Shown here in pieces: positions 1 to 64,000 of a DNA stretch of 64,000 nucleotides. The notes under the pieces are model-generated. The model had not been told where the DNA came from and searched no databases. It saw nothing but the letters and a program-made list of their open reading frames with translations. Position 1 is the first letter of the stretch. Every line of letters starts with the position of its first letter. Source of the stretch: Caldilineaceae bacterium (GTDB lineage: Bacteria > Chloroflexota > Anaerolineae > Caldilineales > Caldilineaceae); the NCBI GenBank assembly GCA_020433455.1, contig JAGRCP010000019.1, positions 1-64,000 on the forward strand. Reading direction: 5' to 3'. The translations under genes and the position numbers were made by a program.

Positions 1-24
1 GGGGTTCGAGTCCCTCCTCGCCCA
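1..24 (+). tRNA. 3' end of a tRNA gene (cut by the window start)
   Basis: The first bases read as a T-arm (four visible G, TTCGAGT loop, CCCTC) followed by the acceptor 3' strand CTCGCCC and discriminator A at position 24. No CCA is encoded. The anticodon lies outside the window, so the isotype cannot be given; the 5' acceptor strand should read GGGCGAG. A strong hairpin follows directly. Confidence 0.85.
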
Positions 25-31
25 CTAACTT

Positions 32-73
32 AATACAGAAGGCCCCACGACACGTCGTGGGGCCTTCTGTATT
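32..73. terminator. Bidirectional intrinsic terminator, 19-bp perfect stem
   Basis: Arms 32-50 and 55-73 are perfectly complementary over 19 bases, with loop CACG. The AT-rich outer ends give a U-rich tail in both directions. It separates the plus-strand tRNA from the convergent minus-strand BMP-transporter permease, so it probably ends both transcripts. Confidence 0.85.
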
Positions 74-132
74 ATTAAGCGCCGCCAATCATCCTCCCGA
101 TTGGCACGCGTAATTATACCCCGCACTCTCCC

Positions 133-1176
133 CTATCCGCTTCGGGCGACCGACCGCCGTACGGTGCGCCATGCGCTCCAGCGGTTGAGGGTTTCCCGCC
201 CGGCCACAATGACCAGCACGATGACGCCCTGAAGCACCAGCGCGATTTCGCTGGGCACCTCGGTGATGAGTTCCATGCCCAGCGCGCCGGTGTGAAGCGC
301 ACTGAAAAAGATGCCGTAGAGCAAGGTAGCGATGAGGCCGTTGTTGGCGACAATGGCGATCATGACGCCGTCCCAGGCGTAATTGGCGCCCAGTCCGCGT
401 AGAAAGCGATGGGGACCGCCCATGACCAGCAAGCCGCCGGCCAGTCCGGCCAGCGCGCCCGTCATGAGCATGATGAGAACGAAGTTCCGGTCCACCTTGG
501 CCCCGCCCAGCCGTGCAAAGAGGGGGTTCTGGCCGCCCATGCGCCACTCGTAGCCCGTGCGGGTGCGCTGGAAGATGAACCAGGTCGCCAGCAGCGCCAG
601 CGCCATCCACAAGACGCTGGTGTTGAGCTGGCCCCAGTTGGGCAGCCAGCCGCTCGCGGCGATGGCCCGGGTTGTGGGCGAATAGGCGTCCGGGTCGCGC
701 AGCGGCCCGGTGATGACCCACAGCGCAAAAAAATCGGCAATGATGTTGAGCATGAGGGTGACGATGAACTCGCTCATGGCGAAGGCCTGGCGCAGCCACG
801 CGGCCACGCCTGCCCAGGCCGCGCCGCCCAGCATGGAGAGCAAAATGAGCAGCGGAATCATGAGCACGGGCGGCAGGTCCAGGTAAAGGCCGCCTGCCGT
901 CGCGGCCAACGCGCCCATGACCAACTGGCCCGGCTGGCCCAGATTTACCGGTCCCGAAGCAAACGCAACCGCGGCGGAGAGCCCCGTCAGCACCAGCGGA
1001 GCCGCGTTCTTGAGCGTGGTGGCCAGCGCATAGCCGTCGCCCAGGGAAAACTGGTAGAGTGCAGCATAGCTCGCCAGCGGCTCGTAGCCCTGGCTCAGCA
1101 TAATCACCGCACCGATGGCCAGGGCAATCACAATGCCGAGGATGCCGTTGAGGAGCTTGTTGAGGGTGGCGTTCAT
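133..1176 (-). CDS. BMP-family (nucleoside-type) ABC transporter permease, NupP/YufP-like
   Basis: A 347-residue polytopic protein of the BPD_transp_2 permease family. After a first membrane segment (about residues 10-30) it has the family-typical stretch [18 protein letters not shown] followed by [15 protein letters not shown]. It should form the membrane channel for the ATPase and binding protein encoded just upstream on the same strand. It is the last gene of a three-gene minus-strand operon. NupOPQ-type systems normally carry two different permeases (P and Q), but only this one is here before the terminator at 32-73, so it may work as a homodimer or pair with a subunit encoded elsewhere. 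The substrate (nucleoside, purine or similar) is inferred from the family. Confidence 0.85.
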
Positions 1177-1205
1177 GAGCGAAAAGTTGAGTCGTTGATA
1201 GGCTT

Positions 1206-1285
1206 ATTGGTTGATTTGCTGACTGGTTGATCCGTTCATTGGCGCGCCCTGCTTACCCGGCCAACCAGTAAACAAGTCATCCAAT
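1206..1285. repeat. Imperfect palindrome between ATPase and permease genes
   Basis: Arms 1206-1230 and 1261-1285 match at about 20 of 25 paired positions. The right arm contains the stop codon of the ATPase gene. Within the minus-strand transcript this could form an intercistronic hairpin. It resembles the other long intergenic palindromes of this window in style but shares no obvious sequence with them. Confidence 0.5.
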
Positions 1286-2851
1286 CTCCCCGTCTCCCGT
1301 CAGCATATACCGTCCCACTCTCTCCATCGTCGCTTCTTCCACGGGCAGGTCAGCGACCACGCGGCCGCGATGGAGAACAAGGATGCGGTCGGCCAGGAGA
1401 AAAAGCTCTTCCAGGTTGGCGGAAAGCATGAGCAGGGCCCGGCCCGCTTTGCGTGCGGCCAGAATCTGGTCGTGGACGTACTCCATGGAACCCACATCCA
1501 GGCCCCGGGTGGGTTGGTCCAACAGCACCAGGGGATCATCCAGCAGCAGCTCCCGGCCCAGGATCACCTTCTGCTGATTGCCGCCGGAAAGCGAACGCAG
1601 GGGGGCGGACTGGCCGGACATGACCACGCTGAAATCCTCGGCCAGCTTGGTCGTAAAGCGCCGGGCCGCGGCCTGATCCAACACCACGCCGCCCCACTTG
1701 CTCAGGGCCGGATTGAGGCGGTGATGGGTCATAATCGCATTTTCGGTAATGGACGCATCCAGGCTGCCGCCCATGCGTCCCCGATCCTGGGAAACGAAGG
1801 CGATCAGCCTGCGCCGCTCCAAAATGGATGCGTGGGTGATCTCCCGTCCGTTCACGCGTATTGCACCCGCGTCGGGCTCCAGCAGCCCCATGAGCAGGTT
1901 GACCAGCTCAAACTGGCCGTTGCCCTCCACGCCGGCCACGCCCACCAATTCGCCTGCCCGCACTTGAAAACCCACGTCCTGCAGGCGGGGACGATTCCGC
2001 TCATCCCGCCAGGTCAGCCCCGTCACGTCCAGCACCACGTCGCCGGGCGGCTGGGGCGTGCGCCGGGAAGTGAAGAGCACAGCGCGCCCTACCATCATTT
2101 CGGCCAATGCGTCCCGGCTCAGGCCCGTGGTGGAGACCGTATCCACCAGCTTGCCCTTGCGCAGCACCGTCACCCGCTCGCACAGGTCCAGCACCTCTTC
2201 CAGGCGATGGGAGATAAAGAGGATCGTGCGGCCGTCAGCGCGCAGGTCCCGCAACTCGTTGAATAGCTGGGGAATCTCCTGCGGCGTGAGCACGGCGGTC
2301 GGCTCATCCAAAATGAGGACGGAAACGTCCCGATAGAGGAGCTTGAGGATTTCCACTTTCTGACGCGCGGCCACGGAAATATCGTCTACCTGCTCATCGG
2401 GGTCCAGGGCGAAGTGAAAACGGTCGATGATGGCCTGAACTCGTCGCCTGGCCTCAGTTCGGTCAATGCGGCCCAAGCGATCGGTTGGTTCCGCGCCCAG
2501 GACGATGTTTTCCCAGACCGTGTATTCGTTGACCAACACGATCTCCTGATGCACCATGCCGATGCCCGCGGCAATCGCCTCGCCGGGATTGGCAAAGCGC
2601 ACCGGCTTGTCCCGCAGGAAGATTGCGCCCTCCTCGGGCTGAATCATGCCGTAGAGGACCTTCATGAGCGTGCTTTTGCCCGCACCGTTCTCGCCCACAA
2701 CCGCGTGAATTTCGCCGGCGCGGAAATCCGCCGAAACGTGATCCAGCGCGATCACGTTCGGCGGATACACTTTTACAATGCCGGTCATGCGGATCAGCGC
2801 ATGCCCATCTGCCTGACCGGCCGGAGAAGCAACGGCGGACGCTACTGCCAC
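1277..2851 (-). CDS. BMP-family ABC transporter ATP-binding protein with two ABC domains, NupO/YufO-like
   Basis: A 524-residue protein with two ABC domains in tandem, as in NupO, RbsA and XylG. The first domain has Walker [10 protein letters not shown], a degenerate signature ([11 protein letters not shown]) and Walker [15 protein letters not shown]. The second has the usual weak P-loop GVEGNGQ, signature LSGGNQQKV and [11 protein letters not shown]. This asymmetry is normal for the class. The start used is GTG at 2851, overlapping the end of the binding-protein gene by 10 bases. No clear Shine-Dalgarno is seen, and an ATG about 22 codons downstream (MTGIVKVYP) is an alternative. It powers import of a nucleoside-like ligand with the neighbouring permease. 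Confidence 0.9.
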
Positions 2852-3921
2852 ACGTCGCTGCCGTCGTAGAGTTCCACGCTTACCTCGCCGTTGATGATTT
2901 GCCCGCGCAATTCATCCACCCTGGCCAGGATCGCATCGGTCAGGACCGGCGTTTCGGCCTCGGTGACCAGGTCCACGCCGCCGCTGGCTAAGCCGTATTC
3001 CAGCACGGCTCCGGGCGTATAACTGCCGTCGGCAATGGTCGCGTAGACGTCCTGAATGGCTTTGCCCACGTCCTTGATGTCGCTGGCGGGCACGTGACCC
3101 GGCTCCATGTCATTTTGGTTGGTGTCCACGCCGATAGCGTACAGGTCACGCTCGGCCGCGGCCTGGAGTACGCCGATGCCCGCGGCCGCTGCCACCTGGA
3201 AGACCACGTCGGCGCCCTGATCGTAGAGCTGAAGCGCGGCCTGCTTGCCCTTGGCCGCGTCATCCCACGCACCGTCCAGAGAGACGGCCTTTACCTCAAT
3301 TTCCGGATCGATCGCGTGCGCGCCATTGGTATAGGCGAAGATGAAGGCATTGACCACCGGGTCCACATCGCCGCCCACCACGCCGATAATCTTCTCCGAA
3401 TTGATGTTGGGGACGCTCTCGTCCTCCGTGAGCATGCCTGCAACGACACCGGCCAGATAGGCGCTCTCTTCCTCGACGAAGTCTACCGAGGTGATGGTCC
3501 CGCCGTCATTTTCCACCACCGTGTCAATGTTGACGAAGACCTTGTCCGGGTTGGCGTCGGCAATAGTCATGAGCTGATCCTCGAAACCGTAGGAGATGAC
3601 GAAGATCACGTCGGCGTAGCCTACGGCAGCCTGGAGAGAAGGTTCATACTTGCCTGCATCAAAACCGGCCTCGATGGTGCGGGTTTCCACGCCGTAATCG
3701 GCTTCCAGCGCATCCATGCCCGCCTGGCCTGAATCGTAGAACGCATTATCGCCCAGCGCACCGTTGATGAGATAGACAACCTTCCGGGGCGCATCGGCTG
3801 CGGCATCATCGGCCGCATCACCACTGCCGGCTGCGGGTTGGCTTGCCGGTGCAGCCGTACAGCCCGCCAACAGGAGCGCGGCCAGGATCGCCAGCCACGC
3901 AGCAACTCTCTCCATTCTCAT
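2842..3921 (-). CDS. BMP-family ABC transporter substrate-binding lipoprotein
   Basis: A 359-residue binding protein of the basic membrane protein (PnrA/Med/NupN) family. The N-terminus is a lipoprotein signal with lipobox LLAGC near residue 20, followed by an Ala/Pro-rich spacer. The mature part begins [24 protein letters not shown], where the family ligand pocket starts, and contains [12 protein letters not shown] and [18 protein letters not shown] stands 7 bases before the ATG. Known homologues bind purine nucleosides, but some bind other ligands, so the substrate is inferred. It is the first gene of the operon. Confidence 0.9.
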
Positions 3922-4063
3922 GTCAAGCTCCTCGTTTGATGTTTGCGTAGATGGTCAAATACGCGCCGTGGAAGCGCAGCGCACAGGAATATTCTACCCC
4001 GAACGCGGGGCTGGACGCCAGCAGTGCGAATAGCCAAAGGGCGGCCCTTCCCTCCCCGGGAGC

Positions 4064-4081
4064 GCCGGACTCCAGTCCGGC
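4064..4081. repeat. Short palindrome GCCGGACT-CC-AGTCCGGC
   Basis: A perfect 8-bp inverted repeat with a 2-base centre in the 189-base gap between the BMP binding-protein gene and metF, preceded by a small CCCCG-AACG-CGGGG stem at 3997-4010. It may be a dispersed short repeat, or part of the terminator or leader of these minus-strand genes; only one copy is visible here. Confidence 0.35.
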
Positions 4082-4110
4082 AAGTGCGATGTGGTTGACG
4101 AACAATTAAC

Positions 4111-5019
4111 TCAGGCTTCCGCCAGGCTGGGCAGGGCCCACGCCTCGCCCAGGCTCATGCCCAGGGTTTCGTAGATTTTAAGCGTAGCGGGAGAGCGGTT
4201 GAGGGTGTAAAAGTGAATGCCGGCCACGCCCTGGTCATACAGGTCGAAGACTTGTTGGGTAGCCCAGTGGACGCCCACTCTCTCCACCGCGTCATCGTCT
4301 TCCGCCCGCAATACGGAACGCAGCAGTTTGGCCGGGATGCGTGCGCCCAGGGCCAACTCGCTCATGCGCTGCATGCCCTGGCGGGTGGTAATGGGCATGA
4401 CGCCGGCGATGATGGGTACGCGGATGCCCGCGATTTCGCACCGTTCGCAGAAATCGAAATAGTCCCGGTTGTCGAAGAAGAGCTGGGTGCAGATGTAGTC
4501 CGCGCCTGCGTCCACCTTGGCCTTGAGGTAGTCAATCTCCTGCAGGCGATTGGGCGTACCGGGATGGCCTTCGGGGAAGCCGGCCACGCCGATGCCCATC
4601 TCCGGAAAAAGGCGCTTAATGTGGGCCACCAACTCTGCTGCATAGCGAAAGCCGTCGGGCGCAGGCGTGAAGGCGGCGTCGCCCTTGGGCGGGTCTCCCC
4701 GCAGAGCCAGGACATTCTCGATGCCCGCCTCCCGATAGCGTTCCAGCTGGCGGGTAATGTCATCTTTGCTTGCGCCCACGGAGGTCAGATGGGCGACCAC
4801 GGTTAGGGGCGTCTCCTGCTGTAACCGCATGACCAGGTTTTCGGTCAAATGATTGCTGGATCCGCCTGCGCCGTACGTTACGCTGACGAAAGACGGGCGG
4901 ATAGGCGAAAGATCCCGGATGGTTTCAAAAAGTGCGTGGGAAGCTTTGGTCGTTTTGGGCGGGAAAAACTCAAAACTGAAGTGAACGCCGTCACCGGCCA
5001 GCACGTTGGAAATATGCAT
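4111..5019 (-). CDS. metF: 5,10-methylenetetrahydrofolate reductase
   Basis: MetF reduces 5,10-methylene-THF to 5-methyl-THF for methionine synthesis. The 302-residue product has the FAD-barrel motifs FEFFPPKT (with the catalytic Glu), VTYGAGGSS, LALRGDPP, GFPEGHP, TQLFFD and the GVMPI loop. The reading frame is open upstream to 5211, but the ATG at 5019 gives the usual MetF length and is preceded by CAGGAT at good spacing, so it is chosen. The 253-base gap upstream has a small TGCGGC-TTAT-GCCGCA hairpin (5079-5094) and no recognisable SAM riboswitch. The gene stands alone between the BMP operon and the SorC regulator. Confidence 0.95.
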   Translation of the reverse strand: MHISNVLAGDGVHFSFEFFPPKTTKASHALFETIRDLSPIRPSFVSVTYGAGGSSNHLTENLVMRLQQETPLTVVAHLTSVGASKDDITRQLERYREAGIENVLALRGDPPKGDAAFTPAPDGFRYAAELVAHIKRLFPEMGIGVAGFPEGHPGTPNRLQEIDYLKAKVDAGADYICTQLFFDNRDYFDFCERCEIAGIRVPIIAGVMPITTRQGMQRMSELALGARIPAKLLRSVLRAEDDDAVERVGVHWATQQVFDLYDQGVAGIHFYTLNRSPATLKIYETLGMSLGEAWALPSLAEA

Positions 5020-5272
5020 AATGTATCCTGTTTCTGTTTGCTCTGCGCTGATTCCTCTACGGATTGACCTGCGAATTATGCGGCTTATGCCGCACAAATT
5101 ATGCCATAGAACGCTCTGCGCAGGAGCGTGATGTAAACTCAGTTTAAGCTGCTCGTGGGATCGGTGAGGAGATAATCTGACAGCGTGGCGGGGAGCGGCC
5201 CAATTACGCACGCCATTCTACCGCGAAAGGCCCGCAGGGAGCCAACCCCCGGCCGTTCGTTCATAGACCGCG

Positions 5273-6232
5273 TTATTCGCGGTCTATGGTTTCCAAAATA
5301 GCCTTTGCCGTTGCGCCGTCCGTGGCCAGGACGGAGAGATAGCCCGCTCCCAGCGCAGTCCGAATGGAGGCGACTTTGGCTCCGCCGCAGGCGACGGCCA
5401 GCACCTGGGGAATGCGGCGCAGGTCGTCCAGCTCGATGCCGATGATGCGTCGGTTGAGGCTGATGGCGTCGGACGCGCCCTGGGCGTCAAAGTAGCGGCC
5501 CGCCATTTCGCCCACCGCTCCTTCCCTGCGCAACTGTACCAGGTCGTTGCGAGTCAGCAGGCCTGCGCGCAGGAAGCTGGACGCTTCGTCCGCTACCGTG
5601 CCGATGCCGGTGATGGCCAGCTTGACGCTGCGCGCGCGCCGGATCGCCTCGGCCACCACGGGCTCGCTGACGAACGTCTCGCGCACCGCGGGCTGCTCCA
5701 CCAGGACGGGCGCATGGAGATCGTAGTGGCGGCCGCCCAGCTTGGCCGCGACCATACGCGCCAGGTCGGGGCTGTCCATGTCCAACGCCCCGACGCCGCC
5801 CATGAGCTGGACCACGTCAATATGTCGGTTGGGATCATCGGGCAGTGCGCTCACCGCGGCATGGACGCCGCTGCCCCATGCCACCCCGATAAGCTCGCCC
5901 GGACCCAGGTTCGGAATCACATCCTGCAAGTAGCCGGCTGCCAGTGCGCCCACGCCGCGCAGGGTGTCGGCCGGGCTGTTCTCCGCCGACGTCTGGTAGA
6001 CGTAGGCGTCCTGCAAACCGAACCGGTCGATAAATTCCTGCTCCAGCAAAAAGTCCCGGGGCGTACTGACGCGCACGTTGATTTCCACGATGCCCTGGTC
6101 ACGGGCTTCCTTGATCATGCGCGAGATTTTGGACGCGGAAACGCCCAGACGTCCGGCAATCTGACTCTGGGTTTGGTCCAATTGATAGTAGAGGCTGGCG
6201 ACCATGGCCAGGGTTTCTTCACGATTGGGCAT
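5273..6232 (-). CDS. SorC-family sugar-responsive transcriptional regulator
   Basis: A 319-residue protein with an N-terminal helix-turn-helix (about residues 20-45, QTQSQIAGRLGVSASKISRMI) and a C-terminal SorC sugar-phosphate-binding domain (about 60-319) containing GVAWGSGV, LMGGVGA and GIGTVADEASSF. Regulators of this family (SorC, LsrR, EryD, CggR) respond to phosphorylated sugars or polyols. It is divergent from the long sugar operon at 6669 and the two promoters lie back to back (6292-6374), so it very likely controls that operon and itself. The ligand is probably a phosphorylated product of one of the FGGY kinases (inference). No Shine-Dalgarno is obvious before the ATG. Confidence 0.9.
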   Translation of the reverse strand: MPNREETLAMVASLYYQLDQTQSQIAGRLGVSASKISRMIKEARDQGIVEINVRVSTPRDFLLEQEFIDRFGLQDAYVYQTSAENSPADTLRGVGALAAGYLQDVIPNLGPGELIGVAWGSGVHAAVSALPDDPNRHIDVVQLMGGVGALDMDSPDLARMVAAKLGGRHYDLHAPVLVEQPAVRETFVSEPVVAEAIRRARSVKLAITGIGTVADEASSFLRAGLLTRNDLVQLRREGAVGEMAGRYFDAQGASDAISLNRRIIGIELDDLRRIPQVLAVACGGAKVASIRTALGAGYLSVLATDGATAKAILETIDRE

Positions 6233-6263
6233 GGGCGACTCGGCTTGGCGTGGAGAGACAAAT

Positions 6264-6279
6264 TTGCAACTGGCTGCAA
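6264..6279. promoter_or_regulatory. Candidate SorC-regulator operator, TTGCA-N6-TGCAA
   Basis: An inverted repeat between the predicted start of regulator transcription and its ATG. A further TTTGC copy lies at about 6283-6287. A regulator bound here would block its own gene. Assignment rests on position and symmetry only. Confidence 0.4.
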
Positions 6280-6291
6280 GAATTTGCGACC

Positions 6292-6320
6292 AGCATAGCA
6301 GCCGCCCTGTTTGCTGTCAA
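6292..6320 (-). promoter_or_regulatory. Predicted promoter of the SorC regulator gene
   Basis: On the minus strand the sequence reads TTGACA, 17 bases, TATGCT. The -35 is perfect and the -10 matches four of six positions. Transcription would start near 6285, giving a leader of about 50 bases before the regulator ATG. Confidence 0.65.
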
Positions 6321-6345
6321 ACAGAAAAAACAGATAAATTCCCTA

Positions 6346-6374
6346 TTGACAATCGTGTTCCGGCATGATAGTCT
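6346..6374 (+). promoter_or_regulatory. Predicted promoter of the sugar catabolic operon
   Basis: TTGACA (6346-6351), 17-base spacer, TAGTCT (6369-6374) with an upstream TG giving an extended -10. The start would lie near 6382, leaving a leader of almost 290 bases before the HAD gene. It is back to back with the regulator promoter, only 25 bases apart. Confidence 0.6.
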
Positions 6375-6396
6375 ATTTGCAATTCCATTCACAAAC

Positions 6397-6410
6397 TGCA
6401 TATTTATGCA
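6397..6410. promoter_or_regulatory. Candidate operator TGCATA-TT-TATGCA downstream of the operon promoter
   Basis: A perfect 6-bp inverted repeat with a 2-base centre, about 15 bases after the predicted start of the sugar operon. It has the TGCA core seen in the candidate site at 6264-6279, which makes it a plausible roadblock operator for the SorC-type regulator. Confidence 0.4.
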
Positions 6411-6446
6411 TTCTGCTTAATATAAATTAGAGTCTTTGGACTTTGG

Positions 6447-6582
6447 TGGGGTCAAGCCGTTGAATCAATTCGGATCCTGCTGCGGAAAACGTACTGAAGC
6501 GCGTTAGGCTCCGTTGATCTGCTTTTTGAAACGCGGCTCGCAATACGTGACGGCGTATACCTTCACGCATCACGAGTCAACT
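6447..6582. repeat. Intergenic repeat copies in the operon leader
   Basis: Positions 6447-6520 align without gaps, at roughly three quarters identity, to 50463-50536 (shared GTGGGGTCAA, AATTCGG, AAACGT and AAGCGCGTT). Immediately after, 6521-6582 holds GCTTTTTGAAACG and CCTTCACGCATCACG, the two ends of the palindromic family seen best at 27648-27693. These occupy most of the 436-base gap upstream of the HAD gene. No gene is visible in the gap. Confidence 0.6.
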
Positions 6583-6668
6583 GTTCACCTCCCCAACGCC
6601 AATCAACCGCATAAAATCCCGAAGAACCAACTCATTTTAAACGCAACCCGCACAGAAGGAGCGGCTCC

Positions 6669-7487
6669 ATGTCTTATCCGGTTGACGGTATTGTCTTTGA
6701 CCTGGACGGCACCGTCTATTTGGGCAATGCCGCGCTGCCCGGCAGCGTAGACGGCATTGCCGAACTGCGCCGCCGCGGGAAGAAGACCCTTTTCGTCACG
6801 AACAAGCCCCTGGAGCCCCGGGAAGCCTATGCCGCCAAGCTGATCCGCCTGGGCATTCCCGCCGAGCCGGACGATGTGATCACCTCCGCTTACGTCCTGG
6901 GCCATCATCTGGCCCGGGTCCATCCGGAACTGCGCTACTACGTCATTGGCGAAGAAAGCCTGCGCCAGGAGCTGCGCGGCCACGGCCTTACTATTGTAGA
7001 TGAGTTGTGGGATCAGGACGAAAAAGAAGTGCTGGACGTCACGGGCATTGATGCCGTCATCGTCGCGTTTGACCGCACCCTGGATTATCGCAAGCTCAAT
7101 ACCGCGTATCAGGCTCTTTTGCAAGGCGCGTATTTTTTTGCCACCAACGCAGACAAGGCCTGCCCCATGCCCGGCGGCTCCATTCCTGACGCGGGAGCTA
7201 CCATCGCCGCGTTGGAGCAGATCACCGGTCGCACGCTGGACCTGCTGGCCGGCAAGCCCTCCGCCATCATTATGGAAGTCGCTCTGGCGCGGCTGGGCTG
7301 CCCGGCCGCGCGGGCCATGATGGTTGGCGATCGCCTGGAGACGGATATGCTCATGGGCCGGCAGGCCGGCATGCTGACGGCCGCGGTGCTTACAGGCGCA
7401 GCGACCCGCACGGAGGCGGAAGCGTTGGCGCATCCTCCTACTTTTATCCTTGATAACATCGGCGCACTCCCCTCTCTGATTGATTAG
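6669..7487 (+). CDS. HAD-superfamily IIA phosphatase, NagD/AraL-like
   Basis: A 272-residue HAD hydrolase with motif I DLDGTVYLG (nucleophile and acid Asp near residues 11 and 13), motif II FVTNK, a C2 cap and motif III/IV GKPSAIIM and GDRLETD. AraL of the B. subtilis ara operon belongs to this group and dephosphorylates sugar phosphates, perhaps to prevent toxic accumulation. It opens the operon, preceded by AGAAGGAG before the ATG. A similar housekeeping role on intermediates of the kinases downstream is likely (inference). Confidence 0.88.
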   Translation: MSYPVDGIVFDLDGTVYLGNAALPGSVDGIAELRRRGKKTLFVTNKPLEPREAYAAKLIRLGIPAEPDDVITSAYVLGHHLARVHPELRYYVIGEESLRQELRGHGLTIVDELWDQDEKEVLDVTGIDAVIVAFDRTLDYRKLNTAYQALLQGAYFFATNADKACPMPGGSIPDAGATIAALEQITGRTLDLLAGKPSAIIMEVALARLGCPAARAMMVGDRLETDMLMGRQAGMLTAAVLTGAATRTEAEALAHPPTFILDNIGALPSLID

Positions 7488-7655
7488 CCTGTTTGATTAA
7501 CCTGCAACATTCATCGCTGGAAAGAAGCCGCAAAGAAGGGAGGTCGCCCGGCAGCAGAGTCTTATTGCTTTCATGAAGTTCGATCGACCGGCGCGGCCAT
7601 ACGCGCCATAACCACTCATGCTTGAACAAGGAATCACCCAAGGAGAAGCAAGATT

Positions 7656-9101
<1,446 letters not shown>

Positions 9102-9130
9102 TCAGGTAAGTTGATTTCCTGAAGCCGGCT

Positions 9131-9178
9131 GATCCCGCAATCTTCAATCGTTCGCCTGAAATTGGAGATTGCGGGATC
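9131..9178 (+). repeat. Intercistronic hairpin between binding protein and permease
   Basis: Arms 9131-9143 and 9166-9178 (GATCCCGCAATCT) are perfect and extend inward with mismatches to about 20 pairs. No T-run follows. Such hairpins after binding-protein genes, as after malE, protect the upstream mRNA and lower expression of the membrane subunits; that role is inferred. Confidence 0.6.
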
Positions 9179-9276
9179 GGAGATTAAAGAATACGCGATT
9201 GGCGTTTGCCCAATCCGCACATCCGCCCTCACTCCGTCATCGGAACCTATCGGAATCAGAAGAAGGTTGACCGCCC

Positions 9277-10182
9277 ATGACCGAAGAAAAGCTGCAACCT
9301 CCCTTAGGCGTGCGCATCCGTCCCTGGCTCATCGCCCTGCCCGCGCTCATCGTTCTTATCGGGATTCTCTACCCCTTTCTGACCGCCATCTACTACTCCT
9401 TTACCGCCTATGCGCTCAATCGACCCGGCAGCCTGGACCAATTTGTCGGCTTCCGCAACTACGTGCGCATGTTTACGGATGACGATTTTTTGTACAGCAC
9501 CTACATCACGTTTGCCTATGCCCTGCTTAGCACGGGCGTTGAGCTGGTGCTGGGCCTGGCCGTTGCGCTGCTCCTCAACCGGGAATCGCGCTTCGCTAAA
9601 ATATTGACGCCCACCCTGATCTTCCCCATGATGATCGCCCCCGTCATCGGCACCCTGATTTGGAAGATGATGATGCAGCCCAGCGTGGGCATTCTCAACC
9701 CCATGCTCAATCTGGTCGGATTGCCCTCCCTCCAATGGGCGGCCGTACCCGAGACCGCGCTCTTCTCGGTGGTCCTGGTGGACGTGTGGATGTTTACGCC
9801 CTTTGCCGCGCTGATCCTGACGGCGGGCCTGCGTTCCTTCCCCAGCGCGCCGTTTGAAGCCGCGCGGGTGGACGGCGCGTCTTTCTGGTTTACCTTCCGT
9901 AACCTGACCCTGCCCATGCTCACCCCCTTCATTCTGATTGTGGTGGTCTTCCGGCTCATGGATTCGCTCAAGATGTTCGACATCATCTTCGCCATGACCG
10001 AAGGCGGGCCGGGCCGCACCCTCATGACCTATCAGCTCACGGCCTATCGCACCAGCTTTCAATTCCAGCGTCTGGCCCAGGGCTTGCCCTACGCGATTCT
10101 CCTTTACATCATCATCTACATTACCAGCTTCTACCTGATCAAGTTCTGGGGACGCGCCCAGCGGCGCGCCGCCGGTTACTAA
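9277..10182 (+). CDS. Sugar ABC transporter permease, MalF/UgpA-like
   Basis: A 301-residue permease with six predicted membrane helices. The first, around residues 18-42, follows a short basic N-terminus. The coupling-helix (EAA) motif is FEAARVDGASFWFTFRNLTLP near residues 195-215. It is a type I sugar importer subunit that pairs with the next gene. It lies 15 bases before the second permease, in the same operon. Confidence 0.92.
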   Translation: MTEEKLQPPLGVRIRPWLIALPALIVLIGILYPFLTAIYYSFTAYALNRPGSLDQFVGFRNYVRMFTDDDFLYSTYITFAYALLSTGVELVLGLAVALLLNRESRFAKILTPTLIFPMMIAPVIGTLIWKMMMQPSVGILNPMLNLVGLPSLQWAAVPETALFSVVLVDVWMFTPFAALILTAGLRSFPSAPFEAARVDGASFWFTFRNLTLPMLTPFILIVVVFRLMDSLKMFDIIFAMTEGGPGRTLMTYQLTAYRTSFQFQRLAQGLPYAILLYIIIYITSFYLIKFWGRAQRRAAGY

Positions 10183-10197
10183 CGAGGGCGACGGATT

Positions 10198-11061
<864 letters not shown>

Positions 11062-11067
11062 GCGAGC

Positions 11068-12192
11068 ATGGCAAGCCTCCGGCTGGAAAATCTGGTCAAA
11101 AAATACGGCGATATCACCGCCGTCGATCGCCTTTCTCTGGAGATCAACGACGGCGAATTCATGGTCATGCTCGGCCCGTCGGGCGCGGGCAAAACGACGA
11201 CCCTCAAGCTCATCGCCGGGGTGGTCACGCCCGACGCAGGCAAGGTCTACATCGGCGACCGCCTGGTCAACGCCATCGAGCCCCACAAGCGCAACGTGGC
11301 CATGGCCTTTGAAAGTTACGCCCTCTATCCACACAAAACGGTGAAGGAGAACCTGGCCTTCCCTTTGCGCGCGCCGGGGCGCAACTTCTCTGCGGCAGAG
11401 ATTGATCGTAAAGTGAACGACGTGGCCGAAATGCTTAATATCCACATGCTGCTGGATCGCCTGCCCCAGCACCTCTCCAACGGTCAGAAGCAGCGCGTGG
11501 CTCTGGGGCGGGCCATGGTGCGAGATCCGGAGATTATGTTGCTGGACGAGCCGATCTCTCATCTGGACGCCAAGCTGCGCCATCGTATGCGCACCGAATT
11601 CAAGGCGCTGGAAGCGGAGATTCATACGACGACCCTCTACGTAACCCACGACTACCTGGAGGCTCTTTCTCTGGGCGATCGGCTGGTGGTGCTGAATGAA
11701 GGGGTAATCCAGCAGATCGGCCTGCCTGACGACGTCTTCCTGCGGCCTGCCAATCTCTTCGTCTCCAGGCTTTTGGGCCATCCCCAGATAAACCTCATTG
11801 AATGTACCGCCCAGCGCAGCGATGAGGGGCTACAACTGCTCAGCACCGACGGGGCCGTACGCGTTGACGCGCCCTCCCATCTCCGCACCGCGCTCGACGC
11901 CCACGCCTCAGAGCGCCTGGTTATGGGCATTCGCCCCCAGGATATGGCAATCGTCTCCAGCGATGAGGCGAATACGCCCAACACCTGCCAGGGCAGCGTC
12001 TACGTCTATGAGCGGCTGGGTACCAAGGGCGTCCTCAGCGCAAAGGTAGGCAAGCGCCAGATGGAGATCATTACGCCCATCGAAATGAGCTTTGACTTCG
12101 ATGAGGCGGTCGCCATCCGCATCAAAACGGACAAGCTTATGCTCTTTGATCGGGATACGGAGCAGAATCTGCTGCAGGCGGAGGAAATATAA
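11068..12192 (+). CDS. Sugar ABC transporter ATP-binding protein 1 (MalK/UgpC-like, Q-loop Glu)
   Basis: A 374-residue CUT1 ATPase: nucleotide-binding domain about 1-235, then a C-terminal OB-fold regulatory domain. Walker A is GPSGAGKT (36-43), signature LSNGQ (136-140), Walker B LLLDE (D160, E161) and switch His H194. Two positions are unusual: the Q-loop residue is Glu (E82, in FESYALYP), where MalK has Gln, and the signature has Asn in place of its first Gly. The next gene encodes a second, different ATPase, so the transporter probably has an ATPase heterodimer, as in GlpS/GlpT of the rhizobial glycerol importer. Confidence 0.92.
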   Translation: MASLRLENLVKKYGDITAVDRLSLEINDGEFMVMLGPSGAGKTTTLKLIAGVVTPDAGKVYIGDRLVNAIEPHKRNVAMAFESYALYPHKTVKENLAFPLRAPGRNFSAAEIDRKVNDVAEMLNIHMLLDRLPQHLSNGQKQRVALGRAMVRDPEIMLLDEPISHLDAKLRHRMRTEFKALEAEIHTTTLYVTHDYLEALSLGDRLVVLNEGVIQQIGLPDDVFLRPANLFVSRLLGHPQINLIECTAQRSDEGLQLLSTDGAVRVDAPSHLRTALDAHASERLVMGIRPQDMAIVSSDEANTPNTCQGSVYVYERLGTKGVLSAKVGKRQMEIITPIEMSFDFDEAVAIRIKTDKLMLFDRDTEQNLLQAEEI

Positions 12193-12193
12193 G

Positions 12194-13297
12194 ATGGCTG
12201 AACTACGCTTGGAACACATCTACAAAACGTACAAAGGCAACGTCGAAGCGGTCAAGGACCTGAACCTGACCGTCCGTGACGGGGAGTTCCTGGCCCTTTT
12301 GGGGCCGTCAGGTTGCGGTAAAACCTCAACCCTGCGCATGATTGTCGGGCTGGAAGAGATTACCAGGGGCGAGATGTACATCGGCGATCGCCTGGTCAAC
12401 AGGCTGGAACCCAACGCCCGCAACGTGGCCTTGGCCTTCGAGACCTACGCCCTCTATCCGCCCCTGAGCGTGCGGGATAATATCGCCTTCTGCCTGCGGG
12501 CCCGTTCCGTCGCGCCGGATGAGATTAAGCGCCGGGTTGATGCCGTGGCCGATATGCTGGATATCACCGACATTCTGGACCGCAAGCCGGCCGAGTTGGG
12601 CGGCGGCCAGAAGCAGCGCATTTCCCTGGCCCGGGCTCTCGTGCGCAATCCCGACGTCTTCCTCATGGATGAACCCCTTTCCCATCTGGATGCGGCCCAG
12701 CGCGCCCATATGCGCGTCGAACTCAAGCGCCTCCACGCCGAAACGGGCCGCACGACCATTCTGGTCACCCACGACCAGCTTGAGGCCGTGGCCATGGCCG
12801 AACGGATTGCGGTGATGAACTTCGGCGTGCTCCAGCAGGTAGGTTCCTTCAACGAAGTCTATAACCATCCCGTTAACGAATTTGTGGCCGGCTTCATCGG
12901 CGAGCCGCCTATGAACTTCCTGGCCTGCCGTCCCGCCGCCCAAAACGGCGCGACCGCGCTCACGGCCGCGGACGGGAGCTTTCACCTTTCCTTACCCTCG
13001 GCCCTACAAGAGCGGGTCAACGCCCATAACGGCCAAAACCTGCATCTGGGCGTGCGCCCCACCGACCTGCACCTGGGCGACGGCGCGGCGGATGATGATC
13101 TGCTTACCCTTCACGCCACGGTAGATACCTACGAATCCCTGGGCGAAGAAGGCCAGTTGGCCGCAAACGTCGGGGAGAGTCCCGTACTTCTGATCACCGA
13201 GCCTTTCCTGAATCTGGCCCGGGGCGAAAAGGTCGATCTCCAAATGAGCACCAACCGCATCCATCTCTTTGACGCGGATACAACCAACGCCATCTGA
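12194..13297 (+). CDS. Sugar ABC transporter ATP-binding protein 2 (MalK/UgpC-like, Q-loop Glu)
   Basis: A 367-residue CUT1 ATPase related to its upstream neighbour. Walker A is GPSGCGKT (37-44), Walker B FLMDE (D159, E160) and switch His H193. The Q-loop position is again Glu (E83, in FETYALYP). The signature reads LGGGQ (135-139), so the Ser that contacts the ATP gamma-phosphate is missing. The frame is open upstream, but ATG 12194 follows GGAGGAAATATAAG, one base past the previous stop, and gives the family N-terminus. With different signature defects in the two subunits, the two ATP sites should be unequal (inference). Confidence 0.92.
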   Translation: MAELRLEHIYKTYKGNVEAVKDLNLTVRDGEFLALLGPSGCGKTSTLRMIVGLEEITRGEMYIGDRLVNRLEPNARNVALAFETYALYPPLSVRDNIAFCLRARSVAPDEIKRRVDAVADMLDITDILDRKPAELGGGQKQRISLARALVRNPDVFLMDEPLSHLDAAQRAHMRVELKRLHAETGRTTILVTHDQLEAVAMAERIAVMNFGVLQQVGSFNEVYNHPVNEFVAGFIGEPPMNFLACRPAAQNGATALTAADGSFHLSLPSALQERVNAHNGQNLHLGVRPTDLHLGDGAADDDLLTLHATVDTYESLGEEGQLAANVGESPVLLITEPFLNLARGEKVDLQMSTNRIHLFDADTTNAI

Positions 13298-13305
13298 GCC
13301 GATCC

Positions 13306-14841
13306 ATGAGCGCACTGTTGCTGGGTATCGACATCGGTACGTCGGTCATCAAGAGCATCCTCTTTGACGCCGCGGGCCGTGAAATCGCCGGCGCCGCGCG
13401 GGAAAACGTTCTGCTCCACCCGACCCCCGGCATGGTAGAGCAGAATATGACCGCGGTCTGGCAGGCCGCAGCGGAAACCGCGGCCGAAGCCGTAGTGAGC
13501 GTGCAGGGGGCGGCTGACGAAATTGTCGCCATCGGCGTCACGGGTCAGGGTGACGGCACGTGGCTGGTCGATGCAGAGGGAAGGCCTGTGGGCAATGCCG
13601 TCACCTGGCTGGACGGCCGCGTGGGTGACCTGGTCGAAGCGGCCCATACCGGCGGACTGAGCGAACAGGTCTTCGCCCGCACCGGCACCGCGCTCAACAC
13701 CAGCAACCAGGCCCTGCAACTCCGCTGGCTGGCCGAGCATGAGCCGGACCGTCTGGCCCGCGCCCATGCCGCGCTCCGGGCCAAGGACTGGATATTTCTC
13801 TGCCTGACCGGGCAATTTGCCACCGATGAATCTGACGCCTCACATACCTATTTTTCTGTGGGTACGCGCGCGCTCGATCCCGGGTTGCCCGGGCTGTTGG
13901 GCATTGGGCAATGGACGCGTCTCCTGCCGCCCATACGCGCTGCGACGGAAAACCAGGCTCCCTTGCTGGCTGATGCGGCCCTCCGGTTGGGGCTGCGCCC
14001 CGGCACGCCCGTTGTAGCCGGTCCTTTTGACGTGGCCGCGGCCGACCTGGGCAGCGGCGTCTTCCAGCCCGGCGACGCCTGTACCATTCTGGGCACCGCG
14101 GCCATCCATCAGATGGTCATGGATCGCCCTGCAGATGAACCGAAAAATACGGGCTACACCATGTGCCACGCGCCCGCGGATCGCCTGGTGCGCCTCCTGC
14201 CCAGCATGACCGGAGCCCTCAACCTGGAGTGGTTTTTGCGCCAGTTTTACGCCCTTGAAGCCGCGCGGCCGGGCGTCAACATCTACGCGTTGGCAGAAGA
14301 AGAAGCCGCGACTGTTCCGCCCGGCTGCGACGGCGTCCTCTATCACCCATACATCAATCCGGCCGGCGAGCGCTCGCCTTTTGTACGCCCCGATGCCCGC
14401 GCCCAGTTTAGCGGCATGACCGTGGAGCACAGCCGGGCCGCGCTTCTGCGCAGCGTCTATGAAGGCGTGCTTTTTTCGGCCATGGACTGCTACGAGTATC
14501 TCAATCAGCCCATACGCGCGCTTACCCTCGCTGGCGGCGGCGCGCGCAGCGATCTCTGGTGTCAGATGTTTGCCGACGGTTTGGACTGTCCGGTTACTGT
14601 GGTTGCGGGCAACGAGCAGGGTGCGCTGGGCGCGGCCATCAATGCCGGCGTGGCCGTGGGGCTCTACGCCTCCTATGCTGATGCCATCGACGCCTGCGTA
14701 CGGTCGAACCGCACCTACGCGCCCAATCCCCAGGTTGGGGCCGTCTATCGATCGCTTTTACCCCTTTATCGTCAGACTTACAAAGCCCTCTTTCCGGTCT
14801 GGCAAGCACGCGCCCAATGGCGCCGGGAGCACTCTCTATGA
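13306..14841 (+). CDS. FGGY-family carbohydrate kinase 1 (erythritol/xylulose kinase-like)
   Basis: A 511-residue kinase of the FGGY family (hexokinase/actin fold). The N-terminal phosphate loop is GIDIGTSVIKSILFD. The segment TGQGDGTWLVD resembles what I recall of erythritol kinases (EryA), though I cannot test this by alignment. The second domain has LAGGGARSDLWCQM, the ATP-binding region. It phosphorylates an imported polyol or ketose, which would trap it and make the SorC ligand. It begins 8 bases after ATPase 2 and ends in an ATGA overlap with the dehydrogenase gene. Substrate is not determined. Confidence 0.88.
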   Translation: MSALLLGIDIGTSVIKSILFDAAGREIAGAARENVLLHPTPGMVEQNMTAVWQAAAETAAEAVVSVQGAADEIVAIGVTGQGDGTWLVDAEGRPVGNAVTWLDGRVGDLVEAAHTGGLSEQVFARTGTALNTSNQALQLRWLAEHEPDRLARAHAALRAKDWIFLCLTGQFATDESDASHTYFSVGTRALDPGLPGLLGIGQWTRLLPPIRAATENQAPLLADAALRLGLRPGTPVVAGPFDVAAADLGSGVFQPGDACTILGTAAIHQMVMDRPADEPKNTGYTMCHAPADRLVRLLPSMTGALNLEWFLRQFYALEAARPGVNIYALAEEEAATVPPGCDGVLYHPYINPAGERSPFVRPDARAQFSGMTVEHSRAALLRSVYEGVLFSAMDCYEYLNQPIRALTLAGGGARSDLWCQMFADGLDCPVTVVAGNEQGALGAAINAGVAVGLYASYADAIDACVRSNRTYAPNPQVGAVYRSLLPLYRQTYKALFPVWQARAQWRREHSL

Positions 14842-15908
14842 CCCACTCGTCCACGCGGCGGATACGCGCCGCGGTCATCGGCGATCTGTTCGTCGGTTCG
14901 GAACTCATTGTCCGCGCGCTGGCGCGTCGGCTCGCGCCTGAAGGCATTGTGTTGGATGCGGATACCGCGCAGGTAAATTGGCCCGACGCGCCGCTCATTG
15001 CTAATGACGAGGTGAGCGAATTTGCCGGCGATCCGGCCGCGGTGGCTGCGTTGGCCCAAAAGGCCGCAATCCTCGTCACCCACGTCGCGCCGGTGACCGA
15101 AGCCGTGCTGGATGCGGCGCCTGACCTGCGCCTCATTGCCTGCTGTCGGGGCGGGCCGGTCAACATTAATGTGGACGCGGCCACGCGTCGGGGCATTCCC
15201 GTTATTAACGCGCCGGCGCGTAACTCTCAGGCCGTCATCGAATTTACGCTGGGCCTGATCCTGGCCGAGAGTCGGGGCATCGGCCGCGCGCACGCCGCGT
15301 TGAGTCAGGGAATATGGGAGGGCGACCTCTATCGCTATGACCGGGCCGGCCGGGAAGTTCAGGGACAGGTTGTCGGTCTCGTGGGCCTGGGTGCGATTGC
15401 CCAGGGGATGATTCCCTACCTTCAGCCTTTCGGCGTGACGATTCTGGCCTACGATCCCTTCGTTTCCGCTGAACGCATGGCCGGGATGGGCGTGGAAAAG
15501 GCGGAACTGAACGATCTGCTGGCCCGTTCCGACATTGTGAGCCTCCACGCGCGGGTAACGCCTGAAACCCGGGGCATGATGGGGGCGGAGCAGTTTGCGC
15601 GCATGAAGCCGGGCGCAATATTCATCAACACGGCCCGCGGGCCCCTGGTCGATTATGACGCGCTATACGTAGCCCTGGATGGGGGACATCTGGGGGGCGC
15701 GGGACTGGATACTTTTGCCCAGGAGCCGCCGCCGTCCGACTGGCCTCTCCTGCGTCTGCCCAACGTCACCTTGACGCCGCATATCGCCGGCGCTTCCCGG
15801 GAATCGGCGCAACAAGGCGCTGACCTGGTGGCAATCGATGCGGCCAATTTTTTTGCCGGGCGTCCTCTGGTCAATCAGATCAACCGCATCGCGCTGGAGG
15901 AGAAATGA
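14838..15908 (+). CDS. D-isomer-specific 2-hydroxyacid dehydrogenase, SerA-like
   Basis: A 356-residue NAD-dependent dehydrogenase. The Rossmann motif is GLVGLGAIAQG. The catalytic triad is visible: Arg in NTARGPLVD, Glu in TFAQEPPP and His in TPHIAGAS. No ACT or regulatory domain follows, unlike long SerA. ATG 14838 overlaps the kinase stop (ATGA) and follows GGGAG, so it is preferred over ATG 14817. Its place between two sugar kinases, with tight overlaps on both sides, suggests it oxidises or reduces a sugar-derived 2-hydroxy acid of this pathway rather than 3-phosphoglycerate. Confidence 0.88.
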   Translation: MTHSSTRRIRAAVIGDLFVGSELIVRALARRLAPEGIVLDADTAQVNWPDAPLIANDEVSEFAGDPAAVAALAQKAAILVTHVAPVTEAVLDAAPDLRLIACCRGGPVNINVDAATRRGIPVINAPARNSQAVIEFTLGLILAESRGIGRAHAALSQGIWEGDLYRYDRAGREVQGQVVGLVGLGAIAQGMIPYLQPFGVTILAYDPFVSAERMAGMGVEKAELNDLLARSDIVSLHARVTPETRGMMGAEQFARMKPGAIFINTARGPLVDYDALYVALDGGHLGGAGLDTFAQEPPPSDWPLLRLPNVTLTPHIAGASRESAQQGADLVAIDAANFFAGRPLVNQINRIALEEK

Positions 15909-17446
15909 GCAAGCCCATGGCCGGAGACGAATTGTTGCTGGGTATCGATATCGGCACCACCAGCGTCAAGGCCACGCTGGTTACGCTTGCCGGCGCGGTC
16001 TGCGCTGAGGCGGCTCAGGAATACCCCACTGCGTTTCCCCGTCCGAATTGGGCCGAACAGGATCCCGAAGATTGGTGGCGGGCGACCTGCGCCGTACTCC
16101 AACAGGTGTGCGCCGCCGCAGGCGATCCGGCGCGCGTCGCTGCCCTCTCCGTGAGCTGCCAGGGGCCTTCCTTGCTGCCCATGGACGCGGCAGGCCGTCC
16201 CCTGAGTTCCGCCCAGATCTGGATGGATCGTCGCTCCACCCGGGAATGCGAATCCCTGCGCGGAACGGTGGGAGATGCTCTCTTTGCCGGCATTAACGGC
16301 GGCCGCATCGATCCCTACTACATGGCGCCTAAGCTTTACTGGCTCCGCAAGCATGAGCCGGACGTGTACGCACGCGCCTACACTTTTCTGCAAGCGAACG
16401 GCTACATCGTCCACAAGCTCTGTCGCGTATTTACCCTGGATCGCTCCATCGCTCCGCTTACCCTGCTTTACGACGCCCGGACGGAAGAATGGTCCGATGT
16501 CCTGATCGAGGCGTGCGGCGCGGACCGGACCAAGTTGCCGCCCCTGTACGATTCGGGTGAGATCGTCGGTCGCGTCACGCCGGAGGCCGCGGCTGTTACC
16601 GGCCTGGCAACAGGCACGCCCGTGCTGGCCGGTCTGTGCGACGGCCCGGCCGCGGCTCTGGAAGCGGGCCTCCTGGAGGCGGGCGATGCCGCGGAAATGA
16701 CCGGCCAATCCACGGTGCTTCTGATTTGCAGCGATCGACCCTATTTGGACGACAGGCTAATTCCCTTGGGCCATCCCCTGCCCGACCGTCATGTGACCGC
16801 CGGCGCCCAAGTCGCCTCGGGCGGCGCGCTGCGCTGGTTCCGGGATGAGTTGGGCGAACCGGAACGTCGGCAAGCCGAGGCAACGGGTGATGACGCTTAC
16901 GCACTCCTTTCTCTTCTGGCGCAAAGCAGCCCGCCGGGCGCCAACAGTCTCCTCTTTTTGCCCTACCTGTACGGCGAGCGCTCGCCCATTTGGGACAGTG
17001 ATGCGCGGGGCGTCTTCTTCGGCCTCTCTCTGTCCACGCATAAGGCGGACATGGTGCGGGCCGTCATGGAGGGTGCGGCTTATGGCCTGCGGCACAACGT
17101 GGAAGCAGCGGAGGAAGCGGGCTTTCCCTTGCGGGAGTTGGTCACCGTCGGCGGTGGGGCCAAGAGTCCGCTCTGGAATCAGATCAAGGCCGATGTGCTC
17201 CAGCGACCGGTGCGTGTCCCGGACGTCACCGGCGGAGCCGTCATCGGCGATGCTATGCTGGCCGCCGCAAGCGTGGGCCTTTACCCGACGCTCACGGATG
17301 CGGTCACGGGCATGATGGGGCCGAGCCGCGTCTTTCAACCCCGCCCGGAACTTGCCCAGCGCTATGACGCGCTCTACACTCTGTATGTAAGCCTTTACCC
17401 GCGCCTGCGCGAGGCGTTCCGGGAACTGGCGCTAACGAATTTTTAA
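15905..17446 (+). CDS. FGGY-family carbohydrate kinase 2 (xylulokinase-like)
   Basis: A 513-residue FGGY kinase, clearly different from kinase 1. Motifs: GIDIGTTSVKATLV at the N-terminus, WMDRRSTRE, LPYLYGERSPIWD and TVGGGAKSPLWNQIKADV in the ATP-binding lobe. The last two are typical of xylulose-type kinases. It overlaps the dehydrogenase stop by 4 bases. Two FGGY kinases in one operon imply either two related substrates or two phosphorylation steps. A hairpin and a 125-base gap follow before the aldolase gene. Confidence 0.9.
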   Translation: MSKPMAGDELLLGIDIGTTSVKATLVTLAGAVCAEAAQEYPTAFPRPNWAEQDPEDWWRATCAVLQQVCAAAGDPARVAALSVSCQGPSLLPMDAAGRPLSSAQIWMDRRSTRECESLRGTVGDALFAGINGGRIDPYYMAPKLYWLRKHEPDVYARAYTFLQANGYIVHKLCRVFTLDRSIAPLTLLYDARTEEWSDVLIEACGADRTKLPPLYDSGEIVGRVTPEAAAVTGLATGTPVLAGLCDGPAAALEAGLLEAGDAAEMTGQSTVLLICSDRPYLDDRLIPLGHPLPDRHVTAGAQVASGGALRWFRDELGEPERRQAEATGDDAYALLSLLAQSSPPGANSLLFLPYLYGERSPIWDSDARGVFFGLSLSTHKADMVRAVMEGAAYGLRHNVEAAEEAGFPLRELVTVGGGAKSPLWNQIKADVLQRPVRVPDVTGGAVIGDAMLAAASVGLYPTLTDAVTGMMGPSRVFQPRPELAQRYDALYTLYVSLYPRLREAFRELALTNF

Positions 17447-17473
17447 CGGCTCTTTGGGAATTCACCGGGGGCC

Positions 17474-17535
17474 GCTTTTTGAAGCATAACGCGTGATGCG
17501 CGCAGGTACGCACCGTCACGCATCACGCGTCATTT
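17474..17535. repeat. Palindromic repeat copy between kinase 2 and aldolase genes
   Basis: Arms 17489-17500 and 17519-17530 (ACGCGTGATGCG and its complement) are perfect, with further imperfect pairing inside and a short T-run after. The preceding CCGCTTTTTGAA matches the flank of the 27648-27693 palindrome in reverse. It is therefore a copy of that family inserted in the operon, possibly a partial terminator or processing site. Confidence 0.6.
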
Positions 17536-17571
17536 TTATTCCTAGACTCACCCAGCGACAGGAAAGTCAAC

Positions 17572-18222
17572 ATGGCTGAATCTGAAGGCATCGTCAAATA
17601 TGTAACTGATTACACGTCCGCCGCGGCCTTGTCGGCCGAGGAGATTGCCGAACTCAACGCCTGGCGTCGCATCCTCTATCTGGCTCAGCTTGTGGGCCAA
17701 AGCCCCGAACGTTACATGGGCTACGGCTTCGGCAATGTAAGTCGTCGGCTGGAGCCGGGCCCCGCGCCCGTCACCCAACGCAGTTTTGTCATCACCGGCA
17801 CCCAGACGGGCAATCTTACGCATCTGGATCCGGATGCCTACACCATGGTGATGGAATGTTATCCGGCGGAAAATCGTCTGGTCGCCCAAGGGCCGGTCAA
17901 GCCGTCGTCGGAATCCCTCACCCATGGCGCGGTTTACGACCAGGACCCGGAGATCATGTGGGTCTTTCACGCTCATTCGCCCGAGATTTGGCGCAACGCT
18001 GATGCGCTGGAAATTCCCGTCACCGCGGCGGATGTGCCCTACGGTTCGCCGGAAATGGCAGCGGAGGTCGATCGACTCTTCCGGGAAACGCCGCTGTTGG
18101 AGCGGCGGATATTCAGCATGGGCGGTCATGAGGACGGGATCGTCAGCTTCGGCCGCACGGCGGAAGAGGCGGGCGATGTTCTCCTCAACACGCTGGCCGC
18201 GGCGCTGGCATTGTCTGATTAG
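17572..18222 (+). CDS. Class II aldolase/adducin-family protein
   Basis: A 216-residue protein of the class II aldolase / L-ribulose-5-phosphate 4-epimerase family. It shows the phosphate-binding GNVS and TGTQTG, the SSESLTH segment and the metal-binding FHAHSP with a later GGHEDG. These enzymes make or break carbon-carbon bonds of phosphorylated ketoses or sugar acids through a Zn2+-stabilised enediolate. Here it probably splits or epimerises the product of the kinases. The size fits AraD or fuculose aldolase; the exact reaction cannot be read from the sequence. Confidence 0.85.
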   Translation: MAESEGIVKYVTDYTSAAALSAEEIAELNAWRRILYLAQLVGQSPERYMGYGFGNVSRRLEPGPAPVTQRSFVITGTQTGNLTHLDPDAYTMVMECYPAENRLVAQGPVKPSSESLTHGAVYDQDPEIMWVFHAHSPEIWRNADALEIPVTAADVPYGSPEMAAEVDRLFRETPLLERRIFSMGGHEDGIVSFGRTAEEAGDVLLNTLAAALALSD

Positions 18223-18253
18223 CAGAGCATGAATTAACAGAAAGGAAAACCTC

Positions 18254-19501
18254 ATGAGCGGCGAACGTCCTCTGGAGGTGACAATCGATGACCGGGCCAT
18301 TGAGCATTTGCTGGCCTTTACCGCGGAGCAGGGTATGCACGATCTGCTCATGGTTTCCGACGAAAATACCTACGCGGCTCTGGGCGCGCGGGTGGAAGCG
18401 GCCCTGAGCGAAGCCGGACGCGACCTGATTAGCGTCATCCACACTGGCGAAGAGGTGGTGGCTGATGCCCGCTACATCTTCCATACGCTGCTGGCCGCAG
18501 ACCCCAAGCCCCGCACCTATATCGCGGTCGGCTCGGGCACCGTGACCGACATTACCCGCTTTGTCAGCCATCGCACCCACTCGTCCTTCATCTCCATGCC
18601 CACCGCGCCTTCGGTGGACGGCTTTGCGTCCATCGGCGCGCCCCTCATTATTGACGGCGTCAAGGAGACGGTCATCTGCCATGCGCCCATCGCCATCTTC
18701 GCCGACATCAACACCCTGGCCAATGCGCCCCAGGCCCTCATCGCCGCGGGCTTGGGCGATATGCTGGGCAAGTACACCTCCATTGCCGACTGGCGGCTGG
18801 GCCGCCTCTTCTGGGGTGAACCGTACGACGAAGAGATTGCGCAGCGTACGTTAGCCGCGGTGCAGCTCTGTGTGGATAACGTGGACGCGATCGGCGCGGA
18901 CGAGCCGGAAGGCATCCGCAAGCTGCTGGAGGGGCTCATCGAGTCGGGCTATTGCATGCTGGACTTTGGTTCCTCCCGGCCCGCTTCGGGCGCGGAACAT
19001 CATTATTCTCACCTGTGGGAAATGAAGCTCCTGCGCGAGGGGCGTCCGGCCATTCTGCATGGGGCGAAGGTGGGCGTGGCCACGGTACTGGTGGCAGGTC
19101 TCTATGACCGGATCCGGGCCATGAGCCGGAACGAAGCCGCGGACCTGATGGAGGCGAGCGACTGGTCAAATGCGGACGTGGAAATGACCCGCATTCGCAC
19201 CGCGTACGGCGATCAGGCGGAAGATGTCATGGCCGCGCATCAGCGCTTCCTGAACCTGACGCCGGAAGAGTCTGATGCGATCAAGCGCCAAATTCTGGCG
19301 CACTGGGACGAGGTGCAGGAGATCGCAGCCCACGTCCCCCCGCCCGACGTCGTAGCCGACTACCTGCGGCGGGCCGGCGGTCCCACTACCGTGGCCGAAC
19401 TGGGTCTGTCAGACGAAGAGCAAGCCCTGGCCGAGCAGAGCGGTCATTATCTACGCGACCGGTTTACCGTGCGGAAATTGGCCCGGGCCTTGGATATCTA
19501 A
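18254..19501 (+). CDS. sn-Glycerol-1-phosphate dehydrogenase family protein, AraM-like
   Basis: A 415-residue NAD(P)/metal-dependent dehydrogenase of the G1PDH branch of the Fe-ADH fold. Visible motifs are VGSGTVTDITRF (NAD binding), MPTAPSVDGFAS, GLGDMLGKYTSIADW (metal-ligand Asp), SRPASGAEHHYSHLWEM and LHGAKVGVA (metal-ligand His). B. subtilis AraM, encoded in the ara operon beside araL, is a true G1PDH. Here the gene ends a catabolic operon that also begins with an AraL-like gene. It may reduce dihydroxyacetone phosphate released by the aldolase, or act on another polyol phosphate (inference). Confidence 0.88.
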   Translation: MSGERPLEVTIDDRAIEHLLAFTAEQGMHDLLMVSDENTYAALGARVEAALSEAGRDLISVIHTGEEVVADARYIFHTLLAADPKPRTYIAVGSGTVTDITRFVSHRTHSSFISMPTAPSVDGFASIGAPLIIDGVKETVICHAPIAIFADINTLANAPQALIAAGLGDMLGKYTSIADWRLGRLFWGEPYDEEIAQRTLAAVQLCVDNVDAIGADEPEGIRKLLEGLIESGYCMLDFGSSRPASGAEHHYSHLWEMKLLREGRPAILHGAKVGVATVLVAGLYDRIRAMSRNEAADLMEASDWSNADVEMTRIRTAYGDQAEDVMAAHQRFLNLTPEESDAIKRQILAHWDEVQEIAAHVPPPDVVADYLRRAGGPTTVAELGLSDEEQALAEQSGHYLRDRFTVRKLARALDI

Positions 19502-19553
19502 ACTGTCGGGAGATGAGGCCCGCATAGAGTTAGCTCCCGGTCCGAAGCAGTAA

Positions 19554-19577
19554 ACCCCGGCAGATTTCTGCCGGGGT
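19554..19577. terminator. Bidirectional terminator ending the sugar operon
   Basis: Arms 19554-19564 and 19567-19577 (ACCCCGGCAGA) are perfect, with AAA before and a TATT run after. It lies between the convergent AraM-like and amidohydrolase genes and probably ends both. Confidence 0.75.
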
Positions 19578-19623
19578 ATTCACGCCGAACCAACGCAATT
19601 CCTCCTGCGGGACCTGTTACGGC

Positions 19624-20859
19624 CTACTCGCGAATATCCTTGAGTACTCGGCCGTCCTGAATGACGACGCGAATGTTGTCAACATTTTCCAGCGAGCGGA
19701 TATCAGCCAGGGGGTCCGTGGCCGCGATTACCACATCGGCCAGCTTGCCCGCCTCCAACGTGCCGACGCGATCCTGCCAGCCCAGGCATTCGGCCGCGGT
19801 TTTGGTAGTCGCCACAATGGCTTCCATGGGCGACATGCCGATGTTGCACATGAGGCCCAATTCGCGCAGGTTGGTGCCGTGGGGCATGACGGCCGCGTCG
19901 GTGCCCATGGCGATGGTCACGCCCGCTTCGTAGGCTTTGGCAATGCTCTCGCTGTGAATTTCGATGGTCTCCCGGGCCTTGCGCACGCCGTATTCAGGCA
20001 TCTCGGCTTGTTCCAGCACGGCCAGCGGCGCAAGCAGCGTGGGCACCAGAAACGTCCCGTGTTCCAGCATCAGCCCAATCGCTTCATCGTCCAGAAAGAT
20101 GCCGTGCTCGATGGAGTGGATTCCGGCGCGCACCGCGTTCTTGATCCCTTCCACGCCCTGGGCATGGGACATGACCTTGACGCCGCGGCGATAAGCCGCC
20201 TCCTGCACGATGACCGCCAGCTCGTCGGGCGAAAACTGGGTGAACTCAGGGTGATCCGTGGGGCTGAGCACGCCGCCGGTGGAGCAGATCTTGACCACCT
20301 CCGCGCCCGCGCGCAGCACCTCGCGCACCTTTTTGCGTACGCCTTCCACGCCGTCGCAGATGGGATCAGGCATGCCGGGATAGGGCGGGAAGAGATCCAG
20401 CGAAAAGCCCGAGGGCATCCAGCCGTCGCCGTGACCGCCGGTGATGCTCAGCGCGGTAATGCTGATCTGCATGCGCGGTCCCACGACCAGCCCTTCCTCT
20501 ACCGCCTGCTTGATGCCCAGATCCGCACCGCCCGCGTCGCGCACCGTGGTTACGCCAGCGTTGATGGTGCGGCGCATGTGATCGACGGCCCGGTAAAAGT
20601 TGAGCGAAAAGGGCCGGGTGATCATCTCGGGGATGTTCAAGCCCTCCATCATGAGATGCACGTGGGTGTCGATCAGGCCGGGCAGGATCGTGCCGCCGCC
20701 CGCGTCCACATCGGTGACATCGCGGCCGGGGCGGGGAAGATCCGCGGCCGTTCCGACGGCCTTGATGCGATTGTCATCGATCACCAACGCCGCGTCCTGA
20801 ATCGGCGCCCGTCCTGTTCCGTCGATCAGCGTGCCGTTGTGAATGTAGGTCTGTCCCAT
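19624..20859 (-). CDS. Amidohydrolase-superfamily protein, imidazolonepropionase-like
   Basis: A 411-residue metal-dependent hydrolase. The N-terminal beta domain is followed by LPGLIDTHVHLM (first two metal His), VVKICSTGG (bridging Lys), MSHAQG and IEHGIFL (His ligands) and MGTDAAV (catalytic Asp). Subfamily members include Xaa-Pro/Xaa-Arg dipeptidases and imidazolonepropionase-like enzymes. ATG 20859 follows AGAGGA at 7 bases; a longer frame to 20949 adds an unlikely N-terminus. It is divergent from FTCD, the last step of one histidine-degradation route, so a role with ring-opened histidine products is possible but unproven. Confidence 0.82.
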   Translation of the reverse strand: MGQTYIHNGTLIDGTGRAPIQDAALVIDDNRIKAVGTAADLPRPGRDVTDVDAGGGTILPGLIDTHVHLMMEGLNIPEMITRPFSLNFYRAVDHMRRTINAGVTTVRDAGGADLGIKQAVEEGLVVGPRMQISITALSITGGHGDGWMPSGFSLDLFPPYPGMPDPICDGVEGVRKKVREVLRAGAEVVKICSTGGVLSPTDHPEFTQFSPDELAVIVQEAAYRRGVKVMSHAQGVEGIKNAVRAGIHSIEHGIFLDDEAIGLMLEHGTFLVPTLLAPLAVLEQAEMPEYGVRKARETIEIHSESIAKAYEAGVTIAMGTDAAVMPHGTNLRELGLMCNIGMSPMEAIVATTKTAAECLGWQDRVGTLEAGKLADVVIAATDPLADIRSLENVDNIRVVIQDGRVLKDIRE

Positions 20860-20942
20860 TGTCGTTCCTCTCTGATTGGTGTTGGATGGTAAGCCGTGAT
20901 GCGTGGCGCCTGCTGATTCGACCTTGTTCATGTTAAGATGCA

Positions 20943-20971
20943 CCGACAAAGTCGGTTGCGCGAACTATACT
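20943..20971 (+). promoter_or_regulatory. Predicted promoter of the FTCD gene
   Basis: CCGACA, 17-base spacer, TATACT. The -10 is five of six and the -35 four of six against consensus. The start would be near 20978, about 60 bases before the GTG. Confidence 0.5.
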
Positions 20972-21038
20972 CGGCCACATATAGAGCATCTTACCGGCGA
21001 TTGCCCATATCTCTAAACGCAATGAAGCGAGGAACCCT

Positions 21039-22583
21039 GTGAACAAAATTATCGAATGCGTCCCCAATATCAGCGAAGGGCGGCGGATGGAGGTGATTGA
21101 AGCCGTGGCGGATGCCGTGCGCAGCGTGCCCGGCGTCACGCTGCTGGACGTCAGCTCAGACCCCGACCACAATCGGACCGTGCTCACCTTTGTGGGCGAT
21201 CCGGATGCGGTGGCGGAAGGCGCATTCCAGGTGATCGCCGCGGCCAAGGAGCGCATCAATCTGGACGAGCATACGGGTGAACATCCCCGCATCGGCGCGA
21301 CGGATGTTGTGCCTTTCGTGCCCGTGCGCAATACCAATGCCGAGGAATGCGCGGCGGTCGCGCGCAAGCTGGGTCAACGCGTGGGTGCAGAGCTGGGCGT
21401 GGCCGTCTATCTTTACGGCGATGCCGCAGCCCGCCCGGAACGGGAAAAGCTGGCCAAGATCCGGCGCGGCCAATACGAGAAATGGAAAGAGGAAGTGGGC
21501 GTAAAGCCGGAGCGGGAGCCGGACTTTGGTCCCGCGCAGCCCGCGACGTGGGGCGCGACGGTCATCGGCGCACGCCCCTTTTTGATCGCCTACAATCTCT
21601 ACCTCAACAGCGATGCGGTGGACGTAGCCGACGCCATCTCCCGCCGTATTCGCACCAGCAGCGGCGGGCTGCCTAACGTCCAGGCCAAGGGCTTTCTGGT
21701 GGAAGGCCAGGCCCAGGTGAGCATGAATCTGACCAATTTTGAGGCCACGCCCATCCACCTGGTGCAGGAGTTGGTCAAGCGGGAGGCCGCCCAATACGGT
21801 CTCACCGTCACCAGGGCCGAACTCATCGGAATGATTCCCGAAAAGGCGCTTCTGGAGAGCGCAAAATATTATCTTCAGCTCCACGATCTGGCCGACGATC
21901 AGGTGTTGGAGATCAAGATGGCCCAGGCCGCCGGAGCGCAAAGCGCAGAAGAAAGCCGGGCGGCCGGCCCCGATCAGCGCCTCAACGACTTTCTGGATGC
22001 GGTCGGCTCATCCGAGCCCGCGCCGGGCGGCGGGTCGGTGGCTGCCCTGGCCGGCGCGCTGGCCGCGGGGCTCACCCAGATGGTGGCCGGGTTGACCGTA
22101 GGGCGCAAGAAATATGCCGAGGTTGCCGAGCAGGCCCAGGCGATTCTGACCCGGGCGGCAACTTTGCGCCATGAGCTGACCGCGGCAATTCAGGAAGACG
22201 CCGACGCCTTTGACGCGGTCATGGCAGCGTTTCGCAACAAGGAAATTGGCCCGGAAGCCCGGACCCAGGCCATTGAAGCCGCCACCATCGTCGCGGGAAA
22301 TGTTCCCCTGCGCGTGGCGACTCTGGCCCGGGATGCGGCCGGCCTGGCGGAAGAAGCGGCAGCCATGGGGAACGTCAACGCCGTCACGGATGCGGCCTCC
22401 GCGGCGTACATGGCCCAGGCCGCGGTGATGGCCGCCGGCCTGAACGTCCGCGTCAACGCGGTCGGCTTAACGGATGAAGCCCTGGCCGCGGCGTGGCGGC
22501 GTCAGGTTGACGAACTGGAAGCGGAAGTCAGCGCGATCGTCGCACGCACGGCGGAGAAGGCTGCCGCACGCGGCGGGTTTTAG
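21039..22583 (+). CDS. ftcD: Bifunctional glutamate formimidoyltransferase / formimidoyl-THF cyclodeaminase
   Basis: A 514-residue fused enzyme. The formimidoyltransferase part (about 1-300) has CVPNISEGRR, DPDHNRTVLTF and DEHTGEHPRIGATDVVPF, which includes the catalytic His82 by the numbering of characterised FTCD. The cyclodeaminase part (about 325-510) has EPAPGGGSVAALAGALA and GNVNAVTDAASAA. It moves the formimino group from formiminoglutamate to THF and then releases ammonia, linking histidine catabolism to the folate pool. The start is GTG, with GCGAGGA five bases upstream. No other hut gene is adjacent apart from the divergent amidohydrolase. Confidence 0.95.
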   Translation: MNKIIECVPNISEGRRMEVIEAVADAVRSVPGVTLLDVSSDPDHNRTVLTFVGDPDAVAEGAFQVIAAAKERINLDEHTGEHPRIGATDVVPFVPVRNTNAEECAAVARKLGQRVGAELGVAVYLYGDAAARPEREKLAKIRRGQYEKWKEEVGVKPEREPDFGPAQPATWGATVIGARPFLIAYNLYLNSDAVDVADAISRRIRTSSGGLPNVQAKGFLVEGQAQVSMNLTNFEATPIHLVQELVKREAAQYGLTVTRAELIGMIPEKALLESAKYYLQLHDLADDQVLEIKMAQAAGAQSAEESRAAGPDQRLNDFLDAVGSSEPAPGGGSVAALAGALAAGLTQMVAGLTVGRKKYAEVAEQAQAILTRAATLRHELTAAIQEDADAFDAVMAAFRNKEIGPEARTQAIEAATIVAGNVPLRVATLARDAAGLAEEAAAMGNVNAVTDAASAAYMAQAAVMAAGLNVRVNAVGLTDEALAAAWRRQVDELEAEVSAIVARTAEKAAARGGF

Positions 22584-22586
22584 AAG

Positions 22587-22686
22587 ATTGAAGAGTAAAG
22601 ATTGAAGATTGGGATCTCGTCACTTTAGAGGGTGCATGAAGCGATGAGACCCGCGTCCGTCCAATCTTTAATCTTTACTCTTCAAT
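22587..22686. repeat. Long palindrome between convergent genes (GATTGAAGAGTAAAGATTG family)
   Basis: Arms 22587-22612 and 22661-22686 pair over 26 bases with a single G-T position, enclosing 48 bases that are partly self-complementary. TTTTTAT follows. It sits exactly between the ends of FTCD and the ATP-grasp gene, so it can terminate both. The arm sequence recurs at 62105-62166, 40 kb away, again between convergent genes. Confidence 0.8.
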
Positions 22687-22688
22687 TT

Positions 22689-23891
22689 TTATCCCCCGGG
22701 AGAGTCCATGGGCGGCGCGGTCGCCACGTAGTGGTCGGCCAGGCGCGGAACGTATTCTGCGACCAGCGCCTGGACCCGATCGTAGTCGGGCGACGCCGCC
22801 ACCATGCCCACGTGGTGCTTTTTGGGCATGCGCCAGGCGATCTCCGGCGCATCAAACTGGGACGTATCGGGCCATTCATCCTTGGCCAGGCAGACCATCA
22901 GCGCGGCGTAGTTTTGCGTGGCGACCGGCGGCTCATAGGCTTCGCCGCGTAATTCCGCCACTTCCAGCTTGGCCCACTCCCGCCACAGATTGAAGCCCGC
23001 CTCCGCCTCCACCAATTTGTCCGTTCCCGCTCCGCCGACCCGGGCCGCAATTTCCAAAAAGTAGAAGCGTCCATCGGCATGGCTGCGGATATATTCGGCG
23101 TGGGTGACGCCCCGCACCATGCCGAATGCCTCCATGATGCGCGCGTTGACGGCTTGCAGCGCCTCATCTTCCTCCCCGCCGTAGGGCACAGCGCCCGTCA
23201 CAAAAACGCCGCCGCCCTGGTAGACGCTCATGGGCGGCATGCCATATTTATGGCTGGCCGCAAAGACGATCTCCCGCTCTGAAATGATGGAATCCACGTG
23301 GTAGACGTCACCAGGCAGAAAGTCCTCCAGCACGTAATAGGACTGGCGATCGCCCAAATGATCCAGGTTCGCCCAGAGTTCATCGGCGCTGTGGATCTTT
23401 TTGATGCCCATGGAGCCGGCTTCGGAACGGGGCTTGAGCACCCAGGGCGGCGGCACGCGCTGCATGAAATTGCGCAGCTTGTCATAGTTGAGCACATGGA
23501 CGAATTCGGGCACGGCGATCCCCCGATCCCGGGCCTGGACGCGCATGGCCAGCTTGTCCCGAAAGTAGCGGGCCGTGGTCGCACCCATGCCCGGAATGCG
23601 CAGATGCTCGCGCAGATCGGCTACCGTCTCCACGTCGTAATCGTCCAGTGCGATGATCTGGTCAAATTGGCGTTCCCGGGCCAGATAGCTCACCGCATAG
23701 ATGATGTCCGGTCGCCGGGAAAGATTAACGCCCGGGAAAGCAAAAAACTCGTCGATCGCATGACGCGGCCATGGTTCATGCTGCAAGTCTTCGGTCGTCA
23801 CCAGAACCGTATGTACACCCTGCGCTTTGCATTCCTCGATAAATTCGCCGCCTTTGAAATAGCTGGCCAAACACAAAATAGTCGTTGTCAT
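22689..23891 (-). CDS. ATP-grasp superfamily ligase
   Basis: A 400-residue ATP-grasp enzyme: pre-ATP-grasp domain about 1-100, ATP-grasp core about 105-310. Core motifs are [39 protein letters not shown] (ATP-binding Lys), [17 protein letters not shown] and the Mg-binding [11 protein letters not shown]. Enzymes of this type join a carboxylate to an amine or thiol through an acyl phosphate. Substrates cannot be assigned from sequence, and it stands alone, with no obvious biosynthetic partner. A related carboxylate-amine ligase or amino-acid-ligase role is plausible. Confidence 0.82.
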
Positions 23892-24398
23892 GCTGAGGCT
23901 CCCAAGGGTTGATGGGGATCGGCTTGTCTATGCTGCGATAGTGCATCGCGCGGAATTGATGCGGTCGGCTGATGCGGGATGCGTGGATATTTGATGCATC
24001 GGGTTTCAGAAAGCGGACCGCATGAATGCCAAAAGAGCCGCGCTGATTTATTGTAGTACAGAGCATTCCGACGCGACAAGCGTCTTTGCCGAGATCGGCC
24101 TCCGCGCCCGTCTGCTACGCCGTCAACCGGGTCGTCCGGCATGGCCGCCGTCGAAAGGCGTCCGGGCGGGAGGGCGGAGAGGTCCGCCCCCGTCCTTCGC
24201 AGAAAAGCGTCAAGTCGGCAAACTCGGAAGCAGCCGCCCATGATGATATGATAGAGGTATGTTATGGATTGAGCAGTTTAGGGCGTTTTGAATGAATAAC
24301 GGTTAATGCTTAACGGTTAATGCGTCCCGTTAAGCATTAATCGTTAACCATTCACCATTACCCATTAGAGCGCGTCGGAAGGGAGTCGGGGGCTCACT
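23892..24398. other. 507-base intergenic region with repeats upstream of the NatAB-type exporter
   Basis: No supported gene. It holds a degenerate copy of the palindromic family (about 23965-24042) whose last 40 bases match 27688-27727 at 35 of 40 positions, a GGGCGGA-GAGG-TCCGCCC hairpin at 24172-24189, and the AT-rich palindrome at 24299-24344. Both flanking genes point away from it, so their promoters should be inside, but none is close to consensus. Confidence 0.6.
24299..24344. repeat. AT-rich palindrome upstream of the NatA-like gene
   Basis: Arms 24299-24316 and 24327-24344 pair over 18 bases with one G-T position around a 10-base loop, and the pairing continues imperfectly outward. 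The GGTTAATG words are shared with the palindrome at 26579-26679, on the other side of the same exporter operon. It lies about 55 bases before the ATG, so it could be regulatory or an upstream terminator. Confidence 0.65.
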
Positions 24399-25334
24399 AT
24401 GTCGCAACCTGTACTGGAAGTCGATCATCTGCGCAAGACTTACGGCGATTTTGTGGCGGTAGACGATCTCACTTTCCGCGTGCAGTCGGGTGAAATCTTC
24501 GGTCTCCTCGGCCCTAATGGCGCGGGCAAAACCACCACCATCCGCATGATTATGGACATCTTCATCCCGGACGCGGGGACTGTCTCCGTCCTGGGCGCGA
24601 CGCCGCGCCAGGCTCGCCTGCGCGTGGGCTATCTGCCCGAGGAGCGGGGGCTCTATCGTGACCTGAAGGTAAAGGAAACGCTGGTCTATCTGGCCCAGCT
24701 CAAGGGCATGGACAAGGATGCGGCGACGCGCAGCGCCGAAGCGTGGCTGGATCGGGTTGGTCTGGCCGATTGGGCGGACAAGCGGGTTAAGGACCTGAGC
24801 CGGGGCATGCAGCAAAAGGCCCAGTTCGCCTCCGCCGTGATGCATGAGCCGGATTTGCTGATCCTTGACGAGCCCTTTCAGGGGCTGGATCCGGTTAATG
24901 TGGAGTTGGTCAAAACGCTCATGCGCGAGCTGCAAGCCGAAGGCCGCACCATCGTCCTCAGCGCCCATCAGATGAACCTGGTGGAGGAGATGTGCGATCG
25001 CATTCTGCTCATCAACCGGGGCGAGGGCGTGCTCTACGGCGAATTGGCGGCCATCAAGCGCGACTATGCGCCCAACGCCGTGCGCATCAGCGGGGAGGAG
25101 GACGTGCTGACCCAACTAACCCGTCTGGAGGGCGTAGTCGACGCAGAACAAAACCGGGACGTGCTGATTCTCCGCCTTGGTCAGACGTCGCCCCAGGCGA
25201 TCCTGGCGCAGATCGTGGAACTGGGCTTGCCCATCCGCAGCTTTGAAGTGGAGTCCATCCCCCTCAATGATATCTTCGTCAATGTGGTAAGCGGCGTTCA
25301 CCCGGATGGAAGCGAGGAAGGAGCCGAAGCATGA
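24399..25334 (+). CDS. ABC transporter ATP-binding protein, NatA-like
   Basis: A 311-residue ATPase with Walker A GPNGAGKTTT, signature LSRGMQQKAQF (the LSRGM form typical of NatA and related exporters), Walker B LLILDEPFQGLDP and switch His in LSAHQMNLVEEM. The C-terminal 80 residues form the small extra domain common in this subfamily. It overlaps the permease gene by 4 bases (ATGA). Together they form an ABC-2 exporter; NatAB of Bacillus extrudes Na+, but relatives export antibiotics or lipids. Confidence 0.9.
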   Translation: MSQPVLEVDHLRKTYGDFVAVDDLTFRVQSGEIFGLLGPNGAGKTTTIRMIMDIFIPDAGTVSVLGATPRQARLRVGYLPEERGLYRDLKVKETLVYLAQLKGMDKDAATRSAEAWLDRVGLADWADKRVKDLSRGMQQKAQFASAVMHEPDLLILDEPFQGLDPVNVELVKTLMRELQAEGRTIVLSAHQMNLVEEMCDRILLINRGEGVLYGELAAIKRDYAPNAVRISGEEDVLTQLTRLEGVVDAEQNRDVLILRLGQTSPQAILAQIVELGLPIRSFEVESIPLNDIFVNVVSGVHPDGSEEGAEA

Positions 25335-26566
25335 ACAACATCCTCACGATTGCCCGCCATGAGTATATGGTGAACATACGCCGCCCGGGCTTTATCTTTA
25401 CCACGCTGCTGATTCCGGCGTTGGGTACGCTGGCCCTCCTCATCGGCTCTTTTTTCGCGGGTCAGGCAGGGGCCTTTTTCAGCAATGTCTTTGAGTCGGA
25501 GAGTAAGCCCGTAGGCGTAGTTGATCATGCAGGGCTTTTTACGCCCATCCTGCCCGAATATGCGGACGAGTATCTGCTCTACACCGATGAAGACCAGGCG
25601 CGCCAAGCGGTTACAGATGATGAGATTCTGCGCCTCATCGTCATTCCCGCCACGTATCCCGCGGCCAATGAGGTGGAGTTTGTGACGACGGAGACGGGGA
25701 TTGCCGCCATCGATATCGAAGATTCGGGGTCGTTGGACCGCTTCTTTATCGCCCATCTGCTGCGCAATGAGGCGGACCCCACGCTGAGCGAGCGGGTGCT
25801 CGATCCCTACGCGGCTCAGGTTGTGAACCCCGAGGGGGAGACGGAAGGCATGACCGGCGTGCTGAACATCATCCTCGGCTTTGTCGTGCCCTATGTGCTC
25901 AGCATTTTCCTCATCATTACCATCTTCACGACGTCCGGTTATCTGTTGCGGAGCGTGGCGGAAGAAAAGTCTAATCGGGTGATTGAAGTATTGCTCTCTT
26001 CGGTGTCGCCCCAGGATTTGCTGGCCGGCAAGGTCATCGGGCTGGGCGCGCTGGGGCTGACCCAAATTCTGGTCTGGATTGTGGCGGGCTTTGGGCTGAG
26101 CGGCGGCGTGGTGAGTCTGCTGGGCGTCATGATTCCCCTCTTCGCCCGGCCGTGGGTCTTCGTGCTGGCCGTCCTCTACTATCTGCTGGGCTTTATCCTC
26201 TTCGCCGTCCTCATGGGATCGGTTGGCGCCTTGGGCAGCGACATGCAGGAATCTCAACAATTGGGCGGCGTTTTTACGTTCATCGCCGCGGTTCCGCTCA
26301 TGTTTGCCGGCCTGATCTTCCCTAATCCCAACGGCCTGATCGCGCGGATTTTCTCTTGGTTTCCCCTGACCGCGCCCACTACCATGATGCTGCGTCTGCC
26401 CCTGAGCGACGTGCCGGTGTTGGACATCATCATCAGTATAGCCGGACTGCTCATAACCATCCCCTTCGCCATTTGGTTGGGCGGCAAGCTCTTCCGCCTG
26501 GGGCTGCTCATGTACGGCAAACGACCTACCGTGAGAGAAATCTGGCGGCAGTTACGGGCGTCGTAA
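25331..26566 (+). CDS. ABC-2 type transporter permease, NatB/YhaP-like
   Basis: A 411-residue ABC-2 permease. One membrane helix near residues 20-45 is followed by an extracytoplasmic domain of about 130 residues, then five or so helices from residue 180 onward. EEKSNRVIEVLLSSVSPQDLLAGKVIGLGALGLTQ is the conserved cytoplasmic coupling segment of the family (given here only for orientation; it spans about residues 212-246). It works with the NatA-like ATPase. The gene ends 13 bases before a long palindrome. Confidence 0.88.
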   Translation: MNNILTIARHEYMVNIRRPGFIFTTLLIPALGTLALLIGSFFAGQAGAFFSNVFESESKPVGVVDHAGLFTPILPEYADEYLLYTDEDQARQAVTDDEILRLIVIPATYPAANEVEFVTTETGIAAIDIEDSGSLDRFFIAHLLRNEADPTLSERVLDPYAAQVVNPEGETEGMTGVLNIILGFVVPYVLSIFLIITIFTTSGYLLRSVAEEKSNRVIEVLLSSVSPQDLLAGKVIGLGALGLTQILVWIVAGFGLSGGVVSLLGVMIPLFARPWVFVLAVLYYLLGFILFAVLMGSVGALGSDMQESQQLGGVFTFIAAVPLMFAGLIFPNPNGLIARIFSWFPLTAPTTMMLRLPLSDVPVLDIIISIAGLLITIPFAIWLGGKLFRLGLLMYGKRPTVREIWRQLRAS

Positions 26567-26578
26567 GGACGAGGCGGG

Positions 26579-26679
26579 AAATGGTTAATGATGAATAGAT
26601 AATGATGAATGGTTAATGGCTGCTCCGTGTTGGGGCATCCGTTATGAATTCATCATTATCTATTTTCAATTAACCATTT
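26579..26679. repeat. Long palindrome between convergent genes (GGTTAATG family)
   Basis: Arms 26579-26610 and 26648-26679 pair over 32 bases with four mismatches. The right arm runs into the coding end of the FAD-subunit gene and supplies its stop codon and last residues. The arms are built of short direct words (GGTTAATG, ATGAATAG, ATAATG). It probably terminates both convergent genes. Confidence 0.75.
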
Positions 26680-27562
26680 GATCTTTCGTCGCCTCATCCA
26701 GCACCCGGCGCAGGAGCACGGCGATCATCTCATGTCGATACGCCTGGCTGGCCCGATGCTTGCTGGTGCGCAAGCGCGCCTGCGCCTGCGCGGCCAGCAC
26801 CGCGGCCTCCACCAGATCGGGGCTGAGCGCTTTCCCGCTCGTCAGCACATCTTCCGCATCCGTCGCGCGGAAGGGGATGGGGCCGGCCGGACCGATGGCG
26901 ATGGTCGCCTCATCCAGGCGCGTATGCGTTGCGTCCATGCGCACCCGTGCGGCCAGGCCCAGGATGGGCAGCGCCACGCCCTGGGGCCGCATGATGCGAT
27001 CAAACGCGCTGGCTTCCCGTTCTCGGCGCAGGGCAAAGCGAAAGCCGCCCAGCATCTGATTGTCGGTCAAGGTATTGCGCCCTGGTCCGGCGAAGATGGA
27101 GAGCAAGGGCTGCCATTGGCGCACAACGCCGCCGGTTTCCAGGGTGCAGACCTGCACGTCGGCATTGAGGGCGAGCAGCCCAATCGTGCCGTCGGCCGCG
27201 GGCAGAGCATGGGCCACATTGCCGCCGATGGTGGCGACGTTCCGCACCTGGGGGCCGCCTACTACGCTGCAACTTTGCACCAGCGCCCGCCCATTTTCCT
27301 GGATTAAAGGGCTGCGCTCAATTTGGGTATGGGTGACCGCCGCGCCGATGACCACATAACCGTCCTCTGCGCTGATTTCGTTAAGGCCGTCAATCCGGGT
27401 TACGTCAATCAGCGTCTCGGCCGAGGCGTGGTTGCCGTACTCCATGTCCAGAATCAGGTCGGTGCCTCCGGCGATGAAGCGCGCTGCGTCGCCATACCGG
27501 GCGCGCAGGTTCAGGGCTTCATCAACGGTGGTGGGGAGGTGGTATTCATTCCAGCGCTTCAT
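26666..27562 (-). CDS. FAD-binding medium subunit of a xanthine dehydrogenase/CO dehydrogenase-family enzyme (CoxM-like)
   Basis: A 298-residue protein with the two FAD motifs of the family, FIAGGTDLI near residue 30 and RNVATIGGNVAHALPAADG near residues 108-125, and the CO_deh_flav_C-type C-terminal domain. The subunit passes electrons between a 2Fe-2S small subunit and NAD or another acceptor. In every studied enzyme it works with a molybdopterin large subunit and a 2Fe-2S small subunit; neither is encoded in this window. AGGA lies 10 bases before the ATG. Its last codons come from the palindrome at 26579-26679. Confidence 0.85.
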   Translation of the reverse strand: MKRWNEYHLPTTVDEALNLRARYGDAARFIAGGTDLILDMEYGNHASAETLIDVTRIDGLNEISAEDGYVVIGAAVTHTQIERSPLIQENGRALVQSCSVVGGPQVRNVATIGGNVAHALPAADGTIGLLALNADVQVCTLETGGVVRQWQPLLSIFAGPGRNTLTDNQMLGGFRFALRREREASAFDRIMRPQGVALPILGLAARVRMDATHTRLDEATIAIGPAGPIPFRATDAEDVLTSGKALSPDLVEAAVLAAQAQARLRTSKHRASQAYRHEMIAVLLRRVLDEATKDQMVN

Positions 27563-27647
27563 GGGCTTCTGTCCTGAGGATGGGCCGCGGATGACGCGGA
27601 TTTTAGGTTCAGCCGGACTTCGTCTGGTCGAGCAATACGTGAATATC

Positions 27648-27693
27648 TGAAACGTGATGCGTGAAGGTACGTACCTTCACGCATCACGTTTCA
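27648..27693. repeat. Perfect 46-bp palindrome (CGTGATGCGTGAAGG family)
   Basis: Positions 27648-27670 and 27671-27693 are exact reverse complements with no loop, centred on GTAC. A 40-base tail, 27688-27727, is shared at 35 of 40 positions with 24003-24042. Degenerate copies of the core occur at 6521-6582, 17474-17535, 23965-24042 and 45651-45700. It lies between two same-strand minus genes (GNAT upstream, FAD subunit downstream). Confidence 0.85.
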
Positions 27694-27782
27694 AAAAGCG
27701 GACCACCTGAATGCCAAAAGAGCCCGGTTTCTTTCGTCAGTATAGCAAGCATCGCTCAGGGGAACAATACACCCGTTTCGCA

Positions 27783-28637
27783 TCACGCGCGCAGCAATAT
27801 GATTGCATAATCGCCTACCTGGCGAAAGCCCAGCGACTCATACGCGCGCTGGGCGGGCAGGTTGATTTCACCGGTAAAGAGGATCGCGGCGGAGACGCCT
27901 TCATTCCGCGCGTCCAGCAGGGATTGGGCGACGGCCATGCGGGCGTAGCCGCGGCCCCGCGCGGACGGCGGCGTGTAGACGCCGCCGATCTGGACAGCCT
28001 CTTGAATTTGGGCGTTAAAGCCGGTCATGGAGAGCAGCCCGCCATCTTTAACGGCAACCCAGAGGGAGCCTGCCTCCTGCTGCCTTTTGACCCCGGCCGC
28101 GCATTCACGCCGCAGGTCCGGCGTATCGTCCGTTTCCAATAGCTCGGTATTGTAGGCGACGCGCCAAGCCGCCAGTTGCCCCAAATCGTCCGGTCGGGCG
28201 CGGCGCGCCTGCACCGCGCCCGTGGCCAGCGGCTCGGGCACGCGTAGGTCATTCAACTCCAATGCGTAGAGCTTATCCCGGCTCTTGATCATAAACCGGT
28301 CGGGCGCGGGTTTGAGCGCCTCTATGATGGAGAACGCTTGCTCCCCGGGGCCGAGGACGCCGTGCACCGGTCGATCGCCCGCGGCCAGGCGCCACAGCGC
28401 ATCCAGCTCATCGCCCGGACACTGGGGAATGAGGTTTCCGTTCCAGTAGTGCGCGACTACCCCTGTGATTTTGCCGTCCTCAAACGCTGCGGCATAGCGT
28501 CCCTGGCCCCGCTCATCATTGTTGACCAACCCGGCCGCGCGGGAATTGCTCAGCAAAAACATGGATGCGGCCCAGCGGGGGCGCAGAAACGCCTCCAGAG
28601 CAGCTTCATCACCCGGTTGCAGCAGCCGAATCACCAT
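27783..28637 (-). CDS. GNAT-family N-acetyltransferase, two-domain
   Basis: A 284-residue protein with a degenerate N-terminal GNAT-like half (about 1-130) and a complete C-terminal GNAT domain (about 140-284). The acetyl-CoA pyrophosphate loop is VYTPPSARGRGYARM and the C-terminal NLPAQRAYESLGFRQVGDY is typical. The acceptor is unknown. GAAGAGAAG precedes the ATG. The gene is divergent from the DUF3048 lipoprotein across a perfect palindrome. Confidence 0.85.
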   Translation of the reverse strand: MVIRLLQPGDEAALEAFLRPRWAASMFLLSNSRAAGLVNNDERGQGRYAAAFEDGKITGVVAHYWNGNLIPQCPGDELDALWRLAAGDRPVHGVLGPGEQAFSIIEALKPAPDRFMIKSRDKLYALELNDLRVPEPLATGAVQARRARPDDLGQLAAWRVAYNTELLETDDTPDLRRECAAGVKRQQEAGSLWVAVKDGGLLSMTGFNAQIQEAVQIGGVYTPPSARGRGYARMAVAQSLLDARNEGVSAAILFTGEINLPAQRAYESLGFRQVGDYAIILLRA

Positions 28638-28675
28638 CTTCTCTTCTCGCTTTCCAGCGTTGTAATTAGTATTGC

Positions 28676-28725
28676 GCCGGTCAAAGGTAGGGGCAATTCA
28701 TGAATTGCCCCTACCTTTGACCGGC
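28676..28725. repeat. Perfect 50-bp palindrome in a divergent promoter region
   Basis: 28676-28700 and 28701-28725 are exact reverse complements, centred on TTCATGAA. The inner AGGGGCAATTCATGAATTGC block looks like a dispersed palindromic repeat of a kind I recall from other bacterial genomes, but this cannot be checked here. It lies between the divergent GNAT and DUF3048 genes, so it may overlap regulatory signals. Confidence 0.85.
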
Positions 28726-28868
28726 ATGACATTATGCAATGGCGCGTACGCCATGCAACTTTTCTGGGATTTCCTGCGTTATGCGCAAGCAACGTCAAAC
28801 ATGCTATACTAGCGTTGTTTCTGAAACAAACCGGTTGTTCCAATCCTCACAGAAAATTATCGCATCTT

Positions 28869-30008
28869 ATGACCTTTATCCGCACACAACAGATCGCTTT
28901 TCTCTTCGTCTGCCTGATCGTGCTGGCGGGCTGCAGTTCGCCTGCTGCGGAACCCACGCCTACGCCCACCAAGACGCCCATGACCGCCGCACAAGCGGAA
29001 ACCGCAACGCCGCTGCCCGCGACAGCCACGCCGGAACCCGTCGCGGAAGCGCCCACGGAGGTTCCGGCCGTCCCCACGCCTCGCCCTGCTAACATCGCAC
29101 CGTATACCGGGCTGGAGGCGGAGAACCCGGCATGGCTCACCCAACGTCCCATCCTTATCTGTGTGAATAATGATGCTGTAGGCCGTTCAGCGCACTACGG
29201 CTTGAGTCAAGCCGATCTGGTTTATGAATACATCGTAGACGGATTTACCCTCACGCGCCTCACTGCGCTCTTCCAGAGCCGGGACGTGGATCGGGTAGGG
29301 CCGGTACGCTCGGCCCGCTTCCCCAACGTATGGATGACCTACATGTACGACGGCGCCCTGGCCTGCTCCGGCGGCAGTGACGAGGTGCGCTACATTTTGA
29401 AGAATGAAGTCGGCTTCCCCTATCTTGATGCCGACATTGACGATCCCTCCCAAACCCGCTACTTCTTCAGCATCGGCGATGATTACCGCACGCGCATGCA
29501 GACCAGCCCGGACGGCGTACGCCAATGGCTGACGGATACGGGAACCCAGAAAGAGTGGGACCGCCCCGGCTTCTCGTTTAACACGACGCCGCCGGCCAAT
29601 GCCGCGGGCGACGCCGCGGTCATAAACATCACCTATCCCGGCGGCAATAGCGTCGAGTGGCGCTATGATGCCGGATTGGGCGGCTACGCCCGCTTCCAGG
29701 GCGGACAGCAGCAATTCGACCTGGGGAATAATGAACCCATCGTCGCCCGGAACGTCATCGTGTTGGCCGCACCCCATGAGTTAACCGATATTGTGGAGGA
29801 CTCATTGGGCACCCTGGGCGTGGATATACAACTCTACGGCTTTGGCGATCTGCGTATTTTCCGCAACGGCAAGGTGTACGAAGGCACCTGGCGGGCCGAC
29901 CCGGAAACGCCGCCCCGCCTGTTGGGTCCGGGCGAAGTGATTATCGATTTGCAGCCGGGTCAGAGTTGGGTGCAGGTTGTACGCGAAATTACGGAAGCCG
30001 CCTACTAA
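28869..30008 (+). CDS. DUF3048 domain lipoprotein (YerB-like)
   Basis: A 379-residue lipoprotein. Signal peptide with lipobox VLAGC near residue 22, then a Thr/Pro/Ala-rich spacer to about residue 75. The rest is the two-part DUF3048 fold: YTGLEAENPAWLTQRPILICVNN, then the hallmark RVGPVRSAR, and a C-terminal domain ending LLGPGEVIIDLQPGQSWVQVV. Function of the family is unknown; it is exported and common in Firmicutes and Chloroflexota. A longer frame begins at 28734, but only the internal ATG at 28869 gives a proper signal peptide. No Shine-Dalgarno is seen. The LysM protein follows after 12 bases, so they are probably co-transcribed. Confidence 0.88.
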   Translation: MTFIRTQQIAFLFVCLIVLAGCSSPAAEPTPTPTKTPMTAAQAETATPLPATATPEPVAEAPTEVPAVPTPRPANIAPYTGLEAENPAWLTQRPILICVNNDAVGRSAHYGLSQADLVYEYIVDGFTLTRLTALFQSRDVDRVGPVRSARFPNVWMTYMYDGALACSGGSDEVRYILKNEVGFPYLDADIDDPSQTRYFFSIGDDYRTRMQTSPDGVRQWLTDTGTQKEWDRPGFSFNTTPPANAAGDAAVINITYPGGNSVEWRYDAGLGGYARFQGGQQQFDLGNNEPIVARNVIVLAAPHELTDIVEDSLGTLGVDIQLYGFGDLRIFRNGKVYEGTWRADPETPPRLLGPGEVIIDLQPGQSWVQVVREITEAAY

Positions 30009-30020
30009 CAGGAAAGGCTG

Positions 30021-33000
30021 ATGATGAAGCAAGGCAAAAATATGGAAACTCGTAACAGGATTGCCGGGATGAGAGGAAAAATCGCCACGCGAGGGTTGGG
30101 GGTGCTGCTCGGGCTCGTCGTGGCCGCAAGCATGGGCGCAGCGCTCTTCCTGGTTCAGCCTTTGGCGGCTCAGGACAATGACGCAACCTCCACCGCAACG
30201 CCCGCGGAAGAAGGCTACGATTACACGGTGCAGAGCGGCGATTCTTGGGGCCTGATCGCACAGCGGGCGGGCATTTCAGTGGCCGAGTTGCAGGCGGCCA
30301 ATCCACAGGCCGTACGCGCCAATGACTGGATTATCGTGGGTGAAACGCTCTACATTCCCGGCGCGCAGGAAGCCCTGCGCGATGTTCATATCGTGGGCGC
30401 GGGTGAATCGTGGAACAGCATCGCCGCGTTCTATAACCTGCGCGCAAGCGACCTGCGCGAGGCAAATCCCGCCCTGGTGCGGCCCGGCCTCTATCTCTAT
30501 CGGGGGGACCGCATTGTGATTCCCAATCCCGCTGAAGAGACCGAGGATGCGGCTGCAACCCCCGCGTCCACAGAAGAAGCAACCGAAGAGGCGATAGAAG
30601 AAGCGACGGAGGAGCCCACCAAGGCCCCCACTGTGGAGCCGACGGAAACGCCCGAGCCGACGGCTGTTCCCACAGAGGAACCTACTCCTGAACCCACCTC
30701 TACCCCGACGGCAACGGATGCGCCGACCGAGACGCCGACAGAAGAACCTACCGCAGAACCCACGGTAGAACTTACAGAGGAGCCTACTGAAGAACCCGCC
30801 GCGGCGCCGGAAGAGGAACCAACCGGAGGATCAGACCTGCCTGCTTCCTATATCGTGGGCGCGGGCGAGTCGTGGAACAGCATTGCCTATGATTTGGACA
30901 TCGATCCCGTGGATCTTCAGGCGGCCAATCCGGACCTGATTCGGCCCGGACTCTATCTCCACGTCGGCGATGAGCTGGTGATTCCCCGGCCCGGCCAGGT
31001 GACGCCCGCTGACGAGCAGGGCGGCGATGAGGCTGCCACAGAGGGTGATGCCGCCGAGGCGGTCGCTTCCGGTTGCCCCGCGGAAATCGGCGGCTATGCC
31101 GAGATCGCGTCGCAACTATTGGCGACGGGCGATCTGGCCGGCCTGTCGGCGCGTCTGGATGAGTGCGGCGCAAGCCGCGATGACAGCGTCACCCAGGCGG
31201 ACTGGACAGGCGACGGCCTGGATGACCTGCTGCTTATCTACAATGATCCTGCTTTTGAAGGCACAGTTGCCGCGTCGGACCTTCTTATCTTTAACGGCAC
31301 GAACGAAGGCTACGAGTCGGCCTATCACGCCCGCCCGGCAGGGGAAGTGCGCCTGCTGGCCACAGAGGACATCAACGCTGACCAGCAGCCCGACATCGTC
31401 TGGACGGACACCACGTGCGGGGCCAGCACCTGCTTCGATAATATCTATATTCGCAGTTGGACCGGGGAAGAGTGGGCGGATTGGGTGGACGGCTCCATCA
31501 CCATGGCCTATGCCGAAATTAACCTTCAGGCGAGCGGCCCCGAAAGTCAGGGGCAGGATATCTCTCTGCGAGGCGGCGTCTACGGCAGCGTAGGGGCCGG
31601 TCCCCAGCGCAACCGCACTGAGTTGTGGGGCAGCATCGACGGAGCGCCCTATGTCAAGCTGGCGGAAGCCTTTGAAGAGAACAGCTGCCTCTACTTTACC
31701 GTGCTGGACGCCAATAGCGCTTTTGCCGAAGGTACGGAGGAGGGCATGGTCCGGGCGGAGGAACTTTATACCGACGCCATCGGCAATGAAGAGCTAACCC
31801 AATGTTGGGTGCGGCCGGACGAAATGACGGAACTGCGCAGCTTTAGCTACTTCCGCCTGGCCCAGTTGAGCGCCTATCAGGGTATCCCCGAAGTAACCGA
31901 GACCTTTATTCAGTCACTGGAAGCCGAATACCCCGACAGCGTCTACGCTGATGTGGGCCGCCGCTGGTATGACGTTTACGCCGCGGAGAACGACGTGGCC
32001 GCGGCCTGCGATGTGATCACCGGATATGCTGAGGAAAACCCCGCGGTCACCGAAGTATTGAGCGACTACGGCTACGCCAACCCCACGTTTACGGCCAAGG
32101 ACCTCTGCCCGGCGCTCCAATTGGTGCAGCCGGTTGGCGAATTGCGGAACGCCGGAGCGGCCACAGAAACGATTACCGAAACGATTACAGAAACAACAAC
32201 CGTCGGCGAAGTCGTGTCGCCCGACGCGGCCGAAACGGCAGGTGACGAAATCGGCGCCCAAGAAGAAACGCCCGCCGTACCGGAGGCGACCCCGAATCCT
32301 CTGGGCGCGTGCCCTGCGGACCTGGCCGGCTATGCGGAAGCTTTCCCCGACGTGATTCGCCAGGCCGCGGGCGACGCCGCAGCGGTGGAGCAGTGGATGC
32401 GCGACTGTCGGGCCATGAGCGATGAGCGCGGTGCGTTGATCCTGACCGAACTCAACGGTGATTCCCTGGAGGATGCCGTGGTTTTCCCCACCATCGTGTC
32501 TGACATCGGCTTCGGCCCTGACGGCAGCCAAGGTGCAGTCCTCATCTATCACGCCGACGCCTCGGGCGCGCTGCAATTGGTCTACAATCCCGACGTGTAC
32601 GGCCAACCCATGCCCCTGAAGGTAGACGACCTCAATGACGACGGCCGGCCGGAGATCGCCTGGACTGTAGAAAGCTGCTCTATTTCCTGCGTGCTGGAAG
32701 TGCAGATGGTGAGCTGGGTGAGCGACGTTTACACCAGCACGATCGAACCGGGCGCGCTCATTGCCCAGGGCACGGCAGGCTTTGCTCCCGTAGGCCCGGT
32801 GGACCCCGGCAGCGGTCAGGAATTGGTGCTGGAAGGCGGCGTGAGCGCTGCGCCCGAAAGCGGCCTGGCCGTGCCCCACACCGAACGCTGGCAGAGCATA
32901 GCCGGAGCGCCCTTCCGCCGGCTGGACTGGATTTATGATCGGGAGAGCGAAGGCAACAATTGTTTGGGGCTGCGTTTGGTCGAGGCGGATATTTCCCTGC

Positions 33001-33410
33001 AGGCGGCTGACGTGTTGGGCTATGGCCCGGCCATCGATCGCTACGCCGCTGCCCTGTCCGAGCCCCTTGCTGCGTGCAGCATCTTCGGCATGGCCGCCGA
33101 GGATGAGCTGGTCTTGCTCCGGGGATTAGCGAATTTCCGGCTGATTCAGGCCCAGGCCCTCAGCGGCGATGCCGACGCCGCGCAGGCCGCGCTGGACGAA
33201 CTGGCGCAGGAGCAGCCCAATGGACCGTATACCGAGGCCGCACAGCAGTGGCTGGCCGCGTACGCCGCGGACGGCGATCCCGGCGCGGCCTGTGATGCGG
33301 TTCAGCCCATCTTCGATGAGGATGATAACCTCTGGCTCATCACCGACCAGTTTGGCTTTAATCACCCCGCGCTGGCCGCGCATCAGTTGTGTTACCGCCC
33401 GGTGCAATAA
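30021..33410 (+). CDS. Large secreted LysM protein with duplicated C-terminal module
   Basis: A 1129-residue exported protein. A membrane or signal segment lies at residues 27-50 (ending LAAQ). LysM domains are at about 66-113, 121-168 and 276-323; the second and third share VGAGESWNSIA exactly. A Glu/Pro/Thr linker of about 100 residues (171-270) separates them. Beyond residue 350 there are two related modules, about 350-690 and 762-1129, each starting CPA-x3-GYAE, with Asp-rich FG-GAP-like turns (DWTGDGLDDLL, DLNDDGRPEIAW), a Cys pair and a helical TPR-like tail (YADVGRRWYDVYA, YTEAAQQWLAAYA). LysM domains should anchor it to glycan; the rest is unassigned. Confidence 0.85.
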   Translation: MMKQGKNMETRNRIAGMRGKIATRGLGVLLGLVVAASMGAALFLVQPLAAQDNDATSTATPAEEGYDYTVQSGDSWGLIAQRAGISVAELQAANPQAVRANDWIIVGETLYIPGAQEALRDVHIVGAGESWNSIAAFYNLRASDLREANPALVRPGLYLYRGDRIVIPNPAEETEDAAATPASTEEATEEAIEEATEEPTKAPTVEPTETPEPTAVPTEEPTPEPTSTPTATDAPTETPTEEPTAEPTVELTEEPTEEPAAAPEEEPTGGSDLPASYIVGAGESWNSIAYDLDIDPVDLQAANPDLIRPGLYLHVGDELVIPRPGQVTPADEQGGDEAATEGDAAEAVASGCPAEIGGYAEIASQLLATGDLAGLSARLDECGASRDDSVTQADWTGDGLDDLLLIYNDPAFEGTVAASDLLIFNGTNEGYESAYHARPAGEVRLLATEDINADQQPDIVWTDTTCGASTCFDNIYIRSWTGEEWADWVDGSITMAYAEINLQASGPESQGQDISLRGGVYGSVGAGPQRNRTELWGSIDGAPYVKLAEAFEENSCLYFTVLDANSAFAEGTEEGMVRAEELYTDAIGNEELTQCWVRPDEMTELRSFSYFRLAQLSAYQGIPEVTETFIQSLEAEYPDSVYADVGRRWYDVYAAENDVAAACDVITGYAEENPAVTEVLSDYGYANPTFTAKDLCPALQLVQPVGELRNAGAATETITETITETTTVGEVVSPDAAETAGDEIGAQEETPAVPEATPNPLGACPADLAGYAEAFPDVIRQAAGDAAAVEQWMRDCRAMSDERGALILTELNGDSLEDAVVFPTIVSDIGFGPDGSQGAVLIYHADASGALQLVYNPDVYGQPMPLKVDDLNDDGRPEIAWTVESCSISCVLEVQMVSWVSDVYTSTIEPGALIAQGTAGFAPVGPVDPGSGQELVLEGGVSAAPESGLAVPHTERWQSIAGAPFRRLDWIYDRESEGNNCLGLRLVEADISLQAADVLGYGPAIDRYAAALSEPLAACSIFGMAAEDELVLLRGLANFRLIQAQALSGDADAAQAALDELAQEQPNGPYTEAAQQWLAAYAADGDPGAACDAVQPIFDEDDNLWLITDQFGFNHPALAAHQLCYRPVQ

Positions 33411-33430
33411 GCTTGCAGGCTAAAATCTCC

Positions 33431-33492
33431 CAATCTCCCAATCGCATAATCTCAGGAAGTGGAGATTGGGCGATTATGTGATTGGGCGATTG
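33431..33492. terminator. Hairpin between LysM and glycosyltransferase genes
   Basis: Arms 33431-33450 and 33473-33492 pair at 18 of 20 positions, with CTTTTTG following on the plus strand. Arms consist of repeated CCCAATC words. It should end the LysM transcript. The right arm encodes the last residues and stop of the convergent glycosyltransferase gene. Confidence 0.65.
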
Positions 33493-34439
33493 CTTTTTGT
33501 GTTTTCTGTTGCGCTCGTCACCACCGGCGTCCCGGCCTGCATGGCTTCGATGACGGTCATACCGAAGCCCTCATAAAGGCTGGGAAAGAGATAGGCCACG
33601 GCCATGTGATAGAGCGCGGGCTTGTCCTCATCCGGAGCCCAGCCGCAGAAGATAACGGCGTCTGCAATTCCCAGGTCGGCCGCCGCCTTTTGAGGGTCGG
33701 GCGCAAAGGCGCTGTCGTGCGTGGGCAATTTTCCAACGATGACCAGCTTTACCGCGGCATCGCCTCCCTGGGTCAAATAGCGAGCGTAGCCGGCCAGAAT
33801 TCCCCCTACATTTTTGCGCACGTCAAAACCGCCGAGATAGAGAAAATAACGGGGCGGCAGATTGTAGCGCGCCCGCACCGCGGCCAGCTGATCCGGCTCC
33901 AGCGCGTCAGGCGTCATGGCGTTGGGGCCGTGGGGAACAGCATGGACGCGACTCGGATCAATGTTCAGTTCCGCGACAATGTCCCTGGCCGCGGCGTTGC
34001 TTACGGTGATGGCGGCAGCCGCACGGCGAGCCGAAGCGCTGACCAGGCGCGTGTACAGGCGCTGGGGCGCGCCGCCCCGGTAAGCGGGCAGCAGGCGGGG
34101 AATCATGTCGTGGACCGTCACCACGGTAGGAACCGGCTGCCGGAGCGGCGCAGCCCAATAGGGAACCCAGAGCGCGTCCGCCGCCAGCGAGCGGGCTGTC
34201 CGGGGCACGGTAACCTGCTCCCACCAGACTTTGGTAAGTTGGCGCGGTCCGGGTATGAGCGCCCCCTGCATGACGGTGACGTTGGGCAGCGCAGGTTCTA
34301 TTGCGGTTGCGTTCGGGACGAGCAGGGTGTAGCGGACGCCCTTTTCCCGTCCGGCCAGATGGGTGAGTAACTGATGGAGGTATTGCCCGCTGCCCGTTTC
34401 CAGGCGTCCGGCAAACCAACCATTAATGAGGATGTGCAT
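33474..34439 (-). CDS. GT4-type glycosyltransferase, apparently truncated at the C-terminus
   Basis: A 321-residue GT-B glycosyltransferase (Glycos_transf_1 type). It has the N-terminal Rossmann domain, the central RYFLYLGGFDVRKN and the nucleotide-sugar-binding LFPSLYEGFGMTVIEAMQAGTPVV with the E-x7-E motif. Family members continue for about 60-80 residues after this point. Here similarity stops at VVTS and the frame ends in ATENTKSNRPIT, whose final codons lie in the palindrome at 33431-33492. The 3' end seems lost and replaced. The helix that normally packs back on the N-domain is missing, so activity is doubtful. It lies 18 bases after DUF1992 on the same strand. Confidence 0.75.
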   Translation of the reverse strand: MHILINGWFAGRLETGSGQYLHQLLTHLAGREKGVRYTLLVPNATAIEPALPNVTVMQGALIPGPRQLTKVWWEQVTVPRTARSLAADALWVPYWAAPLRQPVPTVVTVHDMIPRLLPAYRGGAPQRLYTRLVSASARRAAAAITVSNAAARDIVAELNIDPSRVHAVPHGPNAMTPDALEPDQLAAVRARYNLPPRYFLYLGGFDVRKNVGGILAGYARYLTQGGDAAVKLVIVGKLPTHDSAFAPDPQKAAADLGIADAVIFCGWAPDEDKPALYHMAVAYLFPSLYEGFGMTVIEAMQAGTPVVTSATENTKSNRPIT

Positions 34440-34457
34440 GGGGATGAGGCTGATCGC

Positions 34458-34985
34458 CTATGGGCGACGGGCCTGTCGGGCCCGGGCGACTTCTTCATCC
34501 AGCCGCAACTGCAAAAGCTGGAGATGGATAATGGGGACCTGAAGATTAAAGCTGAGGATTTTGCGGTTGAGTTCCTGCATCGCCGCTTCCCAATTTTCCA
34601 GCCGCTCTTTATCATCGGACGCGGCGGTCATCTCTCTCCGCAGCTTGTCGATTGCTTCCAGCAGGCGCTTCCGCTCGCCGATCCAACCCGGCGCCAGATC
34701 ATTGTTGCGCAGCAGCTTATTGGCCATGCGCTGCTCGCTCGGCTCGAAAGGGTCCTCAGCGCGCAGGGGCTTGCCCTGACCCGGGAGGTTATCGAATGCG
34801 CCCGTGCGCATGGCCTCCTCGATGCGTTGATTGGCCAGCGACTCCCACTGATCCAGATCGCCGGGCGTGCGTCGCGCCGGTTCTTGCTCGGCCGCTTTGC
34901 GCGTCGTCCCGTTCTCTGTGTCGTCCTCTGCCCCGGTACGATACGCCTGGGCGTGCTCTTTGGCTTGTTTCGCTTTGTCGGTCAT
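34458..34985 (-). CDS. DUF1992 (DnaJ subfamily C member 28-like) protein
   Basis: A 175-residue protein. The first 40 residues are charged and low complexity. The DUF1992 domain follows: WESLANQRIEEAMRTGAFDNLPGQGKPL, then NKLLRNNDLAPGWI and a long helical C-terminus that may form a coiled coil. The motif is shared with eukaryotic DNAJC28, but there is no J domain here. The molecular role is unknown. It is first in a two-gene minus-strand unit with the glycosyltransferase. Confidence 0.85.
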   Translation of the reverse strand: MTDKAKQAKEHAQAYRTGAEDDTENGTTRKAAEQEPARRTPGDLDQWESLANQRIEEAMRTGAFDNLPGQGKPLRAEDPFEPSEQRMANKLLRNNDLAPGWIGERKRLLEAIDKLRREMTAASDDKERLENWEAAMQELNRKILSFNLQVPIIHLQLLQLRLDEEVARARQARRP

Positions 34986-35277
34986 TCCGGTTTGCGCTAC
35001 TATCCTGTATCCGTGAATAATGCGGGTGCATTGACGCGGCAGTTAAACAGGCTGAGACGGGGCTGCTTCCCTTGTGATTGTCCGGTGCGTTGGAGCCGCT
35101 CTCGCCGTCGCCCGTGGCGCGTCAACCTGGATTGTAGCGAGGCGCGACGCTTTGGTCAAAGAATTTAGGCCGCGCGCGTTGGGGCATTTTGTCTTCCGGG
35201 CTCAGCCGCAATCCACACGCCTTAACGATCAAACCAATCAACCATGAAACCAATCAAGACTGGACGGAGCGGAACGT

Positions 35278-36675
35278 ATGAGTAACAAGTTGTGGGGCGG
35301 TCGCTTTACCGGGAAGACCGATCCCCTTATGGAGCAGTTTAACGCCTCCATCGGGTTTGATCGGACGTTGTGGGCGGCGGATATTGCCGGCAGCCAAGCC
35401 TATGCCCGCGCGCTGGGCAACGCCGGGCTGCTCACCGGCGACGAGGTTGCCGCGCTGACGGACGGCCTGGACGCAGTGGCGGAAGAGTGGCGCGCCGGAA
35501 CCTTCGTTATCCAGCCCGGCGATGAAGACATCCACACCGCAAACGAACGGCGGCTCACGGAGCTGATCGGCCCGGTGGCGGGCAAACTGCACACGGGACG
35601 CAGCCGTAACGATCAGGTAGCCACGGATTTGCGCCTGTGGCTGCGGGAAGAGATTGCCCGGCTGCGGGTTGATCTGCGCCAGCTCATGACCGTGACCATA
35701 GAGCGAGCCGAGGCCGAAATCGATCTGCTCATGCCCGGCTACACGCACCTCCAGCCCGCGCAGCCCATTCGCTGGAGCCACTGGCTTTTGAGTCATGCCT
35801 GGGCCTGGCAGCGCGACGCCCAGCGCCTGGATGAGCTGGCCGCCCGGGTCAACATCATGCCCCTGGGCAGCGGCGCCCTGGCCGGCAACCCGTTTCCGAT
35901 TGACCGGGAGGAGTTGGCCGCGGACTTGGGTTTTGACGCCGCGACGGGCAATAGCCTGGACGGCGTGAGCGACCGGGACTTTGTAGCCGAGTTCCTCTTC
36001 TGGTCTACCATGACCATGCTCCACCTCAGCCGCCTGGCCGAAGACCTCATCATCTACAGCAGCCGGGAGTTCTCCTTCGTCACCCTGGCCGACGCCTACA
36101 GCACGGGCAGCAGCCTCATGCCCCAGAAGAAGAACCCTGACGCGCTGGAGCTGCTGCGGGGCAAATCGGGACGCGTCCTGGGCAATCTGACCGGCCTCAT
36201 GGCGACGCTGAAGGGGTTGCCCAGCACCTATAATAAGGATTTACAGGAGGATAAGGAACCGCTCTTTGACGCGGTCAGCAATTTGCACGGCTCCTTGCAA
36301 ATTGCCCGGGGCATCATCTCCACACTAACGCCCAATGCCCTGGTTATGCAGGCGGCCTTAACCAGCGAAATGCTGGCCACGGACCTGGCCGAATACTTGG
36401 TGCGTAAGGGCGTTCCCTTTCGCGAAACCCATCACATTGCCGGCGCGGCCGTGCAAATGGCCGAGCTCCAGGCGATCCCGCTGGCGGAGTTGGATCTGGA
36501 CGACTTGCGCAGCCTGCATGAAGCCTTCGCTGAGGATGTGGCCGACGTTTGGGATTTTGAGCGCAGCGTAGAGAGACGAACCGTGCGCGGCGGATCCAGT
36601 CGGCGCGCGATTGCCGAACAGATGGCGCTGTTGCGGGATTGGCTAACCGAAACGACGTCACTAACAAAGTCATAA
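35278..36675 (+). CDS. argH: Argininosuccinate lyase
   Basis: A 465-residue ArgH. It cleaves argininosuccinate to arginine and fumarate, the last step of arginine synthesis. Signatures: KLWGGRF at the N-terminus, HTGRSRNDQVATDLRLW, PGYTHLQPAQP and the mobile loop GSSLMPQKKNPDALELLRGK with the catalytic Ser. The length is normal. GGAG stands 8 bases before the ATG. argG is not adjacent, so arginine genes are dispersed in this genome. Confidence 0.97.
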   Translation: MSNKLWGGRFTGKTDPLMEQFNASIGFDRTLWAADIAGSQAYARALGNAGLLTGDEVAALTDGLDAVAEEWRAGTFVIQPGDEDIHTANERRLTELIGPVAGKLHTGRSRNDQVATDLRLWLREEIARLRVDLRQLMTVTIERAEAEIDLLMPGYTHLQPAQPIRWSHWLLSHAWAWQRDAQRLDELAARVNIMPLGSGALAGNPFPIDREELAADLGFDAATGNSLDGVSDRDFVAEFLFWSTMTMLHLSRLAEDLIIYSSREFSFVTLADAYSTGSSLMPQKKNPDALELLRGKSGRVLGNLTGLMATLKGLPSTYNKDLQEDKEPLFDAVSNLHGSLQIARGIISTLTPNALVMQAALTSEMLATDLAEYLVRKGVPFRETHHIAGAAVQMAELQAIPLAELDLDDLRSLHEAFAEDVADVWDFERSVERRTVRGGSSRRAIAEQMALLRDWLTETTSLTKS

Positions 36676-36727
36676 ATAACGCCGAAAAATGCGCGAGCGG
36701 GCCGCGATTGCTCATCGCAAATTTCGT

Positions 36728-36756
36728 TTGACACCCATAAAATTCTTTGTTACGAT
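36728..36756 (+). promoter_or_regulatory. Predicted promoter of the opp cluster
   Basis: TTGACA (36728-36733), 17 bases, TACGAT (36751-36756). The -35 is perfect and the -10 is four of six. The start would be near 36763, giving a leader of about 390 bases. Confidence 0.65.
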
Positions 36757-36790
36757 GCATATTGTTAAAGTGACATTCAACGCTTTGCAC

Positions 36791-36812
36791 AACCCGATTT
36801 CAAAATCGGGTT
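36791..36812 (+). terminator. Possible attenuator hairpin in the opp leader
   Basis: AACCCGATTT and AAATCGGGTT pair perfectly around CA, directly followed by TTAACA, about 28 bases after the predicted start. It looks like a weak intrinsic terminator; whether it is conditional cannot be told. Confidence 0.45.
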
Positions 36813-37155
36813 TTAACACCCGGTTTTAACATTACGAAACGATTATGAATAGGGGTTCTCTCGTGAGAACCGACAGAAACTCGCATGCAGCGCCTGCTGA
36901 AAGCAACACTGTGCAATTTCTGTCGTGGTAATCACGTCGGACTGTACTAGCGCTATCCATGGAGTTACGACATTCCTCCACCGGGAAGCTTCTGCGCTGC
37001 CAGACATAGAAAGCTCTATCTACTCCTCCGTCCCGTTTCAAATCCATATGCTTGCCAGATGCCGCATCCTCATGCAGCATCTGCTCTATAGTCTTACCCC
37101 AATTGTTTGATTCATTCCCAACATCTTGCAGCTCTCGTACTGAGGAGTAAACCGA

Positions 37156-38235
37156 ATGGCAAAACTGCTCGAAGTGAAGAATTTAAAGACCCAGTTCTTC
37201 ACCCAGGATGGAGTCGTTCACGCAGTGAACGGAATCTCCTACACGGTCGATGCCGGCGAGACAGTCGCCATCGTGGGTGAATCCGGTTCGGGCAAAAGCG
37301 TGGGGGTTATGTCGCTCATACGCTTAATTCCTTCCCCTCCGGGCAAAATTGTGGACGGCGAAGTTTGGTTCGACGGCCAGGACCTGTTGAAGCTAAACGA
37401 AGACGAATTGCGCCATATCCGCGGCAATCGCATCGCCATGATTTTCCAGGACCCCATGACGTCGCTCAATCCGGTGCTGACGATTGGTCGTCAGATTACG
37501 GAAGCGTTGGAATTGCACCTGAACATGAACCGGGATCAGGCGCGTAAGCGGGCGGTCAAGCTCATGGAGATGGTGGGTATCCCCGGGGCCGAAGCGCGGC
37601 TGGACGATTATCCTCACCAGTTTTCGGGCGGGATGCGCCAACGCGTGATGATTGCCATGGGCCTCAGCTGCGATCCTCAGTTGCTCATTGCTGACGAACC
37701 GACGACGGCGCTGGACGTGACGATTCAGGCGCAAATTGTGGATCTGGTCAACCGGCTCAAAGAAGAACTGGGCATGGCCGTGATCTGGATTACCCATGAT
37801 CTGGGGGTTGTGGCCGGCATGGCCGAACGGGTCATCGTGATGTATTCCGGCTTTATTGTGGAAGAATCCCTGGTCGATGATCTGTATGCCAATCCTCGCC
37901 ATCCCTACACGCTGGGTTTGCTGCGCTCCATCCCGCGTCTGGATATCGGACGCCAGAAGCGTCTCATCCCCATTGACGGCCTGCCGCCGGACTTGCTGGA
38001 AGCGCCGACCAGTTGTCCATTTGCGCCGCGTTGCGATTTTGCCATCGAGAAATGCACCCAGGAGAATCCGTCTCTGGAGTCGGTGGGACCCGACCATGTC
38101 GCGGCCTGTTGGGTGGACATTTCCGGTGCCAAGGTAAACGTTGCCAGCGATGCTGATTTAACCGAGGCAGAACTGCGCAGTAGAGAAGATGCGGCCGTTG
38201 CCGTCAGCAGCAAACAAGAGGGAGAAGGCGCCTAA
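37156..38235 (+). CDS. oppD: Peptide/oligosaccharide ABC transporter ATP-binding protein, OppD/DppD-like
   Basis: A 359-residue ATPase: Walker [10 protein letters not shown]-loop [11 protein letters not shown], signature FSGGMRQRV, Walker [13 protein letters not shown], switch His in WITHDLGVV. The C-terminal oligo_HPY segment contains [14 protein letters not shown] and a later Cys, the four-Cys site that binds an iron-sulfur cluster in some Dpp/Opp ATPases. It pairs with OppF, whose ATG overlaps its stop by one base. No other ATPase is encoded among the two binding protein/permease sets that follow. Confidence 0.93.
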
Positions 38236-39257
38236 TGAGCACCCAAACAAACGGCTCCCAGGGAAGTGGCGCCCTGGTTGAGGTGAAAGGTCTAAAGATG
38301 CACTTTCCCATCTCCAAGGGAGTCATCTTCCAGCGTCAGGTCGGCGCCATCAAGGCGGTGGACGGCGTTACGTTCAGCCTCTACCCCGGCGAGACGCTGG
38401 GCCTGGTGGGCGAGTCCGGCTGCGGCAAATCGACGACCGGTCGAGCCATTTTGCAGCTCTATCGCCCTACGGACGGTTCCGTGGTTTTCGAGGGCAAAGA
38501 GCTAACGGAAATCAAGGGCGAAGAGTTGCGCAAGATGCGGCGCAGCATGCAGATGATTTTCCAGGACCCCTATGCATCACTCAACCCGCGCATGACTGTG
38601 GGCAGCATTGTCAGCGAGCCGTTGGAAGTCCACGGCATCGGCGGCAGCCGCAAGGAGCGACAGAAGCGGGTGCAGGAATTGCTGAAGACTGTGGGCTTGA
38701 ATCCCTACTTTGTCAATCGTTACCCCCATGAATTTTCCGGCGGTCAGCGGCAGCGTATTGGCGTGGCCCGGGCCTTGGCCGTCAATCCTTCCTTCATCGT
38801 TTGCGACGAGCCTATTTCCGCACTGGACGTGTCGATTCAGGCTCAGATCATCAACCTGCTGGAAGACCTCCAGGAAGAGTTGAACCTGACCTACCTCTTT
38901 ATTGCCCATGACCTATCGGTTGTGCGTCATATCTCGGACCGCATTGCCGTGATGTATCTGGGCAAAATTGCTGAACTGGCCGAACGGGATGAACTATACG
39001 CCAACCCCATGCATCCCTACACCCAGGCGTTGCTCTCCGCCGTGCCCATTCCGGACCCGGTAATTGAGAACGAACGCAAGCGCATTATTCTGGAGGGCGA
39101 TGTTCCCAGCCCGGCCAATCCTCCCCAGGGATGTAACTTCTGCACCCGCTGTCCCCGAGTTATGGACGTCTGCCGTGAAAAAGAGCCAGAATTTAAGGAC
39201 CACGGCAACGGGCATTACGTGGCTTGTTGGCTTTATGAAGAAGGGCATGAAGGCTAA
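38235..39257 (+). CDS. oppF: Peptide/oligosaccharide ABC transporter ATP-binding protein, OppF/DppF-like
   Basis: A 340-residue second ATPase: Walker [11 protein letters not shown]-loop [15 protein letters not shown], signature FSGGQRQRI, Walker [13 protein letters not shown], His in IAHDLSVV. The C-terminus has the Cys-rich [19 protein letters not shown] and a final Cys. It forms a heterodimer with OppD. A terminator-like hairpin follows, and the downstream binding-protein gene has its own promoter. Confidence 0.93.
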
Positions 39258-39266
39258 GTAATGGCT

Positions 39267-39301
39267 ATAAAGTCGAGTTTCTCAATGAAACTCGACTTTA
39301 T
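39267..39301 (+). terminator. Terminator after oppDF
   Basis: Arms 39267-39281 and 39287-39301 pair over 15 bases with loop TCAAT. The tail is T-rich only in part (TTTATTCATG). It lies 9 bases after the oppF stop. Confidence 0.65.
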
Positions 39302-39357
39302 TCATGTTCATGAATGCGTTGTCTTTATTTTTGCAAAGAAATTTCGGCACAAAAAAA

Positions 39358-39387
39358 TTGACAACGCATAAATTTTAATGCTACCAT
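39358..39387 (+). promoter_or_regulatory. Predicted promoter of the first binding-protein gene
   Basis: TTGACA, 18 bases, TACCAT. The -35 overlaps the second arm of a 10-base inverted repeat, ATGCGTTGTC (39314-39323) and GACAACGCAT (39360-39369), which could be an operator. The leader to the ATG would be about 147 bases. Confidence 0.5.
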
Positions 39388-39540
39388 ACAACGGTATTCT
39401 CAGTACCCTCGTAACATCTGTCCGCAGAATACATCCACACTAAGGTACAATCGTATCTGCCAAGCCGTTTTACCCAGTAGTTTTTCGTGAACGTTTGTTC
39501 GCCGCCCTGGCGGACAGCTAACCACAAAGGAGTGTAATAG

Positions 39541-41337
39541 ATGTATAAACGAAGCTATGTAGTGATGCTGCTCCTGGCGCTTGCCGCTATGGTCTTCAGC
39601 GCCTGTGCCGCTCCGGCCGTTCCCGCGGGCGACTCCTCCGGCTCTGACGGCGATATGGCCGGCGACATGGGCCCGGTAACCGTACGCTATAACCTGGCTA
39701 CCGAACCGCCTACCGTTGACCCCGCCCTCTCCACAGATACCACGTCCAGTGCGGTGATCCGCTCCATCGACGTGGGCCTGACCAGACTCAATCCCGAAGA
39801 TTCTTCGGCTGAGCCTTCTCTGGCCACGGATTGGTCCCAGAGCGACGACGGCCTGACCTGGACCTTTAACCTGCGCACCGACATTCCGTGGGTGAAATAC
39901 AACGCCGACAGCGGCGAGGTCGAGGAAGTCACGGGCGATGACGGCTCAGTCATGTACGTGACCGCGCCTCAGGTTGAGTACGGTATCAAGCGCGCCTGCG
40001 ATCCCGAGACCGCTTCGGACTACGCCTACATTCTCTACGTTATCGACGGCTGTGAGGCCGCCAACATCGGTGAGGGTGCGGTAGATGATATCGCCGTCAC
40101 CGCACTGGACGACGCTACGCTGGAGATCTCCACCACCTATGCGGCCAGCTTCTTCCCGCAGATCGTCAGCATGCCCACCGCTTTCCCGACTCCTCAGGGT
40201 GTCATCGAGGAATTCGGCGATGTCTGGACCGAAGCCGACAACATCGTCAGCAATGGCCCCTACGCCATGTCTGAATGGATTCACAACGACAGCATGCAGT
40301 TGGTCAAGAATCCCTTCTCACCCCTGTGGGCCGAGGATAGTCGGGCCGGTAATGTGGACGTCTACAACTTCGTCATGATCGAAGAGGCTTCCACCGAGTT
40401 CGCTATGTACGAAAACAACGAGCTCGACGATTCCACCGTGCCGCAGGACCAGATGGACGCCGTCTTCGGCGATGGCAGCGCCTATGGTGACGAAGGCCAT
40501 ATCGCCCCCAATAACTGCACCTACTTCTACGGCTTTATCACCAAGAAGGAAGCCGTGTCGGACCCCAATGTCCGCCGCGCGCTCTCCATGGCCGTGGATC
40601 GCGTCACCCTGGTTGATCAGATTCTCAAGGGCGGCCAGGAGCCGGCCAATTCCTTCACCAACCCGGCCAACTTCGGTACGGTTGCCTTCGATCCCGAAGT
40701 CGCTCCCTGGGCGCTGACGGAAGATCTGGGCGGCACCGGTTATGCCGCGGCCGTGGAAATGGGCAAGCAGCTCATGGCTGACGCCGGCTATCCTGACGGT
40801 GAGGGTCTCACCCTGACCATTGGTCACAACGTGAGTGAGGGCCACGCCCGCATTGCGCAGGCCATCCAGGCCATGTGGACCGCAGCCTATCCCGCCATTC
40901 AGGTGAACATCGAGACCCAGGAATGGGGCGTCTATCTGGACAGCATCGAAAACGATGCGCCCATGGAAAACAAGCCTGACGTCTATCGTCTGGGCTGGTG
41001 TGCGGATTACCCCCACGCCAACAACTGGGTGCATGAGGTCTTCAATCCTGATGCCGGTTCCAACCGCATCATGATCACCCCTGACGATCCCGCCATCGGC
41101 GATCTGGTTGCTGAGTATACCCAGCTGACCAAGGATGCCCAGACGGCTTCGCCGGAAGACTCGCTGGCCATGTACAAGCGGGCCGAGCAGTTGCTGGTAG
41201 ACGAGATGGCGGCCATTATCCCCATCTACTTCTACACCACCGTACGCATTACCAAGCCGTGGCTGAACCGCCTGTATGCGAATGATCCGTACTTCGAATA
41301 CTGGACGCTGGATCAGTCCGGTCAGGAAGGCATGTAA
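39541..41337 (+). CDS. Family 5 extracellular solute-binding lipoprotein 1 (peptide/oligosaccharide)
   Basis: A 598-residue SBP_bac_5 protein (OppA/DppA class). Signal peptide with lipobox FSAC near residue 22 and an acidic Asp/Gly/Ser spacer. The mature part starts VTVRYNLATEPPTVDPALS, the usual opening of the family. Later come VRRALSMAVDRVTLVDQ and the C-terminal YFYTTVRITKPWLNRLY. AAAGGAGTGTAATAG lies before the ATG. It delivers ligand to the permeases downstream. Ligand could be peptides or oligosaccharides; in this phylum the family often serves sugars. Two hairpins separate it from its permease. Confidence 0.9.
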   Translation: MYKRSYVVMLLLALAAMVFSACAAPAVPAGDSSGSDGDMAGDMGPVTVRYNLATEPPTVDPALSTDTTSSAVIRSIDVGLTRLNPEDSSAEPSLATDWSQSDDGLTWTFNLRTDIPWVKYNADSGEVEEVTGDDGSVMYVTAPQVEYGIKRACDPETASDYAYILYVIDGCEAANIGEGAVDDIAVTALDDATLEISTTYAASFFPQIVSMPTAFPTPQGVIEEFGDVWTEADNIVSNGPYAMSEWIHNDSMQLVKNPFSPLWAEDSRAGNVDVYNFVMIEEASTEFAMYENNELDDSTVPQDQMDAVFGDGSAYGDEGHIAPNNCTYFYGFITKKEAVSDPNVRRALSMAVDRVTLVDQILKGGQEPANSFTNPANFGTVAFDPEVAPWALTEDLGGTGYAAAVEMGKQLMADAGYPDGEGLTLTIGHNVSEGHARIAQAIQAMWTAAYPAIQVNIETQEWGVYLDSIENDAPMENKPDVYRLGWCADYPHANNWVHEVFNPDAGSNRIMITPDDPAIGDLVAEYTQLTKDAQTASPEDSLAMYKRAEQLLVDEMAAIIPIYFYTTVRITKPWLNRLYANDPYFEYWTLDQSGQEGM

Positions 41338-41344
41338 TCACATG

Positions 41345-41428
41345 AGCAAAGGCGGCTGACGTCCTTTGGGTCGCCTTTGCTTCGAGCGGGCGCTATGTGC
41401 AGGAGATTCTTCTGTCATAGCGCCCGCT
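41345..41428 (+). terminator. Two hairpins after binding protein 1 (attenuator)
   Basis: First stem AGCAAAGGCG (41345-41354) with 41372-41381. Second stem AGCGGGCGCTATG (41385-41397) with 41416-41428, followed by TGTTTTC. The second resembles an intrinsic terminator. It probably lets only part of the transcription continue into the permease genes. Confidence 0.65.
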
Positions 41429-41514
41429 TGTTTTCTCGTCGGCGCTCTCCTCGCTTCCGATTTTCCTCTCATGACCCTTGCGTCGCCTGTACGCCATAAA
41501 GGGAGAATTGCTGC

Positions 41515-42489
41515 ATGACTGCCTATATCATCCGCCGTTTGCTTTATGCAATTCCGGTTTTGTTCTGCATTATCCTGGTCACGTTCTTGCTGGCGCGCTC
41601 GCTGCCCGGCGGTCCCTTTGATCGGGCCGGCGACAAGACGCTGCCTGAAAGCATCCGCCAGAACCTGGAGGCGAAATACGGGCTGGACGACCCCGCGTAT
41701 ATTCAATTTGCCAATTATTTGGGTGGTATTGTACGCGGCGATCTGGGTCCGTCATACTCATACCGCGGCCGCAGCGTCAATCAGATTATTAAAGAATCCT
41801 TCCCGATTTCTCTTCAACTGGGCATTCTTTCGATTCTGTTGGCCGTCATTATCGGGATTCCGGCCGGGATTATCGCCGCGCTCAAACAAAATACCTGGAT
41901 TGATTATAGTAGTTCATTCGTCGCAATTTTGGGCGTTTCCATTCCGAACATTGTGTTGGGGCCGCTCCTCATCTATGTGGTTTCCGTTCAGTTCGGCTGG
42001 CTGCCCGCCGCCCGTTGGGGCGCAAATTATAAGCAGTTCTACTTCGGCTGGATTCCACCCATGACCAAGGATTTTTGGATCCATGCTATTTTGCCGGTCA
42101 TTACCTTGGGCACAGCTTTCTCCGCTACCTTTGCCCGCCTGACCCGGGCCAGCCTGCTTCAAACCATTCGGGAAGATTATATCCGTACGGCCCGAGCCAA
42201 GGGACTTACTGAGTACGGCGTTATCATGCGCCATGCCATGAAAAACTCGATGATCCCCGTGGTCACCGTCTTTGGGCCGCTGCTCATCGGCGTGGTGACC
42301 GGTTCGTTCGTTGTAGAGAGAATTTTCGGCATTCCCGGCATGGGCGAATTTTTCGTGACCAGTATTACCAACCGCGATTATCCGATTGTGCTGGGAACAA
42401 CGCTGCTCTATTCAGTGGGATTGGTATTGGCCAACATCGGTGTTGACCTGGCCTATGCCTGGCTGGATCCGCGCATTCGCTACGATTAA
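41515..42489 (+). CDS. Peptide/oligosaccharide ABC transporter permease 1, OppB/DppB-like
   Basis: A 324-residue permease with an N-terminal helix YIIRRLLYAIPVLFCIILVTFLL-type opening (about residues 3-25), the periplasmic loop RGDLGPSYSYRGR, and the coupling motif YIRTARAKGLTEYGVIMRHA around residue 225. The C-terminal ERIFGIPGMGEFFVTSI is typical of OppB. GGGAG lies before the ATG. It pairs with the next gene and uses OppDF for energy. Confidence 0.92.
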   Translation: MTAYIIRRLLYAIPVLFCIILVTFLLARSLPGGPFDRAGDKTLPESIRQNLEAKYGLDDPAYIQFANYLGGIVRGDLGPSYSYRGRSVNQIIKESFPISLQLGILSILLAVIIGIPAGIIAALKQNTWIDYSSSFVAILGVSIPNIVLGPLLIYVVSVQFGWLPAARWGANYKQFYFGWIPPMTKDFWIHAILPVITLGTAFSATFARLTRASLLQTIREDYIRTARAKGLTEYGVIMRHAMKNSMIPVVTVFGPLLIGVVTGSFVVERIFGIPGMGEFFVTSITNRDYPIVLGTTLLYSVGLVLANIGVDLAYAWLDPRIRYD

Positions 42490-42576
42490 ACCGGTAACTA
42501 AATCGGCAACACGACAAACCATTATTAAAAGCTGGACCACGCAAAGTTACTTAACATCCGGATTGGAACGATTCTT

Positions 42577-43599
42577 ATGGCGGCAGGGACCACTACAGCA
42601 GAAATGACGTCAGCGGCTCCGGTTACGCGCAGACGCACGCCCACGGGCGATGCGATTCGTCAATTGCGCAAGAACAAGATGGCGGTTGTCGGTCTAATCG
42701 TCATTTTGATCATGATTTTTATCGCGCTTTTTGTTGACACATCGCTCTTTACCTTTTTTACCGGCGGCAAAGCCCAGCCGCTGATTGCGCCGTATCACTA
42801 TGCAGAAGTTGATTTTCTCCACGCCAATGCCCCGCCGCTGACGCGTACAGAGGAGGGGAAATTTTATATACTGGGCACCGACTATCTGGGTCGCGACAAC
42901 CTGAGCCGCACATTGTATGGCTCCCGCATTTCCTTGTCTGTCGCGATTGTAGCGGCCACCGTCAGCCTCATCGTCGGGTTGATTTACGGTATGATTTCCG
43001 GTTACGGCAGCGCGGTGCGGGATAATTTTATGATGCGCGTAGTCGATTTTCTCTACGGCTTTCCCCTGATTATTTTTATCATTTTAATGCAGGTCTATTT
43101 TAAAGCCCTTTCGGCAACGGATGACACAAATCCGTTTGTCGCCTGGCTGATCCGCATTGACGATGCCATGGGCGGTATTTTTCTGGTCTTTGTCGCCATC
43201 GGCTTGCTCAACTGGCTGGGCATGGCCCGCATTGCCCGCGGGCAAACGCTATCCTTCAAGCGCAAAGAATTTGTAGAGGCGTCCCGATCGGTGGGCAGCA
43301 ATGATGGCCGCATCATCCGTAAGCACATTCTTCCCAACATCCTGGGGCCGTGTATCGTGGCCGAAACCCTGGCCATTCCCGGCTACATTCTGTTGGAATC
43401 TTTTCTCTCCTTTATCGGCCTGGGGGCCAATCCGCCCACGCCCAGTTGGGGCATCATGATTTCGGAAACCTATCAGGCCATGCGCGTCGCGCCCATGAAT
43501 GTCTTTGCCCCGGCCGTTGCGCTGACGTTGACGACGCTGGCGTTCAACTTCCTGGGCGACGGTCTGCGCGACGCATTCGATCCGCGTTTGGCCGACTAG
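42577..43599 (+). CDS. Peptide/oligosaccharide ABC transporter permease 1, OppC/DppC-like
   Basis: A 340-residue OppC-type permease: cytoplasmic N-terminus, first helix about residues 35-52, the conserved LGTDYLGRDNLSRTLYGSRISL after the periplasmic loop, and the coupling segment EFVEASRSVGSNDGRIIRKH. The C-terminus FNFLGDGLRDAFDPRLAD is standard. It completes importer set 1. A terminator follows 27 bases after the stop. Confidence 0.92.
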   Translation: MAAGTTTAEMTSAAPVTRRRTPTGDAIRQLRKNKMAVVGLIVILIMIFIALFVDTSLFTFFTGGKAQPLIAPYHYAEVDFLHANAPPLTRTEEGKFYILGTDYLGRDNLSRTLYGSRISLSVAIVAATVSLIVGLIYGMISGYGSAVRDNFMMRVVDFLYGFPLIIFIILMQVYFKALSATDDTNPFVAWLIRIDDAMGGIFLVFVAIGLLNWLGMARIARGQTLSFKRKEFVEASRSVGSNDGRIIRKHILPNILGPCIVAETLAIPGYILLESFLSFIGLGANPPTPSWGIMISETYQAMRVAPMNVFAPAVALTLTTLAFNFLGDGLRDAFDPRLAD

Positions 43600-43625
43600 A
43601 CGTCAGCCCTTTGACATGGTATAAA

Positions 43626-43657
43626 AGCGGCACTGCGCTGGGGTAGGCAGTGCCGCT
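43626..43657 (+). terminator. Intrinsic terminator after permease set 1
   Basis: AGCGGCACTGC (43626-43636) and its complement (43647-43657) pair over 11 bases, followed by ATCGTTTTAA. It ends the first importer unit. Confidence 0.78.
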
Positions 43658-43718
43658 ATCGTTTTAACCCTGTTTCCCCTTCCCTATCACGTACGGATAT
43701 AGTTGAAAGGAGCCACCT

Positions 43719-45461
43719 ATGAGAAAACCCCAATTTATTCTTTTGACCCTGCTACTGATCGGCGCGCTGGTCCTTGGAGCCTGTGCACAGCCCACACCCG
43801 TCATGCCGGGCGAGGCCGCCGCTCCGGCTGATGCTGCTGCGAGCGACGCCGCTTCCACTGAAGCCACGGGCGAAGCAGTCCGCGGCGGCGTTTGGACCGA
43901 TGCCACCAGTTCCGATGCATCCACGCTCAACCCCATCCTGGGTGCAGATAGCGCCAGCAGCGGTATCTATGGGCTTCTGACTCCTGCGCTGATTGGCGTG
44001 GACCCCTTTACCGGCGCGGTAACGCCCGACGGCTCCATCTCCGAAAGCTGGGACGTTTCCGATGACGGCCTGGTGTGGACGTTCCATCTGCGTGACGGCG
44101 TAACGTGGAGCGACGGCGATCCCGTAGACGCCAACGACTTCAAATATACCTACGACGCCATCGGCAGCGATCTGGTGGAGACGGTGCGCAAGTCCAATCT
44201 GGAAGGCATCGAGAGCATTGAGGTAATCGATCCTCTGACCGTACAGGTCACCTTTGGGAGAGTTCAATGCGACGGCTTGCTGAATCTGGGCCTGGGCTGG
44301 CTGCCGAGCCACCTCTACGCCGACGATTTTAGCGATGTCATGAACAGCCCCTATAACCTGGAACCGGCCGTCAGCGCCGGCCCCTTTGTCTTCCAGAGCT
44401 GGGCGCGGGATGATAACACCATTCTCCTGCGCAATGAATCCTACTGGCAAGGCGCGCCCAACATGGACGGCAAGATCTTCCGCATTGTGCCTGATCCCGG
44501 CGCACGCCTGGCCCAGCTTCAGAGCGGCGAGGTGGACGTAACCGGCATCCAGCCCGAGCAGATTGCCGTCGTGGACGGCGATGCCAACCTCAAGCGCTTC
44601 AACGCGCGGGATGACGGGTATGCGTATGTGGGCCTCAACCTGGCCAATCCTGAAAATCCCCAACCGGGGCAGGATGAAGAGGGCAACCTTATCGAGCAGG
44701 AGCCCCACCCCATCCTGAGCGACCGCCAGGTACGCCTGGCCATGGCCCATGCATTGGACTACCAGTCCATCATTGACAATGTCTATCTGGGCCAGGGTTA
44801 TCCCATTGCCTCCAATGTCCTACCCGCCGTGGAATGGGCTTACGATGACTCCATTGAGCCCTATGCCTATGACCCCGAACTGGCCGCCCAAATTCTGGAT
44901 GAGGCCGGCTGGGTTGATTCTGACGGCGACGGCATCCGGGACAAGGACGGCATGCCCCTGGCGCTCAATCTGGCCACCAATGCCGGCAACACCACCCGTG
45001 AGGACCTGGGCGTGTTGGTGCAGGACCAGCTGAATTCCCTGGGCTTTGACATTACCTTTGAAGCCATCGACTTCGGTACCCTGGTGGAGCAATTGCTGGG
45101 CCAGACTTTCGATATGGTCATCATCGGCTGGACCGGCCTGGGCACCGATCCCAATGATGAGAACTTCTGGCACACGGAAAATGACGTGCCCGGCAGCAGC
45201 TTCAACTTCGTCAGTTTCCAGAACGAACGCGTCAACGAACTGCTCAAGGAAGGCGTGAGCATTCCCGGCTGCGCGCCCGAAGACCGTGCGCCCTACTATT
45301 ACGAGATCCAGCAGATTATCCATGATGAGATTCCCTATCTCTTCGTAACGGGCAGCATCGGCAACACGGGCTACAGCGCCGACTGGCAGGGCATTGATCC
45401 CGGCGAGTGGAGCTTCGAGTGGAACATCGAGACCTGGTCTGACGCCACGCTGGCCCAGTAA
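43719..45461 (+). CDS. Family 5 extracellular solute-binding lipoprotein 2
   Basis: A 580-residue SBP_bac_5 protein. Lipobox LGAC near residue 21, Ala/Ser-rich spacer, then GGVWTDATSSDASTLNPILG. Core family text: VWTFHLRDGVTWSDGDPVDANDF and VRLAMAHALDYQSI. GAAAGGAG precedes the ATG. It differs strongly from binding protein 1, so the two sets should have different ligands while sharing OppDF. A long hairpin follows its stop. Confidence 0.9.
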   Translation: MRKPQFILLTLLLIGALVLGACAQPTPVMPGEAAAPADAAASDAASTEATGEAVRGGVWTDATSSDASTLNPILGADSASSGIYGLLTPALIGVDPFTGAVTPDGSISESWDVSDDGLVWTFHLRDGVTWSDGDPVDANDFKYTYDAIGSDLVETVRKSNLEGIESIEVIDPLTVQVTFGRVQCDGLLNLGLGWLPSHLYADDFSDVMNSPYNLEPAVSAGPFVFQSWARDDNTILLRNESYWQGAPNMDGKIFRIVPDPGARLAQLQSGEVDVTGIQPEQIAVVDGDANLKRFNARDDGYAYVGLNLANPENPQPGQDEEGNLIEQEPHPILSDRQVRLAMAHALDYQSIIDNVYLGQGYPIASNVLPAVEWAYDDSIEPYAYDPELAAQILDEAGWVDSDGDGIRDKDGMPLALNLATNAGNTTREDLGVLVQDQLNSLGFDITFEAIDFGTLVEQLLGQTFDMVIIGWTGLGTDPNDENFWHTENDVPGSSFNFVSFQNERVNELLKEGVSIPGCAPEDRAPYYYEIQQIIHDEIPYLFVTGSIGNTGYSADWQGIDPGEWSFEWNIETWSDATLAQ

Positions 45462-45480
45462 GGTCGCTCCGAAGAATAAG

Positions 45481-45542
45481 GTCCCCGGCACTGGCCGCAT
45501 AGTGTATCGTTAACCAGCGTGGCGCCAGCCAGTGCCGGGGAC
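45481..45542 (+). repeat. Intercistronic hairpin after binding protein 2
   Basis: GTCCCCGGCACTGGC (45481-45495) and its complement (45528-45542) form a perfect 15-bp stem with a 32-base loop. There is no strong T-run. As after the other two binding-protein genes, it can stabilise the upstream message and reduce read-through. Confidence 0.65.
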
Positions 45543-45650
45543 GTTTAGGGGATTCGATTTTTTGGAACAGCCTAAGGTCGCAGTACAGAGGTAAATCGCA
45601 GGGTGGGGACAGGTCTTTTCCCGTTTCCACCTTGCTGAGTGATATATACT

Positions 45651-45700
45651 GCGTGAATATTTGATGCGTGACTCGTGAGGCGTGTTGGACTCCGTCACAA
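45651..45700. repeat. Degenerate copy of the GATGCGTGA palindromic family
   Basis: GCGTGAATATTTGATGCGTGA followed by a decayed right half matches the outer part of the element at 27636-27693 (ACGTGAATATCTGAAACGTGATGCGTGA, split in two here by a deletion). It lies between binding protein 2 and its permease. The match is by eye and short. Confidence 0.4.
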
Positions 45701-45740
45701 GTCAGTTCTCCGTTTCCGCCCTTTACCCGGCATCCGCACC

Positions 45741-46805
45741 ATGACACGATATATCTTCCGCCGTCTGCTTCAGGCCATTCCCACCCTGGTGGGAATTAGC
45801 ATCATCAGCTTCTTTTTGGCCTATTCAGCGCCCGGCGATCCCATCAGCATGTATAATTTTGATCCCAAGGCCACGCCGGAAGCGCTGGAAATGTTGCGCC
45901 GTCAAATCGGCCTGGACCAGCCCGTGCCCATTCAGTACGTGCGCTGGATGACCGGCGTCAGCCTGCGCCGGGGCGATCATGCAGCCGAATTTCAGACCGA
46001 CGATACCCGCTGCCGGTACCTTGCCTCGCTTGACCTGACGACGTGCGACAGCGGCAAGGGCGTCATCCGCGGCGACTTGGGCATGAGCTTGCAGACCAAA
46101 CAACCGGTCTGGGATCGGCTGGTGGAACGCATGCCCGCGACCCTGGAATTGGGCGTTACGAGCTTGCTGCTTGCACTTGTCATCGGCGTGCCGTTGGGGG
46201 TGTTGAGCGCCGTCTATCGCGGCTCCATCTTCGATAACATTGTGCGCTTTCTCTCCGTGGTGGGGCAGGCCGTGCCCAACTTCTGGATGGGCATCATGCT
46301 CATCTTCGTCTTCGGCGTCATTCTGGGCTGGCTGCCCACCGGCGGCCGCCAAACCGTCTCTCTAACCCAGGAATTTGATCTGGCGGATCGCATCCGCCAC
46401 ATTATTTTGCCGGCGACCGTGTTGGCCCTGGGCGGCATTGCCATCTTCAGTCGGGTCATGCGTACGGAAACGCTGGAGGTCATCAATACGGACTACATCC
46501 GCACGGCCAGGGCCAAGGGGCTGGGTTACTCCGCCGTCTATTTTGTTCACGCCTTTCGCAACTCCCTCATCCCCTTGATGACGCTGCTGGGGCCGGCGAT
46601 TCTGGGCGTGCTCAGCGGCGCCGTGGTGACGGAGACGGTCTTTGCCTGGCCCGGCATGGGGCGTCTGACCATTGCCGCGGTCTTCCAGCGCGACTATCCG
46701 CTGGTGCTGGGGTCGGTCATGGTTTTTTCTTTTCTGACCATTATGGGCAACCTGTTGTCCGATATCCTTTACGGCGTGGTCGATCCACGCGTGCGGCTGG
46801 AGTAG
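45741..46805 (+). CDS. Peptide/oligosaccharide ABC transporter permease 2, OppB/DppB-like
   Basis: A 354-residue OppB-type permease, about 30 residues longer than permease 1 because of an enlarged first periplasmic loop (about residues 60-115, including a DDTRCRYLASLDLTTC segment with two Cys). The coupling motif YIRTARAKGLGYSAVYFVHA and the C-terminal ETVFAWPGMGRLTIAAV are conserved. ATG 45741 gives the normal OppB N-terminus MTRYIFRRLL; the frame is open to 45675. It lies 10 bases before OppC 2. Confidence 0.9.
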   Translation: MTRYIFRRLLQAIPTLVGISIISFFLAYSAPGDPISMYNFDPKATPEALEMLRRQIGLDQPVPIQYVRWMTGVSLRRGDHAAEFQTDDTRCRYLASLDLTTCDSGKGVIRGDLGMSLQTKQPVWDRLVERMPATLELGVTSLLLALVIGVPLGVLSAVYRGSIFDNIVRFLSVVGQAVPNFWMGIMLIFVFGVILGWLPTGGRQTVSLTQEFDLADRIRHIILPATVLALGGIAIFSRVMRTETLEVINTDYIRTARAKGLGYSAVYFVHAFRNSLIPLMTLLGPAILGVLSGAVVTETVFAWPGMGRLTIAAVFQRDYPLVLGSVMVFSFLTIMGNLLSDILYGVVDPRVRLE

Positions 46806-46815
46806 GAGCATCGTC

Positions 46816-47856
46816 ATGAGCGTGACCCAAGTATCAGGCGACCGAATTCCGCCCGCCGTCGAAAGCGCCGAAGCCGTTCAACTGCGCCGCAAGCCTCAAA
46901 CTTATTGGAGCATGGCGCTGAGCAGCCTGCGCCACGATAAGCTCACCCTGACGGCTATGGCGTACATCCTCCTGATGGTGATTGTCACAGCTTCCGCCGG
47001 CCCCATTAGCCGGACGCTGGTGGGGGTAGGCCCCAACGACACCAATCCCGAGAACGCTTTTCAGCAATCTTATCTTGGGCCCTACATTCAGTGGCGGCTG
47101 GGCACGGACCCCATGACCGCCCCGCTCATGCTGGGCAGATCCGGCGGCGTACCTCACTGGCTGGGAACCGACCAGCTTGGCCGGGACCAGTTTGTGCGCC
47201 TGCTGTACGGCGGCCGCGTCAGTCTCTCCGTCGCCATTGTCGCGGCGACGATTTCCTTGCTGCTGGGCGTGACGGTGGGCACCATCGCCGGCTATTTCGG
47301 CGGTGTAGTGGACGATGTCATCATGTGGTTCATCAATACCGTCGTCTCTATCCCCACCATTTATCTGCTGATCATTGTCGCCGCCATCTATTCGCCCAGC
47401 CCCCTGGTCCTGACCCTCTTCCTGGGTTTCCTCGGCTGGTTTGGAACGGCCCGCTTCATGCGCGGCAATGTCTTCCGCGTCAAGGCGCTGGACTACACCC
47501 TTGCCGCCCGCGCGCTGGGCGCACGCAACCGGCGCATCATGTGGAGCCACATCGTACCCAACAGCATTCCCGTGATTGTGGTTGTTACGGCAATTGATGT
47601 GGGCGTGCTCATCCTGACGGAATCGGTCCTCAGCTTTTTGGGATTGGGCATTCAACCGCCGACGGCCACGTGGGGCAATATGCTCAACCGGGCGCGCAAT
47701 TTCCTCTTTCTGGTCGATCCGGTTACCGGCAAGCCCCAGGCGATTCATCTGCTCATTTGGCCCGGCCTCCTGATCACCCTGACCGTGCTGGCCTTTTACC
47801 TCATCGGCGACGGCCTGCGCGATGCTTTAGACCCAACCCTCAAAAACAAAAAATAG
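46816..47856 (+). CDS. Peptide/oligosaccharide ABC transporter permease 2, OppC/DppC-like
   Basis: A 346-residue OppC-type permease with LGTDQLGRDQFVRLLYGGRVSLS, the coupling segment DYTLAARALGARNRRIMWSH and the C-terminus YLIGDGLRDALDPTLKN. It completes importer set 2. The beta-propeller lipoprotein gene begins 9 bases after its stop, in the same apparent operon. Confidence 0.92.
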   Translation: MSVTQVSGDRIPPAVESAEAVQLRRKPQTYWSMALSSLRHDKLTLTAMAYILLMVIVTASAGPISRTLVGVGPNDTNPENAFQQSYLGPYIQWRLGTDPMTAPLMLGRSGGVPHWLGTDQLGRDQFVRLLYGGRVSLSVAIVAATISLLLGVTVGTIAGYFGGVVDDVIMWFINTVVSIPTIYLLIIVAAIYSPSPLVLTLFLGFLGWFGTARFMRGNVFRVKALDYTLAARALGARNRRIMWSHIVPNSIPVIVVVTAIDVGVLILTESVLSFLGLGIQPPTATWGNMLNRARNFLFLVDPVTGKPQAIHLLIWPGLLITLTVLAFYLIGDGLRDALDPTLKNKK

Positions 47857-47865
47857 GCGGAACTG

Positions 47866-49554
47866 ATGAGAATGCTTGTGCGCTCTCTGTCGATCACGTT
47901 CGGCGCGCTCTTGTTGCTTAGCGCCTGCACCCAGGAGGCCCAGCCTCCCTTGCCCACGCCCATTGCCACGTTTGAACCCTTGTCCTCGTCTTCATCGCCT
48001 GGAGCCGACGGGGCGAGCCTGCCGGCGGAAGCGAACCTCGCCCCGATTTGCGACGGCTCGCCGGACGCGGAGATTACGTGCTCCGCAGACGGCGACGTGC
48101 TGCGCGTGGAAACGAGCATCAACGCGGGCGTCTTTAGCCGTTGGTCTTTACCGCTGTCCGGCATCACGGGACCGTTGACGGGCAATGAAACCCTGCAACT
48201 GCATATGCGCAGCGAAGGCGATGTACGCCCCAATCTCTACCTGGCCGACGGCTCGGGCCGTCGGATTTCCGTTGCATTGGGCGAATACGGCCTGAACCAG
48301 GAGTGGCGTACCGTCAGCGTTCCCCTGCGCGAGGTGCGCAATCAGGCGGACGAGGCGCCGGATTGGGCGGATTTGCAGGCTCTGGAGATCGTCTTCGAGT
48401 GGTCGGATATGGCCGGCGCGGTGGAGATCGACAAGGTGGATTTTGCGCCCGTTTGGACGGAAGAGGTCGGCGTGCAGGACGCAGCGCAAGCGCTGGCTGC
48501 CGGGCTGGGCGTGCCGTCGGGTTTTACCGCCACAGCCATGGCGGACCGGCTCTTTGCGGCCACTCAGATCGTCTTTACGCCGGAGGGCGATCTGCTGGTC
48601 AGCCTGCAGAACGGACGCGTGTGGCGTTATCACGACGCGGACGGCGATGGCGTCTATGATGCACGCAGCCTTTATGACAGCGGCTATATAGAGGTGGTCG
48701 GGCTGCTTTTTGACCCGGCGGATGGCGCAGTCTGGTTGGGCGGACGCGGCCAACTCATCCGCACGCTGGATACGGACGGCGACGGTGCGGCCGATACGCG
48801 GGAAGTGCGCCTGGATGGGCTTCCCTGGGGACGGCATCAGAACAACGGCTTGGCCTGGAATCCGGACCCGGATCCCTTTACCGGCGAGGCGGGCGCAAGT
48901 TGGCTCTATTTTGGCTTGGGCTCAACCGAAGATTTGCTGGTGGGCGGCGAGTGGAATGCCACCGTGCTGCGTTTTCCCCGGGACGGCGCAGGCGTCGAAG
49001 ATCTGGAGATTGTCAGTCGCGGCAATCGCAATGCCTATATGGTCGCCTGGGGCCGTGTTCCGACAGACCTGAGTGAGCCTGAGGGTGAAGCCGCCTGGCA
49101 GCTCTTTGCCGGCGAGAACGGGCCCGACTTCAACGATGCGCCCGATGAGGTAAACCACATTCGCCTCCGGCACGATTACGGTTTTCCCGATCAGTTTGGC
49201 CCCGTGGAGCCGCCGGAAGCAGACGGCGCTCCTTTCAGCGGCCCCATCTATCCGGTGACGCCCCACGCCAGCGCCAGCGGGTTGGCGTATATCAGCAACC
49301 CGGCATGGCCTGCTGAGTACCGCACGCTTTACGTGTCGCTTTTCGGCCAGGTTTTCAGCGAAGGCGTTGTGGGGCATACTGTCGAGCGTATTGCGCTGGA
49401 AGAGGTTGAAACCGCAGCCGGCCCCACCTACCGCGGCACGCCCTCTGACTTTATCACCGGGCTGGATCGCCCCCTGCCCATGGCCGTGGGCCCCGAGGGT
49501 AACTTATGGATCGGGGATTACGCAACGGGCGTGATTTATCGGATTAGCCGCTAG
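47866..49554 (+). CDS. Lipoprotein with CBM-like domain and PQQ-sugar-dehydrogenase-type beta-propeller
   Basis: A 562-residue lipoprotein. Lipobox LSAC near residue 20, Pro/Ser spacer to about 60. Residues about 60-200 look like a beta-sandwich, similar to carbohydrate-binding domains (LRVETSINAGVFSRWSLPL, VEIDKVDFAPVW). Residues 205-562 form a six-bladed propeller like soluble glucose dehydrogenase (GSDH): FTPEGDLLVSLQNGRVWRY, NHIRLRHDYGFP, GPEGNLWIGDYATGVIYRI. Two EF-hand-like loops, DADGDGVYD and DTDGDGAAD, may bind Ca2+. PQQ binding is not certain. Placed at the end of the importer operon, it may act on or sense the same extracellular glycan. Confidence 0.75.
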   Translation: MRMLVRSLSITFGALLLLSACTQEAQPPLPTPIATFEPLSSSSSPGADGASLPAEANLAPICDGSPDAEITCSADGDVLRVETSINAGVFSRWSLPLSGITGPLTGNETLQLHMRSEGDVRPNLYLADGSGRRISVALGEYGLNQEWRTVSVPLREVRNQADEAPDWADLQALEIVFEWSDMAGAVEIDKVDFAPVWTEEVGVQDAAQALAAGLGVPSGFTATAMADRLFAATQIVFTPEGDLLVSLQNGRVWRYHDADGDGVYDARSLYDSGYIEVVGLLFDPADGAVWLGGRGQLIRTLDTDGDGAADTREVRLDGLPWGRHQNNGLAWNPDPDPFTGEAGASWLYFGLGSTEDLLVGGEWNATVLRFPRDGAGVEDLEIVSRGNRNAYMVAWGRVPTDLSEPEGEAAWQLFAGENGPDFNDAPDEVNHIRLRHDYGFPDQFGPVEPPEADGAPFSGPIYPVTPHASASGLAYISNPAWPAEYRTLYVSLFGQVFSEGVVGHTVERIALEEVETAAGPTYRGTPSDFITGLDRPLPMAVGPEGNLWIGDYATGVIYRISR

Positions 49555-49589
49555 AGAACCGGAATTGCCTCAGATCTTTCTTTTTGCCA

Positions 49590-50300
49590 TCACTGCACCG
49601 TTACGTACGCACGTAACTGGTCCACCGTCTTCTCGCCGATGCCGGGGACCCGCGTCAGGTCATCGACGGTTGCGTAAGGGCGATTGGCCATGATGGCCGC
49701 GGCCTTGCTGGGGCCGATGCCCGGCAGGGTTTCCAACTCACCCGCCGTGGCAAGGTTCAGATCGATCAGCCCCGCACCCAGGTCCACGCTGCCGCCACGC
49801 GCCGGAGCAGCCTCCTGACTGCCGGAAACGCCCGGCGGCGGCGCAGTGGGAACCAGATGGGCCAGCGCGGAGTCCCCTTCGCCCCGGGCGGGCACGTGGA
49901 TCTGCGCCCCGTCCCACAGCAGCTCGGCCTGATTGATGAGGGGCGCGTCGGCTTCATTCGTGAGGCCGCCGGCCATGCTCAACGCTGCGCCCACCCGGGC
50001 CGGCGCTTCGATTTCGTACAGGCCCGGCCGGACCACCGCCCCGCTTACGAAGACGGTGATGGGCGCGGGTGTGGCTGTGGGCAGGTCCGTAGCCGTCGGT
50101 CCGGGCGTAGGCGGCGGCTGCAAAACAATGGGCGCCGGTTCCGGTCGGTGCACCAGCAGCAGCGTTCCGCCCACGAGGATAAGCGCGGTGAGCAGGCCGA
50201 TCGCAAAGGAAAGAAAATGAAAGGCGGGAGGCGTCTTGGGCTCGGGTGCAGGGTCGAGCACAATGACGCCTGCGTCGGTAGCGTTCGTCGGGGGATTCAT
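49590..50300 (-). CDS. comEA: ComEA-like DNA-binding protein (SLBB + helix-hairpin-helix)
   Basis: A 236-residue membrane-anchored protein. One membrane helix around residues 28-48, a Pro/Thr-rich spacer, an SLBB domain (about 85-145, VFVSGAVVRPGLYEI ... GAQIHVPARG) and a C-terminal double helix-hairpin-helix (IDLNLATAGELETLPGIGPSKAAAI, LTRVPGIGEKTVDQL). ComEA binds double-stranded DNA outside the membrane during natural transformation. comEC is not adjacent. ATG 50300 with GAGG five bases upstream is preferred to the longer frame from 50339. It converges on the propeller gene with a 35-base gap and no visible hairpin. Confidence 0.88.
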   Translation of the reverse strand: MNPPTNATDAGVIVLDPAPEPKTPPAFHFLSFAIGLLTALILVGGTLLLVHRPEPAPIVLQPPPTPGPTATDLPTATPAPITVFVSGAVVRPGLYEIEAPARVGAALSMAGGLTNEADAPLINQAELLWDGAQIHVPARGEGDSALAHLVPTAPPPGVSGSQEAAPARGGSVDLGAGLIDLNLATAGELETLPGIGPSKAAAIMANRPYATVDDLTRVPGIGEKTVDQLRAYVTVQ

Positions 50301-50462
50301 CGCAACCTCGCAGTGGAGCAGGTCACGCCGAAGGCGCATGCCGCGGCGTGAATTCAGATGTAGGTCTTGCTTATGGCCCGGATTTTACCTCAGGTTACAT
50401 ACGAACCGCAACCCGAATTTTAGTCGTTCATGATTTGGGGTTTTTCCGGCTCTCTGAAGTTT

Positions 50463-50585
50463 CGTGGGGTCAAACCGCCGAATGAATTCGGCGGCTGCTA
50501 CGAGAAACGTGCTCAAGCGCGTTGGTCTCCGCTGGACGAACCGGCTTTGAGCCGGTTTCCCGTAGCAGGCTGCGGTTTCAACCGC
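50463..50585. repeat. Dispersed intergenic repeat with hairpins (second copy)
   Basis: The 337-base gap between comEA and the EamA gene has no supported gene. Positions 50463-50536 match 6447-6520 without gaps at about three quarters identity. This copy also carries three hairpins: CCGCCGAA-TGAA-TTCGGCGG (50475-50494), AACCGGCT-TTG-AGCCGGTT (50539-50557) and GCGGTT-TC-AACCGC (50572-50585). It may be a terminator for the EamA gene or a structured mobile repeat. Confidence 0.65.
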
Positions 50586-50637
50586 TGCCGTCTGTCCCCG
50601 CCCGCTTGCCCCACAATCCGTCAGAGAACCGTTTTTC

Positions 50638-51534
50638 CTACGCCGCCCGGCTGCGATGGACAATATAGACGCCGATCAGCAAGATCGCGCCGCCCAGGAC
50701 GTGCCACGGCGTGGGAATTTCACCCAGCAGGGGAATGGCCAGCAGCATGGTGAGCGCGGGCTGCCCCAACAGCGTGGGCGAAACGAGGGATGCGGGCAGC
50801 GCGCCCAGGGCATAACTCACCAACAATTGCCCCAACACCTGGGAGATCAGCCCCATGGCCAGAAAGGCCAGCCACGTCTGCAGGGAGTAGTCCGTCAGCG
50901 ATTCGCCCTGTAGCCGTGCCACAATGAAGAGCATAACCATCGCGCCCACGCACGCCAGCCAGAAGGCGGGCAAAGCGGGCAAGGCGCGCCGGCTCCGCTG
51001 CATGATGAGCAGATACCCCGCGTAGAATATCCCGGCAATCAAGCCCAGGAGCGTACCTAGCCCCACGCTATTCCGTATGTCCGCGCCCAGAATTAACGCC
51101 GCGCCGCCCAGCGCGATGGCCAGGCCCGTCCAAAAGAGAACGCCCAGCTTTTCCTTGAAGATCAGCATTGCGCCCAATCCCACCCAAACGGGCGCGGTGT
51201 TGGCCATGAGCGTAGGATTGGCCGCGCCGCTGATGAGGATGCCCGTATTCCAAAAGATGAGGTCGCTGCCGAAAAATATTCCCGCGGCCAGGGCAATGAG
51301 GACCTCTCTCCGGGGCGGGTAGCCGGCTTTGCCCAGGTAGCGGATAAAGGGAACCGCCAGCGCAATCACGGCAATGAGCATGCGATAGAAGCCGGTTACT
51401 GCGCCGGGCGCATCGGCCCAACGCACGAAGATAGCCGAAAAGCCGATGCTGAGAATGCCCAGCGTCAGGGCCCAGTAAGCGCGCGCCGGCGCGGATTGAA
51501 CAGCGGTCCGCTCATCTTTTACAATGGTTGTCAT
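50638..51534 (-). CDS. EamA/DMT-family permease
   Basis: A 298-residue transporter with ten predicted membrane helices in two EamA repeats (about 20-150 and 165-290). Features: YWALTLGILSIGFSAIFVRW near the N-terminus, TAPVWVGLGAMLIFKEKLG at the end of repeat 1 and its counterpart TLLGQPALTMLLAIPLLGE in repeat 2. DMT proteins export or import small metabolites; the substrate is unknown. ATG 51534 is chosen over a TTG at 51549. A terminator of the upstream GNAT gene separates the two. Confidence 0.85.
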   Translation of the reverse strand: MTTIVKDERTAVQSAPARAYWALTLGILSIGFSAIFVRWADAPGAVTGFYRMLIAVIALAVPFIRYLGKAGYPPRREVLIALAAGIFFGSDLIFWNTGILISGAANPTLMANTAPVWVGLGAMLIFKEKLGVLFWTGLAIALGGAALILGADIRNSVGLGTLLGLIAGIFYAGYLLIMQRSRRALPALPAFWLACVGAMVMLFIVARLQGESLTDYSLQTWLAFLAMGLISQVLGQLLVSYALGALPASLVSPTLLGQPALTMLLAIPLLGEIPTPWHVLGGAILLIGVYIVHRSRAA

Positions 51535-51556
51535 AGTCGGAATTCTCAAAAAATTG

Positions 51557-51583
51557 CGGGGAAGCCGATTACCGGCTTCCCCG
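51557..51583 (-). terminator. Intrinsic terminator of the GNAT gene
   Basis: CGGGGAAGCCG (51557-51567) and its complement (51573-51583) form an 11-bp stem. Read on the minus strand it is followed by CAATTTTTTG, a good U-tract. Confidence 0.78.
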
Positions 51584-51690
51584 TTTCGTTTTGCATCAGC
51601 CTACTCAATGTGCGCGCTTTTGGCAATAACGCGCTTTGCTCAACCAAGATACTCAACCCGGTGTTGCGAGCGAAGCCAAACAGATGTTCC

Positions 51691-52491
51691 CTATTTCATC
51701 TCCGCCCACTGCAAGCCGACCTGTCGCTCTGTGGGCGTAAAGCCCACGGACTCGTAAATCTGCGCGGCGTGATAGTCGGGATCCGCGGCCATGACCAGCA
51801 CGTCCGCCCCCATCTCACCCAGGCCGTGGCGTGCAGCCTCATAAACCAGCCGCCCGCAGATGCCGCGTCGGCGATAAGCGGGATGGGTCCCCACACTCTG
51901 GAAGCGCCCCACGCCGTCTTCCACAAAAAGGCCCAGGCTTGCGGTCAACGTGTCGTCCAGAAATGCGCCAAAGCGCTGCCCCAGCCCGGCATCGATCATG
52001 GCTCGCTTGTCATGCTGGAGGCGGGTCGCGAATATCCGATACCCTTCGGGTTCGTGATCATCCTGAAAAGAAGCGATGGTGAGGGCCAGATTCGCCTCCC
52101 ACTCTGCTTCACTGCGCAGCGCGCGCACCACAACTTCATCATTGCAGCGGGCCGGCTTTTCCACTTCACGCGCCGTTAAAATGACGGTATGCTCTACCTC
52201 GAATCCCGCATCCATGAAGGGTTGAACTACGCCCGGATCGCCGCTTGGATCGTCAATGCCGAAGACCATGTGCCCAACCGGCGGAGTGGGACCGATCTCC
52301 TCGACAAACCGCGCGCGCCAACGGCTATAGTCGTCCGGACCGGGCGGCCGCCTGAAGAGAAGATAATTGCCCCAATAGTAGGTAGGATTCGACGGCGTCC
52401 GGATGACCAGATAATCGCCCTTGTCGGTTACGCTGCCGCTAAAACGGCTAAAAATCAGGTCAGTGCGATAGCCGAGTGATTGAATGTGCAT
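51691..52491 (-). CDS. GNAT-family N-acetyltransferase
   Basis: A 266-residue acetyltransferase. The C-terminal half carries the GNAT core: GLFVEDGVGRFQSVGTHPAYRRRGICGRLVYEA with the R/Q-x-x-G-x-G/A-type acetyl-CoA loop (RRRGICGRL), then MAADPDYHAAQIYESVGFTPTER. The N-terminal half is a divergent GNAT-like domain. ATG 52491 follows AGGAA at 7 bases, better than 52506. Acceptor substrate unknown. Confidence 0.83.
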   Translation of the reverse strand: MHIQSLGYRTDLIFSRFSGSVTDKGDYLVIRTPSNPTYYWGNYLLFRRPPGPDDYSRWRARFVEEIGPTPPVGHMVFGIDDPSGDPGVVQPFMDAGFEVEHTVILTAREVEKPARCNDEVVVRALRSEAEWEANLALTIASFQDDHEPEGYRIFATRLQHDKRAMIDAGLGQRFGAFLDDTLTASLGLFVEDGVGRFQSVGTHPAYRRRGICGRLVYEAARHGLGEMGADVLVMAADPDYHAAQIYESVGFTPTERQVGLQWAEMK

Positions 52492-52524
52492 GAGATGTTC
52501 CTGCAACTGCTCAGATAATCGTTT

Positions 52525-54210
52525 TTACAAAATAACCGGCTCTTCGTATTCACCCCAGACGTCACGGAAGACGTCCATCATTTCCTGGAGGGTGGCGTAC
52601 TCGCCCACCGCATCCAGAAGGAAGGGCATGAGGTTCGCGTCCTCCCGGCGTGCAGCCTGCTTTAATTCAGCCAGGCGGCTCTGGACGGCGCGGCTGTCCC
52701 GCGTGCGGCGCACCTCGGCCAGGCGCGTCAATTGGCGCTGATAGCCTTCCACGTCCATTTCCAGGATGGGCACGCGCGACTGCTCGCCGCTCACGTAATC
52801 GTTGACGCCCACGATGATCCGGCGGCCGGCTTCCACCTCGCGCTGAAAGCGCACGGCCGCTTCGGTAATCTCCCGCTGGAAAAAACCTTCCTCCAGCGCG
52901 GGCAACATGCCGCCGCGTTCTTCGATCTGGTCGAAGTAGGCGCGCGCCTGGCGCTCCATCTCATCGGTCAGCGCCTCCACAAAATAGGAGCCACCCAGAG
53001 GGTCCACCGTGTTGGTCACGCCGCTTTCGTGGGCGATGATCTGCTGGGTGCGCAGGGCCACGGTCACGGCCTCTTCGCTGGGCAGGGCCATAGCCTCATC
53101 CAGGGAATTGGTGTGCAGGGACTGGGTGCCGCCCAGCACCGCGGCCAGCGCCTGGAGCGCGACCCGGGCCACGTTGTTGAGGGGCTGTTGCGCGGTCAGG
53201 CTCACGCCCGCGGTCTGGGTGTGAAAACGCATGAGCCATGAACGGGGATTCTGCGCGCCGAAGGTCTCGCGCATTTCCGTGGCCCAAATTCGCCGGGCCG
53301 CGCGGTATTTGGCGATCTCCTCAAAAAAGTCGTTGTGCGCGTTAAAGAAGAATGAAATGCGGGGCGCAAAGTCATCAATCGCCAATCCGCGCGCCAGCGC
53401 CCAACGCACGTACTCCAATCCGTCGGCCAAGGTAAACGCCAACTCCTGGGCCGCGGTCGAACCGGCCTCGCGGATATGATAGCCGGAAACGGAGACCGGA
53501 TTCCAGCGCGGCATCTCCTGCGCGCTGAATTCGATGGTGTCGGTTACCAGGCGCATGGAGGGGCGGGGCGGAAAGATAAACTCTTTCTGCGCAATATACT
53601 CCTTGAGGATATCGTTTTGCAGCGTACCGCCCAGGCGCTTGCGGGCAATGCCCCGCTTCTCGGCCGCAGCAATGTACATGGCCCAGATGATTGCGGCCGG
53701 GCTGTTGATGGTCATGGAGGTCGTCACGTCGGCCAGCGGCAGGTCATCCAGCAGTACTTCCATATCCCGCAGGGTGGAGACGGCCACGCCGCATAGCCCG
53801 AACTCGCCTTCCGCCTCCGGTGCGTCGGTGTCATAGCCGTAAAGGGTAGGCATGTCGAAAGCGACGGAGAGGCCCGTCTGCCCCTGCGCCAGCAGATACT
53901 TGAAGCGGGCGTTGGTCTCTTCCGCGGTACCGAATCCCGCGAACATGCGCATGGTCCACAGGCGGGCGCGATGACCCGTCGCGTGGACGCCTCGGGTATA
54001 GGGGTATTCGCCGGGCAGGCCCAGGTCCCGTCCGTAGTCCAGATCGGCATCATCCCGCGGCGTGTAGAGCCCCCGGATCGGCACGCCGGAGAGGGTGCTG
54101 AATTCGTCATAGCGCTCGGGCATGCGCTCTGCCGCGGCTCGGCGCGCCTCCTCCCAGCGCACTTGCGCGTCGGCCAACTCTTCCAGTGCGTTTGCAGCAT
54201 ACAGATTCAT
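52525..54210 (-). CDS. Acyl-CoA mutase large subunit, methylmalonyl-CoA mutase family
   Basis: A 561-residue catalytic chain (TIM barrel, substrate domain) of a coenzyme-B12-dependent acyl-CoA mutase. Family text: [99 protein letters not shown] and [18 protein letters not shown]. The B12-binding domain is absent, so it needs a separate small subunit, which is not encoded nearby; neither is the MeaB chaperone. At the usual TMY motif, whose Tyr stacks on the substrate in methylmalonyl-CoA mutase, this protein has TGH (residues 78-80). Its substrate may therefore differ. Confidence 0.88.
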
Positions 54211-54318
54211 GGCAATCCTCCGCAGGAGCGTTCACAGTAGATGACCCGATTGTAGCAGAGGAGAAGGCGCGTGCGAAACCGGCGTAAATGTTTTTGGGAG
54301 CGGCGGTTCTGTCTATCT

Positions 54319-54755
54319 TATGTCTGCGGTTGAAAAGCGACGGAAAGCGCTCACCTGGTTCTTCGGAACATTTGTCTCGCTGCTCGGCTTTCAACAAGGG
54401 GAGGTTCACGGTGTAGATACTGCCGCAGGTCAGGCTCCATTTCGGCATTGGCGGATTTATGCGTTTTATGAAGTTAGGGTAGTACGTAGAGGAACTGCGC
54501 AACGAAATCGCGCCGGAAAACTATTGGTACTTGATGGCATTGGGCGCTTCACCCGCGCGGCAGGGTCAAGGGATAGGCGGCGCACTCATGCAGCCGCTCC
54601 TCTTACAAGCGGGCCAGGAACAGACGCCTTGCTATCTTGAGACCTTCGCAGAACGCAACCTGGCATTCTATGTTCAACAGGGCTTTGAGGTGACCGACAA
54701 GTCCCGGGTGAAGGATGGTCCTGTCTTTTGGGGGATGGTTCGACATCCGAGTTAA
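54319..54755 (+). pseudogene. Decayed GNAT acetyltransferase gene
   Basis: Pieces of one GNAT protein can be followed across frames. The start encodes VEKRRKALTWFFGTFV and GEV (frame of 54320); another frame then gives LPQVRLHFGIGGFMRFMKLG between stops; from 54483 a third stretch encodes NYWYLMALGASPARQGQGIGG and runs to the natural end NLAFYVQQGFEV ... FWGMVRHPS at 54755. At least one frameshift and two in-frame stops are present. The acetyl-CoA loop RQGQGIGG is intact, but no full protein can be made. Confidence 0.75.
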
Positions 54756-55206
54756 TGGAAGACGTGGGCTGTCTGGAAAAGACAAAACTTTTGAATTTTT
54801 TGAGCAGTTGCGGGTTAGCAAAGCGTCAATGGAGCTAGGAATGGGGGGGGATTGAATTAGCCGGACGGAGAGGTGGCATTATTCGGGGGTCTTGCTCCTC
54901 TCCTGTCCGGCTTCCTACCAGCGCATAGCAGGAGACGGATCTCGGGGGCGTAATCCGCATTGCCAGTGTGGCGCGCGCTTGGTAGCTCTTTAGGAATTTG
55001 GGCAAAGAACAAGGCTGTCACGACGGACAAAGTCCGCTCATTTACCCAAAATTTTATACATGCAAGTCAAAAGGAAACGTAACGATACTTTTACGTGTGG
55101 AAACAAAATCAACGCATCGAGGCAGATATCAGGAGCAGCGGAGCACAAGGTTACAATAACACTTTTGCTTCGATTTGTCAAGCAAAAATTTTCCTAACTT
55201 TCTCTC
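54756..55206. other. 451-base non-coding stretch next to the IS remnant
   Basis: No gene is supported. It has a hairpin at 54859-54912 (AGCCGGACGGAGAGG with a complement carrying one bulge), a CGGACTTTGTCCG-type palindrome near 55024-55036, and an AT-rich last third that contrasts with the GC-rich genes around. It looks like decayed accessory DNA. Confidence 0.5.
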
Positions 55207-55702
55207 ACTACCGGACAGAAAATGTGTTCTGCGAGCAGCAGGGCATTAAATGGACACTGAAGCTCTGCTGCAACCAAACAGGAAGTCGATGGGTAAGCGG
55301 AATCTGACGTCGATAGACAGGGATTCCTCGAGTAAATGGTTCAGAAAAGAGAGTCCGAGTTGGAAAAGACCCAGATCACATCGCTCAGTGCGGTGGATGA
55401 CCCGACCCATATCCTTGCAATGTGCCTGAACGCCGAGATAAATCATCCAAACGTAGGCGAGACAGGCTGCGATCAGAATGCGAAAAAGCCGGCCTGGATC
55501 AGAAATATGGCTCTTGTCAAGACCAAATCCACGGGACTTCTGGTCGGAAAAGAAGGTTTCAATCGATGAACGCCGCCGATACCAATAGTGAGCTTCATCG
55601 GCAAGTTCAAGACTTGTGACCAGCTGCCGATTTCGTCTTATTCCTTGGCATATCGCCTCTCAGAGCCTTCTTTTGCCTAGAACATTATTTCTGTCCGGTA
55701 GT
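55207..55702 (-). mobile_element. Internally deleted IS4-type insertion sequence (about 0.5 kb)
   Basis: Terminal inverted repeats: ACTACCGGACAGAAA plus nine more bases at 55207-55230, and its reverse complement at 55679-55702, 21 of 24 identical. Inside is only the C-terminal third of a DDE transposase reading from the right end. The left portion of the transposase gene is missing, so the element is non-autonomous but could be moved in trans. No target duplication is visible next to the ends. Confidence 0.75.
55246..55659 (-). pseudogene. C-terminal fragment of an IS4-family transposase
   Basis: The frame from the stop at 55660-55662 to TAA at 55246 encodes 137 residues. It contains ADEAHYWYRRRSSIETFFSDQK, in which Y27, R30, E34 and K41 of the fragment give the IS4-family Y-(2)-R-(3)-E-(6)-K signature, E34 being the last residue of the DDE triad. 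SRGFGLDKSHISDP and RLFRILIAACLAYVWMIYLG follow, as in the C-termini of these transposases. The first two catalytic Asp and any start codon are missing. Confidence 0.8.
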
Positions 55703-55720
55703 AAAATTTGGCTGCCGCCC

Positions 55721-56044
55721 TTAACGGCAGGGAAATACGGCCGCCTCCGGCGGCTGCCCGTTCCGCGCTTCGTTGAGGCCCTCATTCCGGCGCCCGGTTG
55801 TGCGGGGCGACTGCTCATGCAGTTCGATGTAGAGCGGGCGACGCCCGGCAACCTGTGTCGTCAGGCGTATGGCCGTCCGTTTCAAATCGTCGTCCGCTAC
55901 CCAACCCTGCAAAATCACGGCATCCCGCCGCGCAGTAACGCTGATTTGGGCCATCGCACCGCCCAATAGCGGATGACAAGCCAGGGCGTCCCGCACGCGC
56001 CAGGCCATTTGGGGATCGCTGGTTTTATGATGAATGCGCACCAT
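55721..56044 (-). CDS. BON-domain-like small protein
   Basis: A 107-residue protein. Residues about 15-80 look like a BON domain: RVRDALACHPLLGGAMAQISV, then DAVILQGWVADDDLKRTAIRLTTQVAGRRPLYIEL. BON domains bind phospholipids or polymers; here there is no signal peptide or other domain, so it may be cytoplasmic. GAGGAG stands 10 bases before the ATG. The gene ends 18 bases from the IS end, and its last 25 residues are not BON-like, so the original C-terminus may have been altered by that insertion. Confidence 0.6.
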   Translation of the reverse strand: MVRIHHKTSDPQMAWRVRDALACHPLLGGAMAQISVTARRDAVILQGWVADDDLKRTAIRLTTQVAGRRPLYIELHEQSPRTTGRRNEGLNEARNGQPPEAAVFPCR

Positions 56045-56183
56045 TCTTGTATTACTCCTCGGCGCTCTCTATTCTTCTACAATATCTAACCGACATTTCT
56101 CCTGTAAAAGTTACTGTACAGCCTCCGGGAGGTTTCTCTCCGGGAGCGGCGTATTTACCCCAAATCCTTCCGGAGGAACCTGT

Positions 56184-56354
56184 ATGGTTACCAGTAAAGA
56201 ACAGGAAGCGGCCTTCGTGTCGGGCCGCCCGGCAAATGTCAGCAGAACCCAGTCTACCAAATTCCTGTTTGCCTGCCGTAAGCGCGCCGTTTGCACTCTG
56301 TATGTGCAGATGGAGTATACTGCGAGGGGGCGGGCGGCAGGCAGCAAAATCTGA
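56184..56354 (+). CDS. Possible 56-residue small protein
   Basis: An ATG preceded by CGGAGGA at 6 bases opens a frame encoding MVTSKEQEAAFVSGRPANV and ending GRAAGSKI. No homology is recognised and there is no membrane segment. The unusually good ribosome site is the only support. Two CTCCGGGAG-type short palindromes lie just upstream (about 56121-56150). The rest of the 356-base gap before rmd shows nothing else. Confidence 0.25.
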   Translation: MVTSKEQEAAFVSGRPANVSRTQSTKFLFACRKRAVCTLYVQMEYTARGRAAGSKI

Positions 56355-56400
56355 CCCGTCGCCTGTTTGCTTGTAATCCGTTCTTTGCATCCGATCGGCC

Positions 56401-57363
56401 ATGCGCATATTTATTACCGGCATTGCGGGCTTTGCCGGCAGCCATTTAACCGAATATTTGCTTAGCGTCGCGGACGCGGACATCCACGGCGCGATCCACC
56501 GTCACAATCATCGCATCCAGCATCTGTTGGACCGCCTTACCCTGCACCGCGGCGACCTGCGCAATGCGCTCTGGGTGCGGGACCTGATCGAGTCAATCCG
56601 ACCGGACGCGGTTCTGCACCTGGCCGCATGGAGCGATGTGGGGGGCAGTTGGCAGCAACCATGGACTACCTATGAGCTGAACATCCAGTGTCAGCTCAAT
56701 TTGCTGGAAGCCGTGCGCCGGACCTGTCCCCGTGCGCCGGTAGTCGTTATCACGTCCAATGAGATCTACGGCCTGGTGCGACCCGACGATCTGCCCATTA
56801 ACGAAGAAACGCCTTTCCGGCCCAATAGCCCCTACGGCGTGAGCAAGGTAACCCAGGATGTTATGGCCTTCCAGTACTGGCAGAGCCACAATCTGCCGAC
56901 CCTGCGCATGCGCAGCTTTAACCACATCGGCCCCGGTCAGTCGGATGACTTTGCCGCCAGTTCCTTCGCCCGGCAGATTGCTGAAATCGAGGCCGGGCAG
57001 CGCGCGCCGGTCATGCACGTGGGCAATCTGAGCGCGCGGCGCGATTTCACCGACGTGCGCGACGTCGTACGCGCCTATTGGCTGGCGCTGCTGCACGGCG
57101 AACCCGGCTGCGCATACAATGTGGGCAGCGGCCGCAGTTACGCCGTTCAGGAAGTGTTGGATAAGCTTCTGGCCCTCACCGATGCGTCCATTACCCTGGA
57201 GACCGATCCGGCCCGCCTGCGGCCCAGCGATGTCCCCGTGAGCGTCTGCGACAACCGACGCCTTACCGCCGCCACCGGCTGGCGTCCCGACATCCCATTG
57301 GAACGTTCGCTGGCCGATCTGTTAAGCTATTGGCGAGGGCAAACGCACGGGGGCGATCTGTGA
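56401..57363 (+). CDS. rmd: GDP-6-deoxy-D-mannose reductase (GDP-4-keto-6-deoxy-D-mannose reductase)
   Basis: A 320-residue short-chain dehydrogenase of the extended type. NAD(P) motif TGIAGFAGSHL, catalytic region ITSNEIYG with Y-x3-K in SPYGVSK, and RSFNHIGPGQ. These fit RMD-type reductases rather than the epimerase-reductase Fcl. With GMD next door it would make GDP-D-rhamnose from GDP-mannose, a donor for surface polysaccharide or glycoprotein. No Shine-Dalgarno is evident. gmd starts 92 bases after the stop. Confidence 0.85.
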   Translation: MRIFITGIAGFAGSHLTEYLLSVADADIHGAIHRHNHRIQHLLDRLTLHRGDLRNALWVRDLIESIRPDAVLHLAAWSDVGGSWQQPWTTYELNIQCQLNLLEAVRRTCPRAPVVVITSNEIYGLVRPDDLPINEETPFRPNSPYGVSKVTQDVMAFQYWQSHNLPTLRMRSFNHIGPGQSDDFAASSFARQIAEIEAGQRAPVMHVGNLSARRDFTDVRDVVRAYWLALLHGEPGCAYNVGSGRSYAVQEVLDKLLALTDASITLETDPARLRPSDVPVSVCDNRRLTAATGWRPDIPLERSLADLLSYWRGQTHGGDL

Positions 57364-57455
57364 GGCGGGCGTACGCCGTCGCCGTTGCGTTTTATCCGTC
57401 CGAATCCGTACCGCGCGTCATCCGCGGACGATTGACATAGTTAAGGAGGAGAAGT

Positions 57456-58466
57456 ATGCGTACCGCATTGATTACCGGCGTAACCGGTCAGGACGGCAGT
57501 TATTTGGCCGAGTTTTTGTTGGAGCAGGGCTATCGGGTTGTAGGCATGGTGCGACGCACCAGCACCATCAACTTCGACCGCATCCAGCGCATTCAGGAGC
57601 AAATCGAAGTCGTTCAGGGCGATTTGCTGGACCAAATGAGCCTTATCGGCATTCTGCAGGAGTATAAGCCCCAGGAAGTCTACAATCTGGCTGCCCAGAG
57701 CTTTGTACCCACCAGCTTTACCCAGCCCGTCCTCACCGGTGAATTTACCGCGCTGGGCGTCACCCGTATGCTGGAAGCCATCCGCATTGTGGATCCGTCC
57801 ATTCGCTTTTACCAGGCCAGCAGCAGCGAAATGTTCGGCAAGGTGCTGGAAGTGCCCCAAACCGAGAAGACCCCCTTTTATCCCCGTAGTCCTTACGGCG
57901 TGGCCAAGGTTTACGGGCATTGGATCACCATCAACTACCGGGAAAGCTACGACATCCACGGTAGTTCCGGGATTCTCTTCAATCACGAAAGCCCCCGCCG
58001 GGGTCTGGAGTTCGTTACCCACAAAATTACCTACGGGGCTTCGCGCATCAAGCTGGGACTGGCTGATGAGCTGCGCCTGGGCAATCTGGAATCCCGGCGC
58101 GACTGGGGATATGCCGCAGACTACGTACGCGCCATGTGGCTCATGCTCCAGCAGGACGCGCCGGACGACTACGTGGTCGCAACGGGCGAAACCCACAGCG
58201 TGCGCGAGTTCGTGGAAGAGGCGTTCAGCTACCTGGATCTGGATTGGCAAGCGTACGTCGTCCAGGATCCCAAATTCTATCGTCCGGCTGAGGTGGACCT
58301 GCTGGTGGGCGATCCGGCCAAAGCCCGGGCAATTTTGGGTTGGGAACCGAGCGTCACTTTCCGGGAGTTGGTGCGCCTCATGATCGATGCGGATATGGAA
58401 GCGCTGCAAGCGGCATTAGCCAACGGAACGCTGGACGCGCGGCCGCTGGAGGCATTACACCGTTAG
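57456..58466 (+). CDS. gmd: GDP-mannose 4,6-dehydratase
   Basis: A 336-residue GMD. It converts GDP-D-mannose to GDP-4-keto-6-deoxy-D-mannose. Motifs: [13 protein letters not shown] (NADP binding), [34 protein letters not shown] with the active-site Glu, [12 protein letters not shown] with Tyr and Lys, [14 protein letters not shown] and [19 protein letters not shown]. The AAGGAGGAG site before the ATG is strong. The usual product branch here is GDP-D-rhamnose, given the adjacent rmd. Confidence 0.95.
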
Positions 58467-58515
58467 GGCGGCGCGGCCCAGTAGCGGAGTCAGAGGGGCG
58501 TTAGACGAGGAACAA

Positions 58516-59283
58516 ATGGCCAAAGTAGGGTTTCGGGTTTATCCGCAAACGAGCCGGGAAACAGAGCCGCCCGCGGTTTTGATCCATGGGGCGGGCGGGA
58601 ATTTTGCCCAATGGCCGCCCCAGGTCCGCCGGTTGCCGCAGATCACGGTCTACGCCTTGGATTTGCCCGGTCACGGCGATGCGCCGGGACCGGGCTGCAC
58701 GACTATTGACGGATATGCCGACGCCGTGCTGGCCTTTCTGGACGAGAACGAGCTGCCGCCCGCGGTCCTTGTCGGCCACTCCATGGGCGGAGCGGTCGTT
58801 CAGATGATGGCCCAACGCGCGCCCGAACGCGTCGCCGGCATAGCGCTCGTGGCAACGGGCGCACGCCTGCCCGTTTCGCCCGCGCTGCTGGACGGCCTGC
58901 GCACCGACTATGCCGCCGCCGTTCAACGCATGGGCGACTGGGTGTACGGTCCGGACATCGGCCCCGACCTGCGGGAGGATTTCAGCCGCAACCTGCTGAA
59001 GCAGGACCCGACTATACTCATTGGCGACTTTGTCGCTTGCGACAAGTTCGACGCGCGGGCCGATCTGCCCGGTTATACCATGCCCGCACTCATCATCGGC
59101 GGCGATCAGGACCGCATGACGCCGCCTCGCTTCAGTCGGGAACTGGGCGAACTGCTGCCCCATGCCCGGCTCCATATGCTGCCCGATACCGGCCACATGG
59201 TGATGACCGAACGGCCGAACCAGACAGCCCAGCTGCTCGCAAATTTCATCCAGGAAATCGGAACCGAATTGCGCGACGCATAA
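58516..59283 (+). CDS. Alpha/beta hydrolase
   Basis: A 255-residue alpha/beta-hydrolase fold enzyme. Oxyanion-hole motif LIHGAGGN, nucleophile elbow VGHSMGG (Ser near residue 92), acid in GGDQDRMTP and His in DTGHMVM. Length and motifs fit esterases and C-C hydrolases of the MhpC/BioH kind. GAGGAACAA precedes the ATG. Substrate unknown; it may be co-transcribed with gmd, 49 bases upstream. Confidence 0.87.
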   Translation: MAKVGFRVYPQTSRETEPPAVLIHGAGGNFAQWPPQVRRLPQITVYALDLPGHGDAPGPGCTTIDGYADAVLAFLDENELPPAVLVGHSMGGAVVQMMAQRAPERVAGIALVATGARLPVSPALLDGLRTDYAAAVQRMGDWVYGPDIGPDLREDFSRNLLKQDPTILIGDFVACDKFDARADLPGYTMPALIIGGDQDRMTPPRFSRELGELLPHARLHMLPDTGHMVMTERPNQTAQLLANFIQEIGTELRDA

Positions 59284-59326
59284 TCTGCCGCCTGCGCTCT
59301 GTTACCTGCCACTTGCCACCTGCCCC

Positions 59327-59920
59327 ATGGAACCACTACGCCTTTTCATCAGCGCTACCCGAGACCAGGAGGACAATCGGGCCGTCATTGCCCGGGCGCT
59401 GGCCAATCTGCCGGTCAGGGTCGGTGCGGAATTACGCCGCACGCCCGTTGAGGGGGTCAAGTATGACGACCTCTACGAGCGCATCGCCACGGTAGATCGC
59501 CTCTACTTTCTTTTGGGGCGGGACATCACCGCGCCCGCGGGCGCTGAGTGGGACCTGGCCTGGAAGCTGGAGCGGAGCCTCCTGCCCCTGCGCACGCCCG
59601 GCCCGCGTTCACCGGCCGGCGAAAAATTCCTCCGCCTGCTGCCCATGGGCTGGATTACCTTTCACAACACGACCGAACTAGACCGCATCATCCGCGCAGA
59701 CCTGATCGATCTGCTGCTCCATCCTGAAAATCGTTACGGTCTTACCCTCCTCGAGCATGAACGCCTGCGCGTCCTGCGCCGACAACTCTCCGACCAGCTA
59801 CGCGCCCGGACAGCATCACCCTACCCGGAAGAGGCCCCGGTTCTCCCCGATGGCGGCATAGGCGGGGGCGGCGCGCTTCTGGACGACGGTCGTCGCGCCG
59901 CAGAGTGGGAAGAAGAGTAG
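59327..59920 (+). CDS. Uncharacterised protein with a TIR/DUF4062-like N-terminal half
   Basis: A 197-residue protein. Residues 1-90 have the layout of DUF4062/TIR-like domains: strand LRLFISATRD, helix NRAVIARALANL, VGAELRRTPVEG, RIATVDRLYFLLG and AEWDLAWKLERSLLPL, where the Glu before the helix matches the position of the conserved Glu of such domains. The middle is helical and the last 30 residues are Gly/acidic low complexity. This is resemblance by eye, not a confident family call. It has no Shine-Dalgarno and follows the hydrolase by 43 bases. Confidence 0.6.
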   Translation: MEPLRLFISATRDQEDNRAVIARALANLPVRVGAELRRTPVEGVKYDDLYERIATVDRLYFLLGRDITAPAGAEWDLAWKLERSLLPLRTPGPRSPAGEKFLRLLPMGWITFHNTTELDRIIRADLIDLLLHPENRYGLTLLEHERLRVLRRQLSDQLRARTASPYPEEAPVLPDGGIGGGGALLDDGRRAAEWEEE

Positions 59921-59963
59921 ACGGAAGAATAGCCGTCAGTCGGTCCATCTCCCCAAGCATGCC

Positions 59964-61133
59964 ATGTCGCCATCCGCCGAAGCATTGCTGCGTCAAAATC
60001 AGACCGCGTTAGCGAACTTACAGCGCCGTCGGCAACTGATTGCCGGAGGATATATCATCGCGCTGCTGAGCACAGCTCTCTGCCTGTACGCGATCCAACC
60101 CGGCTACTCTGCTGCGGGCTGGCTGTTGGCAGCGCTCTGCTTTGCGGCGCGCCCACTATGGCTGCTCCAGCGCCATCTGACGGCTAATCATCGTCCCGAC
60201 GAGCCGCGCCTGTTGCCGAATCTGGGCTACGCCAATACCATCACCCTGGGGCGCGGCTGGCTCATTGCCGGACTGGGCGGGCTGCTGCTCGTGCCCAGGC
60301 TGACAGGAGCGTGGGCGTGGCTTCCCGCGGGCCTTTACGGGACAATTGTGGTGCTGGATGTAGCGGACGGCTACGTGGCTCGCCGCACCAACCACGTGAC
60401 GCGTCTGGGCGCAATTCTGGATATCGGGTTAGACGGCTGGGGGCTGCTGGCCGCCATTGCCGTGGCCGTACGCTATGGCCAATTGCCCCTCTGGTATCTG
60501 CCTCTGGCTTTTTCCCGGGAAGCATTTTTGGCCGGTCAATGGCGGCTGCATCGCCTGGGGCGGCCCGTCTACGCTTTAACGCCCAGCACTGAACGGCGTA
60601 TCATCGCCGGCCTGCAAATGGGCTTCCTCTGCATAGTGCTCATGCCTGCGGTCCGCCCGCCGATGACGACTATCGCGGCTGCGCTGTTTGGCACGCAGTT
60701 GCTGGCCAGCTTTGTCCGGGATTGGCTGGCGGTCAGCGGTGCAGTCGATCCGGCCGGAGCCGACTATATGCGTTGGCAACGCGCGGGGAGACGCGTTTTT
60801 AAAAGTTGGCTGCCGCTGATTGCCCGATTGAGCAGCGCCGGGGCGACGCTGCTCCTCCTCAAAGAACTGCTGCCGCATGTCGCCCATCAGCCCTCGCTCT
60901 GGGCGGCATGCGCGTGGGGCGCCATGGCTATGCTGCTCACGCTTGCCGGCATCTGGACGCGGTTAGGAGCGGGCGCGCTCCTGATCCTGACGCTCTGGCA
61001 TCAACAGGCGTTCGGCTTTGCCTGGCTGCCCGACGGCCTGCTTGCGATTAGCGCAATTCTGATCATCCAACTGGGCAGCGGACCATGGACCCTGCGCGCC
61101 GACGACGACAGCATGTGGTATCGACCCGGCTAG
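59964..61133 (+). CDS. CDP-alcohol phosphatidyltransferase with DoxX-like C-terminal membrane region
   Basis: A 389-residue membrane protein, twice the usual size. The CDP-OH-P transferase motif is complete: D-x2-DG-x2-AR-x8-G-x3-D-x3-D in LDVADGYVARRTNHVTRLGAILDIGLDG (split: residues about 132-158). Two helices precede it. From about residue 300, four more helices with LAGIWTRLGAGALLILTL and the closing GSGPWTLRADD resemble the C-terminus of DoxX proteins. The enzyme transfers a phospho-alcohol from a CDP donor to an acceptor alcohol; the lipid made is not known. The fusion is unusual. Confidence 0.8.
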   Translation: MSPSAEALLRQNQTALANLQRRRQLIAGGYIIALLSTALCLYAIQPGYSAAGWLLAALCFAARPLWLLQRHLTANHRPDEPRLLPNLGYANTITLGRGWLIAGLGGLLLVPRLTGAWAWLPAGLYGTIVVLDVADGYVARRTNHVTRLGAILDIGLDGWGLLAAIAVAVRYGQLPLWYLPLAFSREAFLAGQWRLHRLGRPVYALTPSTERRIIAGLQMGFLCIVLMPAVRPPMTTIAAALFGTQLLASFVRDWLAVSGAVDPAGADYMRWQRAGRRVFKSWLPLIARLSSAGATLLLLKELLPHVAHQPSLWAACAWGAMAMLLTLAGIWTRLGAGALLILTLWHQQAFGFAWLPDGLLAISAILIIQLGSGPWTLRADDDSMWYRPG

Positions 61134-61271
61134 AAAAAGGGCATTGGCGCAAAACGAGCCCGGTTGGCCGGGGCGTAACCTTGCGGCCGTCTCCAGCGTG
61201 TCACACAGGGGCGCCAGGCCCCAGTGCGGCGGGAATATCAAAATAACCTATGAAATATGGAGTAAATCCTG

Positions 61272-62093
61272 TTGAATTCTACTTTTCCCACTCGGATATT
61301 TCTACTGCTGGGCAGCGTCGGAATTGCGCTCTGCCTGCTTGCGCTCAGGGCCGAGCCGCTGGACGCCCAGTCCGGCGGGACAATCCCCGGTCCCGATCAG
61401 TTTTTACCCATTATTCGCAATCATGAAGCGCCGCCAGTCAGCTATGACGCGGTCAATGTTGACAACAGCGGCGGTTGTCAGCCCGACGGCCGGCCCGCGG
61501 CAGCTCACGGCGACCTGAACCTGGCTTTACGCGGCTATGAATCCGCGGCCGCGCCCCTGACGCTGGTGGAGTACAACGGCTCCACAGACGCCGACGCTCC
61601 CCAATTGCCGGGCCTCTTTTCAGACAGGCGCCTACCCGAATTTACCGGCGCCTATCAAATTTATGACTGGGATTGGGGCTGCGATGCGGACGGCTGTCGG
61701 GGTGAACTGCTCACCGAATGGCCGGTGACGCTGCTGGAGTTGGCGGCAACTCAGGGCGAGCCTCTCTCCATTCCGTCACGCGGGCCGCGAATTGACGGCG
61801 CTGACCACAAGGCGCTGGTCCTCTATGCAGAAGCGACGCGGCTCACCCTCGCGTACACGCGCCACGACAGCGCGGCTTGCGGCTACGTGATCCACCTGGA
61901 AGGACTGCGGGTCGAACCCTCGCTGGTCAGCTTCTATCAGGCGCTGGATCAAGCCGGCCGGTCTCAACTACCCGGCCTGGACAACGGCGAACGCCTGGGC
62001 GCGGCCCTGACCGCGTCACTCAAAGTTGCGGTGCGCGATACAGGACGCTTCATGGATCCCCGAGCGCGCAAAGACTGGTGGCAGGAGTATTAG
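61272..62093 (+). CDS. Secreted protein of unknown function
   Basis: A 273-residue exported protein with a signal peptide (membrane segment about 9-27, likely cut after LDAQS). It starts at TTG, with GGAG nine bases upstream; no ATG fits. Three Cys pairs suggest disulfides (QYDWDWGCDADGC-like region, SAACGYVIH). The C-terminal 100 residues, from LVLYAEATRLTLAYTRHDS to DTGRFMDPRARKDWWQEY, look like a compact conserved domain: the pattern RDTGRFMDPRARKDWW seems familiar from Chloroflexota exoproteins, but no function can be named. Confidence 0.7.
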   Translation: MNSTFPTRIFLLLGSVGIALCLLALRAEPLDAQSGGTIPGPDQFLPIIRNHEAPPVSYDAVNVDNSGGCQPDGRPAAAHGDLNLALRGYESAAAPLTLVEYNGSTDADAPQLPGLFSDRRLPEFTGAYQIYDWDWGCDADGCRGELLTEWPVTLLELAATQGEPLSIPSRGPRIDGADHKALVLYAEATRLTLAYTRHDSAACGYVIHLEGLRVEPSLVSFYQALDQAGRSQLPGLDNGERLGAALTASLKVAVRDTGRFMDPRARKDWWQEY

Positions 62094-62104
62094 GGGTTCA
62101 AAGA

Positions 62105-62166
62105 TCGAAGATTGAAGAGTAAAGATTGGATTTCCCCAATCTTCAATCTTCAATCTTTACTCTTCA
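62105..62166. repeat. Palindrome between convergent genes (GATTGAAGAGTAAAGATTG family, second copy)
   Basis: TGAAGAGTAAAGATTG (62113-62128) and its exact complement (62151-62166) enclose a second hairpin AAGATTGG-x6-CCAATCTT. The 20-base word AGATTGAAGAGTAAAGATTG is identical to one at 22585-22604. It sits between the ends of the secreted-protein gene and the HD gene. Confidence 0.8.
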
Positions 62167-62745
62167 CTCTCCCGCTACGCCCAGTTCTCCCGCGGCATCC
62201 TGCATGGCGCTGAGGACGCGCTGGACGTGTTCGTCAAAAGGTTCGCCCAGGTCTTCAATGTGGGCCAGGGTCTCGGGTCGGCTGATAGCCGCGGTGAAGG
62301 ATTTGTCCTTCCACTTCTTTTTCACGGACTTAAGCTTCACGCTGCGCAGGTCCCGATCCGGCCGTACGTACGAGCAGGCCAGAATGAGGCCGGTCAGTTC
62401 GTCGCAGGCCAGGAGGGTCTTGTCCAACCGGGTCTCGCTGGGTATGCCCAGAAAAGTAGCGTGGGCTTCCACGGCGTGGATCAACTCATCGGGATAGCCT
62501 TCAGCCCGAAAAAAGCGTAAGGCAGTTCGGGGATGACCGTTTTCCGTATCTTCCATGTCGCTGAAGCGCTCATAGTCCATATCATGCAGTAAACCGGTAA
62601 TTCCCCACAGCTCTTCATCTTCACCGTAATAGCGGGCATAGGCGCGCATGGCGGCTTCAACAGAGAGCATGTGGCGACGCAGGCTCTCTGATTCGACCCA
62701 TTCGTCGAGAAGGGCCAAGGCTTGCTCGCGGCTGGGTAAGGTCAT
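62164..62745 (-). CDS. HD-domain hydrolase
   Basis: A 193-residue metal-dependent phosphohydrolase-like protein. The HD fold is seen from residue 25: LRRHMLSVEAAMRAYA (first His), GITGLLHDMDYERF (HD pair), NGHPRTALRFF and HAVEAHATFLG, then a Asp in LLACDELTG. Such stand-alone HD proteins may cleave phosphomonoesters or nucleotides; substrate unknown. ATG 62745 with AAAGGAT upstream is preferred over 62781. It is divergent from birA. Confidence 0.85.
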   Translation of the reverse strand: MTLPSREQALALLDEWVESESLRRHMLSVEAAMRAYARYYGEDEELWGITGLLHDMDYERFSDMEDTENGHPRTALRFFRAEGYPDELIHAVEAHATFLGIPSETRLDKTLLACDELTGLILACSYVRPDRDLRSVKLKSVKKKWKDKSFTAAISRPETLAHIEDLGEPFDEHVQRVLSAMQDAAGELGVAGE

Positions 62746-62850
62746 AACGTCAATCCTTTCTGGTGATGGTCGGGTAAGCACATCATAAAACGAGAGGCGC
62801 GAAACCGAAAACGAAACGGAACAAAAATGGAGCGCGGCATTCTCTGCTGC

Positions 62851-62879
62851 TTGACCAAATTTCCCGGCTCGAGTACGCT
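62851..62879 (+). promoter_or_regulatory. Predicted promoter of birA, possibly leaderless
   Basis: TTGACC, 17 bases, TACGCT. The -35 is five of six; the -10 is weak (three of six). Start of transcription, about seven bases after the -10, would fall on the A of the birA ATG (62886), and no Shine-Dalgarno is present. Confidence 0.45.
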
Positions 62880-62885
62880 TGCCCT

Positions 62886-63716
62886 ATGGAGCCGAGAGCA
62901 AAGATCAACGTAGAGCGGGCGCAACAGGCGATGGCGAATTGGGCCATCGGCCATACGCTTTTGTATGCGTCGGAAGCAACCAGCACCATGGAACTCGCTC
63001 GTCAGATGAATCCGGCATCAGGAACGATCATAACGGTAGAAGAGCAGCATACAGGGCGAGGCCGCCTGGGCCGCACGTGGCAGGCCCCGTGGGGAGCCGG
63101 GCTGCTTTGCACAATCGTTTTACGCCCGCCGCTTCTGCCGCCCGAGCCGGGGATGATCATTATGGCCGCGGGGCTGGCCGTGGTAGACGCCATCGCCGCG
63201 GTCGCGCCCGCATTGGCGGCGCGTCTGGTCCTCAAATGGCCGAACGACGTTCTGATCGCGGGAGAGCCGGGAGCGGGCAAAACCGCGGGCCTCCTGCTGG
63301 AGGCGGCCTATCGAGAGACGCGGCAGGAAGAAGTCCTGCTGGGCATGGGCGTCAACGTCAGCCAGACGGCGGCGGAATTGCCGCCTCCCTCGCCCCGCGT
63401 GACGCCGGCGACCAGCCTTCTGTTGGCCGGAGCGGGCGAAATCGATCGAACGGACCTGCTGATCGCGCTCTGCCGCGCCTTGACCCTGCACCTGGATGAG
63501 AGTCGCAGTCGAGGCGATGCGCTGTTTGCGGCCTGGCGCGCCCGGCTCCAAACCCTGACGCAAATGGTTCAGGTTACCCAACCGGGACAAGGCGTGTTGA
63601 CCAGCGGTCGCGCCGTTGATGTCGCCCGGGACGGCAGCCTGATCATCCAGCAGGCGGACGGCACGCAGATGACAATTGCCTCGGGCGATGTCTCCCTGCG
63701 CCGGGAGACGACATGA
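62886..63716 (+). CDS. birA: Biotin-[acetyl-CoA-carboxylase] ligase
   Basis: A 276-residue biotin protein ligase of the class without an N-terminal DNA-binding domain. It activates biotin as biotinyl-AMP and attaches it to a Lys of carboxylase carrier proteins. Motifs: EATSTMELAR, the nucleotide loop HTGRGRLGRTWQAP, KWPNDVLI with the catalytic Lys, GLLLEA and GMGVNVSQ. A short SH3-like C-terminal domain is present (QPGQGVLTSGRAVDV, IASGDVSLRR). Its stop overlaps the next ATG (ATGA). Confidence 0.93.
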   Translation: MEPRAKINVERAQQAMANWAIGHTLLYASEATSTMELARQMNPASGTIITVEEQHTGRGRLGRTWQAPWGAGLLCTIVLRPPLLPPEPGMIIMAAGLAVVDAIAAVAPALAARLVLKWPNDVLIAGEPGAGKTAGLLLEAAYRETRQEEVLLGMGVNVSQTAAELPPPSPRVTPATSLLLAGAGEIDRTDLLIALCRALTLHLDESRSRGDALFAAWRARLQTLTQMVQVTQPGQGVLTSGRAVDVARDGSLIIQQADGTQMTIASGDVSLRRETT

Positions 63717-64000
63717 ATCGATCAGCCGGCCACCGGCCACCCAAGCAGCGCCCGGCACGTACGCGCCGCCGGCGGCTCCTCCTCGTGCTGACGGCCGGAG
63801 CCGCCCTGGCCTTCAGCCGGACAGGCTTATCGAGCGGGGGCATTCTGGCCCAGTCATCGCCTCTTTCGCCGCTCCAGCCCGTTACCGGCTTTGGCGACAG
63901 GGCCGGCAACGCGTATCCACTTGCCGCGTTCCTCATGCGGAGCCAGTTGATGCTGCCCCTTGTCGCCGCGCTCTTGTTGTTTATGGCCGTAGCGCTGGGC
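63713..64000 (+). CDS. Unknown membrane or secreted protein (3' end beyond the window)
   Basis: An open frame starts at ATG 63713, overlapping the birA stop by 4 bases, and runs to the window end without a stop (96 residues seen). The N-terminus is very basic (RPARTRRRRL), then a hydrophobic segment LLLVLTAGAALAF, an extracytoplasmic stretch and a second hydrophobic segment near residues 80-96 (LMLPLVAALLLFMAVALG). Coupling to birA suggests co-expression, but no function is recognisable. Confidence 0.65.
   Translation, partial: MNRSAGHRPPKQRPARTRRRRLLLVLTAGAALAFSRTGLSSGGILAQSSPLSPLQPVTGFGDRAGNAYPLAAFLMRSQLMLPLVAALLLFMAVALG

Follow-up and report, generated by a model that had tools for sequence, protein, structure and literature searches.

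Adjoining CUT1-type importer ATPases with glutamate in both Q-loops and histidine in both D-loops: a family of pairs with putatively unequal ATP sites

Introduction

CUT1 importers such as MalFGK2, UgpABCE and the MsmX-dependent systems have a common fold, an ATPase with an OB/TOBE domain, two EAA-loop permeases and a binding protein of the SBP_bac_1 type, all of which recur in the system described here. Mechanistic work on CUT1 importers has been built on homodimeric MalK-type ATPases. One ATP site is formed by the Walker A, Walker B, Q-loop and H-loop of one NBD together with the signature of its partner, and the signature Ser acts on the ATP bound at the partner's Walker A (PMC7756269). One-sided decay of such a site has been known mainly from pumps that export drugs. 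In the exporter Pdr5, the Q-loop of the deviant NBD1 carries E244 and the canonical NBD carries Q951 (PMC8421411), and for Cdr1p it was reported that Glu238 in the Q-loop of the N-terminal NBD takes part in Mg2+ coordination (PMC3268037). Two adjoining and different ATPase genes within a CUT1-like operon are found in GlpSTPQV of Rhizobium leguminosarum/johnstonii.

Here, we describe a paired system from a Caldilineaceae bacterium (GCA_020433455.1, contig JAGRCP010000019.1, positions 1 to 64,000, the whole stretch of 64,000 nucleotides being called the window), which shares with Pdr5 and Cdr1 the Glu in the Q-loop of NBD1 (PMC7756269, PMC8421411, PMC3268037). It belongs to a widespread family of Glu/His ATPase pairs that is apparently undescribed; searches of an open-access literature collection revealed no account of this family or of its asymmetry.

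The importer operon and its two ATPases

The genes of the operon are all encoded on the forward strand and follow each other in the order lipoprotein-like solute-binding protein (SBP_bac_1; 7656..9101), UgpA/MalF-like permease 1 (9277..10182; coupling loop EAARVDGA), MalG-like permease 2 (10198..11061; coupling loop EQAAMIDGY), the CUT1/MalK-type ATPase subunits NBD1 (11068..12192; 374 aa) and NBD2 (12194..13297; 367 aa), FGGY carbohydrate kinase 1 (13306..14841), D-2-hydroxyacid dehydrogenase (14817..15908), FGGY carbohydrate kinase 2 (15905..17446), class II aldolase/adducin-domain protein (17572..18222) and glycerol-1-phosphate-dehydrogenase-like (G1PDH-like) Fe-ADH (18254..19501). NBD2 likely starts at the ATG at 12194; a longer open reading frame with a TTG start at 12092 would overlap with NBD1. 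The two ATPases are 44% identical.

Translation confirms the Q-loop Glu that the preliminary description had reported for both subunits. In NBD1 the Q-loop reads FESYALYP (F81, E82; Glu codon 11311..11313), and it is accompanied by the Walker A GPSGAGKTT, the signature LSNGQ (residues 136-140; 11473..11487), the Walker B DEP (E161), the D-loop SHLD (residues 164-167; 11557..11568) and the H-loop VTHDY (H194). In NBD2 the Q-loop reads FETYALYP (F82, E83; Glu codon 12440..12442), the Walker A is GPSGCGKTS, the signature is LGGGQ with Gly in place of Ser (residues 135-139; 12596..12610), and DEP (E160), the D-loop SHLD (residues 163-166; 12680..12691) and the H-loop VTHDQ (H193) follow. The D-loop His of both subunits, a position at which CUT1 ATPases with a Q-loop Gln (Gln-type) mostly have Asn (SNLD), is absent from the preliminary description. 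Since FESYALYP/LSNGQ and FETYALYP/LGGGQ are both retained at independent orthologous loci (L186, L148, L156), these motifs reflect neither chance nor an assembly error.

The signatures are thus unequal, as described initially, and only NBD1 retains the signature Ser; this Ser, however, serves the ATP held by the partner, so that the Gly of NBD2 affects the site containing the Walker A of NBD1. If the two form a heterodimer, LSNGQ would complete the site with the NBD2 Walker A and LGGGQ the one with the NBD1 Walker A. Neither subunit shows damage to Walker A, the Walker B Glu or the H-loop His, and apart from the Q-loop Glu and the one signature Ser all catalytic residues are canonical. The asymmetry in the window itself may therefore be small.

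Assignment to the CUT1 importers

Both ATPases score above the cut-offs for Pfam ABC_tran and OB_MalK, TOBE_2 being found in NBD2 only, and a MalK-type OB/TOBE regulatory domain next to SBP_bac_1 and two different EAA-loop permeases is what characterizes a CUT1-type importer. The name UgpC is withheld from the two ATPases because their NCBIfam UgpC subfamily scores of 361 and 393 bits lie under the cut-off of 432 bits. In contrast to the CUT1 importers with one ATPase gene, a Q-loop Gln and SNLD, the window encodes two adjoining ATPase genes, each with Glu and SHLD, and these have unequal signatures. Judged by their names, the PDB matches to NBD1 and NBD2 are either known MalK-type proteins of single-ATPase systems or ABC proteins of greater distance, with Gln at the Q-loop position in the printed alignments. 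We regard the system as a CUT1-type importer whose paired, asymmetric ATPase engine is uncommon; an adjoining partner, Glu in both Q-loops and His in both D-loops place it in the Glu/His (E/H) family of paired ATPases.

Q-loop glutamate, D-loop histidine and ATPase pairing

Of 301 genomes from the phylum, four contain FE[ST]YALYP as judged by a DNA pattern, each match lying within an adjoining ATPase pair. For FExYALYP, three sites were found in two of 101 genomes and all are paired, whereas FQxYALYP occurs in 81 of these 101 genomes at about 110 sites, among which there is a single tandem pair (G150:C239:875-1985, with FQFYALYP sites approximately 1.1 kb apart). A scan for FE[ST]YALYP in a collection of about 85,000 genomes yielded at least 123 sites on at least 116 stretches; 19 sites too near to the edge of the locus or contig were left out, and among the matches listed 99 of the 104 judgeable sites have an adjoining second ABC ATPase. 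The other five among the matches listed look single: three (L143, L170, L176) have no D-loop His and two (L086, L119) have it, a partner ATPase not being found nearby. The scan selected for Glu in one subunit only, leaving the motif of the partner unselected, and Glu is nevertheless present in 207 of 210 tandem ATPases, i.e., in both partners of nearly all pairs (the loci overlap in part). Moreover, the residues co-vary: D-loop His accompanies Q-loop Glu, and a Q-loop Gln is accompanied by Asn, Ala, Thr or Ser.

Q-loop Glu is strongly associated with adjoining pairs and nearly absent from ordinary single-ATPase CUT1 systems, in line with the initial proposal that it tracks with two-ATPase importers. 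The opposite case considered there, namely that Q-loop Glu is common in homodimeric CUT1 ATPases, was tested and does not hold in the phylum sample, FE being rare and paired and FQ being common and nearly always single. The number of pairings does not correspond to a number of independent events, because the association of Glu with pairs largely reflects shared ancestry.

Pairs of the E-type, i.e., with Q-loop Glu, are spread over about ten phyla (Chloroflexota, Actinomycetota, Pseudomonadota, Atribacterota, Spirochaetota, Verrucomicrobiota, Planctomycetota, Thermodesulfobacteriota, Bacillota and Fidelibacterota) and one contig binned as an archaeon. When the columns of Walker A, Q-loop, signature, Walker B/D-loop and H-loop were masked before tree building, the single Gln-type ATPases stood apart from the E-type ATPases, which largely divide into one group of NBD1 and one of NBD2 subunits. 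The more careful tree supports an NBD2 group of 33 rows (84/93); its deep nodes have only moderate support, resolution is poor among the NBD1 subunits, and the NBD2 of L192 falls outside the NBD2 group on the Gln side. One old duplication of an ancestor that already had Glu and His would be the simplest reading of these trees, although it is not proven by them. The Glu/His signature could serve as a simple annotation marker for systems that are likely labelled as UgpC or as generic ATP-binding protein.

Decay of one composite ATP site

Across the family, departures from the canonical motifs have a fixed polarity. Among 30 non-redundant pairs, nine NBD1 subunits and no NBD2 subunit have lost the H-loop His (p=0.002) and the signature departs from xSxGQ in no NBD1 and in 13 NBD2 subunits (p=5e-5), both p-values treating related pairs as independent. 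On the tree, these distributions need at least five changes in the H-loop and at least 11 in the signature, or eight in the signature if LSGGE is counted as canonical. As the NBD1 H-loop and the NBD2 signature belong to one composite site, it is one site that decays with fixed polarity and the other one that stays canonical; the motif changes are confined to that one site at the level of the family, as in degenerate-site transporters. In agreement with this, the NBD1 Walker A varies (GRPGAGKST, GSPGAGKSS, GPAGAGKTT and others) and that of NBD2 is always GPSGCGK[ST][ST]. The Walker B DE is kept in essentially all pairs, and the two window subunits both have DEP, i.e., there is no loss of the catalytic Glu. 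As a variant, alphaproteobacterial and SAR324 E-type pairs (L107, L130, L157) have ILDEV instead of LxDEP as NBD2 Walker B.

In the window, the signature Gly of LGGGQ is the only departing residue that differs between the two sites; it fits the polarity of the family and is retained in close orthologues. Furthermore, the core of NBD1 is less conserved than that of NBD2, with 75 vs. 89, 72 vs. 81 and 76 vs. 82% identity to the orthologues. In their C-terminal regulatory domains, both ATPases share only 43-50% identity with the orthologues, although the permeases of these systems are 75-87% identical.

The family-wide motif decay supports the earlier suggestion that the two ATP sites are unequal, but the Glu has no part in it: it is carried by both subunits and thus cannot create asymmetry, which, as judged from the motifs, would reside in the Walker A, the H-loop and the signature motif. 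This differs from the exporters in two respects. Those with a degenerate site (Pdr5, TAP, TM287/288) usually lose the Walker B Glu, whereas the window pair retains it, and the canonical site of Pdr5 has Gln, whereas the window pair has Glu in both NBDs.

Comparison with GlpS/GlpT and other paired ATPases

For GlpS/GlpT, the comparison was made with the glp locus on plasmid pRL9 of R. johnstonii 3841 (NC_008379; order glpR-glpD-S-T-P-Q-DUF2160-V-glpK), which was taken as glpSTPQV as its gene order and neighbors match the published description (PMC7912956). Both Q-loops have Gln (GlpS YQQFINYP, GlpT FQFPVIYD), so that the link to the Glu pairs envisaged in the preliminary description is not supported and GlpS/GlpT was rejected as the parent family. 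The D-loops are LANLD and LTVID, and the tree places GlpS and GlpT apart from the E-type group, their long branches leaving the exact place unsure. GlpSTPQV thus differs from the E-type systems by its Gln Q-loops, its own D-loops, its long binding protein and its DUF2160 protein, and the window has no glpD/glpK/DUF2160 neighborhood. It resembles them in having a degenerate site of the same polarity, formed by the GlpS H-loop ATTEP and the GlpT signature LTADQ. The loss of the H-loop His in GlpS and the LTADQ in GlpT are seen at L203:20753-22909 (NC_008379). Hence one of the two ATP sites appears to be degenerate in this known glycerol importer as well.

Adjoining and different CUT1-type ATPases are also encoded at rhizobial/burkholderial loci (L196, L198, L200, L201, L202) and in Chloroflexota (L056, L060). 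All of these differ from the E-type pairs by the D-loops GTLD/GALD and SSLD/SNLD and by the Q-loops FQLFALYP and FQQYSLYP, with FEQYSLYP replacing the latter in L056 and L060; they are Gln/Gln or Glu/Gln, and DhaK is found next to three of the five rhizobial/burkholderial loci. The best matches to either ATPase on rhizobial plasmids were rejected, those examined being ordinary single FQ ATPases except for the Gln/Gln pair L196. On four rhizobial plasmids with a pair of this other kind (L196, L198, L199, L200), permease 2 is separated from the first ATPase by an open reading frame of about 65 residues, and dihydroxyacetone kinase genes adjoin three of the four.

Since GlpS/GlpT and the DhaK-linked rhizobial/burkholderial pairs are Gln/Gln, Glu marks one family of pairs and fails as a marker of two-ATPase importers in general. 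Paired CUT1-like ATPases thus fall into at least three kinds, and the combination of Glu/Glu with His/His marks one large family of these importers and not all of them.

A putative heterodimer and its alternatives

The adjacency of the two genes is no proof of an NBD1-NBD2 heterodimer. Together with the motif polarity it suggests that binding protein, two permeases, NBD1 and NBD2 would constitute one importer, in which the ATPases most likely form a heterodimer. The site under weaker constraint would comprise Walker A, Walker B and H-loop of NBD1 and the signature of NBD2, and the canonical site, at which most turnover is expected, would comprise Walker A and H-loop of NBD2 and the NBD1 signature LSNGQ. 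In the window, the weak site is expected to bind ATP and to hydrolyze it more slowly; as only the signature Ser is missing there, it may be slow and perhaps not dead. The Q-loop Glu is most likely still a Mg2+ ligand, and together with the D-loop His it would alter the charge near the γ-phosphate at both sites; a direct relation between the two residues is hypothesized. We consider it probable that the system is a CUT1-type importer with an NBD1-NBD2 heterodimer, which belongs to the E/H family and has one less-constrained, often degenerate site. Its extension to a whole family of unnamed heterodimeric sugar/polyol importers in about ten phyla, having one canonical and one partly retired site and Glu/His for Gln/Asn, we favor only slightly. 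If this is true, asymmetric ATP hydrolysis arose in sugar importers as well as in exporters, and the family represents a natural mutational test for the roles of the Q-loop Gln and the D-loop Asn.

Alternatively, the heterodimer might form and hydrolyze ATP normally at both sites, Glu/His being a neutral lineage-specific pair of residues and the exchange of Ser to Gly being tolerated. The intact Walker A, Walker B Glu and H-loop His of the window subunits are compatible with this, as are the near-canonical signatures on both sides in many members of the family. However, equivalent sites would lead to expect neither the one-sided decay (9:0 and 0:13 in the 30 non-redundant pairs) nor the slower evolution of the NBD2 core, making equal hydrolysis an unlikely explanation.

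Far less plausible is that NBD1 and NBD2 each homodimerize, perhaps for different permeases or conditions. There is precedent for MalK-type ATPases that are shared and interchangeable, MsmX being an example (PMC7658222), and no structure of this type was seen among the PDB matches to NBD1 and NBD2. The pair is, however, adjoining in about ten phyla, the operons read have one permease pair per ATPase pair, and complementary decay across the two chains is sensible only for sites shared by both, an NBD1 homodimer of L092 or L114 having the H-loop His in neither site. That the Q-loop Glu is ordinary scatter among homodimeric CUT1 ATPases, for which the few apparently single FE ATPases (L143, L170, L176, as well as L086 and L119, which have no partner close by) could be adduced, is largely refuted by the rare and always paired FE compared to the common and single FQ in the phylum sample and is the least credible explanation.

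Neighboring genes

In the operon of the window, the FGGY kinases score below the GlpK cut-offs. A role in archaeal lipids, as the G1PDH-like gene might suggest, found no support, the paper on a G1P transporter (PMC12718374) treating other systems. A link of the E-type to the permease-2 coupling loop (Tyr after DG) was dropped: this Tyr is common in E-type systems, but the sample of Gln-type systems was too small for a comparison, and the Tyr is also present in one control. The binding protein is 76-82% identical across three orthologous operons. The operon spans 6669-19501, and its part from HAD to the NBDs is conserved in L080, L148 and L186; L156 retains the genes from the permeases through NBD2, one FGGY kinase and a homologue of the Fe-ADH.
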